Origin: Epibacterium sp. Ofav1-8
Lineage (GTDB): Bacteria > Pseudomonadota > Alphaproteobacteria > Rhodobacterales > Rhodobacteraceae
Assembly: GCF_022348185.1 (NCBI RefSeq)
Contig: NZ_JAKRFD010000007.1
Span: forward strand, 1 to 64,000
DNA: 64,000 bases
Reading direction: 5' to 3'
Shown in pieces: positions 1 to 64,000 of the stretch (the first letter of the stretch is position 1; each line of letters begins with the position of its first letter). The notes beneath the pieces were generated by a model that was given only the letters and a program-made list of their open reading frames with translations, was not told the DNA's origin and did not search any database. The position numbers were made by a program, and so were the translations under genes.

Positions 1-197
1 AGGAAGACCCCAACTCGCCCATCGCCGGCATGCCGGTTCTGGAGTGCTGGAAGGCGAAACAGGTGTTTGTCTCCAAACGCGGTCAGGGCACGGGGTATTC
101 TGGCATCGAGAACCCGCTGTTCTTCAAAGAAAACACCCGCATGTTCTACGGCGACGCAAAACAGTCCCTCAGGACGCTCCTCAACCTCATCGACTGA
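1..197 (+). CDS. pntB: NAD(P) transhydrogenase subunit beta, C-terminal end
   Basis: The window opens inside this gene; the reading frame uses codons starting at base 3 and ends in TGA at 195-197. The visible ~64 residues match the C-terminus of PntB, the NADP(H)-binding domain III of the membrane proton-translocating transhydrogenase: '[10 protein letters not shown]', a '[10 protein letters not shown]' stretch, '[15 protein letters not shown]' and a terminal 'GDAK' segment are all hallmarks of that domain. The enzyme couples hydride transfer between NADH and NADP+ to the proton gradient. The rest of the gene and pntA would lie to the left. It is not obviously linked to the next gene, which starts 83 bp on. 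Confidence 0.9.
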
Positions 198-280
198 GCG
201 GCGGGGGTGCGGGGAATTCGATTGAAAGATGAGGGAGCGGGTCGAGGAGGCTTGCGGACCTCAAACGAAGGGAGAAGACT

Positions 281-1531
281 ATGAAGGATCTTCAGAGCAA
301 TACGAGAGTGGACGGCAGTCGGCTCTGGGACAGCCTGATGGAAATGGCGCAAGTTGGCCCCGGTCTGCGCGGCGGCAACAATCGCCAGACGCTGACGGAT
401 GCCGACAAGGACGGGCGCGATCTGTTCAAACGCTGGTGCGAAGAGGCTGGCATGACGGTTGGCGTTGACAGCATGGGCAATATGTTTGCCCGCCTTGAAG
501 GGGCGGAGCCGGATCTCGACCCGGTGATGATGGGCAGCCATCTGGATACGCAGCCCACCGGCGGCAAATATGACGGTGTGCTGGGCGTTCTCGCGGGGCT
601 GGAGGTGGTTCGGTCGATCCGCGATCAGGGCATCACGCCGCGTCGCCCGATTGTGGTGGTGAACTGGACCAATGAGGAAGGCACGCGGTTTGCACCGGCG
701 ATGCTGTCCTCGGGTGTGTTCGCCGGGGTGCATTCGCAGGACTGGGCCTATGCGCGCGAGGATGCAGAAGGCAAGACATTCGGCGAGGAACTGGCGCGGA
801 TTGGCTATGTCGGGGATGAGCCGGTCGGCACCCGCAAGATGCACGCGATGTTTGAGCTGCATATCGAACAGGGACCGATCCTTGAGGCAGAAGGTAAAGA
901 CATCGGCGTTGTGACCCATGGCCAAGGGCTGAACTGGTTGCAGGTGACGCTGACCGGGCAGGAGGCGCATACCGGCTCCACCCCGATGCCGATGCGGCGC
1001 AACGCCGGGCTTGGTGCGGCGAAAATCACCGATCTGGTGCATGAGATTGCCATGAGCCATCAGCCCGACGCCGTGGGGGCCGTGGGGCAGTGCGACTACT
1101 ATCCGAACAGCCGCAATATCGTGCCGGGCAAAGTTGTATTCACCATCGATTTCCGTTCGCCCAGTTTCGAGACTCAAGCCGATATGGAAGCGCGCCTGCG
1201 CGCAGGGGCGGCAAAGATCGCCGAAGATCTGGACCTGCAACTGGAGATCGAACAGGTCGGCCATTTTGATCCGGTCACCTTTGACGAGGGCTGTGTAAGC
1301 GCCGTGCGCAAGGCGGCAGAGAAGCTCGGCTATTCCCACCGCAACATCATCTCTGGTGCGGGGCATGACGCATGCTGGATCAACAAAGTCGCGCCGACCG
1401 CGATGGTGATGTGCCCCTGTGTTGATGGCCTCAGCCATAATGAGGACGAAGACATTAGCCGCGAATGGGCCACCGCTGGTACCGATGTGCTGCTGCATGC
1501 CGTCCTCGAGACCGCAGAAATCGTGGAGTAA
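281..1531 (+). CDS. Zn-dependent M20-family amidohydrolase (beta-ureidopropionase / N-carbamoyl amino acid hydrolase)
   Basis: The 416-residue protein belongs to the allantoate amidohydrolase / N-carbamoyl-L-amino acid hydrolase group of the M20 family. Metal and active-site motifs are visible in order: 'GSHLDTQPTGGKYDG' (His, Asp), 'NEEGTRF' (Glu pair), 'HIEQGP' (His) and 'GAGHDACW' (C-terminal His). Such enzymes cleave a carbamoyl group, giving CO2, ammonia and an amino acid. The next gene, 4 bp downstream, is a dihydropyrimidinase/hydantoinase, so the likely substrate is its ring-opened product (N-carbamoyl-beta-alanine or an N-carbamoyl amino acid). ATG 281 follows an AAGGGAGAAG ribosome-binding site. 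I cannot separate PydC from hydantoin-pathway HyuC by eye, and allantoate amidohydrolase is a less likely alternative. Confidence 0.85.
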   Translation: MKDLQSNTRVDGSRLWDSLMEMAQVGPGLRGGNNRQTLTDADKDGRDLFKRWCEEAGMTVGVDSMGNMFARLEGAEPDLDPVMMGSHLDTQPTGGKYDGVLGVLAGLEVVRSIRDQGITPRRPIVVVNWTNEEGTRFAPAMLSSGVFAGVHSQDWAYAREDAEGKTFGEELARIGYVGDEPVGTRKMHAMFELHIEQGPILEAEGKDIGVVTHGQGLNWLQVTLTGQEAHTGSTPMPMRRNAGLGAAKITDLVHEIAMSHQPDAVGAVGQCDYYPNSRNIVPGKVVFTIDFRSPSFETQADMEARLRAGAAKIAEDLDLQLEIEQVGHFDPVTFDEGCVSAVRKAAEKLGYSHRNIISGAGHDACWINKVAPTAMVMCPCVDGLSHNEDEDISREWATAGTDVLLHAVLETAEIVE

Positions 1532-1535
1532 GACA

Positions 1536-2996
1536 ATGAGCGCGAGAACTGTCATCAAGGGCGGCACCATCGTGACCGCCGACCGCAGCTATGACGCGGA
1601 TGTGGCCATTGAAGGCGGCAAGATCGTCGAGATTGGCCAGAACCTGAGCGGCGGCAAAGTGCTGGATGCTGAGGGGTGTTATGTGATGCCGGGCGGAATT
1701 GATCCGCATGTGCATCTGGAGATGCCCTTTATGGGCACCCATTCGGCGGATGATTTTGAATCCGGCACCCGCGCGGGACTTGCAGGTGGCACCACCATGG
1801 TGGTCGATTTCTGCCTGCCCAGCCCCGGTCAATCGATGCTGGAGGCGTTGGAGGCCTGGCACGCGAAATCCAAACGCGCCTGTGCGGATTATTCCTTCCA
1901 CATGGCGGTGACATGGTGGAGTGAGCAGATCTTTGACGAGATGCAGATGGTGGTCGACCATGGCATCAACTCCTTCAAACACTTCATGGCCTATAAGGGC
2001 GCGTTGATGGTGGAGGATGACGAGTTGTTCGACAGTTTCCGCCGCTGCGCGGCCATTGGGGCCTTGCCCATGGTGCACGCAGAAAACGGTGATGTTGTCG
2101 CGACCATGCAGCAGAAACTGCTGGCAGATGGCATCACCGGCCCCGAAGGCCACGGTATGTCGCGCCCGCCCGAGGTGGAGGGCGAGGCCACCAACCGCGC
2201 CATCATGATCGCCGATATGGCGGGGGTGCCGCTCTATGTGGTGCATACCTCTTGTGAGCAGGCGCACGAGGCGATCCGTCGGGCGCGTCAAAAGGGAATG
2301 CGGGTCTATGGCGAGCCGCTTATTCAGCATCTGGTGTTGGATGAAAGCGAGTACGGCAACCCAAGCTGGGACCACGCCGCACAGCGCGTGATGTCGCCGC
2401 CGTTCCGCGACAAGGCCAATCAGCAAAGCCTCTGGGCGGGATTGCAGGCCGGGTCCTTGCAGGTGGTGGCCACGGATCACTGCGCCTTCAGCATTGAGCA
2501 GAAACGCTACGGCATCGAGGATTTCACCAAGATCCCCAATGGCACCGGGGGACTAGAGGACCGGATGCCGGTGCTGTGGACCGAGGGTGTGAACACGGGC
2601 CGTCTGACCCCGAATGAGTTTGTGGCGGCGACATCGACCAATATTGCCAAGATCCTCAACATCTACCCGCAGAAAGGCGCGGTGCTGGAAGGCGCGGATG
2701 CGGATCTGGTGGTCTGGGACCCTGAAAAGACCAAGGTGATCTCGGCTGAAACGCAGCAATCTGTTGTGGAATACAACGTCTTTGAGGGGCGCGAGGTCAA
2801 AGGCCTGCCGCGCTACACCCTCAGCCGGGGCGAGATCGCGGTGGACAATGGCACCGTCTGCGCCACGGCAGGGCATGGCAAATTCGTCACGCGCGCGCCC
2901 TATCCAGAGGTCAATAAAGCGCTGTCGAAATGGAAAGAAGTGACCGCGCCCCGCAAGGTGGTGCGTGATCCGGAAAACATGCCGGCCTGCGTCTGA
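1536..2996 (+). CDS. Dihydropyrimidinase / D-hydantoinase
   Basis: This cytosolic cyclic amidohydrolase opens dihydropyrimidine or hydantoin rings. I place the start at ATG 1536, 4 bp after the previous stop, giving 486 residues, the normal family length. The binuclear-zinc signature is complete: 'GGIDPHVHLEMPF' near residue 60 (two His), the carbamylated lysine in 'FKHFMAYKG' near 150, 'MVHAENGD' and 'VVHTSCEQA' (His ligands), and 'VATDHCAF' (catalytic Asp). Tight coupling to the upstream amidohydrolase and the downstream NCS1 permease points to reductive pyrimidine catabolism or hydantoin use. The dihydropyrimidine dehydrogenase gene is not adjacent in this window. A hairpin with a T-rich tail follows immediately. 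Confidence 0.92.
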   Translation: MSARTVIKGGTIVTADRSYDADVAIEGGKIVEIGQNLSGGKVLDAEGCYVMPGGIDPHVHLEMPFMGTHSADDFESGTRAGLAGGTTMVVDFCLPSPGQSMLEALEAWHAKSKRACADYSFHMAVTWWSEQIFDEMQMVVDHGINSFKHFMAYKGALMVEDDELFDSFRRCAAIGALPMVHAENGDVVATMQQKLLADGITGPEGHGMSRPPEVEGEATNRAIMIADMAGVPLYVVHTSCEQAHEAIRRARQKGMRVYGEPLIQHLVLDESEYGNPSWDHAAQRVMSPPFRDKANQQSLWAGLQAGSLQVVATDHCAFSIEQKRYGIEDFTKIPNGTGGLEDRMPVLWTEGVNTGRLTPNEFVAATSTNIAKILNIYPQKGAVLEGADADLVVWDPEKTKVISAETQQSVVEYNVFEGREVKGLPRYTLSRGEIAVDNGTVCATAGHGKFVTRAPYPEVNKALSKWKEVTAPRKVVRDPENMPACV

Positions 2997-2998
2997 GA

Positions 2999-3032
2999 TT
3001 TTCCCCGGTCACTGGCCGGGGAATTTTCGTTT
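2999..3032 (+). terminator. Intrinsic terminator after the hydantoinase gene
   Basis: An inverted repeat TTCCCCGG (3001-3008) and CCGGGGAA (3016-3023), with a 7-nt loop, is followed by TTTTCGTTT. It starts 4 bp after the stop codon. The permease gene lies only 55 bp further on, so this may terminate only partly and set the permease level. Confidence 0.7.
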
Positions 3033-3086
3033 GCGCCCTTTGGAGGAAAGGGCCACAAATCCGAATAAAAGGGAGGAAATTAAGAA

Positions 3087-4577
3087 ATGACCGATATAAC
3101 AAGTGGGTATACCACGTCTCGGGACAGCGAACCGGGTCAACTGGATCTCGCGGGGCTGGATCCGGAACTCTACAACGAAGACCAACTGCCGACCACCGCA
3201 GCAGAGCGCACATGGAACTGGTTGTCCATTTCTGCACTTTGGGTGGGGATGGTGGTCTGTATCCCGACCTATCTGCTGGCGTCCTATCTGATCGGCGCAG
3301 GCATGAGCTGGGATCAGGCGGTGATGACCATTCTCGCCGCCAATGCGATCGTCCTGATCCCGATGGTTCTGGTGGGCCACGCAGGCACCAAATACGGCAT
3401 CCCGTTTCCGGTGCTCTTGCGTTCGTCCTTCGGCCCGGCTGGGGCCAAGATCCCGGCGGTCGCCCGTGGCATCGTGGCCTGTGGCTGGTTTGGTATCCAG
3501 ACATGGGTTGGCGGGTCTGCGATTTTTGTGATCGTCAACAAGCTCACCGGTGGGGCGCTTGCAGGGGAGGCGTTGCCGTTCCTTGGGATCAGCCTTGGTG
3601 AATTTGTCTGCTTCCTCGCCTTCTGGGGCCTGCATCTCTACTTTATCAAGAACGGCACGGAGTCGATCCGCTGGCTGGAGACCTACGCGGCCCCGTTCCT
3701 GCTGGCGATGGGCCTTGCATTGCTGGCATGGGCCTATTCTGCGGCGGGCGGTTTTGGCGAGATGCTCTCTACCCCCAGCGCCTTTGATCCGGGTCAGCCC
3801 AAAGAGGGGCAGTTCTGGGCCGTGTTCTGGCCAAGCCTGACGGGCATGATCGGCTATTGGGCCACGCTTGCGCTCAATATTCCGGATTTCACCCGCCATG
3901 CCCGCAGCCAAAAAGATCAGTTGGTGGGTCAGATGGTGGGTCTGCCGATCCCGATGGCGTTGTTTGCTTTTATCGCGTCGGCTGTGACCTCGGCCACTGT
4001 GGTGATTTTTGGCGAGGCGATCTGGGATCCGGTGCAGCTGTCGGAGCGCATGGGCGGCTCTGCGGTGATCATTGCGCTGTTTGCGCTGATCGTGGCGACG
4101 CTGACGACAAACCTTGCGGCCAATGTGGTGGCACCCGCGCATGGGTTTGCCAACCTCGCGCCGAGCAAGATCAACCTCAAGCGCGGCGGCTATATCACCG
4201 CAGCCATCGGGATCGCCATGTTCCCATGGATTCTAGTGAACCATATCGTCGGCTGGCTGATTGCCTATTCGGCCCTTCTGGGGCCGATCGCGGGTGTGAT
4301 GCTGGCGGATTACTACCTTCTGCGCAAAACCCGGCTTGAAGTGGCTGACCTTTTTAAGGCCAACGGCATCTATTCGGGCCAGAACGGCACCAACTGGGCC
4401 GGTATTCTGGCGCTGGTGATTGGTATTCTGCCGAACCTGCCGGGCTTTCTGGCGGGCGTTGGCCTGACCGATGGGACCTCTGCGTTCTTTGCGACCATCT
4501 ACACCTACGCGTGGTTTGTGGGGCTCTTTGTGGCGGGCGCGGCCTATCTGCTGCTGTCCAAGGTGATGAACAAGTAA
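3087..4577 (+). CDS. NCS1-family nucleobase:cation symporter
   Basis: This 496-residue inner-membrane protein has about 12 hydrophobic segments starting near residue 45. It is recognisable as the cytosine/uracil/allantoin/thiamine permease family (NCS1) from the 'GIPFPVLLRSSFGPAGAKIP' region after TM2 and the following 'GWFGIQTWVGG' in TM3. It imports a nucleobase-like ring compound with a cation. Its place after the hydantoinase and before DUF1330 suggests uracil, thymine, a dihydropyrimidine or a hydantoin as substrate. ATG 3087 follows GGGAGGAAATTAAGAA. The exact substrate cannot be read from the sequence. Confidence 0.9.
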   Translation: MTDITSGYTTSRDSEPGQLDLAGLDPELYNEDQLPTTAAERTWNWLSISALWVGMVVCIPTYLLASYLIGAGMSWDQAVMTILAANAIVLIPMVLVGHAGTKYGIPFPVLLRSSFGPAGAKIPAVARGIVACGWFGIQTWVGGSAIFVIVNKLTGGALAGEALPFLGISLGEFVCFLAFWGLHLYFIKNGTESIRWLETYAAPFLLAMGLALLAWAYSAAGGFGEMLSTPSAFDPGQPKEGQFWAVFWPSLTGMIGYWATLALNIPDFTRHARSQKDQLVGQMVGLPIPMALFAFIASAVTSATVVIFGEAIWDPVQLSERMGGSAVIIALFALIVATLTTNLAANVVAPAHGFANLAPSKINLKRGGYITAAIGIAMFPWILVNHIVGWLIAYSALLGPIAGVMLADYYLLRKTRLEVADLFKANGIYSGQNGTNWAGILALVIGILPNLPGFLAGVGLTDGTSAFFATIYTYAWFVGLFVAGAAYLLLSKVMNK

Positions 4578-4585
4578 ACTCTGTC

Positions 4586-4608
4586 GCTCCGGGGGGGGTC
4601 CCCGGAGC
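4586..4608 (+). terminator. G/C-rich hairpin between the permease and DUF1330 genes
   Basis: GCTCCGGGG (4586-4594) pairs perfectly with CCCCGGAGC (4600-4608) around a 5-nt loop. There is no T tract after it, so it could be a weak terminator or an mRNA-stabilising 3' end instead of a full stop. Confidence 0.5.
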
Positions 4609-4643
4609 GCCTCCCGTCTGAGGACATAACCAAGGAGAGTTCT

Positions 4644-4931
4644 ATGCCCAAAGCCTATTGGATCGCCCATGTCACCGTGACCAACCCAGACCCTTATGCG
4701 CTTTATGCTAAGGGGGCGACTGAGGCCTTTGCCAAACACGGTGCCCGCGTTTTGGCGCGTGGCGGTGCGGTCGAACATCTGGAGGGCGAAGGCCATCCGC
4801 GCAACGTGGTGATCGAGTTTGACTCCATGGAGGCCGCGCTCGCCTGTTATAATTCGCCAGAGTATCAAGAGGCCAAGGCCCATCGCGAGGGGGCCGGGAT
4901 CGCCAATATCATGATCCTTGAGGGCAGTTGA
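4644..4931 (+). CDS. DUF1330 family protein
   Basis: This 95-residue soluble protein has the usual DUF1330 length and pattern: an N-terminal 'KAYWIAHVTVTNPDPYALYAKG', a central 'VIEFDSMEAALACYNSPEYQEAK' and a short C-terminal strand 'ANIMILEG'. The family has a dimeric alpha/beta-barrel-like (ferredoxin-type) fold without an established reaction. Its placement as the last gene of the pyrimidine/hydantoin group suggests an accessory role there, which is inference. ATG 4644 follows an AAGGAGAG ribosome-binding site, and a strong terminator ends the unit. Confidence 0.85.
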   Translation: MPKAYWIAHVTVTNPDPYALYAKGATEAFAKHGARVLARGGAVEHLEGEGHPRNVVIEFDSMEAALACYNSPEYQEAKAHREGAGIANIMILEGS

Positions 4932-4973
4932 TCCTCCCTTCCGATCTCTGCACCCGGGGCCTCGCCCAGTGAT

Positions 4974-5000
4974 AAAGCGCTCGATCAAGAGCGCTTTTTT
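4974..5000 (+). terminator. Strong intrinsic terminator
   Basis: AAAGCGCTC (4974-4982) and GAGCGCTTT (4989-4997) form a perfect 9-bp stem with a 6-nt loop, ending in six T residues. It closes the pyrimidine/hydantoin operon 43 bp after the DUF1330 stop. Confidence 0.9.
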
Positions 5001-5227
5001 CATGGCGCGCTGCCAGTTGGCGATACGCAGGCCAAAGCCGGTGATGCTCTTTCGCGGACCGGGGCGCCATCGCTTGTGACGGTGGGCCGTTATGCAACTG
5101 CGTCCAATCGGTTACAAATATGATCTTGTTTTGAGGTCGCAGGCAGCAAATGATGCTCGATTAACGGCACGAGAAGGAATTCCTGCCATCAAGATCGGGT
5201 ACGAGTCTAAGAGGAGTCCCCAATGAG

Positions 5228-7732
5228 ATGGAGACGCTGACGGTGCTCCGGAGGCTTCACCCCCTCGTTCAGGCGTTGGGCAACCGAACCTATCTGCCCA
5301 CCTGGATCGCGCTTTTGGTCGTGGTCCTCTCCTTTGTGTTTGCCGAAAACCAAAACCGTATCATCCACGAACAGCGCATTCGTGCGGATGTGCAAAGCGA
5401 GGCCGGTCTGATCCGATCCCGGCTCGAAGGGTATCTGAACGCGGACATCCAGCTGGTCAAAGGGCTGGTGGCGGTGATCGCCTCGGAGCCTGACATCACG
5501 CAGGAACGCTTCAGTGCGCTGGCGGCGGAGACGATCGGGACCAAGTCAGAAATCCTCAATATCGCGGTCGCTCCGGACCTCGTGGTGACGATGGTGCATC
5601 CGCTGGAAGCGAACCGGGCGGTGATCGGGTTGGACTATAACCGCAACGCGGCGCAGCGTGCGGTGGCGTTGCAGGTGCGGGACAGCGGCGATGTTGTGCT
5701 GGCGGGGCCGGTGGACCTTGTCCAGGGCGGCACCGGCTTTATCGTGCGGTTCCCGATTTTCACCGGAGAGGGCGCAGACCGGCGCTTTTGGGGGCTGGTG
5801 TCTGCGGTGATCGACGCCAACATGCTTTATGCCGCGACGGGCGTGTCTGATCCCAACGGAAATCTGGACATCACCCTGCGCGGGCGGGACGGCACCGGAG
5901 AGGCTGGCGCCGTGTTTTTTGGCGACTTGGGCGACAAAGATACCCGCGCGCAGGATCCGGTCTCCATGACGATTGTCCTGCCAACCGGCGAATGGCGGTT
6001 GGATGCCGTGCCGCGTGGAGGCTGGCCAACGGCACCCGACAATCTCTGGACCCTGCGTCTGATCCTGGTGATCGCCGGCATCCTGATCCTGGTGCCGACG
6101 TTCCTGGCCTGTCGCCTGTCGGCGGTGCGGCGCGGCGCGATCAAGATCCTGCGCAAGCGTGAGCGTGAACTGGAACTGAAGCAGGCGGAACTCGAACAGC
6201 TCTCGGCGGTTGCCCAGAATGCCTCCGACAGCATCGTCCTGACCGATCCGCAGGCGCGGATCATCTGGGTGAACGACGCCTTCTGCAAGATGACCGGCTT
6301 TACCGTTGACGAGGCCATCGGCTGCACGCCGGGCGAATTGCTGAATGGGCCCGAGACCGACCCGGAGACAATCCGGGCCATTGCTGCGCATTTGCAAAAA
6401 GGCGAACGATATCGGACCGAGATCCTGAACTACACCAAGTCGGGCGAGACCATCTGGGTCGAGACACATCTGGTCCCCGTGCAGGACGATCAGGGCAACG
6501 TCAGCATGGTCATCGGCATCGAGCGCGATGTCACCCAGTCCAAGCGCCACGCGGCAGAGCTGGCGGATGCGAAACTGGCCGCCGAGCAGGCCGACCGGGC
6601 CAAGTCGGAGTTCCTCGCCAACATGAGCCACGAAATCCGCACGCCGATGAATGGGATCATCGGCATGGCGGACCTGCTGTCGGACTCGGAGCTGCCGGAA
6701 GAAGAAGAGCAATACGTCGAGATCATTCGAACTTCGTCCAGGGCCTTGTTGAAAATCATCAATGATATCCTCGATTTATCCCGGCTTGAGGAGGGCAAGC
6801 TCAAGCTTGCGGAGGTCGATTTCGATCTCGAAACCTGTATCGAGAATGCGGTGGATGTGCTGCGTCCTGCCGCGCAGGACAAGGGGTTGACCCTGAACAT
6901 CGACTATGCGCCGGACCTGCCGAAATCGGTGCGCACGGATGACGGGCGGCTGCGGCAGGTTCTGGTGAACCTGGTCGGAAACGCGGTCAAGTTCACGTCC
7001 TCGGGCCGGGTGGATGTGCGGGTGATGGCCGCGCCGGGCGATCCCTACCGGCTGACGATCGATGTCGAAGACACCGGCATCGGCCTGTCTGATCTGCAGC
7101 TGAAGAACATTTTCGAGAGATTTTCCCAGGCCGACGCGGCGACAACGCGCGCCTTTGGCGGTACGGGACTGGGGCTGACGATTTCGCGACATCTGGCCGA
7201 CCAGATGGGCGGCGATATTACCGTCCGGTCGCGACTGGGCCGGGGCAGTTGTTTTTCGTTGCACATTCAATGCGCCCCACCGGCTGGCGCTCTGGAACAG
7301 GCCGAGGTGGCGTTGATGCCGGATCTGGATCTGTTGCGCGGGCGCAAGGTGCTGCTGGCAGAAGACAATCGCACCAATCGCCTGTTGATCCGCAAATATC
7401 TGTCGGATCTGTCGATCGACCTGATCGAGGCGGAGAATGGACGCCAGGCGGTCGAGCTGTGCCAGCTCCATCAGCCCGACGTGGTTCTGATGGATATGTC
7501 GATGCCGGAAATGGACGGGATCACCGCTACACGGGCCATTCGGGGCCTCGCGATGGCTCAACCGCCGATCGTCGCGCTCACGGCCAACGCCTTTGCCAGC
7601 GACAAGGAAGCCTGTCTGGCTGCCGGTATGAATTGCTTCCTGTCGAAACCGATCAACAAGAAGCAGCTGTTGCAAAGCATGGCCGCCGTGATTGTCGAGC
7701 CTGGCGCCCTGAGCCACGTGGCATCTGCCTGA
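5228..7732 (+). CDS. Hybrid sensor histidine kinase (CHASE-PAS-HisKA-HATPase-REC)
   Basis: This 834-residue inner-membrane signalling protein has TM1 at about 22-39 and a periplasmic CHASE-type sensor domain at 45-230 that includes a conserved 'SRLEGYLNADIQLVKGLV' segment. TM2 is at about 273-297. A PAS domain follows at 325-435, then the HisKA helix with phospho-accepting His468 in 'SHEIRTPMNG', an ATPase domain (N box 'NLVGNAVKFT', G boxes 'DTGIGL' and 'GTGLGL'), and a receiver at about 705-820 with Asp756 in 'LMDMSMPEMDG'. There is no Hpt domain and no response-regulator gene next to it, so its output partner is unknown. ATG 5228 follows GAGGAG at 5211. A nearby ATG at 5223 runs straight into a stop and is not used. 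Confidence 0.92.
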   Translation: METLTVLRRLHPLVQALGNRTYLPTWIALLVVVLSFVFAENQNRIIHEQRIRADVQSEAGLIRSRLEGYLNADIQLVKGLVAVIASEPDITQERFSALAAETIGTKSEILNIAVAPDLVVTMVHPLEANRAVIGLDYNRNAAQRAVALQVRDSGDVVLAGPVDLVQGGTGFIVRFPIFTGEGADRRFWGLVSAVIDANMLYAATGVSDPNGNLDITLRGRDGTGEAGAVFFGDLGDKDTRAQDPVSMTIVLPTGEWRLDAVPRGGWPTAPDNLWTLRLILVIAGILILVPTFLACRLSAVRRGAIKILRKRERELELKQAELEQLSAVAQNASDSIVLTDPQARIIWVNDAFCKMTGFTVDEAIGCTPGELLNGPETDPETIRAIAAHLQKGERYRTEILNYTKSGETIWVETHLVPVQDDQGNVSMVIGIERDVTQSKRHAAELADAKLAAEQADRAKSEFLANMSHEIRTPMNGIIGMADLLSDSELPEEEEQYVEIIRTSSRALLKIINDILDLSRLEEGKLKLAEVDFDLETCIENAVDVLRPAAQDKGLTLNIDYAPDLPKSVRTDDGRLRQVLVNLVGNAVKFTSSGRVDVRVMAAPGDPYRLTIDVEDTGIGLSDLQLKNIFERFSQADAATTRAFGGTGLGLTISRHLADQMGGDITVRSRLGRGSCFSLHIQCAPPAGALEQAEVALMPDLDLLRGRKVLLAEDNRTNRLLIRKYLSDLSIDLIEAENGRQAVELCQLHQPDVVLMDMSMPEMDGITATRAIRGLAMAQPPIVALTANAFASDKEACLAAGMNCFLSKPINKKQLLQSMAAVIVEPGALSHVASA

Positions 7733-7805
7733 ACCATAGACATCTGCAGCTGCGCGGTGACATGCCGTCGCATCGGGATGCGATCCTGGGGGCTTCTGAA
7801 CCGAA

Positions 7806-7838
7806 TGCGGCACGGCGGGCAACTCCCGCCATGCCGCA
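7806..7838. terminator. Long hairpin between convergent genes
   Basis: TGCGGCACGGCGGG (7806-7819) pairs with CCCGCCATGCCGCA (7825-7838) with one mismatch and a 5-nt loop. It sits between the 3' ends of the kinase gene and hmuV, which face each other, so a bidirectional terminator is plausible. No T tract flanks it on either side. Confidence 0.55.
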
Positions 7839-7918
7839 CAGAACGCCGAAGGCCTGCGAGAGGGGCGGGCCGCGACCGTGTGCAGGATGCCCGATAGGGC
7901 GTCCGGGCGCGCCACAGA

Positions 7919-8701
7919 TCAGGCGCGCGCGGATTGCGGGAGAACAAAGACGCCCGCATCGGGTGGCACGATGCCGGTGCGCAACGGGCATCCGTAGACC
8001 TCTGACAGACGCGCATCGGTAAGAACCTCTGCGACTGGCCCGGCGCCGGCGGACCGCCCCTGCGACATGACATGGATGTGATCGGCATACATGGCCGTCA
8101 GGTTGAGATCATGCATGACGGCGACCACGCCGCCGCCTGCAGAGGCGAAGCCGCGGGCCAGCTCCATCACCGTCAGCTGATGCGCGATATCCAGGCTGGA
8201 GACCGGTTCATCCAGAAACAGCCAGCAGGGCGCCCCATCGCGCATGGGCCGCCAGACCTGCGCGAGCACCCGCGCCAGCTGCACCCGTTGTTGTTCGCCG
8301 CCGGACAGTTCCTGATAGAAACGCCCGGCATAGCCATCTAGATCCACCCGGCTCAGGGCGTCAAAGGGCACATCCTGTGCGTTTGCATCCGGGCCGGCGG
8401 ACAGGCCAAGCCGCACCACCTCCAGCACGGTGAACGGAAAGGCAAGGACGGTCGCCTGGGGCAGAACCCCGCGAATGCTGGCGATTTCCCACGGACGATA
8501 GTCCTCTATCCGGCGCCCGTTCAGGGTGATGTCGCCGGAATAGGGCAATTCGCCGACCATCGCCTTGAGCAGCGTGGACTTGCCCGATCCGTTCGGGCCG
8601 ACAATTGCCGAGAATGTGCCGGGGCGGGCATTGAAACAGACATCCTTCAGGATCTGTTTCTTGCCGATGGTGAGGTCGATGTGATCTGCGCGCAGGGTCA
8701 T
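7919..8701 (-). CDS. hmuV: Heme ABC transporter ATP-binding protein
   Basis: This 260-residue ABC ATPase energises heme import across the inner membrane. Walker A 'VGPNGSGKST', signature 'LSGGEQQRVQLAR', Walker B 'CWLFLDEPVSSLD' and the switch His in 'VMHDLNLTA' are all present. The frame stays open far upstream, but ATG 8701 gives the family length and overlaps the hmuU stop by 4 bp. It is the last gene of the leftward hmuSTUV operon. HmuV is preferred over siderophore or cobalamin ATPases because a hemin-degrading protein is encoded in the same operon. Confidence 0.92.
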   Translation of the reverse strand: MTLRADHIDLTIGKKQILKDVCFNARPGTFSAIVGPNGSGKSTLLKAMVGELPYSGDITLNGRRIEDYRPWEIASIRGVLPQATVLAFPFTVLEVVRLGLSAGPDANAQDVPFDALSRVDLDGYAGRFYQELSGGEQQRVQLARVLAQVWRPMRDGAPCWLFLDEPVSSLDIAHQLTVMELARGFASAGGGVVAVMHDLNLTAMYADHIHVMSQGRSAGAGPVAEVLTDARLSEVYGCPLRTGIVPPDAGVFVLPQSARA

Positions 8702-9786
8702 TGGTCCACAAGCCCCCGTCGTTTGAGCAGTATCCACAGGAAGACGGGCGCCCCGAGCACCGCGGTGACAATGCCGATCGGCAATTCTGCCGGTGCAATG
8801 ATGGTTCTGCTGACAAGATCCGCACCCAGCAGCAAGGTTGCCCCCAGCAACGCCGCATTCGGCAGGAGCATGCCATGATCCGGTCCGGTGGCCAGGCGCA
8901 GCACATGTGGCACCACGATGCCCACAAACCCGATGCCGCCGGTGGCGGCGACGGCGACGCCCGTTGCGGCCGCCACCGAGAAGATCGCCGCATTTTTCAT
9001 GCGCTGGACCGGTATTCCCATGTGGGCTGCTGCCGCCTCGCCGAGGGCAAGGCAGTTCAACCCATGCGCCAGCCAGGTGGAGCCGATGATGGCCAAGAGG
9101 ATAACCGGCCCGGCAATCAGTGATTTTTCCCAGGTGGCCCCGGCCAGCGACCCCATCTGCCAGAAGGTCAGGTCCCGCAGTTGCTGATCGTCGGCCATGT
9201 AGACCAGGATGCCCGAGACCGCGCCCGAGAGTGCACCAAGCGCGATGCCCGCCAGCAGCATTGTTGCCACAGAGGTGCGCCCGCCGCGCGTGGAGACGCG
9301 ATAGAGGATCAAGGTGCTTCCCCAGCCGCCGATAAAGGCCGCGATCGGGGTCACGTAATGGCCGAACAGGCTCTGCACCCCCAGGGGCAGCAGGCTGCCC
9401 AGGACGATCGACACAATCGCGCCAAGCCCTGCGCCGGCGCCGACCCCGACCAGTCCGGGATCGGCAAGCGGGTTCCGGAACAAGCCCTGCATGACCGCGC
9501 CGGACACAGCCAGCGCCGCCCCGACCAGGATGCACAGGACGACGCGTGGCATTCGAATATCCCACAGCACGACCCGTTCCATTGTCGTCAATTCCGCGCC
9601 GGTGAGGAGTTTGCCAACCGCGCCCCAGAGGGACGTGCCCGACGCGCCGAAGGCGAGGTTTACGACGGTTGCCAGCCCCAGCAGCACCAGGAGAACCACA
9701 CTCAGTTGCCGGGCAAGGATGCGGCGGTCGAATTCCCGCGCCCGCGGTGGGGGGCTGTGGGTGTCTGTATTGTCATAGGTCACCAT
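8698..9786 (-). CDS. hmuU: Heme ABC transporter permease (FecCD/BtuC family)
   Basis: This 362-residue polytopic inner-membrane protein of the FecCD family has about ten membrane helices and a short polar N-terminus. Typical motifs are 'WDIRMPRVVLCILVGAALAVSGAVMQGLFRNPLADPGLVG' (given here as the family's first conserved block) and the C-terminal 'GIGFVGIVVPHVLR' coupling region. It forms the channel of the HmuTUV importer. Its stop overlaps the hmuV ATG, and its start lies only 3 bp after the hmuT stop, so all three subunits are translationally linked. Confidence 0.93.
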   Translation of the reverse strand: MVTYDNTDTHSPPPRAREFDRRILARQLSVVLLVLLGLATVVNLAFGASGTSLWGAVGKLLTGAELTTMERVVLWDIRMPRVVLCILVGAALAVSGAVMQGLFRNPLADPGLVGVGAGAGLGAIVSIVLGSLLPLGVQSLFGHYVTPIAAFIGGWGSTLILYRVSTRGGRTSVATMLLAGIALGALSGAVSGILVYMADDQQLRDLTFWQMGSLAGATWEKSLIAGPVILLAIIGSTWLAHGLNCLALGEAAAAHMGIPVQRMKNAAIFSVAAATGVAVAATGGIGFVGIVVPHVLRLATGPDHGMLLPNAALLGATLLLGADLVSRTIIAPAELPIGIVTAVLGAPVFLWILLKRRGLVDQ

Positions 9787-9789
9787 GGG

Positions 9790-10641
9790 TCAAAGCGGCC
9801 CGTAGAGAGAGGTTGCCAACTCCAGTGCGGCATCCGCAGTGCGCGGGCCGAAGCCCAACAGATACAGACCGTTCATCCGTACAACCGATCCGGAGGCAGC
9901 CGCCGGCGTGGGCTTGATGGACGGGAGCGCAAGCAGTTCCGCATTCGGGGCGCCGTGATCGCCGCCGCGATCCATCATCAGGATCACGTCGGGCGCGGCT
10001 CGCGAGACCGCTTCGTCGGTCATCAGCTTGTACCCCTCGAACCCGGTCAGCGCATTGACACCGCCTGCCATGCCGATGATGCCATCCGCAGCGGTATTGG
10101 TGCCGGAGGCCATGATCCGTCCGCCACGCGTCGACAACACGAAGAGTACGCGCTTGCGGTCGGCGTCCGGGATGGAGGCCACTTTCTCTGCAACCGCATC
10201 AAGATCATCGCGCAGCTTTGTGGCGAGGGCCTCGGCTTCGGCGGTTTTTCCCGTCGCCGCGCCGATTGTCGTGATCTTGTCCAGGATCCCCTGGGGGGTA
10301 TAGCTGTCCGGGACCTCGACAAGCTCGACCTCCGCCTCTTTGAGCACCTCCAGGGTTTCGGCCGGGCCGGCCCCGGCTTCGGAGATGATCAGGTCGGGAT
10401 TGACCGACAGCACGCCCTCCGGTGCCAGCGCCCGCATGTACCCGACATCGGGCAGGGTGGTTGCGGCCTCGGGATAGACGGATGTCGTGTCGCGCGCGAT
10501 CAGCCTGTCTTCTGCGCCGAGCGCATAGATGATCTCGGTCACCGAGCCGCCGATCGCCAGCACGCGATCTGCGGCGTGGAGGGTCAGGGGCGTCGTAAAC
10601 AGGGCCAGGCTGAGGGCGATGGTGTGCAAGGGAAGACGCAT
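9790..10641 (-). CDS. hmuT: Periplasmic heme-binding protein
   Basis: The 283-residue type III solute-binding protein has a clear signal peptide (residues 1-24, ending 'LTLHAA') and then 'DRVLAIGGSVTEIIYALG', the usual first strand and helix of HmuT/BtuF-like proteins. The conserved 'DLIISEAGAGP' loop follows. It hands heme from the outer-membrane receptor to HmuUV. ATG 10641 shares its first base with the hmuS stop (TGATG). A GTG one codon upstream is in frame but less likely. Confidence 0.9.
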   Translation of the reverse strand: MRLPLHTIALSLALFTTPLTLHAADRVLAIGGSVTEIIYALGAEDRLIARDTTSVYPEAATTLPDVGYMRALAPEGVLSVNPDLIISEAGAGPAETLEVLKEAEVELVEVPDSYTPQGILDKITTIGAATGKTAEAEALATKLRDDLDAVAEKVASIPDADRKRVLFVLSTRGGRIMASGTNTAADGIIGMAGGVNALTGFEGYKLMTDEAVSRAAPDVILMMDRGGDHGAPNAELLALPSIKPTPAAASGSVVRMNGLYLLGFGPRTADAALELATSLYGPL

Positions 10642-11696
10642 CACAGTGTTTCCTTTTCTTTTGCGCGGGGGAGGGCGGCCACGAGGGTGTCCCAGGCGGG
10701 GCGGCTGTCCAGGTCTTCGGTTTTGCGGCCAAAGATCTGCAGGATGAGGCCACCGTCCGCATCAAATGCTTCGACCGAGGTCGCGGGGCCGCGCTGGGTC
10801 GGTTTGGTTGCGGCATAGACTTCGGCGATGTGATCCAGTCGCAGATGCAGGTTGAAGCGCGGATCCATCACATTCTGCCACGGTCCCATGGCCTTCAGCC
10901 TGTCGATGGGGCCGCCGTGGATCTGGATGCAGCCACGGTTGCCGACAAAGAGCATCACCTCCGTGCCGCTGCCAGCCAGAGCTTGCAGCGCAGCATCAAC
11001 AGCGCCGACGTCCAGAGCCGCGACGAAAGGCGCGCCGACGTGGCGGTAGGCGCCGAGTCGGTTCATCTTCAGTTTCGAAGTCAGGCGCAGGAACTGGTGG
11101 GTGTCGGTCATCTTCGCCCATTCGCTGCGCAAAAGCGCGATCTTATCGAGATTGACCCTGGGCGCTTCGGCCGGTTTGCGCGGGCTCACGTCGCGCGTGT
11201 CCGACTGATCTCCGGTTGCGAGTTGCGCCACCACGTCGGACCAGGCGGCGTGATTGGATGTGTCACGCAGGTGGATCTTGTGAACGGCGTCCCCGGCTGC
11301 ATCAAAGATCTGGATCGAGCGTTTGACGCCGCTTTCGGTCTCCGTTTCCACCGCAAATGCGCTCACCCAATGGGAGGGAAACAGACGCAGATCAATTTCG
11401 GGCTGCAGAATCATCGCCGCATGCGGCCCGCTTTTGTAGTTGCCATAGGTGCCGATGCGCTCATGCACGCAGGAGGCGTTGCGGGTGAGCGCCATCACTT
11501 CACCCAGATGCGCGATCTGCGGCATCAACGCGTCCGGATGGGCCGAGACAGCTGTCACCCCCTGGCCGACAAAAGCCGCCAGAAGTTGAGCTTCGGCAAT
11601 ATCATGAGAGTCGCAAAAATCGCGTGCGCGCAGGCTGTTGTGCGCCGCGCGCAAGGCGCGGATGTCGTCTGCGGAAGACGGGGGAGCGTGGGCCAT
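10641..11696 (-). CDS. hmuS: Hemin-degrading factor, HemS/HmuS family
   Basis: A 351-residue cytosolic protein made of two structurally repeated halves, as in HemS/ChuS/HmuS. The halves show similar segments around 'RIGTYGNYKSG' with 'VSAFAVETETESG', and 'RHVGAPFVAALD' with 'VGNRGCIQIHGGPI'. It binds and degrades or traffics heme delivered by HmuTUV. I chose ATG 11696 because GAGGA lies 8-9 bp upstream; the open frame extends further without support. It is the first gene of the leftward operon, divergent from the receptor gene. Confidence 0.9.
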   Translation of the reverse strand: MAHAPPSSADDIRALRAAHNSLRARDFCDSHDIAEAQLLAAFVGQGVTAVSAHPDALMPQIAHLGEVMALTRNASCVHERIGTYGNYKSGPHAAMILQPEIDLRLFPSHWVSAFAVETETESGVKRSIQIFDAAGDAVHKIHLRDTSNHAAWSDVVAQLATGDQSDTRDVSPRKPAEAPRVNLDKIALLRSEWAKMTDTHQFLRLTSKLKMNRLGAYRHVGAPFVAALDVGAVDAALQALAGSGTEVMLFVGNRGCIQIHGGPIDRLKAMGPWQNVMDPRFNLHLRLDHIAEVYAATKPTQRGPATSVEAFDADGGLILQIFGRKTEDLDSRPAWDTLVAALPRAKEKETL

Positions 11697-11948
11697 CAAG
11701 GGTCCTCGTATTGAAGTGTTGGGATTGCTTGCTGGCACGCGCCGCCGTTCGGGCGCTGGGCTGACATTTCGGCTGCGCATATATTTACACAGCGCGATAT
11801 TTCTTGACAGAATTAATAAATTATTTTAGGCGCGGCAAGTGTGAACACCCGGTGACGCCAACCTCGCCGGAAAAACAGAACGCAAGACACCAAGCCAGCC
11901 CCAAGGCGAGCATGCGGTATTCCTCTGCATCAGATCTATGGGGACGAC
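11697..11948. promoter_or_regulatory. Divergent hmuS / hmuR control region
   Basis: This 252-bp gap separates two divergent heme-uptake units and contains a strikingly AT-rich block (about 11780-11830) in an otherwise GC-rich region. A consensus -35 TTGACA is at 11804-11809 on the plus strand, within TTCT-TGAC-AGAA, a small inverted repeat. I could not find a convincing -10 at 17 bp or match a named iron operator with certainty. Iron-responsive control by Irr, RirA, Fur or IscR is likely from gene content. Confidence 0.5.
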
Positions 11949-13949
11949 ATGAAAATCCATACAATGCGCCGGGCACTTCTGTGCTCCGTCTCGGGCATGG
12001 CATTGGCCATGACCGCAACTGGCAGCACCGCTCAGGAGCTGACCGAGGGCGAGGGGTTCCTCGGCTATCTGGTCATCGGCAACAACAAGCGCGACGTTCA
12101 GACCGACACCGCCACACCCAAAACCGTTCTCAACGCCGAAGAAATCCAGGACCGGCAGGCCGGCAGCGTGTCGGAACTGATCGATTCCGTGCCCGGCGTC
12201 ACGCTGGTCAATGCGGGAACGCCGACGGGGGCAGGCATCAATATCCGCGGCTATGGTGCGGACGGGACCTATGGCTCCAACCAGAAAGTGCAGATCCAGC
12301 TTGATGGTGCCACGATGGGGTCGGAGGAACTCTATCGGATCGGGACGCAGCTCTATACCGACCCGGCGCTGTTCCGCGAAGTTTCCGTGATCCGCGGCAC
12401 GGTGGGGTCGTATGAGTATGGTTCCGGCGTCATCGGTGGGGTGGTGAACCTGGAAACCATTGACGCCGCCGACCTGACCGATGGTGAAATCGGCCTCTCC
12501 GGGCGGCAGACCTTAGAATATTACGGCAACGCAGATACGCGGGTCAGCTCCACCATCCTCGGCTGGCAGCCGACCGAGAATCTGGAGTTCCTGCTGAACT
12601 ACACCTATCGCGAGCAGGGCAACTACACCGACGGCGATGGCAACGAGGTGGCCAATACCGGCTACGAATTGCCGTCTTATCTGGTGAAAGGGAAATACAG
12701 TTTCGGGAACAATGCGGACCAGTCGCTGACCTTTTCGCATTCGCAGACGACCTCGGACGAGAAGGACGTGCCCTACGACGCCTTTGCGGGGACGACCACG
12801 TTTGGCAATGTGGATCGCTACACAGAGACCACGACAACCAGCCTGCAATATGCCTTCAATCCAATTGGGAATGACCTGATCGATTTGACGGCGACCCTGT
12901 CCTATGCCGATCAGTATATCGAGCAGGATATGGTCAGCGGCTCGCCCTTCGCCGCGGCACTGTTGAATGCCGATCACCGCTATGAAACCACCAAGCTGAC
13001 GGTCAAGAATAGCTCTTATTTCGATGCATTCGGCGTGTCTCACAACCTGCGCGCGGGGGGCGAGATCATCCACAAGGACCGTCTTGACGCCTCATCCGCG
13101 CCGGGGGGCACCGACAAGCGGTTTGCATTGTTTGCCATCGACGAGATCGATTTCGGCAATGGTCTGACCCTGACACCGGCGATGCGCTACGAGACGCAGA
13201 ACATCGAAGCAAGCGCCGATGGAACCTATGTCACTGCGGGCGAGAGCTTTGACAACAGCGAGCTGATGGGCGGGATTTCCGCACGCTATGCGTTTGAAAG
13301 CGGTTTCGCGGTCTTCGGGTCCGTGGCCTATACCGCAGGGCTGCCCATTCTCGATGACTTCGATTACGCAACCTATCCGACCTACATGACCCAGAGTGAG
13401 AAGGCGGTGACCTACGAGCTTGGGGCGTCCTATGACAAGGTCGGTCTGTTCAGCAGCGATGATCAACTCAAGGCAAAGGTGAACTTCTGGCAGACGCGGC
13501 TTTGGGATTATACCTCCGGGACCGAATACGCCACCGTCGACCGTGTGAATACCGAAGGCGTCGAGGTGGAGGCATCCTACAGCCACGAGTCGGGCGCCTA
13601 TGTGGATATGAACGCCAACATGTCCAGCGGTGAATGGGTCTATGTGGGCGGAACCACTGCCGATTACACCCGGATGCCGGCAAACAGCCTTGGTCTCACC
13701 GTCGGCAAGAAGTTCAACGACACCCTCGATGTGTCCTGGGAGGCGGTGCTGACCAAGGACATCCGCAGCACCCCCGGCTATGCGGTCCACAACCTGCGCG
13801 CCACCTATGACATCGACACCGGTTTCCTGAAGGAAGCGCAGGTGCGCATCGGCGTCGAGAATATTCTCGACAAGCAGTACACGCCGCATCTGGCAACCCG
13901 CGCGGCGGCCGGGCGCAACATCAAACTCTCGTTGGCAGCAGCATTCTGA
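11949..13949 (+). CDS. TonB-dependent outer-membrane heme receptor
   Basis: The 666-residue protein has a signal peptide cut near residue 28 ('GSTAQE'). A plug domain at about 55-170 carries 'DRQAGSVSELIDSVPGVTL' and 'INIRGYGADG'. A beta-barrel rich in aromatic/polar alternation ends in Phe ('LSLAAAF'), as outer-membrane barrels do. Genomic context identifies heme as the likely ligand: hmuSTUV is divergent, and exbB, exbD and tonB follow. I do not see the FRAP and NPNL motifs that mark classical HemR/HmuR receptors, so it may be a divergent heme receptor or take a hemophore or another iron complex. A second ATG sits at codon 6. Confidence 0.88.
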   Translation: MKIHTMRRALLCSVSGMALAMTATGSTAQELTEGEGFLGYLVIGNNKRDVQTDTATPKTVLNAEEIQDRQAGSVSELIDSVPGVTLVNAGTPTGAGINIRGYGADGTYGSNQKVQIQLDGATMGSEELYRIGTQLYTDPALFREVSVIRGTVGSYEYGSGVIGGVVNLETIDAADLTDGEIGLSGRQTLEYYGNADTRVSSTILGWQPTENLEFLLNYTYREQGNYTDGDGNEVANTGYELPSYLVKGKYSFGNNADQSLTFSHSQTTSDEKDVPYDAFAGTTTFGNVDRYTETTTTSLQYAFNPIGNDLIDLTATLSYADQYIEQDMVSGSPFAAALLNADHRYETTKLTVKNSSYFDAFGVSHNLRAGGEIIHKDRLDASSAPGGTDKRFALFAIDEIDFGNGLTLTPAMRYETQNIEASADGTYVTAGESFDNSELMGGISARYAFESGFAVFGSVAYTAGLPILDDFDYATYPTYMTQSEKAVTYELGASYDKVGLFSSDDQLKAKVNFWQTRLWDYTSGTEYATVDRVNTEGVEVEASYSHESGAYVDMNANMSSGEWVYVGGTTADYTRMPANSLGLTVGKKFNDTLDVSWEAVLTKDIRSTPGYAVHNLRATYDIDTGFLKEAQVRIGVENILDKQYTPHLATRAAAGRNIKLSLAAAF

Positions 13950-13968
13950 TTTCGAAGGAGATGACACG

Positions 13969-14415
13969 ATGAGATACCGGAGCCAGGTTCATACCCTTGC
14001 CCTCGTGGCGGCTGCCCTTTCTTTCCTCGGGGGGGCAACCGTTGCACGGGCTGAGGACACCCCGCCACACTCGGGCGTTCAGATCGAACTCAACGCGCTT
14101 CAGGATCAGGGCGGTGCGTGTCGCCTGTCGTTTCTGGCGACGAATGCCCGAAACACCGACATCGAAGAGGCGGTCTATGAGATCGTTCTCTTCGACCGGT
14201 CCGGTGGGGTGATGATGCTCACCCTGTTTGATTTTCGAGACCTGCCTGCGGGACGTCCCCGGGTCCGGCAGTTCGATCTGCCCGAGACCGCCTGCGCGGA
14301 TGTCGGGCGGGTGCTGTTGAATGGTGCAAGCCGCTGCCAAAGCGCGGGCGAGAGCACGATTTGCGAAGAGGCGCTGAGCCTCAGCAGCCGCACGGATGTG
14401 GAGCTTCTGGGATGA
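13969..14415 (+). CDS. Small secreted four-cysteine protein of the heme locus
   Basis: The 148-residue product has an N-terminal signal peptide (about 1-28, ending 'VARAED') and a mature part with four cysteines ('GACRLSF', 'ETACADV', 'ASRCQS', 'TICEE') that could form two disulfides in the periplasm. I do not recognise a named domain. It begins 19 bp after the receptor stop with a good GAAGGAG site, and its stop overlaps the exbB start (ATGA). It is therefore embedded in the receptor-exbB-exbD-tonB operon, and a role in heme transfer or in the Ton complex is plausible but unproven. Confidence 0.8.
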   Translation: MRYRSQVHTLALVAAALSFLGGATVARAEDTPPHSGVQIELNALQDQGGACRLSFLATNARNTDIEEAVYEIVLFDRSGGVMMLTLFDFRDLPAGRPRVRQFDLPETACADVGRVLLNGASRCQSAGESTICEEALSLSSRTDVELLG

Positions 14416-15095
14416 TGGATCTAACTCAAATCTGGTCCGGCGTGCTGATCTCGGTTGCTGAAATCGTCGAGGTCGGCGGCCCGGTGGTGGTTTTGCTGCT
14501 GGTTCTGTCCGTGGTCAGCGCCGCAACCGTGCTCTACAAGATGTGGCAGTTTCGCCGGGCCGGAGTGGGGCGGCATCGCCGGGTAAAACTGGCGCTCGCG
14601 GCCTTCGAACGCGGCGATGCGCGCGCGGCAGAGGCAATCCTGGCGGAGTCCAGGAGCTATCTGGTGGCCCCGGTGCGGCGCGCGCTGCACGGCGCAAAGG
14701 CGCCGGGGACCGGTGCCGTTTCGGATCGCTGCGATGCTGAGGCCGAGGCGCTGTTTCTGCGTCTTGAAACCGGTCTGGGGTTCCTTGATCTGGTGGCGCA
14801 GCTAGCGCCGCTGATCGGTTTGTTCGGCACCGTGCTCGGCATGATCGAGGCGTTTCAGGGGTTGCAGTCGGCGGGGACTTCGGTTGATCCGACCGTGCTT
14901 GCGGGCGGCATCTGGGTGGCGCTGCTGACCACGGCGGCGGGTCTTGCCGTTGCCATGCCGGTGGCTGCGGTGCATGGCTGGTTGAGCGGCGCGGTCGAGC
15001 GCGACCGGGTCTTTGCAAATATGGCGCTGCGCCAGGCCTTCGCCCCCGACGGCACTGCGGTGGCGGCGGTTGCGCCGCAAGAGGCAGCAGCCTGA
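14412..15095 (+). CDS. exbB: ExbB-type proton channel protein (MotA/TolQ/ExbB family)
   Basis: The 227-residue inner-membrane protein has three membrane segments: near 20-40 ('VVVLLLVLSVVSAATVLYK'), near 130-150 and near 170-195. It contains the conserved 'LAPLIGLFGTVLGMIEAF' block and 'GGIWVALLTTAAGLAVAMPV', which form the channel helices of ExbB/TolQ. It assembles with ExbD to power TonB. The start at 14412 overlaps the previous stop; ATG 14415 is an equally possible start. Its gene neighbours make it dedicated to heme uptake. Confidence 0.92.
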   Translation: MMDLTQIWSGVLISVAEIVEVGGPVVVLLLVLSVVSAATVLYKMWQFRRAGVGRHRRVKLALAAFERGDARAAEAILAESRSYLVAPVRRALHGAKAPGTGAVSDRCDAEAEALFLRLETGLGFLDLVAQLAPLIGLFGTVLGMIEAFQGLQSAGTSVDPTVLAGGIWVALLTTAAGLAVAMPVAAVHGWLSGAVERDRVFANMALRQAFAPDGTAVAAVAPQEAAA

Positions 15096-15496
15096 TGGGG
15101 CTGCGCCTGAATAAACGGCAGGCCAGGCGCCTGTCGATGACGTCTCTGATCGACGTGATCTTTCTGCTGTTGCTGTTTTTCATGCTGTCGTCGACCTTTT
15201 CCCGCTTTGGCGCGGTGGAGCTGATGGCAGCCGGGCAAGGGTCGGGAGACAGCGCGACTTCCCGTCCGGTGTTTCTCCGGCTGGCGGCGAACCATCTGTT
15301 GCTCAATGGCGAGACGGTTGCGCTTGAGGGCCTTGCGGACCGTTTGCAGCTGTTGACGGCGGATCTGGCGGAGGCGGATGCGCAGGGGACACAGGTGCTT
15401 GTCAGCCTGACCGCCGAGGTCAGTTCTCAACGTCTGGTCGATGTGCTTGCGGTGCTGCGTCGTCAGCCCGGCCTCGCCGTTGCTGTATTGGGGTAG
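15095..15496 (+). CDS. exbD: ExbD biopolymer transport protein (Asp-containing copy)
   Basis: This 133-residue protein has one N-terminal membrane helix (about 17-38) and a periplasmic domain. The helix holds Asp20 in 'SLIDVIFLLLLFFM', equivalent to the essential proton-carrying Asp of E. coli ExbD. The first base of its ATG is the last of the exbB TGA stop (TGATG). It is the proton-active subunit candidate of this Ton system and is followed 3 bp later by a second exbD-like gene. Confidence 0.92.
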   Translation: MGLRLNKRQARRLSMTSLIDVIFLLLLFFMLSSTFSRFGAVELMAAGQGSGDSATSRPVFLRLAANHLLLNGETVALEGLADRLQLLTADLAEADAQGTQVLVSLTAEVSSQRLVDVLAVLRRQPGLAVAVLG

Positions 15497-15499
15497 GGG

Positions 15500-15895
15500 A
15501 TGCTGTCGCGCACTCGCAAAAGCAAAAGCCAACGAGAGCCCACGATCGCGCTGATCAACGTGGTCTTCCTGATGCTGGTCTTTTTTATGGTTGCAGGGTC
15601 GCTGGCGCCGGCACTGGACCCGGCGGTGCGCCTGGTCAAGGCGGCGGATCTGGACGCCAGCCCGCCCCCGGATGCATTGGTGATCCGGGCCGATGGCACC
15701 TTGCGTTTTCGCGGCGCGGAACTGACCTCGCCAGAGGCCTATGTGCGGATCGTGCGCGAAGAAGATGCCGCGTTCACCGCGCGGCTGGTGCCGGATCGCG
15801 CGCTGCCTGCCACCCGGTTGATCGCGGTTGCCAAGACGCTGCGCCAGCTTGGTGCGGCGCGGATCCTCCTGCTGTCGGAGCGCAACCTGTCATGA
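15500..15895 (+). CDS. Second ExbD-like protein with Asn in place of the membrane Asp
   Basis: The 131-residue protein has the ExbD/TolR architecture: a short basic N-terminus, one membrane helix (about 16-36) and a periplasmic domain. The helix reads 'ALINVVFLMLVFFM', so residue 20 is Asn where its neighbour has Asp. The codon is AAC at 15557-15559. In characterised ExbD the Asp is essential for energy transduction, so this copy should not carry protons by itself and may form a mixed dimer with the first ExbD. It overlaps tonB by 4 bp. Confidence 0.88.
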   Translation: MLSRTRKSKSQREPTIALINVVFLMLVFFMVAGSLAPALDPAVRLVKAADLDASPPPDALVIRADGTLRFRGAELTSPEAYVRIVREEDAAFTARLVPDRALPATRLIAVAKTLRQLGAARILLLSERNLS

Positions 15896-16845
15896 TACCG
15901 CGATCCCCTGTCATCGCCGGTCTTTCGGTCGTTGTCGCTCTTGCCGCGCATGCTGCCTTGCTGGTGGAGACCGACGAGGGGCGCGTTGAAATCGCGGGCG
16001 GTGGCAGCACCGCCCCGGCGGCCCTGGGCAACAGTTTTGCGGATCTTGCGCAGGGGCGTGCCAGCGCCGTTGAGGCAGAGACGACCACCGAGGCGACAGA
16101 GCCTGCCGAGGCCCTGCCGCCGGTCGACGCTGCCGAGGTGCACCCGGCAGAGCAGCCGACGGATGCAACGGCAGCCCCGGCGGTTTCGGCGTCAATCCCG
16201 CCGGTGCAGCCGGATGCAAGCGCGGCTGACGGCCTGACGCCGATCACGGAGACCGTGCCGGTTGTGGATGCGGCGGTAACACCGGCCGCCACCGCGACGC
16301 CGCAAGCCTCCGTTGCACCGGTTGCACAAGCGGTGGCCCCGGTGACCAATGCCAGGGTCGCTCCGATTGCATCGCCCTCCGAGTTGGCCCCTGACAGCAG
16401 CCTTCGGCCCGCGGCCCGCCCGGTGCGTCAGGCCAAGCGGCAGCCGGTGGCAAAGCCCGCACCCGCGGCGCCACGTGGCAACAGTAACCGCAACGCGCAG
16501 GCAGGATCGTCAAGCGGTGCGGAAGGTCAAACCGCGCCGCAGGCCGCCAGTGCCCGCGCGGCGCGGGACGCAGGCGAGGGGAATGCCGCAGCCTCCAACT
16601 ATCCGGGCGAGGTGATGCGACAGATCACCCGCCTGCCCAAGCCGCGAAGCTCCGCCAGGGGCGTGGCGCATGTGGCATTTGTGATCGGGGCCGGGGGGCA
16701 GGTGACCTCGGTGCGCATCGCCCGGAGTTCGGGCTCGCCCGCACTTGATCAGTTGGCGGTGCGGCAGATCCGGCGCGCGGCCCCGTTTCCACCGCCGCCA
16801 GCCGGTGCGCGGCGCCAGTTCACCATCGGCATCAAGGGATCCTGA
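15892..16845 (+). CDS. tonB: TonB family energy transducer
   Basis: The 317-residue protein has an N-terminal membrane anchor (about 7-24), a long Ala/Pro/Thr-rich periplasmic linker (about 50-215) and a C-terminal TonB domain. The C-terminal domain starts at 'YPGEVMRQITRLPKPR' and continues with 'GVAHVAFVIGAGGQV', 'SSGSPALDQLAVRQIRRAAPFPPPP' and a last strand 'FTIGI'. It transmits energy from ExbB/ExbD to the outer-membrane receptor. It starts within the stop of the second exbD (ATGA) and is the last gene of this rightward operon. Confidence 0.9.
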   Translation: MIPRSPVIAGLSVVVALAAHAALLVETDEGRVEIAGGGSTAPAALGNSFADLAQGRASAVEAETTTEATEPAEALPPVDAAEVHPAEQPTDATAAPAVSASIPPVQPDASAADGLTPITETVPVVDAAVTPAATATPQASVAPVAQAVAPVTNARVAPIASPSELAPDSSLRPAARPVRQAKRQPVAKPAPAAPRGNSNRNAQAGSSSGAEGQTAPQAASARAARDAGEGNAAASNYPGEVMRQITRLPKPRSSARGVAHVAFVIGAGGQVTSVRIARSSGSPALDQLAVRQIRRAAPFPPPPAGARRQFTIGIKGS

Positions 16846-16922
16846 TCCGGCCGCAGTTCCTGTTTGATTAATGCCCGCCAAGGCGCCAGTCTTCAACGCA
16901 GCAGGCGCGGTGGAGGATGGGC

Positions 16923-18167
16923 ATGTCCAGTCAGAAAGTTGTGGTGATCGGAGCGGGAATTGTCGGAGCCGCCAGCGCCATCTGGTTGCGGCGCGCGGGG
17001 CTGGAGGTGACGCTTGTGGACCGCGCCGCGCCGGGCAGCGGCGCCTCATATGGCAACGCCTGCCTGCTGGCCCGATGTGCCATGGTCCCCGTGACGGTGC
17101 CCGGGCTGCTGGCCAAGGGGCCGCGCTATCTGCTTGATCCGGAGTTTCCGCTGTTCCTGAGGTGGCCCTACCTGCCACGGCTGCTGCCGTGGCTTGCGCG
17201 GTATCTCGGCCATGCCAATGACCGCGATACCCGCCGGATCGCGACGGCCCTGCTGTCCATCACCGGCGACAGCGTCGATCAGCACAAGGCCCTGACCGAC
17301 GGCACGCCCGCCGCAAAATGGGTGCGTGACTGCGATTACAGCTTTGTATACCGCGACCGGGCGGCCTTTGAGGCCGACAGCTACGCGTGGTCGCTGCGCC
17401 GCGAGGCCGGGTTCCTGCCGGAGATCGTCGAAGGGGGCGCGGTGCGGGAAATGGAGCCGATCCTGTCGGACGAGATGCAGCTGCTGGCCGTGAACAAGGA
17501 CCATGGGTTCATCCTCAACCCCGCGCATTATGTGCGGGATCTCGTGGCCCAGGCCGAGGCCATGGGGGCGAAATACCTGCAAGCGGAGGTCAAGGCGCTG
17601 GATATGGCCGGGGGACGGGTCTCGGCCGTGGATACCGACCTGGGGCGTCTGCCCTGCGACCGGGTTGTGCTATCTGCGGGGGTCTGGTCGGCAGAATTGA
17701 TACGCAATCTGGGCCTGCGGGTGCCGTTGGAGGCCGAGCGCGGCTATCACCTTCTGTTCCGTGAGCCGAGCCAGTTGCCAAACAATCCGATGATGCTGAC
17801 CGAAGGGAAATTTGTCGCCACGCCAATGGACCAGGGGTTGCGTTGCGCCGGCGTGGTGGAGTTTGGCGGGCTGAGCCCGGTCAAATCCCAAAAGCCACTG
17901 TCGTTCCTGCGCCGCACCACACGGCGCAGCTTTCCTGCGCTCCGGTATTCACATGAGGAGGAATGGCTTGGCTTCCGCCCCTCTCCCTCCGACAGTTTGC
18001 CTCTGATCGGAGAGGTGCGCGGCAGCGGCGTTTACACGGCGTTTGGGCATCAGCACATCGGCCTGACCGGCGGGCCAAAGACGGGCCGCCTCGTGGCGGA
18101 TATGATTGCGGGCAACTGGCCCAACGCCGACGTCGGACCCTTTGACCCAATGCGTTTTGCCGATTGA
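16923..18167 (+). CDS. FAD-dependent oxidoreductase, D-amino-acid dehydrogenase-like
   Basis: A 414-residue flavoprotein of the DAO/DadA family. The dinucleotide-binding signature 'VVVIGAGIVGAASAIWL' is at the N-terminus, with 'VDRAAPGSGASYGNA' following, and the family's C-terminal 'FGHQHIGLTGGPKTGRLVADMI' block closes the FAD site. Such enzymes deaminate D-amino acids or related amines and pass electrons to the respiratory chain. I prefer ATG 16923 over 16917 because GGAGG sits directly against the upstream ATG but 6 bp from this one. The gene faces an aldehyde dehydrogenase gene, so the two may share a catabolic route; the exact substrate is unknown. Confidence 0.8.
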   Translation: MSSQKVVVIGAGIVGAASAIWLRRAGLEVTLVDRAAPGSGASYGNACLLARCAMVPVTVPGLLAKGPRYLLDPEFPLFLRWPYLPRLLPWLARYLGHANDRDTRRIATALLSITGDSVDQHKALTDGTPAAKWVRDCDYSFVYRDRAAFEADSYAWSLRREAGFLPEIVEGGAVREMEPILSDEMQLLAVNKDHGFILNPAHYVRDLVAQAEAMGAKYLQAEVKALDMAGGRVSAVDTDLGRLPCDRVVLSAGVWSAELIRNLGLRVPLEAERGYHLLFREPSQLPNNPMMLTEGKFVATPMDQGLRCAGVVEFGGLSPVKSQKPLSFLRRTTRRSFPALRYSHEEEWLGFRPSPSDSLPLIGEVRGSGVYTAFGHQHIGLTGGPKTGRLVADMIAGNWPNADVGPFDPMRFAD

Positions 18168-18211
18168 TTTCACTGCCGGCTGAAAGGTCACGAGCGGGAC
18201 CGAGGCGGCCC

Positions 18212-19663
18212 CTAACGCAGTCGGATCGCGATGTTCTTGGTCTGGACGTAGTTCCACAGAGCCTCACGCCCCTTTTCACGACCATATCCGGATTTCCCAA
18301 CCCCTCCGAACGGGGTTTCGACCCCGCCCGCATACCATTCGTTAACAAAGACCTGACCTGCGCGGATCTGGCGGGCAGCGCGGGTGGCGCGGTCCAGATC
18401 CCGCGTGAAAACACCGCCGACCAGCCCGTAGTCGGTCGAATTGGCAATCTCCACCGCCTCGGCGTCGTCCTTGAACGTCAGGACGGAGAGAACGGGGCCA
18501 AAGACCTCTTCGCGGGCGATTTCCATATCGGGGGAGAGACCGGCCAGAACCGTGGGTTGCAAGAAGGCGCCCGGGCGGTTCAGCGCGTGCCCGCCGGTGA
18601 CCAGTTGCGCACCCTGATCCACGGCGCGGCTGACCATCGCAACGGCACGGTCGTGCTGCGCATCGGACACCATGGCCCCCATGTTGGCGCCAAATTCGGG
18701 GCGGTCCACGCCGGGGCCCACCGACAGGCCGGAGGCAACCGTTTCCGCCCGTGCAATCAGCTCTTCGGCGCGGCTTTCGTGCACGATGACCCGGCTCATG
18801 GCAGAACAGACCTGGCCGGCGTTGAAGTAGATTCCCCAGCGGATGTCCGTTTCAAAGGCCTCGAGGTCGGCATCGTCATGGACGATCGCCGCCGACTTCC
18901 CGCCCAGTTCCAGCACGCAGGGCACCACATTCTGGGCGGCGGCCTGGGCGATGGCTATTCCGGTGGGGACCGACCCGGTAAAGACGATTTGGTTGACCAT
19001 CGGATGCGCGGCGAGTGCGGCCCCGGCCTCATGCCCGTAGCCGCACAGGACGTTGACCGTGCCAGCCGGAAAGCCGACGGCCTCTGCCGCCTTGGCGAAC
19101 CAGGCGTTGGTCAAAGGGGTCAGCTCCGGGCTCTTGATCACACAGGCATTGCCTGTGGCCAGCGCCGCCGCAAGCGAGCGGGCGGTCATCTCCACCGGGT
19201 AGTTCCAGGGGATGATCTGCGCCGAGACCCCCAGCGGTTCATAATCTGTAAAGTCGTAATAGCCGGACCCCAGCGGGATCGACCGACCTTCGACGGTGCT
19301 GGCCTGGTTGCCGTAATATTCGAAATAGAGCGCGGCACCTTCGACTTCGATCTCGGCTTCCCAGAGCGGCTTGCCCTGCTCCAGAACCAGCGTATGGGCG
19401 ATCGTGTGTTTATGCTCCTGCAGATAGCGGCCCATGGCCTGAACCATCCGCCCGCGCTCCAGTGGTCGCATGTCGCTGAGCGCGCCGGAGAGGTGGACGG
19501 CCCGCGCCGCCATGACCGCCCGATCCACGTCCCCTGCATCCGCCAGGGCCTGCTCTGCGATTTTCTTGCCGGTGGCCGGATCAATGACGTCGATACGCCC
19601 GGCGCCGCCATCCACCCAATGGCCGCCAATGTGGTTTTGCCAGTAGAGGGGCAGATCGGTCAT
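18212..19663 (-). CDS. NAD(P)-dependent aldehyde dehydrogenase
   Basis: This 483-residue enzyme shows all landmarks of the ALDH superfamily: 'IIPWNYPVEM' and 'NACVIKSPELTPL' (cofactor binding), 'FTGSVPTGIAI' (Rossmann loop), 'LELGGKSAAIV' (general-base Glu) and catalytic Cys286 in 'NAGQVCSAMSR'. C-terminal 'EVFGPVLSV' and 'PFGGVGKSGYGREKG' are also typical. It oxidises an aldehyde to a carboxylate; the closest general types by eye are betaine-, gamma-aminobutyr- or phenylacetaldehyde-like dehydrogenases, which I cannot separate. It is convergent with the flavoprotein gene. ATG 19663 is preceded by AAAGGA. Confidence 0.9.
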   Translation of the reverse strand: MTDLPLYWQNHIGGHWVDGGAGRIDVIDPATGKKIAEQALADAGDVDRAVMAARAVHLSGALSDMRPLERGRMVQAMGRYLQEHKHTIAHTLVLEQGKPLWEAEIEVEGAALYFEYYGNQASTVEGRSIPLGSGYYDFTDYEPLGVSAQIIPWNYPVEMTARSLAAALATGNACVIKSPELTPLTNAWFAKAAEAVGFPAGTVNVLCGYGHEAGAALAAHPMVNQIVFTGSVPTGIAIAQAAAQNVVPCVLELGGKSAAIVHDDADLEAFETDIRWGIYFNAGQVCSAMSRVIVHESRAEELIARAETVASGLSVGPGVDRPEFGANMGAMVSDAQHDRAVAMVSRAVDQGAQLVTGGHALNRPGAFLQPTVLAGLSPDMEIAREEVFGPVLSVLTFKDDAEAVEIANSTDYGLVGGVFTRDLDRATRAARQIRAGQVFVNEWYAGGVETPFGGVGKSGYGREKGREALWNYVQTKNIAIRLR

Positions 19664-20182
19664 GTCGGGGTCCTTTCGGGCGAGGGGGCGCGTGTTGATG
19701 GCCGGTCGGCGGGCGACCAGCGCCGGCGCAGTTCAGCAGATCCGGCGCACAGGTCCAAATTGGAATGCGGCGTCGAGATGGTCTGGGGCGACATCGTCCC
19801 GGGGCGGGCCATGCTGGGTGCGTGCAATTTTAACAAAATACGATGTGAAAATACTGCTGTTCCGGCCCCTCCGGAACGCAATTTCAGCGCAAACGGCTGA
19901 AAACCGCGGCACTGGGGCTGGTGGGTTTCATCGAATGTTAAGGGCGCCGGGAGCACGCTGTTGCTGGATTGAAACAGGAGGTGTGCTCTTGACAGCATCC
20001 GGCCATTCCCATCGCAGGCAGCCCGCATGGCGCGGGCGCCGCGTCCCCGTCGGGGCGCGTGGCCGTCTGCGTCGGGTTGCGTTCGGGTGCCGCGTAGATC
20101 CCGACCTCCGTCATGCTGCACTGGGGCACCACGCTCATCTTGCGCCGCTGTCCGTATCTGCCCTTCGCTCAGAGTGAAAGAA
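19664..20182. other. 519-bp gap with an inverted repeat, no convincing gene
   Basis: This gap contains the divergent promoters of the aldehyde dehydrogenase (left) and chemoreceptor (right). A 7-bp inverted repeat GTTCCGG/CCGGAAC with a 5-nt loop is at 19859-19877, next to an AT-rich stretch (about 19825-19858) that is the best promoter candidate. A TTGACA lies at 19988-19993 without a good -10. An open frame runs into the chemoreceptor from 20027, but its Arg/Pro-rich sequence looks non-coding. Confidence 0.5.
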
Positions 20183-22942
20183 ATGTCCGAACCCACTGCT
20201 CCAGAAACTCCTTCCCGTCGTCGTTTTGGCCTGTTGCGTAGTATTCGCTCAAAGATGGTGGTCATCTTTCTGCTGATGGGCGCGGCTTTTGGCCTGTTCG
20301 GTTACATGATGCATGTCGTTTTGGACGAGGTTGGCGTGGATATGACGACGCTGACACAGGACCGTCTGCCGGATCTGGTGATCGCCAGCGAGATTTCCGT
20401 GGCAGCGGGCGCAACCAAGGACAATATGATCTCCTTGCTGGTGGCCGAAGATACCGAGGCGGTCGAGGCCGCCCGCGACAGGATCGAAACCTCCACGGCG
20501 AAGTTGCAGACCCTGATCTCGACCCTGGATGAGGAGATGCAGCCGCAATTTGCCGCGACCGCGGATGCAGCGACCGTGGCCCTGGAGGATCTGGCACGCG
20601 CCCGCCAGACCGTTCTTGAAAGCGATGAGCAGATTCAGGTCCGGATCGACGATCTGCACCGCATCAGCAGCGAATTGCGCAACCTGATGACCGACCTGTC
20701 GCAGATTGCATCGGTGGAACTCAACAAAGGTGCGGTGAAGACCTACAATGCGATCGATTCCTCTCTGAAATCACTGCTGGAAGTGGACTTCCACAATCTC
20801 CAGCTGCTGCTGGAAGCGCGGGCCGAACTCAACCTTCTGGCGGGCACGGCCGTGGCATTCGGGGGCACCAAGGATGCCGAGACCCTGGCGCAGTTGCAGG
20901 AGCTGGCGGACAGTTCCGATGCCCGGCTCCTGGAAATCGCCGACCTGATTGAAACCAATGCACCGGCGCTGCTGGATGTGTCCCTGATCCGCAATGCATC
21001 GTTCACCCTGCAATCCGTCATTGCACAGAGCCTGTTTCCGTCGGAAACCCTGCGTCGCGCTGCGATGAAGGCGCGTGCCGACACCGACCGTTTCATCGTC
21101 ATGGCGATCGATGCGCAGGTCGCCAAACTCACCGCCGCCGCCGAAAAAGCCAGCAAGGACAATGGCGATACGCTACGAGAACTGATGAAGAACGAGGTCG
21201 GTTTCCTCAATACGCTGATGGAAATCAGTACCTGGGTCAGCAGTTTCCAAGTCTCCGCGCTGGATGTGTTGACAGCCGCGACCGAGGATCAGGTCACCGA
21301 TGCCGCTTTCGACATGGAAGGGGCAAGCATGAATCTTTCAGTCTACGAGGACTTCCAGGATGCCCGCGTCGGGGAATTGCTCAAAAGCCTCAGCACGCTG
21401 AATAATCCCGAAACCGGTCTGGCTGCGCAGAAGGTGACGGCGCTCAACGCCCGCAATGCGGCAATCGCTGCCACGGAAACAACCGAAGCCAAGGTGGTGG
21501 ATATCGTCAACCGCGCTGCCGAACTGGCCAGCCAGAACCGCGCGGCCATCGGCACCATGGCGGATGACATTTACGTCGAGGTCGCGGATGCCAAGCGCAA
21601 TCTTCTCGTGGCGCTGGCATTGGCAGCGGGCGTGTTCCTGACGGCCATGATCCTGGTTCAGGTCCTGATCCTGCGCCCGCTGAACCGCATCAGTTCCAGC
21701 ACCGAGCGTCTGGCCGAGGGAGATCGCAGCCCGATCTCCGGTTTCGAACGCGCCAGCACGGAGATCTATCGCATCGCGCGGTCGCTTTCGGTGTTCCGCG
21801 ACGGCATCGTCGAAAAGGAAGAGATGGAGCATCTGGCCGAGGAAGAGCGCCGCGAACGCATGGCCGCTCAGGACAAGGCGGTGTCTGCGCTTGGCACCGG
21901 TCTGTCGCGCCTGTCCGAAGGCGATCTGACCGCTCGTATCGAAGAGGAACTGGCGGAGGGCTACGAACAGCTTCGCACCGATTTCAACCGCACGTTGGAT
22001 ACCCTGAACGAAACGGTTGGACAGGTGGTCGAAACCTCGTCTTCGATCCGCAACGGCGCATCGGAAATCAGTCAGGCGTCGCAGGATCTGTCACATCGCA
22101 CCGAAAGCCAGGCGGCAACGCTGGAGCAAACCGCTGCCGCGCTGGACCAGATGACCGCAAGCGTGAAATCCGCAGCGGAAGGGGCGCGCGATGTTGAGCG
22201 CACCACCAACGAAGCCCGGAGCGAGGCTGAGGCCAGCGGAGAGATTGTTCAGAACGCGGTCTCTGCGATGACCGAGATCGAGCAAAGCTCCAGCAAGATT
22301 TCCCAGATCATTTCGGTCATTGACGATATTTCGTTCCAGACCAACCTGTTGGCCTTGAACGCAGGCGTCGAGGCGGCTCGGGCTGGCGAAGCGGGGCGCG
22401 GATTTGCCGTCGTCGCATCCGAAGTGCGCGGTCTCGCGCAGCGTTCCTCGGACGCCGCGCTGGAAATCAAGACCCTGATCGGGGACAGCTCCAAACAGGT
22501 GGAGCGGGGCGTGGACCTGGTGGGCAAGGCCGGGAACGCTCTGGAAAGTATCCTTCAGCGCGTCACGCATATCTCGGAGCTGATTTCCGGCATTGCCACC
22601 GGCGCGCAGGAGCAATCCACTGGCCTGGTTGAGATCAACACCGGGATGAACCAGCTGGATCAGGTGACCCAGCAAAACGCCGCCATGGTGGAAGAAGCAA
22701 CCGCAGCGGGTCAGCTGTTGAACTCTGACGCGCAGGCGCTGGCGGAACTCGTCGCACGTTTCCGCACCGCCGCGGCCGCCATCAGCCCTGCGGTGGACAC
22801 CGCACCGAGCAGCTGGGGCGCAGAGGAGGCGGAGGTTGCCTGGGATGCAGACGACGTCGTTGCCGCCGAGGAACCGGTTGAAGACACGGATTGGTCTGAC
22901 TTCAATTGGGACGATGACGCGGCTGCAACGGGGACATCCTGA
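20183..22942 (+). CDS. Methyl-accepting chemotaxis protein with a large periplasmic domain
   Basis: I place the start at ATG 20183 (919 residues), just before '[14 protein letters not shown]' and TM1 (about 25-47). A roughly 425-residue helical periplasmic domain follows, then TM2 at about 474-498, a HAMP domain (498-550) and a second HAMP-like linker near 570-605. The signalling domain (about 625-870) has the highly conserved tip with '[13 protein letters not shown]' and '[19 protein letters not shown]'. The acidic tail lacks the CheR/CheB-binding pentapeptide. The ligand cannot be told from sequence, and no che genes are nearby. A clean terminator follows. Confidence 0.9.
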
Positions 22943-22984
22943 GGCGCTGAAGCCAGTAAGACTTGCCAGGCAGACACCTGCTCA

Positions 22985-23016
22985 GGGCTCCGGTGGAAAT
23001 CCGCCGGAGCCCTTTT
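22985..23016 (+). terminator. Intrinsic terminator after the chemoreceptor
   Basis: GGGCTCCGG (22985-22993) pairs with CCGGAGCCC (23004-23012) and TTTT follows directly. It begins 43 bp after the chemoreceptor stop. Confidence 0.85.
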
Positions 23017-23039
23017 CCGTGCGGCACCGCATTGCAATG

Positions 23040-23139
23040 AATTTCACATTGAGGTACTAAATTCCGCATATTGAAATTTTGCCGGGCAATGCATCCTGCA
23101 TCATCGAATACGCCCATGCCGTGGAGGGAGGTTCGCACC
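23040..23139 (+). promoter_or_regulatory. Promoter/operator region of the beta-oxidation operon
   Basis: An AT-rich stretch carries a perfect 7-bp inverted repeat, AATTTCA (23040-23046) and TGAAATT (23072-23078). Between its arms lies TTGAGG (23049-23054), with a weak -10-like TGAAAT 17 bp downstream. The dyad brackets the putative promoter, so it could be an operator for the IclR regulator at the end of the operon; this is inference. GGAGGGAGG at 23123-23131 is the ribosome-binding site of the next gene. Confidence 0.4.
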
Positions 23140-25242
23140 GTGTCGCAAGCCGTGACAAATCCTGTTCGCTTTGAAGTCACTGACGGCATTGCTGTCATTG
23201 CAATCGCCAACCCGCCCGTGAACGCCTTGAGCCAGGCTGTGCGCCAGGGCCTGGACGCGGCGTTTGCAAAGATCGCGGAGAAGAGCGACATCAGGGCCGT
23301 GGTGATCTATGGTACGGATCGCACCTTTATCGCGGGGGCGGATATCCGGGAGTTCGGACAGCCTCCGCAGGCGCCGTTTCTGCCCGATGTGATCAACCGC
23401 ATTGAAGCCTGCGCGGTGCCGGTGATCGCCGCCTTGCATGGCACCGCGCTTGGCGGTGGTCTCGAGGTGGCGCTTGGCGCGCATTACCGCATCGCTGTAC
23501 CAACGGCACGTTTTGGTTTGCCCGAGGTCACACTGGGGATTCTGCCCGGGGCAGGGGGGACGCAGCGCATGCCACGTCTGGTCGGGGTCGAATTTGCGCT
23601 GGATGCGATCACGTCGGGGCGTCAGATCGGCGCAAAGGAAGCATTGTCGGTTGGGTTGATTGACCGCATCAGCGAAGATGCGGACCTGCGCGCGACGGGG
23701 ATTGCCTATGCAAAGGATCTGATTGCGGACGGGGCGGGGCCGCGTCGTACCAGCGCCATGGTGGTAGATCCGGTTGCTCCGCAGGTTTTCGAAGCTGCAC
23801 GGGCGAGAATGGCAAAGAAAGCCCGAGGCCAGCTTGCGCCACAGTCGTGCATCAAGGCCGTGGAGGGCGCTGTCGACCTGCCGTTTTGCGAGGGGCTCGC
23901 GCAAGAGCGCGCGCTGTTTCAGGATCTGATGGACAGTGATCAGCGGGCCGCATTGATCCATGCGTTTTTTGCCGAACGTCAAGTGGCAAAAGTACCGGAA
24001 ATCCAGGGTGTGCAGCCGCGCGCCATGGAGCGGATCGGTGTTATCGGGGGTGGCACGATGGGGGCGGGGATCGCCGTATCCGCGCTGCTCGCCGGACTGG
24101 ATGTCACCCTGATCGAACGTGATGACACCGCCGCCGCGCGCGCGACGGCCAGCGTGACCAAAATTCTCCAGGGCTCGGTCAAACGGGGCAAGCTTTCGCA
24201 GGAGCAATACGACACGATTGTCGGCGGCACGTTTCGGGCCAGCGACGACTATGCCACCCTTGCGCAGGCAGATGTGGTGATCGAAGCGGTGTTTGAGAGC
24301 CTGGAGGTGAAGAAGGATGTCTTCACCAAGCTGGATGCCATCTGCAAACCGGGTGCGATTCTGGCCTCCAACACCTCCTATCTCGATGTGAACGAGATCG
24401 CGCGCATGACAGCGCGCCCGGCGGATGTAATCGGGCTGCATTTCTTTTCGCCCGCGCATGTGATGCGCCTGCTGGAGATCGTGGTCGCTGACGAAACGGC
24501 GCCGGAGGTGACCGCAACCGGTTTTGCGCTTGCGAAACGTCTGAAGAAGGTCGCCGTGCGTGCAGGTGTTTGCGACGGGTTTATCGGCAATCGCATCCTG
24601 AGCCACTATCGCAAGGCGGTCGACGGGGCGGTGTTGGCGGGGGCCAGCCCGTTTGAGGTGGACCGCGCACTTGTTGGCTTTGGTCTTGCCATGGGGCCCT
24701 TTGCGGTCAGCGATCTGGCGGGGCTGGACATCGGCTGGGCCACGCGCAAGCGGCTGGCGCCGACCCGCGATCCGCGCGAAGTCTATGCGGAATTTGCCGA
24801 CCGTCTGTGCGAAGCGGGCCATTTTGGTCGCAAGACCGGCAAGGGCTATTACATCTACGCAGAAGACGGCACGCAGGAGAACGCCGAGGTGCTGGAACAT
24901 GTGGCCGCGGATCGCGCCGCCAAGGGCATCACTGCGCGTGAGATCTCCGAGCAGGAGATCGTTGATCGCTATATGGCCGCCATGATCAATGAGGCCGCCC
25001 GCGTGGTCGAGGAGGGCATTGCGCTCCGGCCGCTCGATGTCGATGTGACGCTGCTGAATGGATATGGCTTCCCGCGCTGGCGCGGTGGACCGATGCACTA
25101 CGCGGATACGGTCGGCCTCGACAAGGTGCTTGCTGATATTGAGCGGTTTGCGCAGGAGGATGCCTTCCTCTGGCAGCCCGCGCCGCTTCTGAAACGTCTG
25201 GTGGCTGAGGGCAAGTCCTTCGCCGACCTCAACAACGTCTGA
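23140..25242 (+). CDS. Bifunctional enoyl-CoA hydratase / 3-hydroxyacyl-CoA dehydrogenase
   Basis: The fused beta-oxidation enzyme has an N-terminal crotonase domain (about 10-190; oxyanion loop '[10 protein letters not shown]' and '[19 protein letters not shown]', catalytic segment '[19 protein letters not shown]'). A 3-hydroxyacyl-CoA dehydrogenase domain (about 295-575) begins with the NAD-binding '[12 protein letters not shown]' motif, and a C-terminal helical domain follows. I prefer GTG 23140 because a strong GGAGGGAGG site precedes it by 8 bp; in-frame ATGs at 23071, 23092 and 23116 have no such site. The resulting 700 residues fit PimF/FadJ-like proteins. It heads an operon with a thiolase and two acyl-CoA dehydrogenases. 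Confidence 0.92.
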
Positions 25243-25265
25243 TCGCCTTCTGAGGGGAATTTTCG

Positions 25266-26444
25266 ATGAAACAAGCTGTTATCGTCTCCACCGCCCGCAC
25301 CGGGCTCGCCAAATCCTATCGCGGGGCGTTCAACGACACCCATGGGGCTCATATGGCAGGCCATGCCATTGAGCATGCTGTGGCGCGATCAAAGATCGAC
25401 CCGGCGCTGATCGAGGACGCCTTTATCGGCTGCGGCTATCCCGAGGGCTGGACCGGTGGCAATATCGCCCGTCAGGCGGTGGTGCGCGCGGGCCTGCCGG
25501 TGTCGGTGGCGGCCGCAACAGTGAACCGGTTCTGTTCCTCGGGTTTGCAGGCGGTGGCGATGGCCAGCCATGCGATCAGTGTGGAGGGCGCGTCTGCTGC
25601 CATCGCCGGTGGCGTCGAGAGCATCAGCCAGATGCCCCCCTCGCGCCCCGCACAGCGCCGGGACACCTGGATCGAGGCGCACAAGCCCGAAGTCTACATG
25701 ACCATGATCGAGACCGCTGACGTCGTCGCGCAGCGCTATGGCATCTCGCGCGAGGCCCAGGATGAGCTCGCCCTGGAAAGCCAGATGCGCACCGCGGCGG
25801 CGCAGGCCTCCGGCAAGCTGGATGACGAAATCGTGCCAATCACGGTCACGCAGAAGATCACCGACAAGGAAACCAAGGAGGTCTCCTACAAGGATGTCAC
25901 CTTCTCGATGGACGATTGCAACCGTCCGAACACCACGCTTGAGGGGCTCGCCGGTCTGAACCCGGTGCGCGGTGAGGGCAATTTTGTCACCGCCGGCAAC
26001 GCCTCTCAGCTCTCGGACGGGGCCGCTGCGCTGGTGGTGATGGAGGCGGAGCTTGCCGCGCAACAGGGGCTGGAGCCGCTCGGCGCGCTCAAAGGGTTTG
26101 TCACCGCCGGTTGCGAGCCCGATGAGATGGGGATCGGTCCGGTCTTTGCGGTGCCCCGCCTGCTGGAGCGTCACGGGCTCAAGGTTTCTGACATCGATCT
26201 GTGGGAGCTGAACGAGGCCTTTGCGTCCCAGGCGCTCTATTGTCGCGAGCGGTTGGAGATCGACCCGGCAATCTGCAACGTAAACGGGGGCTCCATTTCC
26301 ATCGGCCACCCGTTCGGCATGACCGGGGCGCGGATGACCGGGCATCTGCTGCTGGAAGGCAAGCGGCGCGGTGCCAAGCTGGGCGTGGTCACCATGTGTA
26401 TCGGCGGCGGTCAGGGTGCGGCTGGCCTGTTCGAGATTTTCTGA
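25266..26444 (+). CDS. Acetyl-CoA acyltransferase (thiolase)
   Basis: This 392-residue enzyme has all thiolase active-site elements: nucleophilic Cys in '[12 protein letters not shown]', His in '[17 protein letters not shown]' and the second Cys in '[13 protein letters not shown]', plus '[11 protein letters not shown]' near the substrate pocket. It releases acetyl-CoA in the last step of beta-oxidation. The order hydratase/dehydrogenase, thiolase, two acyl-CoA dehydrogenases corresponds to pimF-pimB-pimC-pimD of the pimelate operon, without the CoA ligase. Confidence 0.92.
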
Positions 26445-26456
26445 TCGGCGGCCCGG

Positions 26457-27653
26457 ATGGACCTGAGCTACACCGCTGAACAAGAAGCCTTTCGCGCCGA
26501 GGTGCGCGCCTTTCTCGCCGAGAAGCTGCCCGAACAGCTGAGCGAGAAAGTCCGGCTGGGCAAGCGCCTGACCAAGGCCGATATGGAGCAATGGCACGCC
26601 ATTCTCAACGCGCGCGGATGGCTGGCTCCGAATTGGCCCGCCGCCTATGGCGGTGCGGAATGGGACGCGGTGCAGCGGCAGATCTTTGAAGAAGAAGCCT
26701 GTCTTGCCCATGCGCCGCGTGTGGTGCCCTTTGGCCTGACCATGCTGGCGGCGGTGCTGCTGGCGTTCGGCACCGAGCGACAGAAGCGCCACTATTTGCC
26801 GCGTATTCTGAACGGCGAGGACTGGTGGTGTCAGGGCTATTCAGAGCCGGGAGCGGGCTCCGACCTTGCCAGCCTCAAGACCCGTGCGGTGCGCGATGGC
26901 GATCACTATGTGGTCAACGGTCAGAAGACCTGGACGACCCTCGGCCAGCACGCCAACTGGATCTTCTGCCTTGTGCGCACCAACCGGGATTGCAAGCCGC
27001 AGGAGGGGATCTCCTTCCTGCTGATCGACATGGCCGCGCCGGGTGTCACGGTGCGCCCGATCACGCTGATCGATGGCGCGGCAGAAGTGAACGAGGTGTT
27101 TTTCGACAATGTGCGCGTCCCCGTCGACAACCTCGTGGGCGAGGAAAACAAGGGCTGGACCTATGCCAAATACCTGCTGACCCACGAGCGGACCAATATC
27201 GCCGGTGTCGGGTTTTCCAATGCAGCGCTGGCGACGCTGAAACACGTCGCGGCGACCACCATGTCCGGCGGCAGGCCCCTGGCGCAGAACCCGCAGTTCG
27301 CGGCGCGTGTGGCACAGGTGGAAATCGACCTGATGGCGATGCGGACGACCAATCTCCGCATGGTGTCGGCCGCGGCGCAGGGGCAGGCCCCGGGACCCGA
27401 AAGCTCGATGCTGAAGATCAAGGGCACCCAGATCCGTCAGGAGCTGACATCCCTGTTGCGCCGCGCCGCGGGACCGGATGCCTTGCCGTTCTGGCCCGAT
27501 GACCTTGATGGTCCTGACACCGACATTCTCGCGCGACCGGAACATGCTCCCGCCGCCGCGCCGGGCTATTTCAACATGCGCAAGCTGTCGATCTTTGGTG
27601 GCTCCAACGAGATCCAGCGCGGCATCATCACCAAGTCCATTCTGGACCTGTGA
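26457..27653 (+). CDS. Acyl-CoA dehydrogenase, large (catalytic) subunit candidate
   Basis: This 398-residue flavoprotein belongs to the acyl-CoA dehydrogenase family ('QGYSEPGAGSDLASL', 'NGQKTWTT'). At the usual medium-chain catalytic-Glu site it reads 'FGGSNEIQRG', with Gly instead of Glu. Glu244 in 'LTHERTNIAG' occupies the alternative position used by isovaleryl-CoA dehydrogenase, so this subunit probably holds the catalytic base. It is followed 12 bp later by a second, smaller homologue lacking both Glu residues, as expected of a heteromeric enzyme of the PimC/PimD type. A dicarboxylyl-, aromatic- or steroid-side-chain-CoA are possible substrates. Confidence 0.88.
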   Translation: MDLSYTAEQEAFRAEVRAFLAEKLPEQLSEKVRLGKRLTKADMEQWHAILNARGWLAPNWPAAYGGAEWDAVQRQIFEEEACLAHAPRVVPFGLTMLAAVLLAFGTERQKRHYLPRILNGEDWWCQGYSEPGAGSDLASLKTRAVRDGDHYVVNGQKTWTTLGQHANWIFCLVRTNRDCKPQEGISFLLIDMAAPGVTVRPITLIDGAAEVNEVFFDNVRVPVDNLVGEENKGWTYAKYLLTHERTNIAGVGFSNAALATLKHVAATTMSGGRPLAQNPQFAARVAQVEIDLMAMRTTNLRMVSAAAQGQAPGPESSMLKIKGTQIRQELTSLLRRAAGPDALPFWPDDLDGPDTDILARPEHAPAAAPGYFNMRKLSIFGGSNEIQRGIITKSILDL

Positions 27654-27665
27654 GGAGGGAACGGC

Positions 27666-28796
27666 ATGGATTTCACGCTGACCGAAGAGCGCGTCATGCT
27701 CAGGGACATGCTGCGGCGGTTTCTGTCCGAACAGTATGATCACGACACGCGCCAGGCCGTTCTGGCCGCGGGCGCGCCCTTTGATGCCGGCATCTGGGCG
27801 CAATTGGCGGAGCTGGGCATTCTCGGGGCCCTGTTCCCCGAGGCAAACCGCGGCTTGGGCGGCGCGGGGTTCGACATTGCTCTGGTGTTTGAGGAACTTG
27901 GCCGTGCCGGCGTGATAGAGCCCGTTTTATCCTCCGCCATCCTGGGCGGCGGCCTTGTCGCGATGCTCGCGTCCGCGGATCAGCAGGCGCTGTTGGCCGA
28001 GGTGATGGCGGGCACGACCCGGCTGGCCTTTGCCCATTCAGAACCGGGGGCCCGCTATGACCTGGCCGATGTCTCCATATCTGTGGGGGAGGGGCGCACG
28101 TTGAGCGGCATCAAGACCCACGTTCTGGGCGCGGCAGAAGCGCATATGCTGGTGGTGTCCGCGCGCGAGGGTGGGGCTGCGGGCGACACTGAGGGGCTGT
28201 CGCTGTTTCTTGTTCCTGCCGATGCGCCCGGCGTCCACATCGCGCAACATGTGACGGTTGACGGGGTCTCCGCTGGAACCGTGCGCCTTGAGAATGTGAT
28301 CCTGCCCGAGACCGCGCGGCTGGGTCCGGCCGGGCGGGCCTTCGATGCGATCGAAGCGGTGTATGCACGCGGCACCCTCGCCGTAAGTGCGGAGGCGCTT
28401 GGTGCAATGGAAACCGCCAAGGAGATGACCATTTCCTACTTGAAGGAGCGCCAGCAGTTCGGGCGTCCGATCGGCAGGTTTCAAGCTTTGCAGCACCGGA
28501 TGGCGGATGTGGCGATGGAGGTGGAGCAGGCGCGCTCTGCGGTGATCAATCTTGCCGGGCATCTTGAGGCCGCGCGCGGGATACGTGAGCGCAACGTGAG
28601 TGCGACCAAGAACCTGATCGGTCGGATTGGCGCATTGGTCGCCGAGGAGGCTGTACAGCTGCACGGCGGCATAGGCATGACGAATGACTATGCACTGTCT
28701 CATTTCATCCGCCGCATCGTGATGATCGATCACCTGTTTGGCGATGTCGATTACCACCTCGAACGTTTTGTCCAGCTCGATGCGGCGCTGTTGTGA
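27666..28796 (+). CDS. Acyl-CoA dehydrogenase, small subunit candidate
   Basis: A 376-residue acyl-CoA dehydrogenase homologue with the helical N-terminus, a central beta domain and the C-terminal four-helix bundle ('KERQQFGRPIGRFQALQHRMADV', 'QLHGGIGMTNDYALSHFIRR'). The isovaleryl-type catalytic-Glu position reads 'YARGTLAVS' and the medium-chain site is not conserved either, so it lacks an obvious base. With the preceding gene it probably forms an alpha/beta heteromer that shares FAD and active site across subunits. It starts after GAGGAGGGAACGGC, and its likely role is structural or in FAD binding. Confidence 0.85.
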   Translation: MDFTLTEERVMLRDMLRRFLSEQYDHDTRQAVLAAGAPFDAGIWAQLAELGILGALFPEANRGLGGAGFDIALVFEELGRAGVIEPVLSSAILGGGLVAMLASADQQALLAEVMAGTTRLAFAHSEPGARYDLADVSISVGEGRTLSGIKTHVLGAAEAHMLVVSAREGGAAGDTEGLSLFLVPADAPGVHIAQHVTVDGVSAGTVRLENVILPETARLGPAGRAFDAIEAVYARGTLAVSAEALGAMETAKEMTISYLKERQQFGRPIGRFQALQHRMADVAMEVEQARSAVINLAGHLEAARGIRERNVSATKNLIGRIGALVAEEAVQLHGGIGMTNDYALSHFIRRIVMIDHLFGDVDYHLERFVQLDAALL

Positions 28797-28907
28797 CGCC
28801 AGCGCTGGTGCCGACCAGGCCCGGAGGCGGCGCGGCCGGGCCATGGACAGGGCGCCGATCTGTGTGCCGGGGGCAAAGGCGCTTTTCTTGGTGTTGCAAA
28901 AGCCTGT

Positions 28908-29741
28908 ATGATGGAACGCCAGATTGATACAGCGGGGCAGGCGATGATGCGCGAACTTGAGCAGGACCGGCGATATGCCAACACGCTGGCACGTGGCCTG
29001 CGTATCTTGCGCGCGTTTCGCCCCTCCGACAACGGCCTGGGTAATCTGGAGATTTCAGAACGCACCGGCATCCCGCGCTCGACCGTGTCTCGGCTGACCT
29101 TCACGCTCTGTGCGTTGGGATATCTGACCCACGGTCGCCATTTCGACAAGTATCGCCTTGGCCCGGCGGCGCTGGCGCTGGGCAATATCGCCTCGGCGGC
29201 GTTTGGGTTTGTGACCGTCGCCGCCCCGATCATGCAGGCCCTGGCCAATGAGGTCGGCGCATTGGTCGGGGTCGCGATTCAGGATGACGGCAACATGCTG
29301 ATCGTCAAGACCTGGCGTCCGGAAGGCTCCCGCACCATTTGGCTGGATGTGGGGTACAGAATGCCGCTGCTGACCTCGTCTTCGGGGCTGTCCTATCTGG
29401 GGGCCCTGTCGCGCGAGGAACGCGAAAAGGTGGAGGGTCTGTTGCCGGAGGAGAGCTCCGGGACCTGCGAGGAACTCTGGCAGCGCGAGCGCGCCCACTT
29501 GTGGCGTGAGGGCTATGCGTTTGTGCAGGGCGAGGCGCGGTATTCGCGCTCAATCAACGCCGCTGCGACACCCTTTCGCCCGTCGGAGATCGGCGAGCCG
29601 GTGTCCTTTTTCTGCGGTGCGAATACCGACGATCTGAGCGACGCGCGCATCCACGACCAGGTTGGTCCGGCACTGGTTCAGGCGGTTGCCCAGTTGAAGG
29701 CGCTCACCGGTCAGACCGTTTCCGCCGTATCCTCCGGCTGA
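28908..29741 (+). CDS. IclR family transcriptional regulator
   Basis: The 277-residue protein has an N-terminal winged helix-turn-helix (about 20-85; 'LEISERTGIPRSTVSRLTFTL') and a C-terminal IclR effector-binding domain (about 95-270; 'ARYSRSINAAATPF'). It lies 111 bp downstream of the second acyl-CoA dehydrogenase on the same strand, so control of the beta-oxidation operon is likely. The effector would then be an intermediate such as an acyl-CoA. No clear ribosome-binding site precedes ATG 28908; ATG 28911 and 28944 are alternatives. Confidence 0.88.
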   Translation: MMERQIDTAGQAMMRELEQDRRYANTLARGLRILRAFRPSDNGLGNLEISERTGIPRSTVSRLTFTLCALGYLTHGRHFDKYRLGPAALALGNIASAAFGFVTVAAPIMQALANEVGALVGVAIQDDGNMLIVKTWRPEGSRTIWLDVGYRMPLLTSSSGLSYLGALSREEREKVEGLLPEESSGTCEELWQRERAHLWREGYAFVQGEARYSRSINAAATPFRPSEIGEPVSFFCGANTDDLSDARIHDQVGPALVQAVAQLKALTGQTVSAVSSG

Positions 29742-29816
29742 GGCGACACCACTGTCAAATCCCTGATACTTAACAGGCGTAGATCCGGTGGGCACGAACA
29801 CCAAAGGACTTCGCCC

Positions 29817-30530
29817 ATGGCCACCTTCCGCCCTGATCCCATACGCTTCCTGACCGGAGCAGATACCGAAGTGTCGCGCCCCAGGGCCATTTCCGAACCC
29901 GCGCAGGGTGGGAAATTCACCCCCGATGGGGAGGTGCTGCCCTTTCCCGGCAACACGGTGATCTGCCATATCGACCCCAAAAGCGATGTGCATGCGGCGC
30001 TGTGTGAAATGCAAGAGGAGGTCCGGCACAGCGATTTTGGTGCTCTCTTCACCTATCTGCCGCCGGCCAGCCTGCATATGACCGTGTTTCAAGGGATCTC
30101 GCCGGATTCGCCGGTCTGGCCCGAAGGTGTTCCGAAGGGCGCATCCCGTGACGAGGTCACAAACGTTCTGAAAACGCGGCTGGCAGGACATGACCTGCCG
30201 CAGCGCAGGCATGTTACGGCGACGGGCCTGTTTTGCGGTCATTCGGTGACGCTGGAGGGCTCCACCGACATCGAGGAGGCACGCCTGCGTGCTACCCGCG
30301 TCTCCCTGCGCGACCTTACCGGATTGCGGCACGATCATTTTGACACCTACACGTTCCATATCACGCTGGGCTACCTGCTGCGCTGGCTGGACCGTGCGGA
30401 GGCCGAGGACCTCGTGGCGTTTTCCAATCAGGTTTATGCGCGCCACGCAGCGCGGTTGTCGGCCATAGATCTCGGGCCTCTGGAGCTTTGCTCCTTTGAG
30501 GACATGCACCACTTCGAGCCGGTCACCTGA
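29817..30530 (+). CDS. DUF1868 / 2H phosphoesterase-like protein
   Basis: A 237-residue cytosolic protein with two H-x-T/S motifs, 'SLHMTVFQG' near residue 87 and 'TFHITLGYLLR' near 180. These are the catalytic signature of the 2H phosphoesterase superfamily (2'-5' RNA ligase, cyclic phosphodiesterase). Its length and N-terminal 'GGKFTPDGEVLPFPGNTVICHI' fit the DUF1868 branch, whose substrate is not established. It stands alone between the IclR gene and glucokinase with its own AAAGGA site, and neighbours give no clue to its job. Confidence 0.8.
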   Translation: MATFRPDPIRFLTGADTEVSRPRAISEPAQGGKFTPDGEVLPFPGNTVICHIDPKSDVHAALCEMQEEVRHSDFGALFTYLPPASLHMTVFQGISPDSPVWPEGVPKGASRDEVTNVLKTRLAGHDLPQRRHVTATGLFCGHSVTLEGSTDIEEARLRATRVSLRDLTGLRHDHFDTYTFHITLGYLLRWLDRAEAEDLVAFSNQVYARHAARLSAIDLGPLELCSFEDMHHFEPVT

Positions 30531-30559
30531 CCGCACTGCACGGTCCGCACTGCATTTAT

Positions 30560-30571
30560 GTTTGCGCTAAC
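30560..30571. promoter_or_regulatory. LacI-type operator candidate upstream of glk
   Basis: GTTTGCGCTAAC differs by a single base from the perfect palindrome GTTAGCGCTAAC found upstream of pgi at 51340-51351. It lies about 195 bp before the glucokinase start. The central GC step flanked by TTAG/CTAA-like arms is typical of LacI-family sites. No LacI-family gene is in the window. Confidence 0.5.
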
Positions 30572-30764
30572 GCTTGCCATTCCCCGCAAGGCGCGCCAGA
30601 GTCGCGCCAACTTCGGGGCGCAGCCGCAAAGCGGGCGTGAAAGAGGCGGCAGCACTTGACCTGCGCCGCGCAAGCCTGTTTGACCCTGAGCAAGTGAAAA
30701 CCTGAGCATCGGGCTCGACCGTCCGCCCCTGCGTGACAGGGGGGACCGGGCCGGAGGGGCAAAG

Positions 30765-31727
30765 ATGTGGAATCTCATCGCTGACGTTGGCGGAACCAAC
30801 ATGCGGCTGGCAGCCGTGAATGCCGAGGGCGAGATCCTCGAACGGGCGCGCTATGACACCAAGGGCACGCTCAACCTGGAACAGGCCTGCGCCGATTTTG
30901 CCGCGCATCGCGGCAGCGCCCCGGGGCGGGCCGTGATTGCGGCCGCTGGCGTGGTCCGGGGCGGCTCGGTTCAGTTGACCAATGCCGATCAGAGCTTTTC
31001 AGAGCGTGGCATTGCCGCCGCGCTGAAGATCGAGCGCGCCAAGGTCCTGAATGATTTTGAGGCCGCGGCGTGGTCGCTCGCGTCGGTGGGTGAGGCGGAT
31101 GTGACCGTGTTGCAAGGCCAGGCCGTGTTTCCAAAGGAACCCTGTCTGATCATCGGCCCGGGTACGGGTCTTGGCGTCGGGGCATTGGTCTGGGCCAATG
31201 GCGAGCCCTGCGTGGTTCCGGGCGAGGGGGGGCATGTGGCGCTTGGTCCACGCTCCGCCGAAGAGGTACCTATCTTTGAGGCGCTGCGCGAGGAATGGCC
31301 CGAGGTCGGCATGGGCCCGGGACTGGTTGTGGAGGCCGAAGCGATCCTGTCCGGCACCGGTCTGCCCTATTTCTATCGTGCGGTTGCCAAAAGCATGGAT
31401 CTGACTGCGCCGCTGACGACAGGGGCGGAGATCTTTGAATCGGCCAAGGCCAAGCTGGATACGGCGGCCATCCGCTCGGTGCAGCTGTTTGCCCAGTATC
31501 TGGCCGGGGTGGCGGGCGATCTGGGGTTGGTGTTTGCGGCCAAGGGCGGCGTGTTCATCAGCGGTGGGGTTGCGGCGGCCAACCCCTGGATCTTTGATGC
31601 TGCTTTTGTGGCCGCCTTTAACGCGGGCGGGCGACACACGGCGTGGCGTCAGGAATTGCCGCTGCATCTCTATCATCAGCCCAATTTCGGCCTGATCGGG
31701 GCGCGGAACTACTTGCGGGCACGTTGA
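30765..31727 (+). CDS. glk: Glucokinase
   Basis: The 320-residue protein is a bacterial type glucokinase (E. coli Glk family). It starts with the phosphate-binding 'LIADVGGTNMRLA', carries the sugar-binding 'VLNDFEAAAW' and the adenosine/phosphate loop 'IGPGTGLGVGALV', and has 'PGEGGHVALGP', where Glu and His contact glucose. It phosphorylates glucose with ATP, giving glucose 6-phosphate for Zwf, Edd and Eda encoded 15 kb away. The start follows GGAGGGG, which is itself preceded by a small hairpin CCCCTG/CAGGGG at 30726-30742. A LacI-type operator candidate lies upstream. Confidence 0.93.
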   Translation: MWNLIADVGGTNMRLAAVNAEGEILERARYDTKGTLNLEQACADFAAHRGSAPGRAVIAAAGVVRGGSVQLTNADQSFSERGIAAALKIERAKVLNDFEAAAWSLASVGEADVTVLQGQAVFPKEPCLIIGPGTGLGVGALVWANGEPCVVPGEGGHVALGPRSAEEVPIFEALREEWPEVGMGPGLVVEAEAILSGTGLPYFYRAVAKSMDLTAPLTTGAEIFESAKAKLDTAAIRSVQLFAQYLAGVAGDLGLVFAAKGGVFISGGVAAANPWIFDAAFVAAFNAGGRHTAWRQELPLHLYHQPNFGLIGARNYLRAR

Positions 31728-31917
31728 AATCGTCGGCGCGTCGATGGCGCCCTCTGACGGCCGCCGCGCTGTTGGATCATCGGCTGACCTGACGCTCCAC
31801 CTTTGCGGGTGGGCGTGTGTCGATTGCGCGTTGAGCTTGCAGTCACAGCTTGGCATTCTGTTTTGGAAGATCAAGTATTGGACCAAACCCGTTACCCGTC
31901 AGGAGGTGCGCGTCGCA

Positions 31918-32712
31918 ATGACGGACAAGACATTGACTACACCGAAGATTTTCACGTTTCGGGGCGCTCCGGTCATCCGCGATGCCGATCTGGCCGCGTT
32001 GTTCGACTATAGCACCGGCAACCTCAACAAGCTGGTGAACAACAATGCGGATCGTTTTGGCGAGGATTTTGCATTTCGCCTGTCTCAGGACGAGTTCGAA
32101 GACTTGAAACTCCAACTTGGAATATCAAGTGCCCACGGCGGTCTGCGCAAACCTCCGATGGTCTATACGGAGCATGGTGCAGTAATGGCGGCGACGCTGA
32201 TCCGGTCGCCACGCGCCGCCGAAGCCTCGCGCTTTGTCGTGAAGACCTTTGTGGCGGCACGGCGGGGGCTGCTCTCACGGGCAAAGGGGCAGAACCTGCC
32301 ACTGACGCTGCCGGTGAATGACCTGTTGCCGGTCGAGGGCAGTGAGCGACACGGGCTGGTGGCGAAACTCGATGCGGCGCTGGGCCGGGTGCTGGATGCG
32401 ATCGCCGATCCGGAGCAGGAGACCACCGTGCGCGACGAGGCCCGAGCCATCGCGCTTGACGGTCTGTCAGCGATCAAGGCGCATCTGAAAAAGCAGGATA
32501 TCGCCAACGAGAAAACCCTGGCCGAGGTGCAAAAGCTGCTGAAGGAAGCCGAGGCGATCGATACGGAGATCTCGGCCCGTCATATCGAGAACAACCACCG
32601 CCAGCTTGCCTATCTGGCCAAACAGCTGCGGATCGTGATCGAGGTGCAGCGCTATCTGGATCAGGGCAATGTGGAAAACTTGCTCGCGGTGCTCAAGGAT
32701 CTCGGCAACTAG
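31918..32712 (+). CDS. ORF6N domain protein
   Basis: I place the start at ATG 31918, 10 bp after a consensus AGGAGGTG, giving 264 residues. The N-terminal ~110 residues form an ORF6N domain ('FTFRGAPVIRDADLAALFDYSTGNLNK', 'RFGEDFAFRLSQDEF', 'PMVYTEHGAVMAATL'), a DNA-binding-related module common in phage antirepressors and mobile elements. The rest is polar and predicted helical with coiled-coil character near 165-250. It sits alone between glucokinase and a GntR/TauE operon, without phage or integrase genes around it. Function is unknown; a relic of transfer or a domesticated regulator are both possible. Confidence 0.8.
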   Translation: MTDKTLTTPKIFTFRGAPVIRDADLAALFDYSTGNLNKLVNNNADRFGEDFAFRLSQDEFEDLKLQLGISSAHGGLRKPPMVYTEHGAVMAATLIRSPRAAEASRFVVKTFVAARRGLLSRAKGQNLPLTLPVNDLLPVEGSERHGLVAKLDAALGRVLDAIADPEQETTVRDEARAIALDGLSAIKAHLKKQDIANEKTLAEVQKLLKEAEAIDTEISARHIENNHRQLAYLAKQLRIVIEVQRYLDQGNVENLLAVLKDLGN

Positions 32713-32766
32713 CCTCCTGTCAGCAGGGGCAGATTGGTTGTGGTGGCGGCAGTGGGGCGGTGCGCT

Positions 32767-33459
32767 TCAGCTGTCCTGTCGCCCGTCCAGCAGCTGTCCG
32801 ACGTCCGCCAGGTGCTCCTGCATTGCCGCTTTTGCCGCCTCCGGTGCCCCGGCGCAAATGGCATCGGCAATGGCAGTATGTTGCTGCGACAGCCTGGCGA
32901 TCTCATGCGTGCCAAGCGCCTGTTGCCGTGATCGTGTCCACTCGGCCGCCTGCCGCAGGCTGCGTATCTCCTCGAACACTGTCAGGAACACCGCATTCCC
33001 CGCCATTTCGGCAATCTTGTAGTGAAAGATGTCGTCGGCGCGCTCATAGCTGGCCAGGTCCCGTGCCTGCAAAGTCTCTTCCATCAGCCGCAGCAGGCGG
33101 GCCTTGTCCGCAGAGGTGGCGCGCTCGGCGGCCAGGGCCGCCAAGGGAGGTTCGAGCGTCCGTCTGACCTCCATCAGGTCACGCGGCGAGGCACGTCGCG
33201 CCAGCACGCCCAGACGTTCCGCACCCTGTGCCGGGGGCGGCTGCAAGAAGGTGCCCTGACCATGGCGGCGAAATATCAGCCCTTCTTGTGCCAGATCTGC
33301 AAGAACCGCCCGCAACTGAGTGCGTGACACAGACAATCGCTCCGCCAGGGTGCGTTCGGGCAGCAGTCGCCCCGCGTCAGCCAGCTCGCCACTGAGGATT
33401 GCGGCACGAAGGGCGTCCGTCCGGTGGCGCGCCGTGCTGCCCGAGGGTTTCAGAGCCAT
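32767..33459 (-). CDS. GntR family regulator, FCD (FadR-type) subfamily
   Basis: The 230-residue protein has an N-terminal winged helix-turn-helix (about 8-70; 'LLPERTLAERLSVSRTQLRAVLADLAQEG') and a helical FCD effector domain (about 90-220) with metal-type residues in 'DIFHYKIAEMAGN' and 'QHTAIADAI'. ATG 33459 overlaps the last 10 bases of the TauE-type gene, so the two are translationally coupled. It likely controls this operon; a palindrome upstream of the exporter gene is a candidate operator. Ligand unknown, usually an organic acid in this subfamily. Confidence 0.88.
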   Translation of the reverse strand: MALKPSGSTARHRTDALRAAILSGELADAGRLLPERTLAERLSVSRTQLRAVLADLAQEGLIFRRHGQGTFLQPPPAQGAERLGVLARRASPRDLMEVRRTLEPPLAALAAERATSADKARLLRLMEETLQARDLASYERADDIFHYKIAEMAGNAVFLTVFEEIRSLRQAAEWTRSRQQALGTHEIARLSQQHTAIADAICAGAPEAAKAAMQEHLADVGQLLDGRQDS

Positions 33460-34286
33460 CCGATTTGTTCGGCCAGATCTGCGAACATCCGCAGCGCCGT
33501 GAGCATCAGGAACACTCCGAAACAAAGCTTTAGCGCCCGGCGCGGAATGCTGTGGGCCAGCTTTACGCCAAGACGAGCGAATGTGGTCGAGAGCGGGATG
33601 ATGACCGCGGCCAGCATCAGGTTCACATAGCCGAGCGACATGGGGGGCAGGCCTTCGGCGGCAAAGCCTGTCGCCATGTAGATCAGCGCGCCGGGCAGGC
33701 CGATGATGAAACCGATGGCAGCAGAGGTGCCGACCGCTTTGCGTATGTCATACCCGAGAAAACTTAGCGTCGGCACGCAGACGGTGCCCCCGCCGATCCC
33801 CATCATCGCCGAGACCGCACCGGCAAAAACGCCAAGCGCCGCCCAGACCGGCTTGGAAAAACTGCGGGGCGCGGTGGCCTCTGCGGGTTTGCGCAGGATC
33901 ATGTCGAAGGCCACCGCCATCGCAACCGTTGCAAACACTGCCAGCAACACATTGCCGGATACAACACCGCCAAGAATGCCACCGATCAGCACGCCGGTCA
34001 GGATCGAGGGCGCCCAGAGCTTGAGCAACGCGGTGTCGATCGCCCCTTTTTTGTAGTGGCCATAGCCCGAGGAGAGCGAGGTAAAGACGATGGTGGCCAG
34101 AGATGTTCCGACCGCAACCTGCATGGTCAGTGCCGGATCCATGCCGGTGAGGGAGAGCGCGAAATAGAGCGCTGGAACAATGACGATACCGCCACCAACG
34201 CCCAGCAGCCCGGCAAGGATGCCACCTGCGACGCCCGCCGCCGCTGCTACGCCTGCCAGCGGCAGGAGTGTGTCCAATTCCAACAT
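33450..34286 (-). CDS. TauE/SafE family anion exporter
   Basis: A 278-residue inner-membrane protein with about eight membrane segments and the two related halves of the TauE/SafE family, each with a glycine-rich block: 'GILAGLLGVGGGIVIVP' near 22-38 and 'GAVSAMMGIGGGTVCVPTLSFLGY' near 155. The family exports sulfite, sulfoacetate or other small organic anions. I chose ATG 34286 ('MLELDTLLPLAG') over the further upstream ATG, because GGAAGG precedes it and it matches family length. It forms a two-gene operon with the GntR regulator. Confidence 0.88.
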   Translation of the reverse strand: MLELDTLLPLAGVAAAAGVAGGILAGLLGVGGGIVIVPALYFALSLTGMDPALTMQVAVGTSLATIVFTSLSSGYGHYKKGAIDTALLKLWAPSILTGVLIGGILGGVVSGNVLLAVFATVAMAVAFDMILRKPAEATAPRSFSKPVWAALGVFAGAVSAMMGIGGGTVCVPTLSFLGYDIRKAVGTSAAIGFIIGLPGALIYMATGFAAEGLPPMSLGYVNLMLAAVIIPLSTTFARLGVKLAHSIPRRALKLCFGVFLMLTALRMFADLAEQIGWL

Positions 34287-34329
34287 GTCGCGCCGGCCTT
34301 CCGTTCTGCTGCGGTCTGCATTGGCGCTA

Positions 34330-34348
34330 AACCAGTTTGAAATTGGTT
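34330..34348. promoter_or_regulatory. 19-bp near-palindrome upstream of the TauE-GntR operon
   Basis: AACCAGTTTGAAATTGGTT reads as AACCA-g-TTT-g-AAA-t-TGGTT, palindromic except for one mismatched pair. It lies 44-62 bp upstream of the exporter ATG, where a promoter operator is expected. Binding by the operon's GntR regulator is inference. Confidence 0.45.
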
Positions 34349-34394
34349 GCAACACTTCTGTCCGGAGACGACATGCCCCGCCGGGTGGCTGGGT

Positions 34395-35591
34395 TCAGGA
34401 GGTGGGGGCAAAGCCGCTGTGGCTGTCCAGAAGATATTGTGCAATCAGGGGTTTTGCCGCAGCGCCAAGCGCGGATGCATTGGCGCCGATCCGGCCTTCC
34501 TGGACCTCTGGCAGGAAAAGACCGCGCGCATCCAGTCGGGGCAGTTCCTCGTGGACGCGGGCAACCAGCCGGTTGCGCAGGGAGGGGGGCATGGCGCCGT
34601 CGATCACCACCGCCTGAAAATCGATCACGGCGCAGCTGGCCAGCGTCGCTCGGGCCAGCGCATGGGCGGTTTCCTCCAGCCATTGATCTGCCTGCTTGGC
34701 GATCCTGCTCCAGTCTTGCGGCTGCTGCCAGAGCACGGCGGGATCAATATCCTCGTCGACAAGCCGCCGTTCCAGCACCCGGATCGACGCCGTATCAAGC
34801 AGACGCGCCTCCCGACCGTCCGGCAGGCGCGACGGCAGGGGCCCCAACGCGCCCGCGTTGCCGTGGCTACCTTCGTAGACGGAGCCGTTCAGGATGACGC
34901 CGCCCCCAAGGAACGACGCGATAAAGAAATAGAGCCCATCGCGCCAGGCCCGGTTGCCCCCGAACATATGCTCTGCGCGGCAGGCGGCGGTGGCATCATT
35001 GATGATGAAAACCTGAAGGTTGCTGAAGCCCGCGATTTCGGTTGACGGATCCAGTTCCCGCCAGGCTTCCAGGCTGGCTTTGGGCGCTCCGACCTGTTCG
35101 TGCCAGCGCCAGAGATCAAACGGAGTGGCGACACCAATGCCACAGATACGGTCTTTGTGATCGGCGGTCATGCCCGCCTCGATGTCGCGCAGGCTGGCTT
35201 TGATAAACCCAAACACTTCGGCAGGCTGCGGGTAGCGGTAGCGCAGGCGGCGTTCCGCGTGGATGGTGCCGCTGAAATCGATCAGCAACAGGTCGGTGCT
35301 GCGGCGGCCAATTTTGATCCCGTAGGAAAAAAGCCCCTCCGGATTGATGGTCATTGGTACCGAAGGTTTGCCCACGCGACCTTTCTGGCTCTCGCCACGC
35401 AAGGTCAGCCCGTCCCGTTCAAGTTTGCGCAGGATGACGGACACCGTCTGCGATGACAGCCCGGTGCGCCGGGCCATCTCGCTGCCGGGCATGGCGCCGT
35501 CATGATGAAGGACTGAAAGCATCAATCGTTCATTGTAGGCGCGCACTTCGCTCTGGTTGGCGCCGCTGCTGTATTGGCGTGTGTCTGACAT
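34395..35591 (-). CDS. ROK family transcriptional repressor of the fructose operon
   Basis: A 398-residue protein with an N-terminal helix-turn-helix (about 20-75; 'SEMARRTGLSSQTVSVILRKLERDG') fused to a ROK sugar-sensing domain with the glycine-rich 'HGNAGALGPL' and 'GVATPFDLW' segments. The zinc-binding Cys cluster of ROK kinases is absent, which fits a repressor. It is divergent from frcB, a typical place for the frc regulator (FrcR in rhizobia and relatives). I chose ATG 35591 ('MSDTRQYS') as the first codon leading into the DNA-binding domain; an ATG 12 codons upstream is possible. Confidence 0.88.
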   Translation of the reverse strand: MSDTRQYSSGANQSEVRAYNERLMLSVLHHDGAMPGSEMARRTGLSSQTVSVILRKLERDGLTLRGESQKGRVGKPSVPMTINPEGLFSYGIKIGRRSTDLLLIDFSGTIHAERRLRYRYPQPAEVFGFIKASLRDIEAGMTADHKDRICGIGVATPFDLWRWHEQVGAPKASLEAWRELDPSTEIAGFSNLQVFIINDATAACRAEHMFGGNRAWRDGLYFFIASFLGGGVILNGSVYEGSHGNAGALGPLPSRLPDGREARLLDTASIRVLERRLVDEDIDPAVLWQQPQDWSRIAKQADQWLEETAHALARATLASCAVIDFQAVVIDGAMPPSLRNRLVARVHEELPRLDARGLFLPEVQEGRIGANASALGAAAKPLIAQYLLDSHSGFAPTS

Positions 35592-35644
35592 GGGCCGCTC
35601 TATGCGCTTCTCCTCGTATTGAGGCAAGAGATTGCCGCTCGCCC

Positions 35645-35676
35645 ATTAATAAATCAAGTTGAATTATTTATTGACA
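35645..35676. promoter_or_regulatory. AT-rich dyad and -35 in the divergent ROK / frcB promoter
   Basis: AATAAAT (35648-35654) and ATTTATT (35666-35672) are perfect 7-bp inverted repeats, 11 bp apart. Their right arm overlaps a consensus -35 TTGACA at 35671-35676, about 100 bp before frcB. AT-rich dyads of this sort are typical targets of ROK repressors (NagC, Mlc), and overlap with the -35 would give repression. Confidence 0.5.
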
Positions 35677-35775
35677 GAGACCGGGAATCGCGGCTTTCTG
35701 TGGGCGAGCAGCGTACCGGCACAGCACAGAGAGGGTCGGGCGCGGTGTTCTAAAATCAGTTTCTGGGAGGAGACC

Positions 35776-36792
35776 ATGAAGAAACTTCTGATGACCACCA
35801 TTGCCGGTGTCGGCTTGATGGCAGGCGCCGCACAGGCGCAGGACACGGTGACGGCCTGCCTGATCACCAAGACAGACACCAACCCTTTCTTTGTAAAGAT
35901 GAAAGAGGGCGCCACCGCCAAGGCCGAGGAACTGGGTATGGAGCTCAAGTCCTTTGCGGGCAAGATCGACGGCGATCATGAAACGCAGGTGGCCGCGATC
36001 GAGACCTGCATCGCCGATGGCGCCAAGGGGATCCTGCTGACCGCTTCGGATACGTCGTCCATCGTGCCCGCCGTGCAGCAGGCGCGGGATGCGGGCTTGC
36101 TGGTGATCGCGCTCGATACTCCGCTCAGCCCGATCGACGCGGCGGATGCGACCTTTGCCACCGACAACTTCCTTGCCGGCGAGCTGATCGGCCAGTGGGC
36201 TGCGGCCGCATTGGGAGATGAGGCCGAAAATGCCAAGATCGGCATGCTCGATCTCGCCGTCAGCCAGCCGACCGTTGGCGTCCTGCGCGATCAGGGCTTC
36301 CTCAAGGGCTTTGGCATCGACCTGGGCGATCCGAACAAATGGGGCGACGAGACCGACCCGCGCATTGTTGGCAACGACGTCACCGCCGGCAACGAGGAAG
36401 GCGGCCGGAAGGCGATGGAGAACCTGCTCGCCAAGGATCCGATGATCAACGTGGTCTACACCATCAACGAACCCGCGGCCGCAGGGGCCTATGAGGCGTT
36501 GAAATCCATCGGGCGCGAAAACGATGTGCTGATCGTGTCCGTCGATGGCGGCTGCCCCGGTGTGCAGAACGTCAAGGACGGTGTGATCGGTGCCACCTCG
36601 CAGCAATATCCGCTGATGATGGCATCGCTCGGCGTTGAGGCGATCAAGAAATGGGCCGACGAAGGTGTGAAGCCGGAGCCGACCCCGGGCAAAGAGTTCT
36701 TCGACACCGGTGTTGCACTGGTGACCGACAAGCCCGTGGACGGTGTCGACAGCATCGACACCACCGAAGGGACCAATCTCTGCTGGGGCTGA
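35776..36792 (+). CDS. frcB: Fructose ABC transporter periplasmic binding protein
   Basis: This 338-residue periplasmic protein has a signal peptide (residues 1-21, ending 'GAAQAQ') and a Peripla_BP_4 sugar-binding fold ('[17 protein letters not shown]', '[22 protein letters not shown]', '[17 protein letters not shown]', '[16 protein letters not shown]'). Together with FrcC, FrcA, a kinase and a divergent ROK repressor it matches the frc high-affinity fructose system of rhizobia, which also takes mannose and ribose. ATG 35776 follows GGGAGGAG. A large hairpin separates it from the permease gene. Confidence 0.9.
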
Positions 36793-36857
36793 TCCGTGTG
36801 GGACGGCGCGGTCTCTTGACCCGCTGACCTGATCTGGTTTCCCGGATCGATTTTGAA

Positions 36858-36885
36858 AAGGGGCGGCGCGCGTTCGCCGCCCCTT
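36858..36885 (+). terminator. Stable hairpin between frcB and frcC
   Basis: AAGGGGCGGCG (36858-36868) and CGCCGCCCCTT (36875-36885) form an 11-bp stem with a 6-nt loop, 66 bp after the frcB stop. No T tract follows beyond TT. In ABC operons such hairpins protect the binding-protein message and lower downstream expression, a likely role here. Confidence 0.65.
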
Positions 36886-36951
36886 CGCCCCAGACCACAA
36901 AAAAAACGACACAGACCAACCCCGCCAACCCGGGTGATTTGGAGGAGTATC

Positions 36952-38013
36952 ATGTCAACCCCGCAGAGCTATGAGGCCGCGGTTGCCGGTAGCCCGGACA
37001 AGGTGGCCGAGTTCGACCACGGCCCGCAGAGTTTCATTCAAAAGCTCCAGCATGCGCTGCATGTGACACCGTCTCTGGTGCCGCTGATCGTGTTGGTGCT
37101 GTCCATCGTGATTTTCGGCCTGCTTCTGGGCGCGAAATTCTTCTCGCCCTTTGCGCTGACGCTGATCCTCCAGCAGGTGGGGATCGTTGGGATCGTCGCC
37201 TGTGCGCAGTCGCTGGTGATCCTGACCGCCGGTATCGATCTGTCGGTCGGGGCCATCATGGTGCTGTCGTCGGTGGTGATGGGGCAGTTCACTTTCCGCT
37301 ATGGATTGCCGCCGGTGATGGGGGTGGCCTGTGGCCTCGTTTGCGGCATGATCTGTGGCTATATCAATGGCTGGCTTGTGGCCAAGATGAAGCTGCCGCC
37401 CTTTATCGTGACCTTGGGCATGTGGCAGATCGTGCTGGCGACAAACTTCCTCTATTCCGCCAATGAAACCATCCGCAGCCAGGAAATTTCCGAGCAGGCT
37501 GCGTTCCTGCAGTTCTTTGGTGAAAAGATCAAAGTGGGCGGAGCCGTCTTCACCTATGGGGTGATCTTCCTCATCGCGCTGGTGCTGATCCTGGCGTATG
37601 TCCTGCGCCACACGGCGTGGGGGCGACATGTCTATGCGGTCGGCGATGACAAGGATGCAGCAGAGCTGTCCGGTGTGAACACCGACAAGGTGCTGATTTC
37701 CGTCTATGTCCTTTCCGGATTGATCTGCGCCTTTGCGGGCTGGGCCCTGATCGGCCGTATCGGATCGGTGTCTCCGACCTCGGGCCAGCTGGCCAATATC
37801 GAATCCATCACCGCTGTGGTGATCGGGGGAATCTCGCTCTTTGGCGGACGCGGCTCCGTGCTTGGTACCTTCTTCGGGGCGCTCATCGTGGGCGTCTTCA
37901 CCCTGGGTCTGCGCCTTCTGGGGGCGGACGCGCAATGGACATATCTCCTCATCGGCGTGCTCATCATCGCCGCCGTGGCTGTGGACCAGTGGATCAGAAA
38001 GGTATCGGTGTAA
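36952..38013 (+). CDS. frcC: Fructose ABC transporter permease
   Basis: The 353-residue polytopic protein belongs to the RbsC/FrcC permease family, with about ten membrane helices from residue 40 onward. It has the conserved 'VILTAGIDLSVGAIMVLSSVV' block and 'GRIGSVSPTSGQLANIESITAVVIGGISLFGG' coupling region. A 35-residue polar N-terminus precedes the first helix. I chose ATG 36952 with GGAGGAG 5-11 bp upstream. Its stop shares a base with the frcA start (TAATG). Confidence 0.92.
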   Translation: MSTPQSYEAAVAGSPDKVAEFDHGPQSFIQKLQHALHVTPSLVPLIVLVLSIVIFGLLLGAKFFSPFALTLILQQVGIVGIVACAQSLVILTAGIDLSVGAIMVLSSVVMGQFTFRYGLPPVMGVACGLVCGMICGYINGWLVAKMKLPPFIVTLGMWQIVLATNFLYSANETIRSQEISEQAAFLQFFGEKIKVGGAVFTYGVIFLIALVLILAYVLRHTAWGRHVYAVGDDKDAAELSGVNTDKVLISVYVLSGLICAFAGWALIGRIGSVSPTSGQLANIESITAVVIGGISLFGGRGSVLGTFFGALIVGVFTLGLRLLGADAQWTYLLIGVLIIAAVAVDQWIRKVSV

Positions 38014-38789
38014 TGCAACCCATTCTCAAAGGCCGCAATCTGGTCAAACGCTACGGCAAGGTGACCGCGCTCGATCACTGTGACTTTGACCTGATGCCGG
38101 GGGAAATCCTCGCGGTGATCGGGGACAATGGCGCCGGTAAATCCACCCTGATCAAGGCACTGTCGGGCGCGGTGATCCCGGACGAGGGCACTGTGGAGCT
38201 GGACGGCAAACCGGTCGATTTCCACTCCCCCATCGACGCCCGGGAGGCAGGGATCGAGACGGTGTATCAAACGCTTGCCATGTCGCCCGCGCTTTCGATT
38301 GCCGACAACATGTTCATGGGGCGTGAACTGCGCAAGCCGGGCTGGCGGGGTCAGGTCCTGCGCCAGTTGGACCGCAGCCGGATGGAGGAGATCGCCCGCG
38401 AAAAGCTCAACGACCTGGGTCTGTTGACGATCCAGAACATCAACCAGGCGGTGGAAACCCTGTCAGGCGGTCAGCGCCAGGGTGTGGCCGTGGCGCGGGC
38501 TGCCGCGTTCGGGTCGAAGGTGATTATCCTCGACGAGCCGACGGCCGCGCTTGGCGTCAAGGAAAGCCGCCGGGTGCTGGAGTTGATCCAGGACGTGAAA
38601 TCGCGCGGTATTCCGATCATTCTCATCAGCCACAACATGCCGCATGTGTTTGAGGTCGCAGACCGCATCCATGTGCATCGCCTGGGCAAGCGGCTTTGCG
38701 TGATCGACCCGAAACAACACGAAATGTCGGATGCGGTGGCCTATATGACCGGTGCCAAGGAACCAGATCCGGCGCTTTCTGCGGCATGA
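38013..38789 (+). CDS. frcA: Fructose ABC transporter ATP-binding protein
   Basis: A 258-residue single ABC domain with Walker A 'GDNGAGKST', signature 'LSGGQRQGVAVARA', Walker B 'VIILDEPTAAL' and switch His in 'ILISHNMPHV'. Unlike RbsA/XylG it has only one nucleotide-binding domain, as in rhizobial FrcA. The open frame extends upstream, but ATG 38013 overlaps the frcC stop by one base and matches family length. It overlaps the kinase gene by 4 bp. Confidence 0.92.
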   Translation: MQPILKGRNLVKRYGKVTALDHCDFDLMPGEILAVIGDNGAGKSTLIKALSGAVIPDEGTVELDGKPVDFHSPIDAREAGIETVYQTLAMSPALSIADNMFMGRELRKPGWRGQVLRQLDRSRMEEIAREKLNDLGLLTIQNINQAVETLSGGQRQGVAVARAAAFGSKVIILDEPTAALGVKESRRVLELIQDVKSRGIPIILISHNMPHVFEVADRIHVHRLGKRLCVIDPKQHEMSDAVAYMTGAKEPDPALSAA

Positions 38790-39412
38790 TGCAGGTGGCC
38801 GAAGAGGCGCTCTGCGCAGCGGTTCTGAGCCGTCTCGACCTCCATGCCGACAAACGCTGTCTGGTGGCGCTATCGGGCGCCCCGGGCAGCGGCAAGTCGA
38901 CGCTGTCGGGCCCTTTGGCGCAGCAGATGACGGAGCAGGGGATCGCGGCCGAGGTGGTGCCTATGGATGGGTTTCACCTGGACAACGGGCTGCTGGAAAA
39001 GCGGGATCTCTTGGCGCGCAAAGGGGCGCCGGAGACCTTTGACCTGGCCGGGTTTTCCCATCTGTGCCGCAGGCTCCGGCATGAGGATCACGTGATCTAT
39101 CCGCTGTTCGACCGCAACCGAGACGCGGCAATCGCAGGTGCGGGGGAGGTCACGCCGGCGTGTCGCGTCGTCATTGTCGAAGGCAACTATCTTCTGTTTG
39201 ACGAACCCGGCTGGCGTGATCTTTTCCGGCTGTGGGACGTGTCGATCCGAATGGAGGTGCCGCTCGCGGAACTGGAAACACGCCTGATCCGGCGCTGGCG
39301 GCAGCAGGGGCTAGGTCCCGAAGCTGCACTGGTGCGTGCGCGTTCCAATGATCTTGCAAATGCGGCGCGGATTGCAGCCGCGCAGCTGCCGGCTGACCTG
39401 ATGGTGGGCTAA
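38786..39412 (+). CDS. frcK: Sugar kinase of the frc operon (uridine-kinase-like P-loop kinase)
   Basis: The 208-residue P-loop kinase has Walker A 'LSGAPGSGKSTLSGPL', a substrate-binding 'VVPMDGFHLDN' and 'VIVEGNYLLFDEPGW', the pattern of the PRK/uridine kinase group to which FrcK belongs. It probably phosphorylates imported fructose in the cytosol; Pgi and the Entner-Doudoroff enzymes 6-12 kb away could then use the product. It starts in the frcA stop (ATGA) and closes the operon. Fructose as substrate is inferred from context. Confidence 0.85.
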   Translation: MMQVAEEALCAAVLSRLDLHADKRCLVALSGAPGSGKSTLSGPLAQQMTEQGIAAEVVPMDGFHLDNGLLEKRDLLARKGAPETFDLAGFSHLCRRLRHEDHVIYPLFDRNRDAAIAGAGEVTPACRVVIVEGNYLLFDEPGWRDLFRLWDVSIRMEVPLAELETRLIRRWRQQGLGPEAALVRARSNDLANAARIAAAQLPADLMVG

Positions 39413-39437
39413 GGCCGGGAGGCCCGGGTCAGACCTC

Positions 39438-39478
39438 CGCCCCCGTATCCGACATCGCCCCCGTACCCGACCTCGCCC
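39438..39478. repeat. 18-bp tandem repeat, about 2.3 copies
   Basis: CGCCCCCGTATCCGACAT (39438-39455) is followed directly by CGCCCCCGTACCCGACCT (39456-39473) and a partial third copy CGCCC. It lies just after frcK and before a convergent gene; no function is evident. Confidence 0.6.
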
Positions 39479-39499
39479 AAGGAGGCGGGGCAAACGGGT

Positions 39500-40051
39500 C
39501 TAGCCATGGGCGGCGTCGCCGGTTGCGGAGGAAGCCGCCTCGGCAGGCGGCAGGCTGTTCAGGAACCCTCGCACATCGCTGAGACTGCGCAGCACATGGA
39601 TTTGCTTCTCCGCTGGAGCGTGCTGGATCAGGTGCTGGATTTGCTGCCGCGATGTGTGGCGTGTGCGCCAGATGAAACGAAAGAAGTCGAGGTTGAATTG
39701 CTCGGGGCAGCCCTCGGGCATATCCGGGCGACTACGTCCCCAGTAAAGAGCAGAGCGACGGATTACCCGCCAGAACCGCAAACCAAGCGGAACATCAAGC
39801 CAGATCACCGTATCGGCACGCGACAGGCGCTCTCTCCATGTTGCGGAATGGCCCCCTTCGAAGATCCATTCCGGGCGCGCATGGACCTCCGCGCAGCGGC
39901 GGGTTTTTTCATCCCGTGGGCGCTCCACCCACCCGGGTGCCCAATGAATGTGATCGATATGAACCACCGGCAGCCCCGTGCGGGCGCCGAGTTTGCGTGC
40001 CAGTGTGGATTTGCCGGAGCCCGGTTGGCCAATGATCATTACCCGTTTCAT
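39500..40051 (-). CDS. P-loop NTPase of the adenylate-kinase-like / topology-modulation (FlaR) type
   Basis: The 183-residue protein starts with Walker A 'MIIGQPGSGKSTLARKLG', then 'VVHIDHIHWAPGW' and 'PEWIFEGGHSATW', the order seen in proteins annotated as DNA topology modulation protein FlaR-related. A 'RADTVIWLDVPLGLRFWRVIRR' core strand follows. The C-terminal ~30 residues are Ala/Glu-rich and variable. I chose ATG 40051 because it lies directly before the P-loop strand. It is probably a small-molecule or nucleotide kinase of unknown substrate, possibly co-transcribed with the epimerase-like gene 122 bp upstream. Confidence 0.8.
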   Translation of the reverse strand: MKRVMIIGQPGSGKSTLARKLGARTGLPVVHIDHIHWAPGWVERPRDEKTRRCAEVHARPEWIFEGGHSATWRERLSRADTVIWLDVPLGLRFWRVIRRSALYWGRSRPDMPEGCPEQFNLDFFRFIWRTRHTSRQQIQHLIQHAPAEKQIHVLRSLSDVRGFLNSLPPAEAASSATGDAAHG

Positions 40052-40135
40052 TCCAGACTCCCGGCCAGTTAATGTGCGTCGATACCCAAGGCGACGAGAG
40101 CTACCACCAGGGGTTGCATATGACAAGGCGCGTCG

Positions 40136-40176
40136 CGCGCCATGCGTGGCGCGTATTGATCCCGCTGCCGGGATCA
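40136..40176 (-). terminator. Two adjacent hairpins after the epimerase-like gene
   Basis: TGATCCCG/CGGGATCA (40157-40164 and 40169-40176) includes the epimerase stop codon, and CGCGCCA/TGGCGCG (40136-40142 and 40147-40153) follows on the minus strand. Neither has a T tract, so attenuation or mRNA protection is more likely than full termination. Confidence 0.45.
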
Positions 40177-41049
40177 CGCCGGCGGGAAGCACTGCCTCAG
40201 ATCCGTGTATCGCGGTGCCCAGCCCGTCGCCTGTGCAAGGCGCCTTGCAGAGAGCCGTTGATCGAGCATGGGACCCTCCGCCCAGGCGCCTTCACTGGCC
40301 AGCACCTCGGCTCGGGAACGGCAGACGTAGGGGGTGGTTTGCCCGTGAGAGCGTGCAAGGATACCTGCGATCTCTGCCACCGGAACGCCGGTCTGAGCGA
40401 CCGCATTGTAATGCCCCGTGAGCCCCTGCAGCTCGAGCAGCAGGCGATAGGCCCGCGCCAGGTCGTCTCGGTGAATGAGCGGCCAGCGGGTGCTGGCCTT
40501 TCCCCAGATCTCGATCGGGCGTTGTGTCCGGACCTGCCGGAGCATCTGCTCCAGCACGCCACCTTCGGCGTGGTAGACCATGGCGGGATGAAGGACGGCG
40601 GTTGAAAGTGCAGGCGACGCCAGGAGGCGCCGGGCGTGGTCCACCATCCAGGCAAAGGCGGGGATCGGCGCGAAGCGATCCGTCTCGGTGGCAAGGGTAC
40701 CGCCGGTGTCACCATAGAGCCAGCACCCACCGGTATAGACCACACGCAGAGGTGTCGCGCGCTTTTCAGCCTGTTTGAGCAACATGCGCACGACGCCGAG
40801 GTCGGCGGCGGCCATGTTGTTGTCAAAGGTGGCAGCGGCGTGGATCACGGCCTCCTGATCCTGGAGGGCATCTGCCCAACCGTCCGGGTCACATAGATCG
40901 CCAGCAAGGGGTGTTGCCCCGAGTTTGGCGACGGTCGCGGCACTGCGTTGCGACCGGCACAGGGCGGTGACGTCATGCCCTGTGCCGAGCAGTTCTTTTA
41001 GGATGGCTGTGCCGATGGTGCCGGTGGCACCAAGCAGGAAAACGCGCAT
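40174..41049 (-). CDS. NAD(P)-binding epimerase/dehydratase-family protein
   Basis: The 291-residue protein is an extended short-chain dehydrogenase. It has the N-terminal NAD(P)-binding 'VFLLGATGTIGTAILKEL', then 'LAGDLCDPDGW' and 'AVIHAAATFD'; the catalytic Tyr region is less typical ('YTGGCWLYGDTGG', no clear YxxxK). Atypical members act as oxidoreductases, NmrA-like redox sensors or epimerases, so no substrate is assigned. A perfect 16-bp palindrome with SoxR/MerR-box geometry lies 43 bp upstream, suggesting stress-responsive expression. Confidence 0.82.
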   Translation of the reverse strand: MRVFLLGATGTIGTAILKELLGTGHDVTALCRSQRSAATVAKLGATPLAGDLCDPDGWADALQDQEAVIHAAATFDNNMAAADLGVVRMLLKQAEKRATPLRVVYTGGCWLYGDTGGTLATETDRFAPIPAFAWMVDHARRLLASPALSTAVLHPAMVYHAEGGVLEQMLRQVRTQRPIEIWGKASTRWPLIHRDDLARAYRLLLELQGLTGHYNAVAQTGVPVAEIAGILARSHGQTTPYVCRSRAEVLASEGAWAEGPMLDQRLSARRLAQATGWAPRYTDLRQCFPPA

Positions 41050-41091
41050 GGATCAGACCTCTGCAAAAGGATGTCCAGCTCTCTGTGCAGG

Positions 41092-41107
41092 CTCAACCAT
41101 GGTTGAG
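41092..41107. promoter_or_regulatory. Perfect 16-bp palindrome CTCAA-N6-TTGAG upstream of the epimerase-like gene
   Basis: CTCAACCATGGTTGAG is fully self-complementary. It has the CTCAA-N6-TTGAG geometry of SoxR boxes, but the centre differs from the SoxR consensus. On the minus strand a TTGCCC precedes it with about 19 bp to CACAGA, the long spacer typical of MerR-family promoters, although that -10 is poor. No MerR-family gene is in the window. Confidence 0.5.
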
Positions 41108-41205
41108 GGCAAGCGTTTTCTCGGCAGGGGGGCCTAGGTTTATAGGCCGGGTCCGCCAACGGGAAGGTTAGACAGCGGACGCGCATGAACGTGGCCCGGC
41201 AGTAA

Positions 41206-41229
41206 ACGGGGCGCTGTGGCGCGCCCCGT
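41206..41229 (-). terminator. Terminator after the molybdenum hydroxylase operon
   Basis: ACGGGGCGC (41206-41214) and GCGCCCCGT (41221-41229) form a 9-bp stem with a 6-nt loop. On the minus strand it is followed by TTACT, and it lies 30 bp after the large-subunit stop. Confidence 0.7.
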
Positions 41230-41258
41230 CTGAGTTTGATCGGTCGTCGGTGCGGCCC

Positions 41259-43448
41259 TTAGGCGAAATAGACGCCAGCCTCTGCCATCGGCAGTTCGGC
41301 CACAACGGTTTCACCTGCGGAAAGACCTGCGATCGCATTGGCCAGGGCAGGTGCCGACGGCGGCGTGCCCGGTTCGCCAATACCTGTCGGGGCAATGGTG
41401 GAAGGCACGATATGGGTTTCGATCTGCTTGATGTCAGAGATCCGAAGAGGCTCATAGTCCGGGAAGTTCGATTGCTCCACCTCACCGCCGGCGAGGGTGA
41501 TCTGATCTCGCATGGCATGACCGATCCCGTATCCGATACCGCCTTCCAGCTGGGCTCTGATCACATCCGGGTTGATGGCGATGCCGCAGTCGACCGCGGC
41601 GGTGACCTTTTCGATCACGATGCCATCATCCGGATTGCCGGAGACCTCTACGACCTCGGCGACATAGGATCCGAACGACTTGTGCACGGCGATGCCCTGG
41701 CTGCGTCCTTCGGGGGCCTGACCCCAACCGGCCTTTTCCGCGACCAGTTTCAGAACGCCTGCCTTGCGGGTCTGATCGGCGCCGTCGCCGGTCAGATGGG
41801 CGAGGCGGAATTCGACCGGATCCCGTCCCGCGGCGCGGGCGGCCATATCCATCATGGTTTCCATGACGTAGGCCGTGTGGGTGTGCCCAACCGAGCGCCA
41901 CCACAGCACCGAGGTTGCCTTTTGCGTGTCGGTGAGGCCAACCGCCATGCCGGGGATCTGATAGGGGCTGTCGCCAATACCCTCGACCGAGGAATGATCG
42001 ACACCGTCGTGAACGGACATGGGTTCAAACGCGGTGCCTTTCATGATCGACTGGCCGGCGACCTGGTGTTCCCAGCCCGCAATCGTGCCATCCGCGTTCA
42101 ACCCGACACGCACCTTATGGCCAAACGCGGGGCGATAGTAGCCGCCGCGAATGTCGTCTTCGCGGGTCCAGACCAGTTTGACCGGGCGTGAGCGATCCGT
42201 CATCGCAAAGGCGAGACCCGCTTCTACCTGATAGTCCGCATCCGGTGTCGCGCGGCGCCCGAAGGACCCACCTGCGAGCATTGTCTTGATGTGGATCTTC
42301 TCCGCCGGCAGGTCAAAGATCTGCTGATAGGCCATATGCGGCCCGGTCGGCATCTGGGCGCCATCATGCAGCACGATGTCCCCCTCGGCGGTCTGCTCGA
42401 TGGTGCAGTTCAAGGGCTCCATCGGCGCATGCGCCAGCAAGGGGAAATAGAAGGTCTGCTCCAGGACGGTATCCGCCGCGTCCACGGCGGATTTGACAGC
42501 CGCGCGATCCGCCTTGTTGACGTTATAGGTGGGCTCCCCGTCGAGCGCGGTCATGATCTCCTCGCGGATTTCCGCGCTTGATCGGGTTTCAGCCGCGGCC
42601 ATGTCCCATTCGACCTCCAGCGCCTCGCGGGCCTGGATCGCCGCCCAGGTGTTTTCCGCATAGACCGCAACGCCGTGTTTGGTGGGCAGGGTCTGGGCCA
42701 TGATGAAGCCTTTGACGTCCTTCGCGGCGCTGTCATCGAAGGAGACCACAAGCCCGCCGCGCTGCGGCGTGCGCTTGATCATGGTGACCATCTGGTTGGG
42801 CAGCTGCACATCTATGGCGAATTGCGCCTGACCATTGACCTTGGCCGGGCTGTCGAGGCGGCGGGTCTCGGGGCTGCCGATGATTTTCCACTCCGACGGC
42901 GCGCGCAAACGCGGGTTTTCCGGCGGCGTCATCTCGGCGGCAGCGGCGACAAAATCGCGCAGCGGCGCGCTGTTGTCCGCGCCGGTGATCTGACCGTCGA
43001 CGATGTCGAGCGTCGCCGGGTCAACGCCCCAGGCCTGTGCGGCGGCGGCAATCAGCATTTCGCGGGCGGTGGCCCCGGCGGTGCGGTATTGTTCCCAGGA
43101 ATTGGCGATCGCGGTGGAGCCGCCAGTGCCCTGAAAGGCGCCAAAAAACAGGTTGTTGTAGACCTGCGGATCGGAAGGGGCAAATTCGAAATCGATCTGC
43201 TCCATGGTCACGCCAAGCTCTTCGGCGATGATGGTGCTGAGGCCGGTGGAGGGGCCCTGACCCATTTCGAAGTGCTTGACGATGGCAAAGACCTTGCCAT
43301 TGGCATCGATTTTCACAAACGGGGTGAGCATGGCGTCGGCGGATTGACCTGCGGCCATGGCGCCCTTGGCGGTGGCGCCGACAAACAGGACGGCACCGGC
43401 TGCGGCTGCGGATTTCAGGAACCCGCGACGGGAGGTGTTCAAGGTCAT
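41259..43448 (-). CDS. Molybdopterin-binding subunit of a xanthine-oxidase-family hydroxylase (IorB-like)
   Basis: The 729-residue protein begins with a twin-arginine signal ('TSRRGFLKSAAAAGAVLFVG'), so the enzyme is exported folded with its cofactor. The rest is the large subunit of isoquinoline 1-oxidoreductase-like or aldehyde dehydrogenases, with 'HFEMGQGPSTGLSTIIAEE' near the cofactor, 'GGSFGRRATPDADYQVEAG' and the C-terminal 'GIGEPGTPPSAPALANAIAGLSA' containing the catalytic-Glu region. I chose ATG 43448 to keep the signal; the frame stays open upstream. The partner iron-sulfur gene ends 4 bp before. No cytochrome c gene, often the third component, is adjacent. Substrate unknown. Confidence 0.88.
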   Translation of the reverse strand: MTLNTSRRGFLKSAAAAGAVLFVGATAKGAMAAGQSADAMLTPFVKIDANGKVFAIVKHFEMGQGPSTGLSTIIAEELGVTMEQIDFEFAPSDPQVYNNLFFGAFQGTGGSTAIANSWEQYRTAGATAREMLIAAAAQAWGVDPATLDIVDGQITGADNSAPLRDFVAAAAEMTPPENPRLRAPSEWKIIGSPETRRLDSPAKVNGQAQFAIDVQLPNQMVTMIKRTPQRGGLVVSFDDSAAKDVKGFIMAQTLPTKHGVAVYAENTWAAIQAREALEVEWDMAAAETRSSAEIREEIMTALDGEPTYNVNKADRAAVKSAVDAADTVLEQTFYFPLLAHAPMEPLNCTIEQTAEGDIVLHDGAQMPTGPHMAYQQIFDLPAEKIHIKTMLAGGSFGRRATPDADYQVEAGLAFAMTDRSRPVKLVWTREDDIRGGYYRPAFGHKVRVGLNADGTIAGWEHQVAGQSIMKGTAFEPMSVHDGVDHSSVEGIGDSPYQIPGMAVGLTDTQKATSVLWWRSVGHTHTAYVMETMMDMAARAAGRDPVEFRLAHLTGDGADQTRKAGVLKLVAEKAGWGQAPEGRSQGIAVHKSFGSYVAEVVEVSGNPDDGIVIEKVTAAVDCGIAINPDVIRAQLEGGIGYGIGHAMRDQITLAGGEVEQSNFPDYEPLRISDIKQIETHIVPSTIAPTGIGEPGTPPSAPALANAIAGLSAGETVVAELPMAEAGVYFA

Positions 43449-43452
43449 GATC

Positions 43453-43917
43453 TCAGGCCTCCATGATTTCGGATGCGCGCAGTACGGCGGCGCGGATGCG
43501 TTGATAGGTGGCGCAGCGGCAGGCGTTGCCCCACATGTAGCTGTCGATGTCGTCGGCGGTGGGTTTGGGCGTTTCGCGCAGCAGGCCGACGGCGGACATG
43601 ATCTGGCCGGACTGGCAATAGCCGCATTGCACCACGTCCAGCTCGGTCCAGGCCTGCTGGACGGCGGCGCCGATCTTGTCGTCCTGCATGGCCTCAATGG
43701 TGGTGATTTCGGCATCCTCGATGTCGTCGACATAGGTCTGGCACGAGCGCACCGGCTCGCCATCCAGATGCACGGTGCAGGCGCCGCAGGAGGCAACGCC
43801 ACAGCCAAATTTCGTGCCGGTCATCTTGAGGTCATCGCGGATCACCCAGAGCAGCGGGGTGCCTGGTTCGGCGTCGACCGTCTTGGTCTCGCCGTTGATT
43901 TTAAGGGTAAAGCTCAT
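43453..43917 (-). CDS. (2Fe-2S) subunit of the molybdenum hydroxylase (IorA-like)
   Basis: The 154-residue protein has both family [2Fe-2S] clusters: the plant-type set Cys39, Cys44, Cys47 and Cys59, and the helical set Cys98, Cys101, Cys133 and Cys135 ('QCGYCQSGQ', 'NACRC'). It moves electrons from the molybdenum centre of the next gene product. It lacks its own signal peptide, so it would be exported by hitch-hiking on the Tat-targeted large subunit. It is the first gene of the operon, and direct repeats upstream suggest AraC-type control. Confidence 0.92.
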   Translation of the reverse strand: MSFTLKINGETKTVDAEPGTPLLWVIRDDLKMTGTKFGCGVASCGACTVHLDGEPVRSCQTYVDDIEDAEITTIEAMQDDKIGAAVQQAWTELDVVQCGYCQSGQIMSAVGLLRETPKPTADDIDSYMWGNACRCATYQRIRAAVLRASEIMEA

Positions 43918-44070
43918 GGCTTAGGATCTCCTGTTGGGGTGGCGGCCCATCCTGAACCGGTGAGCCAATGCCTGCAGGGCGACGGCGGGCGGGGCAAAGC
44001 GCGTGCCGCGAAGCCGTCTGGTGGTATCTAAAAGATAGGCGGCAGGGGGGCAGGTTCAAAAACAATTGAT

Positions 44071-44098
44071 GCCAATGTTCATGCAGATGAGGCCAATG
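44071..44098. promoter_or_regulatory. Direct repeats 21 bp apart upstream of the molybdenum hydroxylase operon
   Basis: GCCAATG occurs at 44071-44077 and again at 44092-44098 in the same orientation, spaced exactly 21 bp, two helical turns. AraC-family proteins bind such half-sites. The pair lies about 155-180 bp upstream of the iron-sulfur subunit start, and an AraC-family gene is the next gene upstream. Confidence 0.5.
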
Positions 44099-44133
44099 GT
44101 GTTTCGCGTCAGGCTGCGCCTGACACGACCGGC

Positions 44134-44164
44134 GGGGGCGCGGGCTCGTTGAGCCCGCGCCCCC
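44134..44164 (-). terminator. Very stable G/C hairpin after the AraC-type gene
   Basis: GGGGGCGCGGGCTC (44134-44147) and GAGCCCGCGCCCCC (44151-44164) form a perfect 14-bp stem with a 3-nt loop, 53 bp after the AraC-type stop. It probably ends that transcript, although there is no T tract. A smaller inverted repeat GTCAGGC/GCCTGAC is at 44109-44125. The whole stretch resembles a palindromic intergenic element. Confidence 0.6.
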
Positions 44165-44216
44165 GCGCCCCCGAACCGATGTCAGGCAGAGGCCTCCTGC
44201 CGTTGGACGCCCGGGT

Positions 44217-45248
44217 CTAGAGCGATGCCACCAGATCTCCGGCCGCAAGTCGCGCCCGGGCCTGCAAGGGGGTCAGACCGGTCCAGTTGCGAAAGGCGCG
44301 ATAGAAGGAATTCGGATCGCTGTAGGCCAGGAGATAGGAGATTTCCTCGACGCTGATGTCGTCCTGACGCAGATAATGGAGCGACAGCTCGGTGCGGGTT
44401 TCATCAAGGATCGACTGGAAGGTCACCGCCTCCCGCGCCAGATGGCGATACAGCGTGCGTTTGGACATCACCATCTGGCGACACACCGCATCTGCCGTGG
44501 CGTGACCGGACGGCAGCAATTCCAACAGCGCTGCCTTGACCCGTGCAGAGGTGGGTTGGCTGGCGCGCCAGTCCAGCATCTGGCGGCGCAGCTCCTTTTC
44601 AAAGGCGGGCCAGATCTCCGTGGCCTCGGAAATCAGGCGTCGGGTGCTGTCCTCCGGTGCGAGCAGGAAGCTCAGGCTGTCGCCGGTTGTGATCTCGCAG
44701 CCCACATCGGCCTCCAGTGCTGCCATGTCGATTTCAAGGGACAGGACCGAAGCCGGAAGCGTCACAGCCAGCGGCACCACGTGACAGGCCGTGCAGGCGC
44801 GGATGAGTTCCAGGAAAAACACCAGCTCAAAGACAGACATGCCCGCCGGCACGGGGCAATCCGGCATGGTGGAGGTGACAATCACCCGCGTGCGGCCCTC
44901 CATCTGGGCACAGGTGATCTGCACGGGCGCAACCAGCGGTTTGAAGACGTTGAGCCGCTCCAGCCCGGTCACCACATCCGGGCTGCAGGAAAAGGCAAGC
45001 AAGGCGGGCTTGAAGGGGGTCCGTGCCGAGGTCTTTGCAAGATGCAGTACGGTATCCAGCGACCCGGCTTCGGCAAATGTCGCCTCCCAGAGGTCAAAGA
45101 TCTGGCGACCGGACACCCCGCGCTGTTCGTGATCGAGCAGGTCGACTGGCAATCCGGCACGGCGCATGATCCGTTCGGGATCGATTTGCAGCAAGGCGCA
45201 ACACCCTTTCAGAGTTTTGACAAAGGGGAAACGCTCTGCTTGCGCCAT
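44217..45248 (-). CDS. AraC family transcriptional regulator (arabinose-binding-domain type N-terminus)
   Basis: The 343-residue regulator has a large N-terminal ligand domain (about 10-210) of the 'arabinose-binding domain of AraC, N-term' family and a C-terminal double helix-turn-helix (about 240-335; 'ADAVCRQMVMSKRTLYRHLARE', 'VEEISYLLAYSDPNSFYRAFRNWTGLTP'). It lies upstream of the molybdenum hydroxylase operon on the same strand and probably activates it. Direct repeats with 21-bp phasing lie both upstream of it and upstream of the target operon, consistent with autoregulation and activation. The inducer is unknown. Confidence 0.9.
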   Translation of the reverse strand: MAQAERFPFVKTLKGCCALLQIDPERIMRRAGLPVDLLDHEQRGVSGRQIFDLWEATFAEAGSLDTVLHLAKTSARTPFKPALLAFSCSPDVVTGLERLNVFKPLVAPVQITCAQMEGRTRVIVTSTMPDCPVPAGMSVFELVFFLELIRACTACHVVPLAVTLPASVLSLEIDMAALEADVGCEITTGDSLSFLLAPEDSTRRLISEATEIWPAFEKELRRQMLDWRASQPTSARVKAALLELLPSGHATADAVCRQMVMSKRTLYRHLAREAVTFQSILDETRTELSLHYLRQDDISVEEISYLLAYSDPNSFYRAFRNWTGLTPLQARARLAAGDLVASL

Positions 45249-45645
45249 GGGGACCTCATGTTTCGGGTTGGCCGGTGGAGGCAGGAAGATCCCTAGTAGA
45301 TCGGTACAAATGGTCGCGGTGCAAGGGGCAGGGCCTCAATTCACACGGAGTGGCATTATTTGCAGGTCTGGTGGCGCGATTTGCAGAATCTACCCATCCA
45401 GAATGATCGCGGCTCCTGCGGTTTTGCCGGTAGATCGAGCGCGGTTTGGCATATCGGAGACAGGACAGGCACAGCGCCCTTTGGCGCGGTGCTTTTGAAT
45501 TGGGTGCGATCCGCGTCGCGCCTTTGCCACCAGTGGTACGGGCGGCAAAGGCGAGGTGCGGTAGGTGAGCGTACCGGCCAGGCAGGGAGGGATCTTGCCA
45601 CCCCGTTCGGGCCTCTGTCCTGTCGCGGGACCGCCTGCGTGGGGG
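45249..45645. other. 397-bp gap between the AraC-type gene and eda
   Basis: I see no convincing gene here. It holds the promoter side of the AraC-type gene with direct repeats at 45358-45386, and on the eda side a perfect 10-bp inverted repeat CGCCTTTGCC/GGCAAAGGCG (45519-45528 and 45544-45553, 15-nt loop). The latter lies about 95 bp after the eda stop and may be a transcript end, although a T tract is missing. Confidence 0.55.
45358..45386. promoter_or_regulatory. Direct repeats 21 bp apart upstream of the AraC-type gene
   Basis: ATTTGCAG occurs at 45358-45365 and 45379-45386 in the same orientation, again spaced exactly 21 bp, about 110-138 bp upstream of the regulator start. This is the classical AraC half-site geometry and suggests autoregulation. 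The core differs from the GCCAATG pair near the hydroxylase operon. Confidence 0.45.
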
Positions 45646-46296
45646 TCAGGCGCGTTCCAACTGGCTGGCTTCGCGGGCCAGCTCTTCGATCGCCTTCCAG
45701 TCGCCCGCCTCGACCAGTTTGGCAGGTGCAACCCAGCTGCCACCGGCGCAGATCACGTTCGACAGGCTCAGGTAGCTGTTGGCATTGGCCGGGCTGACGC
45801 CGCCGGTGGGGCAGAAGGAGATTTGCGGCAAGGGCGCGCCAATGGCCTTGAGTGCGGGCGCACCGCCAGAGGCTTCGGCGGGGAAGAATTTCAGCATGTC
45901 ATAGCCCAGTTCTAGCAGCGCCATGGCCTCGGATGCGGTGGCAGCCCCCGGCAGCATCGGCAGATCGGCGGCCAGTGCGGCGTCCAGCAACAGCGGCGTG
46001 GAGCCGGGGGAGACACCGAATTTGGCGCCCGCTGCAACGGCGGCGGTGACATCGGCGGGGGTGACCAGCGTACCGGCACCGACAACGCCGCCTTCGACCT
46101 GTGCCATTTCGCGGATCACATCGAGGGCTGCGGGCGTGCGCAGGGTGACTTCCAGTGCGGGCAGGCCACCAGCCACCAGCGCCTCGGCCAGGGGGCGGGC
46201 GTGTGCAACATCGTGGACGACCAGAACCGGAACGATGGGGGCCAGCGCGCAAATCTCGCGCGCCTGTTTACTGGCGTCTTGCGGGGTAAGGGCCAT
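45646..46296 (-). CDS. eda: 2-dehydro-3-deoxyphosphogluconate (KDPG) aldolase
   Basis: The 216-residue class I aldolase cleaves KDPG to pyruvate and glyceraldehyde 3-phosphate, the last Entner-Doudoroff step. Key parts are visible: 'PVLVVHDVAHARPLAEAL', catalytic Glu in 'ALEVTLRT', 'GAGTLVTPADV', and the Schiff-base Lys in 'DMLKFFPAE', followed by 'FCPTGGV'. I chose ATG 46296, 4 bp after the edd stop with GGAG inside the edd end; an ATG five codons upstream is possible. It is the last gene of the pgi-zwf-edd-eda run. Confidence 0.93.
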   Translation of the reverse strand: MALTPQDASKQAREICALAPIVPVLVVHDVAHARPLAEALVAGGLPALEVTLRTPAALDVIREMAQVEGGVVGAGTLVTPADVTAAVAAGAKFGVSPGSTPLLLDAALAADLPMLPGAATASEAMALLELGYDMLKFFPAEASGGAPALKAIGAPLPQISFCPTGGVSPANANSYLSLSNVICAGGSWVAPAKLVEAGDWKAIEELAREASQLERA

Positions 46297-46300
46297 GGGA

Positions 46301-48112
46301 TCAGACTCCAAATACGGTTGCGCCGGTGTCGGCGGAGGTCACGGAATTGCGGAACAGGGCGAAGAGTTCGCGCCCGGTGCCGTGCTGATAGGATGTGAGG
46401 TCGGCGGTGGCGGCGGGGCGGTCCAGCACGCCTTCGGTCAGTACCTGCAGATCGCCGCTGAGCGCATCCACCCGCACCACATCGCCATCCTGCAGTTTGG
46501 CGATCGCGCCGCCGTCCAGGGCTTCGGGTACCACATGGATCGCCGAAGGCACCTTGCCCGAAGCACCGGACATGCGGCCATCGGTGACCAGCGCCACTTT
46601 CTGCCCGCGCCCCTGCATGATCGACAGGAAAGGCGTCATGGAGTGCAGCTCCGGCATGCCATTGGCCTTGGGGCCCTGGAAGCGGACCACGATAACCACG
46701 TCACCCTTGTCGAGTTCGCCTGCCTTGAAGGCGGCCTTGGCCTCGTCCTGATCATGGAAGACCCGCACCGGAGCTTCGACCACACGGTGTTCCTCGGCCA
46801 CGGCGGAGATCTTCATCACCCCGGTGCCGAGGTTGCCGGTGAGGCGCGCAAGGCCGCCGGTGGGCTGGAAGGGGTCGGAGGCAGGGCGTACGATCTTGTC
46901 GTTGAGCGATTCCGAGGTGCCCTTGCGCCATGTCAGCGCGCCTGCATCAAGGAAGGGCTCCATCAGGTAGGAGCCAAGACCCTCGCCAGTCACGGTTTTG
47001 GTATCGGGGTGCAGGTAGCCCGCATCCAGCAGCTGACCGATCATGTAGCCCAGACCGCCTGCGGCGTGGAAGTGGTTCACATCCGCCAGCCCGTTGGGGT
47101 AGACCCGCGCGATCAGCGGCACCACGTCAGAGATTTCGGAGAAATCCTGCCAGTCGAGGATGATCCCGCCGGCGCGTGCCATGGCGATCAGGTGGATCAG
47201 CAGGTTGGTGGAGCCGCCGGTGGCCATCAGCCCGACCATACCATTCACGAACGCCTTCTCATCAAGGATATCGTAGGTCGGCGTGTAGTCATTGCCAAGC
47301 GCCGAAAGCGACAGCGCACGTTTAGCGCCTTCTTTGGTTAGCGCATCGCGCAGCTCGGTGCCGGGATTGACGAAGGAGGAGCCGGGCAGGTGCAGCCCCA
47401 TGAACTCCATCAGCATCTGGTTGGTATTGGCGGTGCCATAAAACGTACAGGTGCCCGGGCCATGGTAAGCGGCCATCTCGGCCTTCAGCAACTCATCCCG
47501 ACCGATCTCACCCTTGGCAAACTTCTGGCGGATCTGCGCTTTTTCATCATTGGAGAGGCCGGAGGTCATCGGCCCGGCAGGGAGGAACACTGCAGGCAGA
47601 TGGCCAAAGGCCTGCGCGCCGATCACCAAACCGGGGACGATCTTGTCGCAGACGCCAAGGAAAACGGCGGCGTCAAAGACGTTGTGCGACAGCGCGATGC
47701 CTACGGACATGGCGATGCTGTCGCGCGAAAACAGCGACAGCTCCATGCCTGCTTCGCCTTGCGTGACGCCATCGCACATGGCCGGAACGCCGCCTGCCAC
47801 CTGCGCGGTGCCGCCCGCCTCGCGCACGGCTTCGCGGATCAACATCGGATAGGTCTCAAACGGCTGATGCGCCGAGAGCATGTCGTTATAGGCGGTGACG
47901 ATCCCGAGGTGGCCGCCTGTGCCGGTGGCGAGTGTTTCCTGATCGGGGCCGGTGGCAGCGTAAGCATGGGCCTGACCGGAGCAGCTGAGGTGCGCGCGTG
48001 CGGGGCCTTTGGAGGCGGCGGCGCGCATCCGCGCAAGATAGGCCTCGCGCGTGGGACGGCTGCGTTCGATAATACGGTCGGTGACGGCGGCGAGTGTGGC
48101 ATGGAGCGACAT
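46301..48112 (-). CDS. edd: Phosphogluconate dehydratase
   Basis: The 603-residue iron-sulfur dehydratase of the IlvD/Edd family converts 6-phosphogluconate to KDPG. Visible landmarks are '[20 protein letters not shown]', '[19 protein letters not shown]', '[15 protein letters not shown]' and '[15 protein letters not shown]', which supply the cluster cysteines, plus '[20 protein letters not shown]' near the C-terminus. Length is normal for Edd (about 600). It starts 33 bp after the zwf stop with AGGAGG and is coupled to eda by a 4-bp gap. Confidence 0.94.
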
Positions 48113-48145
48113 TGGCGTGCCTCCTTTTCAGATCTTACAACAGGG

Positions 48146-49597
48146 TCAGGCGCCGATGGCGCGCCAGCGGCGGCCATCGCGATGCAGGAGCAGGAGCGCG
48201 TCCTCGGGGCCGGAGCCGCCCTGATCGTAGGGTTGCGGCGCGCGGGTGGAATTGTCCCAGGCCCCGACGATGGGATCGGCCCAGGCCCAGGCGGCCTCGA
48301 CCTCGTCGCCGCGCATGAACAGGGTCTGGTTGCCGCGGATCACATCCATGATCAGCCGCTCATAGGCGTCCTGCGGGCGACCGGCCTCGGGCAAGCTGTC
48401 GGCAAAGGTCATGTCCAGATCGGCAGAGGTCAGGCGCATGCCGCCCGGACCGGGATCCTTGATGGTGGTCTTGAGCGTGATGCCCTCGTCCGGCTGCAGG
48501 CGAATGACCAGCATGTTGCCGTCGATGGCGTTGTCCTCGCCAAAGATGTTGTGCGGTGGCTTGCGGAAGTAGACGGCGATCTCCGACACCCGCTCGCGCA
48601 GGCATTTGCCGGTGCGCAGGTAGAAGGGCGTGCCCGCCCATCGCCAGTTGGCCACCTCGACCTTCATGGCAACAAAGCTCTCGGTGCGGCTGGCGGGATT
48701 GCCCGCATGGTCGCGGTAGCTGTCATCGCCCGCCTTGGCGCGGTACTGCCCACGCACGATGTTGTCCATCGGCGTCGCCTCGAGGCTTTCGATCACCTTG
48801 AGTTTCTCATTGCGCACGGCGTTGGGTTCGAAGGTCGAGGGCGGCTCCATCGCTGTGAGACACAAGAGCTGCATCAGGTGGTTCTGCACCATGTCCCGCA
48901 TGGCGCCGGATTTGTCGTAGTATTCACCACGCCCCGCCACCGAGATGCTCTCGGAGACGGTGATCTGCACGTGGTCGATGTGGTGCGAGTTCCACTGCGG
49001 CTCAAACAGTGAATTGGCAAAGCGCAGCGCCATCAGGTTTTGCACCGTTTCTTTGCCAAGGTAGTGGTCGATCCGGTAGATCTGGCTTTCTTCAAAGTGC
49101 TCGCGCAGGGCTGCGTTCAGCGCCTGCGCCGAGGCCAGATCGTGACCAAAGGGTTTTTCCACCACGATGCGGCTGTCGTCATCCGCGATGCCGGTAGATT
49201 TGAGCCGCCCGGCAATGTCACCAAACAGAGAGGGCGCAACCGAGAGGTAAAACGCCCGCACCACACCATCGCGCAGTTTGCTGCCGAGGTCGGACCAGCC
49301 GCCTTCGCCCTTGGCGTCGACAGAGGCATAGTCGAGCAGCGCCAGAAACCGCTCCACATCGGGCTCCGCATCGGCGGGGATGTCACCGAATTCCTTCAGC
49401 GCATCGCCGACGAGGGTCTGGAACTCGCCCTGATCCATCTTTGAGCGTGACGCCCCGATAATGCGGCTGGTGTCGTCGAACTGGCCGATCTGGAACCGGT
49501 GGAACAGGCTCGGCAGGATCTTGCGCCGTGCAAGGTCGCCGGTGGCGCCGAACAAGACGAAGTCGAAACTGTCTACGGGGATGACGCGGGATACCAT
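48146..49597 (-). CDS. zwf: Glucose-6-phosphate 1-dehydrogenase
   Basis: This 483-residue enzyme oxidises glucose 6-phosphate to 6-phosphogluconolactone with NAD(P)+. It has the nucleotide-binding 'LFGATGDLARRKILPSLF', 'VVEKPFGHDLASA', and the active-site signature 'YRIDHYLGKETVQN', with the C-terminal 'YERLIMDVIRGNQTLF'. ATG 49597 follows GAGGAA; the open frame extends 50 codons upstream without support. The 6-phosphogluconolactonase gene (pgl), often next to zwf, is absent from this cluster. Confidence 0.94.
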   Translation of the reverse strand: MVSRVIPVDSFDFVLFGATGDLARRKILPSLFHRFQIGQFDDTSRIIGASRSKMDQGEFQTLVGDALKEFGDIPADAEPDVERFLALLDYASVDAKGEGGWSDLGSKLRDGVVRAFYLSVAPSLFGDIAGRLKSTGIADDDSRIVVEKPFGHDLASAQALNAALREHFEESQIYRIDHYLGKETVQNLMALRFANSLFEPQWNSHHIDHVQITVSESISVAGRGEYYDKSGAMRDMVQNHLMQLLCLTAMEPPSTFEPNAVRNEKLKVIESLEATPMDNIVRGQYRAKAGDDSYRDHAGNPASRTESFVAMKVEVANWRWAGTPFYLRTGKCLRERVSEIAVYFRKPPHNIFGEDNAIDGNMLVIRLQPDEGITLKTTIKDPGPGGMRLTSADLDMTFADSLPEAGRPQDAYERLIMDVIRGNQTLFMRGDEVEAAWAWADPIVGAWDNSTRAPQPYDQGGSGPEDALLLLHRDGRRWRAIGA

Positions 49598-49622
49598 AAG
49601 TGTCTTCCTCTTGAATGGCGGG

Positions 49623-51233
49623 TCAGGTTGAAAGCTTGGCCAGCAGGCCCCGGGTGGAGGCATCTTTTTGGGATGCATCTGCCCCTTCGACCATGGGAAG
49701 GAGGCGGGTCGCCAGTTCCTTGCCCAACTCGACGCCCCATTGGTCAAAGGAGTTGATCCCCCAGATCACGCCTTCGGTGAACACTCGATGTTCATATAGC
49801 GCAACGATCTGGCCAAACACGAAAGGCGTCAGTTTGGGATAGGCAATGGTCACCGAGGGACGGTTGCCGGGAAAGCTCAGATGCCCGGCCATCCGGTCAG
49901 CGTCAGCGCCGCTAAAACCACGTTTTTCAGCGATCTCGCGCGCCTCATCCCAGGACCGCCCCAGCATCAGCGCCTCGGATTGGGCGAGGCAATTGGCCTT
50001 CAGGAGGTTGTGCTGATGGGCCAGATCAGGCTCGTGACCTGTGGCGGCGATCAGGAACTCGGTGGGGACCACCTGCGTGCCCTGATGGAGCAACTGATAA
50101 AACGCGTGCTGGCCATTGGTGCCCGGCTCGCCCCACACAACGGGACCGGAGGCACGGGGCAGGGGGGTGCCATCCAGCGCGACGGATTTGCCGTTACTCT
50201 CCATATCAAGCTGCTGCAAATAGGCAGGCAGGCGGGAGAGCCGCTGATCGTAGGGCAGCACCGCGCGCGAAGCATAGCCGCAGATATTGTTGTGCCAGAC
50301 ACCAATCAGCCCCAACAGAGCGGGTAGGTTTTCAGAGAGTGGCGCGCTGCGGAAATGCTGATCCATCGCCGCCGCACCATCAAGGAACGCGCGGAATGCC
50401 TTTGGCCCCACGGCGATCATGATTGGCAGACCGATCGGCCCCCACATGGAGTAGCGCCCGCCCACCCAGTCGGCAAAGCCAAAGACGCGGGCGTCGGGAA
50501 TGCCCATCGCGGCGGTCTTGTCCATCGCGGTCGATACCGCCGCCAGATGCGCCGAGACATCTTCGCCAAGCGTGCCTTGCAGCCATGTGATGGCGGTCTG
50601 GGCGTTGGTCATCGTCTCGATGGTGGTGAAGGTTTTTGAGGCGATCACGATCAATGTGGTTTCAGGGTTCAACCCCGCCAACACATCATGAATATGCGCG
50701 CCGTCCACATTGGAGACAAAATGACAGGCAGGCCCGTCGTGATAGGGGGCAAGCGCCAATGTCGCCATCACGGGACCAAGGTCAGAGCCGCCGATGCCGA
50801 TATTCACCACATCCGTAAACGCCTTGCCGGACTTGGTCACATAGCTGCCATCGCGCAGGGCGGATGCGAACCCACCCATGCGGGTCAACACCTCCTGAAT
50901 ACCGGGCACCACGTTTTCGCCGTCCACCTCGATCACCGCATCGGCGGGGGCGCGCAGGGCGGTGTGCAGCACCGCGCGGCCTTCGGTGGTGTTGATCTTC
51001 TCGCCCGACATCAGCGCGTCGATCTTTGCGGTGAGATCCGCGCTTTCGGCCAGCTGCAACAGCAGATCGCGCGCCGTATCATCCAGTGCGGTCTTGGAGT
51101 AATCCAACAGCATGTCATCTGCGGAGGCCGTGTACCGGTCAAACCGATCAGCGTCCTGTGCAAACCGCGCGGCCAGCGGCGTGGATTCTGTCGCGGCACG
51201 ATGGGCCTGGAGTTTGTGCCAAATATCACTCAT
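49623..51233 (-). CDS. pgi: Glucose-6-phosphate isomerase
   Basis: The 536-residue enzyme interconverts glucose 6-phosphate and fructose 6-phosphate. Both family signatures are present: '[20 protein letters not shown]' near residue 255 and '[17 protein letters not shown]' near 500. Phosphate-binding '[14 protein letters not shown]' and '[15 protein letters not shown]' are also visible. It heads the cluster pgi-zwf-edd-eda, with 25 bp to zwf, so fructose 6-phosphate from imported fructose can enter the Entner-Doudoroff route. GAGGA precedes ATG 51233, and a perfect LacI-type palindrome lies about 107 bp upstream. Confidence 0.95.
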
Positions 51234-51616
51234 CGGATCAGCTCCTCATGGGTCTGCGGCGGGACCGGCTATCAGGCTGGCCGGGGCCGGGCGGGGCGAA
51301 AAGGGACGGCTGCGTCGACTCTCGCCGCCTATATGCCAAGTTAGCGCTAACAATGCCAGATCTAATTCAGACCTCTCATCGCGATAGCGAAGCGCGGTTG
51401 CCCGATCCTGTCTCAGGGTCCGTGACATGTTCGGATCTGCCCGCTGCTTCACTGCTTTGTTCGAGGTCTGTATGCCATGACAGCGCTGTCGTACCAACAG
51501 GGCATGCAAAAAAAACCGCAGTTGTGTGAAGCGGTTCATAGTGTCCCAAAGCGCCGCCCGGTACGATCTTTCCCATACGAAGCGGATTACACGCCCGAGA
51601 TTTGGAGGAAAGTGAT
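51234..51616. other. 383-bp gap upstream of pgi with an operator candidate
   Basis: This gap separates divergent transcripts: pgi to the left and a 43-codon small gene to the right. It holds the perfect palindrome at 51340-51351 and a TTTGGAGGAA ribosome-binding site at 51601-51610 for the small gene. I see no other gene. Confidence 0.6.
51340..51351. promoter_or_regulatory. Perfect LacI-type palindrome upstream of pgi-zwf-edd-eda
   Basis: GTTAGCGCTAAC is a perfect 12-bp palindrome about 107 bp upstream of pgi. A near-identical site (one mismatch) is upstream of glk at 30560-30571. LacI-family regulators bind palindromes of this size with a central GC step, so a single repressor could co-control glucose phosphorylation and the Entner-Doudoroff genes. 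Confidence 0.6.
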
Positions 51617-51748
51617 ATGGTCCAACACATCAAAACCGTTGCCTTGGCGGCCCTGATCGCGGGCGTTTCCCTGAGCAAGGTCTATGCCTCAGATGCCTAT
51701 TGCCCGACCGCGGATCACGCGGCTGCCGCGGTTGTGACGCAGGTCTGA
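51617..51748 (+). CDS. Small secreted protein, 43 residues, unknown
   Basis: ATG 51617 sits 7 bp after a consensus GGAGGAA and opens a 43-residue frame with a signal-like N-terminus ('KTVALAALIAGVSLSKVYASD'; likely cut after Ala24). The mature part is tiny, with a single Cys29 and a 'CPTADHAAAAVVTQV' tail. It is too short for domain recognition. The excellent ribosome-binding site and signal pattern argue for real translation. It lies between the pgi promoter and the 3' end of ureG. Confidence 0.6.
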   Translation: MVQHIKTVALAALIAGVSLSKVYASDAYCPTADHAAAAVVTQV

Positions 51749-51780
51749 CGCCGACGGTCTGCCGGTTCTGACCTCAGAGC

Positions 51781-52440
51781 TCAGCCCATGTCTGTGCCCG
51801 CGCGGCTTACGGGCGAGTCGAGGCCACCGATCTCGCATAGATGCCGGATCACCTGTTCCACGCCGGTCCCATGGCGCATCGCAGTAAAGACAAATGGCAG
51901 CCCCCCGCGCATCCGGGTGGCGTCGCGTTCCATCACCTCAAGTGAGGCCCCCACATGTGGGGCCAGATCGGTCTTGTTGATAATCAGCAGATCGGACCGG
52001 GTGATGGCGGGGCCCCCCTTGCGGGGGATTTCCTCGCCCGCTGCGACGTCGATCACATAGAGCGTCACATCCGCCAGTTCCGGTGAAAACGTCGCAGAGA
52101 GGTTGTCTCCGCCGCTCTCGATCAGCACGATTTCCACCTCCGGGTGGCGTTTTTGCATCTCGGCCACGGCCGCGAGGTTGATCGAAGCATCCTCGCGGAT
52201 CGCCGTATGCGGACAGCCCCCGGTCTCGACGCCAATCACACGGTCCTGCGGCAGGATTTGCTGACGCATCAATGCCTCGGCGTCCTCCTGAGTGTAGATG
52301 TCATTGGTGATCACACCGATGGAGTGATGATCCTTCAGCGCGCGAGCAAGCTGCGCCGTCAGGGTGGTTTTGCCTGCACCCACGGGGCCACCGATCCCAA
52401 CGCGAAGCGGGCCATTGTGCGAAGTGGTCTTCGAGGTCAT
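51781..52440 (-). CDS. ureG: Urease accessory GTPase UreG
   Basis: This 219-residue SIMIBI GTPase drives nickel insertion into urease. It shows P-loop '[13 protein letters not shown]', '[13 protein letters not shown]', the nickel-binding '[14 protein letters not shown]' (Cys-Pro-His) and the G4 motif 'IINKTDLAP'. It is the last gene of the urease operon and starts within the ureF stop (4-bp overlap). Confidence 0.96.
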
Positions 52441-53081
52441 GAGCGGAAGATCCTTGAATATTGGGTTTCATGGCGCATGGATGCGATGTCTGCGGCGAAA
52501 CTCGCACCAAAGAGATCGTCGAGCGTGCTGGACAAGGCGGCTTGGGCCGTGTCGCGCAAGTGTGGCGAGAGAGCGGAGAGGCGCTGCTGCGCGTCTGTCT
52601 GGCCGAGCGCCAGAAGTCTTTGGCCAGCGGCGATGAGGTTTGCGAGAAACGCATGCAGATACATCTGCACGGTGAGATCCAGCGGAATGTCATGTTGCCG
52701 TGCGGCACATCCCACCGCCACCGGATAGGTGAGATGCGAGAGGTCATTGCCCCAAGTGGCGGCTGTGGTTCGGCAAAACGCCGCGCCTTGCAGGTCGGTT
52801 TCTTGCAAGCGCTCGCCCGTGGGGCAAAACGCGCGGGCGGTGGCGTCGATCTCGGACAGGTCCGCCGCCGTCTCTGCCCGATAGGCACAGGCCAGCAGCA
52901 CCGCATCAGAGCGTGCGCCCCCATGGGTCAGAAGGTCTGTCAGCCACCGGGACAACCCGCTTCCATCGCTGACATGCCCCTCTGCCACCGCACACTCCAG
53001 CCCGTGTGAATAGGCAAAAGCCCCCACCGGATAGGCAGGCGACAGCCATTGCATCAACAAAAGCGTAGCCTCAGTGCTCAT
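52437..53081 (-). CDS. ureF: Urease accessory protein UreF
   Basis: A 214-residue all-helical urease chaperone; '[26 protein letters not shown]' at the N-terminus is the family signature. It couples UreG to the UreD-apourease complex. ATG 53081 overlaps the end of ureE by 11 bp. The frame remains open upstream within ureE's His-rich tail, but that is shadow. Confidence 0.94.
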
Positions 53082-53577
53082 GGCTGTGGTCGTGATCGGC
53101 GTGGCCGTGATGATGCGTATGCCCGTGTTCATGCGCATGGGTGCGCCCGTGGCCATATGCGCCACCTTCCGGGGTAAAGGGTTCTTCGACCTCGCGCACA
53201 GTGGCACCGAGGTGGTCGAGCATCGCCCGGATCACATGATCTCGCTGGATCAGCAGGCGGGTGTCTTCGATCTGGCAGGGGGTGTGGCGGTTGCCGATGT
53301 GCCAGGCGATCCTTGGCAGATGGTCGGCAGTGACCTCCAACAGCGGCTCCGAGGCTGCGACCACAAGCACCTCGCCGCCGCCCTCCAGCAGAAGAACGCC
53401 GCCATGATCGAGCGAAGTCGTATTGGACAGGTCAACCAGCAGGCGCTCACCGCTCTCGCAGGTCAGCACCTTGCGACGCAGAAAACGGGCGTCATAGTCG
53501 AGCACCACACTGTCGCGAGGGCTCTGGTCATGCGGGTGCCCGTGGTAGTGGCGGGCGGTCAGCCGGGGGGCGCTCAT
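53071..53577 (-). CDS. ureE: Urease accessory nickel-binding protein UreE with His-rich tail
   Basis: This 168-residue nickel metallochaperone has an N-terminal UreE domain ('LDYDARFLRRKVLTCESGERLLVDL') and a C-terminal metal-binding domain ('AWHIGNRHTPCQI'). A His/Asp/Glu-rich tail of about 25 residues contains some eleven His and ends 'HSHEH', so it can store several nickel ions. It lies between the DUF1127 gene and ureF. Confidence 0.95.
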   Translation of the reverse strand: MSAPRLTARHYHGHPHDQSPRDSVVLDYDARFLRRKVLTCESGERLLVDLSNTTSLDHGGVLLLEGGGEVLVVAASEPLLEVTADHLPRIAWHIGNRHTPCQIEDTRLLIQRDHVIRAMLDHLGATVREVEEPFTPEGGAYGHGRTHAHEHGHTHHHGHADHDHSHEH

Positions 53578-53626
53578 GACAGTCCCCCCGCTGTGGTCGT
53601 TTTCAGGTATCTTGGCGCGCAGAGGC

Positions 53627-53854
53627 TCAGACGTACATGATGTCCGAGAAGACGTGTTTTACAACGTCGTCGCGCTTCAGGCCGCGCTTTGCCAGTTCCT
53701 CGTCGGACAGCGCCATCAAGGTGCGGGCGCGGTTCACACGATGGTTGGATTCCGCGAGGTGAACCAGACCGTTGCCAATCGCGCGGAAAAAGCCTGCGAT
53801 CAGGCCCAGCGGATTGAAGGGGGCGCGTGTTTGTGCGTTCGATGCGTATGCCAT
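53627..53854 (-). CDS. DUF1127 small protein inside the urease operon
   Basis: A 75-residue basic protein with the DUF1127 domain (about 25-65; 'LAESNHRVNRARTLMALSDEELAKRGLKRDDV'). The domain is typical of short alphaproteobacterial proteins; in Agrobacterium such Arg-rich proteins affect RNA turnover and phosphate or carbon metabolism (established for relatives, not shown here). It sits between ureC and ureE on the same strand. A 239-bp gap upstream contains a possible -10 TATATT, so it may have its own promoter. AGGAG precedes ATG 53854. Confidence 0.85.
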   Translation of the reverse strand: MAYASNAQTRAPFNPLGLIAGFFRAIGNGLVHLAESNHRVNRARTLMALSDEELAKRGLKRDDVVKHVFSDIMYV

Positions 53855-54093
53855 GGGGATATGCTCCTGTGTTCAAGAATGTCTCTCCCGTGACACCAAT
53901 ATAGCTGCAGCGCAGCAAATAGGTAGGTAGTGTTGACGCATTCCCGCCATGCGTCTGTGACAAGGCAAGGGGTGAAGATTCTGATTTTGCTGAATATTTC
54001 GGCATGATGATGGGGCCTTTGATGGATTTGTCGCCGTGTTTTGGCCAAGGGGGCAGCCGCGCGACTATCTCTTGGTTGCAGCTGGGGTGCGCT

Positions 54094-55806
54094 TCAGAAC
54101 AGGAAATACCGCTGCGCCATGGGCAGCTCCGCCGCTGGCTGACAGGTCAGCAACTCACCGTCTGCGCGCACCTCATAGGTTTCCGGGTGGACCTCGATAT
54201 GTGGTGTCGCATCGTTGAGCTTCAGCGCGGATTTACCGATCCCCCGCGTGCCCTTCACGGCGAGCGTCTGCTTTGCCAGGCCAAGTTGGCCGCGAATGCC
54301 CGCCGCCTGCGCCGCCTCTGACACGAATGTCACGGCGGAGTGTTCAACAGAGCGGCCATAGGCCCCCCACATGGGCCGGGAATAGACCGGTTGCGGCGTC
54401 GGGATCGAGGCGTTGGGATCGCCCATCTGGGCGCAGACAATTGTGCCCCCCATCAGAACCATCTCCGGCTTCACGCCAAAGAACGCTGGATTCCACAGCA
54501 CCAGATCGGCGCGTTTGCCAACCTCGATCGAGCCAATCTCATGCGAGATACCATGCGCGATGGCCGGGTTGATGGTGTATTTCGCCACATAGCGGCGAAC
54601 GCGGAAATTGTCGTTCTCGCCGACCTCATCCGAAAGCCGGCCGCGCTGTTTCTTCATCTTGTCGGCGGTCTGCCATGTGCGGATGATCACCTCGCCGACG
54701 CGCCCCATCGCCTGACTGTCCGACGCGATGATCGAGAACGCCCCCATATCGTGCAGGATATCCTCGGCCGCGATGGTTTCCCGGCGAATGCGGCTCTCGG
54801 CAAAGGCCACATCTTCGGGAATGGATTTGTCGAGGTGGTGACACACCATCAGCATGTCGAGGTGTTCTTCGAGCGTGTTCACAGTGAAGGGCCGCGTCGG
54901 GTTGGTCGAGGACGGCAGCACATGCTCCTCGCCGCAGATCTTGATGATATCGGGGGCATGGCCACCGCCTGCGCCTTCGGTGTGAAAGGCATGGATCGTG
55001 CGGCCTTTCATGGCCTTTACGGTATGTTCGACAAAACCCGATTCATTGAGCGTATCGGTGTGGATCATCACCTGCACATCCATCGCATCGGCAACCCCGA
55101 GACAGCAGTCGATGGCGGCGGGGGTGGTGCCCCAGTCCTCGTGCAGTTTCAACGCGCAGGCACCTGCGTTCACCTGTTCCTCGATGGCCGCCGGCAGCGA
55201 CGCATTCCCTTTGCCAGCGAAGGCGAGGTTCATCGGAAACGCATCTGCGGCCTGCATCATACGACCAAGGTGCCAGGCACCGGGGGTGCAGGTGGTGGCC
55301 AAGGTCCCATGCGCTGGCCCGGTGCCGCCGCCCAGCATGGTGGTGAGACCAGAGTGCAGCGCATCCTCGATCTGTTGCGGGCAGATATAATGGATATGGC
55401 TGTCAAACCCGCCCGCCGTGAGGATACGCCCTTCGCCCGCGATCACCTCGGTGCCGGGACCAACGATAATGGTCACATTGGGCTGGGTGTCGGGGTTTCC
55501 GGCTTTGCCGATGGCATGGATGCGCCCATCCTTCAGGCCGATGTCAGCCTTGTAGATGCCGGTCCAATCGAGGATCAGCGCATTGGTGATCACAGTATCA
55601 ACCGCGCCCGCCGCGCGTGTGGTCTGTGCCTGCCCCATCCCGTCACGGATCACCTTGCCGCCGCCGAATTTCACCTCCTCACCGTAAGGTCCGGTGAGGT
55701 CGCGCTCCACCTCGATGATCAGGTCAGTATCGGCCAACCGCACGCGGTCTCCGGTGGTGGGGCCATACATGGCGGCATAGTCAGAGCGGGAGATTTTGGC
55801 GGGCAT
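54094..55806 (-). CDS. ureC: Urease alpha (catalytic) subunit
   Basis: This 570-residue urease catalytic subunit hydrolyses urea to ammonia and carbamate. Nickel ligands are visible: '[13 protein letters not shown]' (two His), the carbamylated Lys in '[12 protein letters not shown]', 'MIHTDTLNE' and '[14 protein letters not shown]' (His), and Asp in '[11 protein letters not shown]'. The flap His is in '[21 protein letters not shown]'. Length is exactly that of bacterial UreC. It starts one base after the lipoprotein gene stop and is separated from ureE by the DUF1127 gene. Confidence 0.97.
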
Positions 55807-55807
55807 G

Positions 55808-56176
55808 TCAGTCGTCCTTCTCGTGTGCCAGAGCTGAGTTCACAGCAGCACTGTTCGATTGCATCAGCGGGCTCGCCGCTTTCAGAGATCCAGCGTTTGG
55901 GGAAAGGCGCGACAATTTCTCTGTCGTGAGGATCATTTTGGGCTCACCGGGGCACGAAACTTGAACTTGGGCAGCGGTGCCTTGGGTCAGCGCAGGCGCA
56001 AAGCCGGAGCACTTTGTCCCATCAGGGCGTTCCAAAATGACGTTGCACCCGACAACGCAAGCGCCTTGATACATCTCGAACATCTGCGTTCCGTCGTTGT
56101 CGACGATCTGAAACGGTTGGGATCCGCAGGCTGAGAGCATGGAGATCGAAAGGAATAGGCCCGCGACGCGCAGCAT
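55808..56176 (-). CDS. Small lipoprotein between ureB and ureC
   Basis: The 122-residue product has an N-terminal lipoprotein signal with lipobox 'LSAC' (Cys17), so it is membrane-anchored outside the inner membrane. The mature part has four further Cys ('GACVVGCN', 'TKCSGF', 'QVSCPGEP'). I do not recognise a named domain. Its start codon shares a base with the ureB stop (TGATG) and ureC follows after one base, so it is translated with the urease structural genes. Urease itself is cytosolic, which makes a cell-envelope protein here unusual. Confidence 0.8.
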
Positions 56177-56481
56177 CACAACTCCCCCATCACCTGAGCA
56201 TTGAACCCATAGACCCGGCGTGCACCCCCAATCGGGATCAGTTGCACTTCGCGGCGCTGACCGGGCTCAAACCGCACGGCGGTGCCAGCAGCGATGTCCA
56301 GACGCAGTCCACGGGCGGCGGTGCGGTCAAACTCCAGCGCGGGGTTGGCTTCGGCGAAATGGTAGTGACTGCCCACCTGAACCGGGCGGTCGCCGGTGTT
56401 GGCAACCATCAAGGTGAGGGCCTCGGCCCCCTGATTCAGGGTCAATTCACCACTGGCGGGGAACATCTCTCCGGGGATCAT
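56176..56481 (-). CDS. ureB: Urease beta subunit
   Basis: A 101-residue UreB with the family pattern '[22 protein letters not shown]', '[25 protein letters not shown]' and '[15 protein letters not shown]'. It is one of three structural urease subunits (separate A, B and C, the bacterial type). AGGAG precedes ATG 56481. ureJ lies immediately upstream. Confidence 0.96.
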
Positions 56482-56493
56482 GTGAAGCGCTCC

Positions 56494-57081
56494 TCAGCCT
56501 GCGAGCCCAAGTGCGGAACCGGCGAGGACAACGCAGGCTCCAAGGACGCGGGGCAGGGTGGCGCTGCGCTGCGCCAGTGTCAGCCCGCCCGCAACACCGG
56601 CGGCGTGCAGCAGAGCCGTGGAGAGCGCAAAGCCCGCCAGATACGGCAGGGCCTCGGCTGCACCGATTTCTGCACCGTGGGCATGGCCGTGAAACAGCGC
56701 AAAAATCCCGGTAATCGCGGCAGCCCCCGCAGGCGGCATCCGGAGGGCCAGCGCAGCCATACCGCCCAGCACCATGACAGAGGCGAGGATCATCGGCTCG
56801 ACCAGGGGCAGGCCCACGCCGCGCATGGCGAAAAGGAACCCGAGCGTCATCATGCCCACAAAGGCGGTCGGCAGCAGCCAGAGCGCCCGGGTCTCTCCTG
56901 TGCGGCGCGCCTGCACAACGGCCCACAGGCCCACCGCCACCATGGCGAGGATATGATCCGGGCCGAACACCGGATGGCTGGCACCAGCGGCAAAGGAGCC
57001 ATGCCCGGCCGGGTCCAGATGCGCAAAGGCAGGGCTGGCGGTCAGCAGGGCAGCGAGGGAAAGGGCAATACGGGATTTCAT
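56494..57081 (-). CDS. ureJ: HupE/UreJ family nickel permease
   Basis: This 195-residue inner-membrane protein has a signal peptide (about 1-20) and about six membrane helices. The family metal motif 'HPVFGPDHILAMVAVGLWA' follows the first segment, and 'FHGHAHGAEIG' lies in a later helix; both His-rich motifs are typical of HupE/UreJ nickel importers. It likely supplies nickel for urease. It is placed between ureA and ureB, as in other Rhodobacteraceae urease operons. Confidence 0.9.
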   Translation of the reverse strand: MKSRIALSLAALLTASPAFAHLDPAGHGSFAAGASHPVFGPDHILAMVAVGLWAVVQARRTGETRALWLLPTAFVGMMTLGFLFAMRGVGLPLVEPMILASVMVLGGMAALALRMPPAGAAAITGIFALFHGHAHGAEIGAAEALPYLAGFALSTALLHAAGVAGGLTLAQRSATLPRVLGACVVLAGSALGLAG

Positions 57082-57108
57082 GTCGGTCAGTCCTTGGAAA
57101 GCGGTCAG

Positions 57109-57411
57109 TCAGCGAATGGGGTTATGCACGGTCACCAGCTTGGTGCCGTCGGGAAAGGTGGCCTCGACCTGAACCTCGTGGATCATCTCGGGCACGCCCG
57201 CCATGCAGTCTGCACGGGTGATGACCTCGGCCCCGGCCTGCATCATCTCTGCGACGGAACGACCGTCGCGTGCGCCCTCGACCACGGCATCGGTGATCAG
57301 CGCGATCGCCTCGGGGTGGTTGAGTTTGACTCCACGGGCGAGCCGCTTGCGCGCGACCTCTGCGGCCATGGCGACCAGCAGTTTGTCCTTTTCTCTCGGG
57401 GTCAGGTTCAT
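57109..57411 (-). CDS. ureA: Urease gamma subunit
   Basis: A 100-residue UreA beginning '[20 protein letters not shown]', with '[14 protein letters not shown]' and '[21 protein letters not shown]' at the C-terminus, diagnostic of the gamma subunit. I chose ATG 57411, the canonical start, over an upstream in-frame ATG. It lies 19 bp after ureD. Confidence 0.97.
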
Positions 57412-57430
57412 GGATGTGGCGCTTTCATGG

Positions 57431-58402
57431 TCAAAGTCTCCAGCAACGGGGCAGGCCACCCTCGGTCAGCCTGTCAAGAAGGGGCAGCAGGCTCTGGCGC
57501 AGGACAAAACTATCCACCGCCAAGAGCCGCATGTGCAGTAAATCGGGGGCCAGGAGCGAGGCGCCGCCAAGGGCGTCGCCGCCGTCCGGCAGGTGAGCGC
57601 GCAGCCCCCCCAGCGTCGCCTCGGCGTCTGGTGCGGCCAGCAGGAGGGTCGCCATCGCGCTGCAGCGGGCCGACAGGACGCCAGCCACGCCCGGACGGCT
57701 AAGCTGCGCCGCCAGATCGCCTTGCAGATGGATTGCATCGCGATAAATAAGCTGTCCCGCGCGCCGGATCTGGATGTGATCGCGAAACCGCGCGGAGGTG
57801 AGCGCCTCGCCCATTGCGGCGCGTCCGAACACCAGCGGCTCCACCAGCAAGAGCCGTGCATCCTCTGCCAGATCGGCCTGCAAACTCCGGGTGAAATCGC
57901 TGCGCTGAAAGAGGATCGTTTCCTGCGGCAGCCAATTGAGGCAGGCACGGGCGGCGACGCTCAGATGTGTGGTCATCTGGCCACTCTGCCCGGGTTGCGC
58001 GCGATAGGCGCGTTCGGCGGCCTGGGTCGTGAGGGTCAGCTGGCTGTCCGGCCCGGCTGCGGCGTCAATGGCAAAGCGATCACCTCCGGTAATGCCACCT
58101 GCAATGTTGACCAGAACCGCCTCCAGCGGCGGGCGGCCCTGGGGAAACAGCAGTTTCAGCGCCCCGGACTGATGCAGGTGATCGAGCGCGACCTGACCAT
58201 CGCCACGGCGCTTGGCCGAGAGGCGCGCGCGCCCGACTGCCCGGGGTTGAGCGATGGCAGCCACATCGGCCAGCGCGGGCACCCGTGCCGTTATGTCGGT
58301 GATGTGATTGATCGCCCTCTCCCCGAAATGCCGCCACCGGGTCGGTTCCAATGGCGTGTCCTCACGGTTCGATTTGTCCCAGTCTGGACGCGGAAGTGCC
58401 AT
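57431..58402 (-). CDS. ureD: Urease accessory protein UreD
   Basis: The 323-residue urease scaffold protein carries '[26 protein letters not shown]' and '[12 protein letters not shown]', the two strongest UreD/UreH signatures, and '[13 protein letters not shown]'. It recruits UreF and UreG to apourease. The N-terminus has an extra ~50 residues before the conserved core. ATG 58402 is the first plausible start; the frame continues upstream into the shared control region without support. It heads the urease operon and is divergent from urtA. Confidence 0.92.
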
Positions 58403-58762
58403 TTCAGACCGCAATTTCAGGCGGCTGAATGGCGTGTTTGACGATTTTTGCGCCGTTTTGCGCAAAAGCCGCCCAATAAATGGGCATGTGGAAATTTGTC
58501 CGCGAGCGGCCGGGGCTGGCAATTGCCAAGCGATGCGGCGTTGCAGAAATCTGAACCCGTCCGGACAGGATGACCCCGCCGCCAAGAATGCGGGGCCCCG
58601 GTCCGGCCGCTACCGATAAGGCGTGTGACGACCCTGCGAATTGCACCTCGACCGGGCCGCCACACTCAATCGCAACAACAGTTGCAGGGTGGGAAGGTAA
58701 TGCTCCGCTGCCGGTTCGGCAAGCGACAGCGGCCCGATGTGCCCTGCGTGGAGGGATCTACG
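58403..58762. promoter_or_regulatory. Divergent ureD / urtA control region with two dyads
   Basis: This 360-bp gap separates urease and the urea transporter. It contains TTTTGCGC (58446-58453) and GCGCAAAA (58460-58467), an 8-bp inverted repeat with 6-bp spacing. A perfect palindrome TGGCAATTGCCA lies at 58517-58528. The first is close to NtrC half-site geometry (TGCRC-N6/7-GYGCA), fitting nitrogen control, although a convincing sigma-54 box was not found. GTGGAGGGA precedes urtA. No gene seen here. Confidence 0.5.
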
Positions 58763-60040
58763 ATGACGTTTTTCACCAAACCCGCTGCCAGCGTGCTGGC
58801 TTTGACCATTGGCGCAGGCGCCGCCGCCGCAGACTGCCCGATCAAGGTGGGTGTGCTGCACTCGCTGTCCGGCACGATGGCGATTTCGGAAACCACGCTC
58901 AAGGACACCATGCTGATGCTGGTGGAGGATCAGAACGACAAAGGTGGCCTGCTGGGATGCGAGCTGGAGGCCGTGGTGGTCGACCCGGCGTCCGACTGGC
59001 CGCTCTTTGCCGAAAAAGCACGCGAACTGCTGACCGTTCATGATGTCGATGTGATCTTTGGCAACTGGACCTCGGTCAGCCGCAAATCCGTCCTCCCCGT
59101 TATCGAAGAGCTCAACGGCCTGCTGTTCTATCCGGTCCAGTACGAAGGCGAAGAGAGCTCCAAGAACGTCTTCTACACCGGCGCCGCCCCGAACCAGCAG
59201 GCGATCCCGGCGACGGATTACTTCCTCGAAGAACTGGGCGTGGAGAAGTTCGCGCTGCTTGGCACCGACTACGTCTACCCGCGGACCACGAACAACATCC
59301 TGGAGGCCTATCTCCAGGACAAGGGCATTCCGGCTGAGGATATCTTTGTCAACTACACGCCCTTTGGCCACTCCGACTGGTCCAAGATCGTCGCTGATGT
59401 CGTGGCGCTGGGCGCGGATGGCAAGAAGGTCGGCGTGATCTCCACCATCAACGGCGACGCCAATATCGGCTTCTACAAGGAGCTGGCGGCGGCGGGTATC
59501 TCTGCCGACGACATCCCGGTGGTGGCCTTCTCTGTTGGCGAAGAAGAGCTTTCCGGCCTTGATACCTCCAACCTTGTGGGGCACCTGGCCGCGTGGAACT
59601 ATTTCCAATCTGCCGACACCGAAGCCAACTCGGCCTTTGTCGACAAGTGGAAGACTCTGATGGGGCAGGAGCGCGTCACCAATGACCCGATGGAGGCGCA
59701 TTACATCGGTTTCAACATGTGGGCCAATGCGGTGAGCGCTGCGGAGACAACGGATGTCGATGCGGTGCGAACGGCCATGTATGGTCAGGAGTTCCCGAAC
59801 CTGACCGGGGGCACCGCCGTGATGCTGCCGAACCACCATCTGGCAAAGCCGGTGCTGATCGGCGAAATCCAGGAGGACGGCCAGTTCGACATCATCTCCG
59901 CCACCGATCCGGTGCCCGGCGACGCGTGGACCGATTTCCTGCCCGACTCCGCTGTCCTGACCTCGGATTGGAAGGATCTTGGCTGTGGCATGTACAATAC
60001 CCAGACCGAGACCTGTGTGCAGTTGAAATCCAACTACTGA
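58763..60040 (+). CDS. urtA: Urea ABC transporter substrate-binding protein
   Basis: The 425-residue periplasmic protein has a signal peptide (about 1-22) and then 'CPIKVGVLHSLSGTMAISE', the UrtA/amide-binding start. Family segments 'LVEDQNDKGGLLG', 'FGNWTSVSRKSVLPV', 'YPVQYEGEESSKN' and 'DYVYPRTTNN' support urea over branched-chain amino acids. ATG 58763 follows GGAGGGA. Its position opposite the urease operon and ahead of urtBCD fits high-affinity urea uptake. A hairpin lies just after the stop. Confidence 0.94.
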   Translation: MTFFTKPAASVLALTIGAGAAAADCPIKVGVLHSLSGTMAISETTLKDTMLMLVEDQNDKGGLLGCELEAVVVDPASDWPLFAEKARELLTVHDVDVIFGNWTSVSRKSVLPVIEELNGLLFYPVQYEGEESSKNVFYTGAAPNQQAIPATDYFLEELGVEKFALLGTDYVYPRTTNNILEAYLQDKGIPAEDIFVNYTPFGHSDWSKIVADVVALGADGKKVGVISTINGDANIGFYKELAAAGISADDIPVVAFSVGEEELSGLDTSNLVGHLAAWNYFQSADTEANSAFVDKWKTLMGQERVTNDPMEAHYIGFNMWANAVSAAETTDVDAVRTAMYGQEFPNLTGGTAVMLPNHHLAKPVLIGEIQEDGQFDIISATDPVPGDAWTDFLPDSAVLTSDWKDLGCGMYNTQTETCVQLKSNY

Positions 60041-60053
60041 TTTCTCCTGACGA

Positions 60054-60080
60054 GCTCCGGGTGCCTGACGGCCCCGGAGC
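60054..60080 (+). terminator. Hairpin between urtA and urtB
   Basis: GCTCCGGG (60054-60061) and CCCGGAGC (60073-60080) form an 8-bp stem with an 11-nt loop, 13 bp after the urtA stop and without a T tract. It probably stabilises the abundant urtA message or reduces read-through into urtB. Confidence 0.6.
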
Positions 60081-60138
60081 CGATTGACACCGACCTCCGG
60101 GTTCAACCGGCGGCACCAATAGGGCCGGACCACCTTCC

Positions 60139-62124
60139 ATGACATGTAAATTTCGTGCTGATCTGCTGCTGTTCTTCTGCGGTGTGCTGGCATTGGCGCT
60201 GGCCAGTTTCGCCAGACCCGGGCACGCGCAGGAGGCCGGCACCCTGCAACAGCTGTTGCAACAGGATGCCGCTCTGATCTCCAAAGCCTCACGCAGGACC
60301 ATCGGACCGGTCATCGACCGCATCGTCGCCTCCGACTTGCCGGCGGTGCCCATGTTCCTGTCGGCCTGGCAGGACAAGACCATCTGGCAACGCCGCGCGG
60401 ACGGTCTGTTCTTTGTCGGCGCGGACATGGGGGATCGCACCTATCGTCTGACGGATATCGACAGCGGCGCGGTGATCGCGACCGTCCCGAAGGATGATCT
60501 CAAGCAGTTGAAACCAAACAGTGGCGTGCGCGGGCTGATCGCCACCGCCCTGGTCCGGTTCCAGCTGTCCGACCCCGACCCCAGTCTTCGGGAGGAGGCG
60601 TTGACCGCCATCGAGCGCCGACCGGAGGCGGGGTTGCTTGCCCCTCTGCGCGCCTCTATCGACACCGAACCCGATGCCGAGCTGAAGGCCAGGAAGATGC
60701 GGATCGAGCGCCTGTTGACCATCGGCCATGGGCGCGATCCGGCCGAACGCGTTGCCGCGATCAAGGACATGTCGGGCGATCTCGGCGTTGATCTGCGCGC
60801 CGCACTCAATCCGCTGGTCGCGACCCGGCTGCAGATCTCCACAGACCTCCCCGAAGGGGTCAATCTCGCCCGTGTGTTGTCTCCCGGAGGGCCCGATCTG
60901 GGGCGTCTCGAAGCCTATGACATGCTGGCGGAGGCGGAACTGGCGCCAGCGCGCCAGACGCCGGATCAGATCAAGACCGTGCTGTCGAACCATGTTGAGG
61001 GTGGCACCGTCGGAGGGGTCGCGCTGGTGCGGCTTTCGACCCCGGACGCCCGTGCCATCGCCTATGACACCTTGGCGCAAGAAGGCAAGGTGGCGCCCTT
61101 GGTCCGGGACGAGGAGATCGACGCGGCACTTGCGGCGCATGTGTTCTTTGAAACCTACGCAGAGCCGAACCCGGAGGTGACCGCCGCCGCTCTTGCAGCG
61201 CTGCAGGGCATCGCCACCCGTGTCGGTCTCAATCAGACGCTGGACCTGGGGCTGGATGCGATTTCACTGGCCTCGATCTATTTCCTGGCGGCGATCGGTC
61301 TTGCCATCACCTTTGGCCTGATGGGGGTCATCAATATGGCCCATGGCGAATTCATCATGATGGGCGCCTATACCGGCTATCTGGTACAGCAGGTGATCCC
61401 GAACCATACGGTGTCGATCCTGCTGGCGATCCCGCTCGCCTTTGCGGTCACCTTTGCCGCTGGCGTCGCAATGGAACGTCTGGTGATCCGCCACCTCTAC
61501 AATCGGCCGCTGGAAACCCTGCTTGCGACCTTTGGCATCTCCATCGCCCTGCAGCAGCTGGCCAAGAACATCTTCGGCACCCAGGCGCGTCCGCTGACGG
61601 CCCCCGGCTGGCTGGATGGGGCACTGGTCCTGAACGACGTGGTGGCGATCAGCTACATCCGCATCGCGATCTTTGTTCTGGCGCTGATCTTCCTCGGCTT
61701 TTTCCTCTTCCTGATGAAACGGACCCGTCTCGGGCTTGAAACCCGGACAGTGACGCAGAACCCGCGCATGGCCGCCGCCATGGGCATCAACCCGGGACGC
61801 GTCAACATGCTGACCTTCGGTCTCGGCTCCGGCATCGCGGGCATCGCAGGCGTTGCCATCGGCCTCTACGCCAAGGTCACGTCCGAGCTGGGCGCCGACT
61901 ATATCGTGCAAAGCTTCATGACCGTGGTGGTCGGCGGGGTCGGCAACATCTGGGGCGCGCTCCTCGGCGCCACGATGATCGGCACCCTGCAAAAGGGGAT
62001 CGAGTGGCTCAACCCCTCCAATACGCTCGCCGCCCAGACCTACATGATCATCTTCATCATCATTTTCATCCAGTTCCGGCCCCGCGGCATCATCGCCCTC
62101 AAAGGCCGCGCAGCAGGAGATTGA
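60139..62124 (+). CDS. urtB: Urea ABC transporter permease UrtB
   Basis: A 661-residue LivH-type permease. The C-terminal ~290 residues (from about 373) have the membrane core: 'IYFLAAIGLAITFGLMGVINMAHGEFIMMGAYTGYL', recognisable across LivH/UrtB, and 'FMTVVVGGVGNIWGA'. The N-terminal part carries a signal-like segment (about 8-30, ending 'GHAQE') and a long ~340-residue soluble, HEAT-like helical region ('REEALTAIERRPEAGLLAPL'), an extension seen in proteobacterial UrtB; here it is on the long side. It ends 79 bp before urtC with a G-rich repeat between. Confidence 0.92.
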   Translation: MTCKFRADLLLFFCGVLALALASFARPGHAQEAGTLQQLLQQDAALISKASRRTIGPVIDRIVASDLPAVPMFLSAWQDKTIWQRRADGLFFVGADMGDRTYRLTDIDSGAVIATVPKDDLKQLKPNSGVRGLIATALVRFQLSDPDPSLREEALTAIERRPEAGLLAPLRASIDTEPDAELKARKMRIERLLTIGHGRDPAERVAAIKDMSGDLGVDLRAALNPLVATRLQISTDLPEGVNLARVLSPGGPDLGRLEAYDMLAEAELAPARQTPDQIKTVLSNHVEGGTVGGVALVRLSTPDARAIAYDTLAQEGKVAPLVRDEEIDAALAAHVFFETYAEPNPEVTAAALAALQGIATRVGLNQTLDLGLDAISLASIYFLAAIGLAITFGLMGVINMAHGEFIMMGAYTGYLVQQVIPNHTVSILLAIPLAFAVTFAAGVAMERLVIRHLYNRPLETLLATFGISIALQQLAKNIFGTQARPLTAPGWLDGALVLNDVVAISYIRIAIFVLALIFLGFFLFLMKRTRLGLETRTVTQNPRMAAAMGINPGRVNMLTFGLGSGIAGIAGVAIGLYAKVTSELGADYIVQSFMTVVVGGVGNIWGALLGATMIGTLQKGIEWLNPSNTLAAQTYMIIFIIIFIQFRPRGIIALKGRAAGD

Positions 62125-62129
62125 CCGCC

Positions 62130-62210
62130 ATGACCCTTCATCTTTTTCCAAGTACCTCGGGGGGGACGGGGGGCTGGCCCCCCGCCGCAGGAGAGCCGCG
62201 CCATGCGTAG
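62130..62210 (+). repeat. G-rich palindromic element forming a 26-codon ORF that overlaps the urtC start
   Basis: Between urtB and urtC, the segment around 62143-62183 (CCAAGTACCTCGGGGGGG then GGGGGGCTGGCCCCCC) resembles short G-rich hairpin repeats scattered in Rhodobacteraceae intergenic DNA; the relation is from memory, not tested. An ATG at 62130, after AGGAG in the end of urtB, reads 26 codons through it and stops at TAG 62208-62210, overlapping the urtC ATG (62203). It may be a coupling leader or chance. Confidence 0.5.
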
Positions 62211-63369
62211 ATCCTTTGTCGCCCAAAACCCCTCGGTGCTGGTTTTCCTCCTGGGCCTCGCGGCCTTCACCCTCGGCGTCAGCCTCCTGGCCGAAGGGTT
62301 TGGCATCGGTCTCATTTCCACCTCTTTCATCAAGACATTGGGCAAAACGCTCTGCCTCTGTCTTGTGGCCATCGCGATGGACCTGATCTGGGGCTATTGC
62401 GGCATCCTGTCCTTGGGCCATTTCGCCTTCTTTGGTCTCGGCGGTTATATGATCGGCATGTGGCTGATGTATGCCCGCACCGAGATCATCGTGGAGGCCT
62501 CGCTTGCCCAGGGCGTGATCCCGCCGACCCCGCAAGAGGTGATCGACGGCATTGGCAGCCAGATCTTTGGCGTCGTGGGCGCGTCGGACTTTCCGGTGAT
62601 CTGGATGTTCGCCGACAGTCTGACGCTGCAGCTTGCTCTGGTTCCGCTGGTGCCCGCGATCCTGGCGCTGGTCTTTGGCTGGTTGGCGTTCCGCAGCCGC
62701 GTCACCGGCGTGTATCTGTCGATCCTGACCCAGGCGATGACGCTGGCGCTGGCGCTTTACCTGTTCCAGAACGACTCCGGCCTGCGTGGCAACAATGGCC
62801 TTTCGGGCTTGCAGAACCTGCCCGGTGTCACAGCGCCGCAATCGGCGATTTCGCTCTGGTTCTTCTGGGCCTCGGCGCTGGCCCTCGGGCTGGGCTATCT
62901 CCTCAGCGCCTGGGTGGTCTCCGGCAAATTCGGCTCCGTCATCCGCGGCATTCGCGACAACGAAGCCCGCGTGCGCTTCCTCGGCTACCCGGTCGAAAGC
63001 TTCAAGCTGATGCTGTTCACTCTGACCGCGATGATCGCGGCCATCGCCGGCGCGCTCTATTATCCGCAGGCGGGGATCATCAACCCGGCCGAGATTGCCC
63101 CCATCGCCTCGATCTACCTGGCGGTCTGGGTCGCCATCGGTGGGCGGGGGCGGCTCTATGGCGCGGTTCTGGGTGCGGGGTTTGTCAGCCTTGTCTCCAC
63201 CTGGTTCACCGGCGGGCAAGCGCCCGACATCAATCTGGGGTTCTACACCCTGCAATGGGTGGACTGGTGGCAGGTGATCCTTGGGCTGTCCTTCGTGCTT
63301 GTCACGCTGTTTGCGCCCAAGGGCATCGGCGGTCTGTTTGACCTTCTGAACCGCGGGGACAAGGCATGA
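62203..63369 (+). CDS. urtC: Urea ABC transporter permease UrtC
   Basis: This 388-residue LivM-type permease has about ten membrane helices. It shows 'MDLIWGYCGILSLGHFAFFGLGGY', the family's strongest block, and the EAA-like 'VIRGIRDNEARVRFLGYPVESFKL'. C-terminal 'YLAVWVAIGGRGRLYGAVLGAG' completes the fold. GCAGGAG precedes ATG 62203 by 9 bp. Its stop overlaps the urtD start (ATGA). Confidence 0.94.
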   Translation: MRRSFVAQNPSVLVFLLGLAAFTLGVSLLAEGFGIGLISTSFIKTLGKTLCLCLVAIAMDLIWGYCGILSLGHFAFFGLGGYMIGMWLMYARTEIIVEASLAQGVIPPTPQEVIDGIGSQIFGVVGASDFPVIWMFADSLTLQLALVPLVPAILALVFGWLAFRSRVTGVYLSILTQAMTLALALYLFQNDSGLRGNNGLSGLQNLPGVTAPQSAISLWFFWASALALGLGYLLSAWVVSGKFGSVIRGIRDNEARVRFLGYPVESFKLMLFTLTAMIAAIAGALYYPQAGIINPAEIAPIASIYLAVWVAIGGRGRLYGAVLGAGFVSLVSTWFTGGQAPDINLGFYTLQWVDWWQVILGLSFVLVTLFAPKGIGGLFDLLNRGDKA

Positions 63370-64000
63370 GCCAGATGAATACGCTTCTGGAGGTATCCGG
63401 TGTCTCCGTGTCCTTTGACGGGTTCAAGGCGATCAACAACCTGTCGTTTCAGATTGGCCCGGCGGAACTGCGCGCGGTGATCGGCCCCAATGGCGCGGGC
63501 AAGACCACCTTCATGGATATCGTCACCGGCAAGACCCGACCCGACGCGGGGCGGGTGCTCTTTGGTGAAAAATCCATCTCTTTGCTCACTCTGTCCGAAG
63601 CGCAGATCGCGCAGGCGGGGGTGGGGCGCAAGTTTCAGAAACCCACGGTGTTTGAGGATCAAACCATCCGGGAAAATCTGATGATGGCGCTGAAGGCTCC
63701 GCGCAGATGGTGGTCGGTCCTGACCTTCCGGGCAGCGGACACCCATCTCGCACGTGTTTCGGAGCTGGCCGAGGAGGTTGGTCTGTCGGACCAGCTTGAT
63801 CGCATCGCGGGAGAACTGTCGCATGGGCAAAAACAATGGCTGGAGATCGGCATGCTGCTGGCGCAGGAGCCGCGCCTTCTGCTGGTCGACGAACCTGCTG
63901 CCGGCATGACGCCGGAAGAGCGCGCGCATACCACCGATCTGCTGGTCGAGGCCGCCCGCACCCGCGCCGTGGTTGTGGTCGAACATGACATGGAGTTCGT
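63366..64000 (+). CDS. urtD: Urea ABC transporter ATP-binding protein UrtD (cut by window end)
   Basis: The gene starts at ATG 63366 within the urtC stop and runs past the right edge, so about 211 residues are visible. Walker A 'GPNGAGKTTF', signature 'LSHGQKQWLEIGM', Walker B 'LLLVDEPAAGMTP' and the switch His in 'VVVEHDME' are present; the signature motif LSHGQKQW is characteristic of UrtD. A second ATPase, UrtE, would be expected beyond the window. Confidence 0.93.
   Translation, partial: MSQMNTLLEVSGVSVSFDGFKAINNLSFQIGPAELRAVIGPNGAGKTTFMDIVTGKTRPDAGRVLFGEKSISLLTLSEAQIAQAGVGRKFQKPTVFEDQTIRENLMMALKAPRRWWSVLTFRAADTHLARVSELAEEVGLSDQLDRIAGELSHGQKQWLEIGMLLAQEPRLLLVDEPAAGMTPEERAHTTDLLVEAARTRAVVVVEHDMEF

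Follow-up and report, generated by a model that had tools for sequence, protein, structure and literature searches.

Two exbD genes that lie side by side in a Rhodobacteraceae genome encode Asp and Asn, respectively, at the same position of the membrane helix. Comparison of sequences across Pseudomonadota, which is the scope of the whole survey, indicates that this arrangement is an old, strongly kept and ordered gene pair adjoining one exbB. We refer to it below as a D/N pair, naming the residue of the first copy and then that of the second. The window analyzed here is a 64,000-nucleotide stretch of Epibacterium sp. Ofav1-8 (RefSeq assembly GCF_022348185.1, contig NZ_JAKRFD010000007.1, positions 1 to 64,000). 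Judged by its gene content, the locus in the window is one of heme uptake, in which the exbD pair belongs to a heme operon and is flanked by exbB and tonB (Table 1). The plus-strand run consists of the receptor, small protein, exbB, exbD1, exbD2 and tonB genes, and is divergent from the hmuS-, hmuT-, hmuU- and hmuV-like genes. Genes in this run are tightly packed: exbB and exbD1 overlap by 1 nt, exbD2 and tonB overlap by 4 nt, and a gap of 3 nt separates exbD1 from exbD2. The nearest named relatives of exbD2 are found in Tritonibacter species (81-82% identity).

Table 1. Coordinates of the Ton and heme-uptake genes in the window.
Feature	Position	Strand	Remarks
hmuV-like ATPase	7919..8695	-	PF00005
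hmuU-like permease	8698..9786	-	PF01032, 302 bits
hmuT-like periplasmic binding protein	9790..10644	-	PF01497
hmuS-like heme-handling protein, divergent operon	10641..11780	-	PF05171, 294 bits
hmuR-like TonB-dependent heme receptor	11949..13949	+	Pfam Plug and barrel; TIGR01785 at 246 bits, below the cut-off of 317
Small protein, no assigned family, directly 5' of exbB	13969..14415	+	Relatives in 95/100 cassettes (window and best 99)
exbB	14412..15095	+	PF01618, 91.8 bits; sole ExbB of the operon
exbD1, Asp copy	15095..15496	+	133 aa, ...TSLIDVIFLLLLFF...; PF02472, 59.1 bits
exbD2, Asn copy	15500..15895	+	131 aa, ...IALINVVFLMLVFF...; PF02472, 31.8 bits
Asn20 codon of exbD2	15557..15559	+	AAC; replaces the Asp of known ExbD
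tonB	15892..16845	+	PF13103/PF03544; NCBIfam TIGR01352

The first-pass annotation had placed an Asp copy and an Asn copy side by side at residue 20, which was confirmed by direct reading of both genes, with D20 of ExbD1 encoded by GAC at 15152-15154. Both proteins exceed the cut-off of the Pfam ExbD family (PF02472; 25.4 bits). When ExbD1 and ExbD2 are compared by BLAST, their membrane helices align with D opposite N, and the same N20 lines up with the Asp of ExbD in the solved structures 6tyi and 7ajq. The mid-helix Asp is a trait of the canonical Ton motor; it is present in ExbD1 and absent from ExbD2, which carries Asn instead.

A family search with exbD2 covered 394 genomes and returned matches in 230, from which the window and the 99 best-scoring places were taken as a set of 100 cassettes. 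Copy 1 has Asp and copy 2 has Asn in every one of these cassettes, all of which share the gene order exbB-exbD1-exbD2, and the entire order of small protein-exbB-exbD1-exbD2-tonB is found in 91. D/N pairs also occupy all 80 loci read in named genomes, where 11 pairs are identical to ones already counted and 69 are left. Searches at the level of the class (385 genomes) and the phylum (349 genomes), with a profile made from eight Asn copies, added 53 new loci (L143-L195), one of them the window, and a further 40 stretches from the hit lists were included in the pooled set. The script total of 258 pairs was reduced to 243 distinct tandem pairs by removing 14 exact duplicates and one locus at a contig edge (L300), whose second copy is Asn; another D/N pair (L209) and the loci of the control search described below are outside the 243. 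The pooled set contains 240 D/N pairs, two D/D pairs (L140, from the window's genome, and L183) and one D/S pair (L211). Since reading was confined to the top-scoring portion of each hit list, pairs other than D/N may in truth make up a larger share. The family set and the named genomes, both centred on Rhodobacteraceae, supply about 70% of the pairs (169/243), which are therefore not independent. Excluding those from named genomes, the pairs span 35 family-level groups, and a D/N pair occurs in 34, including four outside the class. The first-pass annotation had reasoned that a second copy keeping Asp in most relatives would mark the Asn as a chance mutation; the second copy is Asn in all of the related cassettes, and the counts from the cassettes, the named genomes and the pooled pairs agree that the Asn is not a chance mutation.

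Since a profile of the Asn type favours Asn in the class and phylum searches, the phylum search was rerun with an Asp-only profile on the same 349 genomes. This control yielded 30 loci, of which 25 have a single ExbD within 1.5 kb flanks and five have a tandem pair. The single copies carry Asp without exception (25/25), and the tandem pairs comprise four D/N and one D/D. Every Asn copy among the loci read had an Asp partner, apart from that at L300, whose partner is lost at the contig edge. The two D/D pairs and the D/S pair, with one of the D/D pairs in the window's own genome, indicate that Asn is not strictly needed.

The first-pass annotation also described a dedicated heme Ton system. That description holds for the operon in the window, given its gene content and the co-transcribed operon reported for Ruegeria sp. 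TM1040 (PMC5225302), but does not extend to D/N pairs at large, which are not confined to heme loci. Of the 100 cassettes, 65 have an hmuS- or hmuR-like gene within the stretch read and 35 have none there. The window's own genome has nine ExbD matches, which correspond to TolR and four tandem pairs, three of them D/N and one D/D. The idea that Asn is a heme-specific trait was rejected on these grounds, together with the spread of D/N pairs over 34 groups.

Several observations bear on selection at the pair. The Asn codon is AAC in 167 of the D/N pairs and AAT in 73, so that the codon varies and the residue stays constant. Second copies have a mean pairwise identity of approximately 40%, and Asn is nonetheless present in 98.8% of them (243 pairs). 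In an alignment of 57 second copies, which does not include the three exceptions, N20 and F28 are the sole invariant columns. Five close comparisons gave dN/dS values of 0.14-0.17 for exbD2 and 0.18-0.25 for exbD1, which are rough because dS is 0.8-1.5.

We examined the history of the pair with a tree of 190 proteins, built from 88 pairs of the 243 together with 14 single ExbD. A branch supported at 96/91 has most second copies (82/88) on one side, and the remaining six, from two families, on the Asp side adjoining it. With the Asp/Asn column masked, in a quicker tree search, 82 of the 88 second copies were grouped at 95, and a poorly supported branch (51) had all 88 on the same side. The second copies of D/D and D/S pairs lie inside the Asn group of the 190-protein tree and thus look like later changes from Asn. 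The D/D tandem pair of the source genome (L140; contig 4, 84000-96000) is among them, and its second copy seems to have reverted naturally from Asn to Asp. The simplest history would be one old duplication, followed by a change of the second copy to Asn, which it then kept. The six second copies on the Asp side mean that a single origin is not firmly established, and they leave room for a separate second origin of those six.

We also analyzed the proteins encoded next to the pair. An alignment of the window ExbB to 7ajq showed that both pore Thr residues (T148 and T181 equivalents) are kept, and wherever the ExbB of a cassette could be read both are present, bar a single gap at the T148 position. 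Where E. coli ExbB has Glu176, the window has Val; across the 100 family cassettes, Val occurs in 97 and Glu in three. Among the 240 D/N pairs, this position is V in 184, E in 39, T in four, L in four, Q in three, A in two, I in two and G in one, with one pair lacking an ExbB. ExbB/TolQ proteins that adjoin a single ExbD have E or K there, and the ExbB of L209, which goes with a D/N pair, has V. We considered a change at the Glu176 position as a partner or marker of D/N pairs and rejected it, since the position varies among the D/N pairs themselves.

The small protein encoded upstream of exbB has no family match in Pfam or NCBIfam. Four Cys residues are invariant in all 44 of its aligned relatives, and its N-terminal sequence, judged by eye, suggests that it is probably secreted. 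Its structure is predicted with confidence to be a beta sandwich (pLDDT 87.7), and its PDB matches are weak (IrmA 5ek5, E 1.5e-3). The small protein may be a fifth part of the window's Ton system.

A close counterpart of the operon is the hmuR operon of Ruegeria sp. TM1040, which, by its description, has six co-transcribed genes of the same kinds as in the window: a receptor, a hypothetical protein, exbB, exbD1, a duplicate of exbD1, and tonB (Hogle et al., 2017; PMC5225302). These genes are up 41-201-fold in low iron, and growth on heme falls strongly when hmuR is disrupted, although polar effects downstream are possible (PMC5225302). The hypothetical protein, presumably a homologue of the small protein in the window, is among the three most expressed genes of the TM1040 cluster (PMC5225302). 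In the operon description against which we made the comparison, the second exbD appears merely as a duplicate of exbD1, and Asn is not mentioned (PMC5225302).

Two other systems resemble the window in layout. The tonB-exbB-exbD1-exbD2 cluster of Xanthomonas campestris (PMC3551730), compared by gene layout, also has tandem exbD genes adjoining one exbB, although its tonB is at the other end and its exbD2 is dispensable for iron uptake. The AglR-AglQ-AglS motor of Myxococcus (PMC9389320) likewise combines a single MotA/ExbB-like protein with two ExbD-like proteins that differ from each other. Unlike the proteins in the window, AglQ and AglS are both predicted to have the conserved Asp, and their motor serves gliding rather than uptake (PMC9389320); the Asp in both ExbD-like proteins that typifies this system is replaced by Asn in the second copy of the window. 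The review leaves open whether AglQ and AglS form hetero- or homodimers (PMC9389320). Tandem exbD genes are thus already in print for TM1040, Xanthomonas and Myxococcus (AglQ/AglS). Literature searches of open-licence PMC papers gave no report of an Asp/Asn ExbD pair, and one may exist elsewhere.

The ExbB-ExbD(-TonB) motor of E. coli and Serratia (6tyi, 7ajq; PMC12215075) shares with the window the two pore Thr residues, the ExbD fold and an adjoining tonB. It differs in having two identical helices that each contain an essential Asp, where the second gene of the window encodes Asn. The D25N variant of ExbD is inactive in E. coli (PMC11658791), which makes accidental keeping of Asn unlikely. 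In Campylobacter, MotB D22N mimics the protonated state of the Asp (PMC9389320). Published rotary models of this class of motor are described as involving alternation between two Asp residues, with 36 degrees of rotation per proton (PMC12215075); a D/N pair is therefore a natural test of such models.

We infer that one ExbB pentamer holds one Asp helix and one Asn helix in a built-in asymmetric axle, a reading that we consider somewhat better than even. The argument for such a heterodimer is indirect: the gene order is tight and constant, one exbB is present, the loci read include no Asn copy that stands alone, and the helix is better conserved than the remainder of the protein. The two axle subunits would then be different proteins in a 5:1:1 stoichiometry, with each pentamer enclosing one helix of each ExbD, and the proton-carrying Asp of ExbD1 and the Asn of ExbD2 would occupy the same place. 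The Asn would act as a permanently neutral substitute for a protonated Asp. Because a D/N axle cannot alternate, we propose that ExbD1 exchanges protons and ExbD2 is locked neutral, so that proton uptake and release would be carried out by ExbD1 alone. A turn would then take approximately five proton events rather than ten, with larger steps; alternatively, the axle might rock without completing a full turn. The two unlike periplasmic domains could also fix the orientation of a single TonB.

Coupling between the two proteins was analyzed in the 240 D/N pairs against 20 neighbour-swapped controls. Inter-protein coupling exceeded the control maximum at rank 5 (1.36 vs 1.23) and rank 20 (1.17 vs 0.90), but the rank-1 value was below the null maximum (1.59 vs 1.79). 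In-register helix pairs scored higher than those far off-register (p about 2e-5, with dependence uncorrected), but pairs at an offset of -6 scored higher still. With the top rank under the null maximum and offset -6 above the in-register pairs, co-evolution supports a heterodimer weakly and was rejected as proof of one.

The main rival, which we regard as possible but considerably less likely, is that the two proteins form separate homodimers: ExbD1-ExbD1 motors would do the work, and ExbD2-ExbD2 in the same ExbB would be proton-inert and tune activity as a regulator, whether as a brake, a TonB reserve or an assembly aid. It would fit with the inactivity of E. coli D25N (PMC11658791), with the two identical ExbD in solved ExbB-ExbD structures (PMC12215075), and with Xanthomonas exbD2, which is dispensable for iron uptake and required for pectate-lyase activity (PMC3551730). 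A decoy, however, needs no fixed Asn, yet the only exceptions among the 243 pairs are Asp (two) and Ser (one). The constant gene order and tight spacing favour co-assembly, and the inter-protein coupling, albeit weak, is present.

An improbable alternative is that ExbD2 stays outside the pore as a periplasmic adaptor that binds peptidoglycan or TonB, with its helix serving merely as an anchor. The predicted structure of ExbD2 (mean pLDDT 83.3) has a helix at 15-34 and a periplasmic domain of the ExbD type, and its seven best PDB matches are all ExbD or TolR, the closest being ExbD with TonB peptides bound (8vgc, E 3.2e-4; 8p9r). All 57 second copies compared with PF02472 match it at E 0.01 or better. 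The retained ExbD fold of the periplasmic domain in this model would suit an adaptor, as would the absence of any BLAST alignment between ExbD1 and ExbD2 beyond the helix region. Against this, the helix contains eight of the ten columns that are best conserved among second copies, the Asn included, and a plain anchor would hardly retain a polar Asn in its middle. A chance mutation or decaying duplicate, for which a single G-to-A change from Asp to Asn would suffice, has a negligible probability given 240 D/N among 243 distinct pairs, their presence in 34 family-level groups and the low dN/dS.

If the heterodimeric reading holds, motors with a D/N pair may run on an uneven axle, which present models do not anticipate. 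We see about an even chance that these pairs represent a large and ancient class of Ton motor in Alphaproteobacteria and some other Pseudomonadota, with a fixed heterodimeric axle and a single proton-binding Asp per motor. If so, the scheme of two alternating Asp residues and 36 degrees per proton would not be universal for 5:2 motors, and one helix could stay permanently locked neutral. An Asp/Asn motor kept by selection in dozens of family-level groups would either break the rule or mean that half of the proton sites suffice. As the two axle subunits are genetically separable, each helix can be mutated or labelled alone, which is hard in a homodimer. For TM1040, a roseobacter whose operon is composed in this way, a heme-growth phenotype and a method for knockouts are available (PMC5225302), and the D/D pair at L140 offers a ready-made comparison partner for D/N pairs.

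Further D/N pairs with unusual features were observed in the course of the survey. A further D/N pair in the window's genome (L142, contig 1) has the divergent helix motifs SLADVMF and AIVNVVL, and the ExbB adjoining it has Thr at the Glu176 position. The second copies at L204, L205, L304 and L315 have an altered helix, LINIVLLLVLAFM, with Leu where most have Phe, and retain the Asn. One locus (L206, genome G703, 2608-7867) contains two D/N pairs in opposite orientation, with their Asn codons approximately 5.3 kb apart. A plasmid search with L158 gave 10 matches, all weak, and a plasmid search with P0002 matched 27 records from ten genera, among which Phaeobacter was the most frequent.
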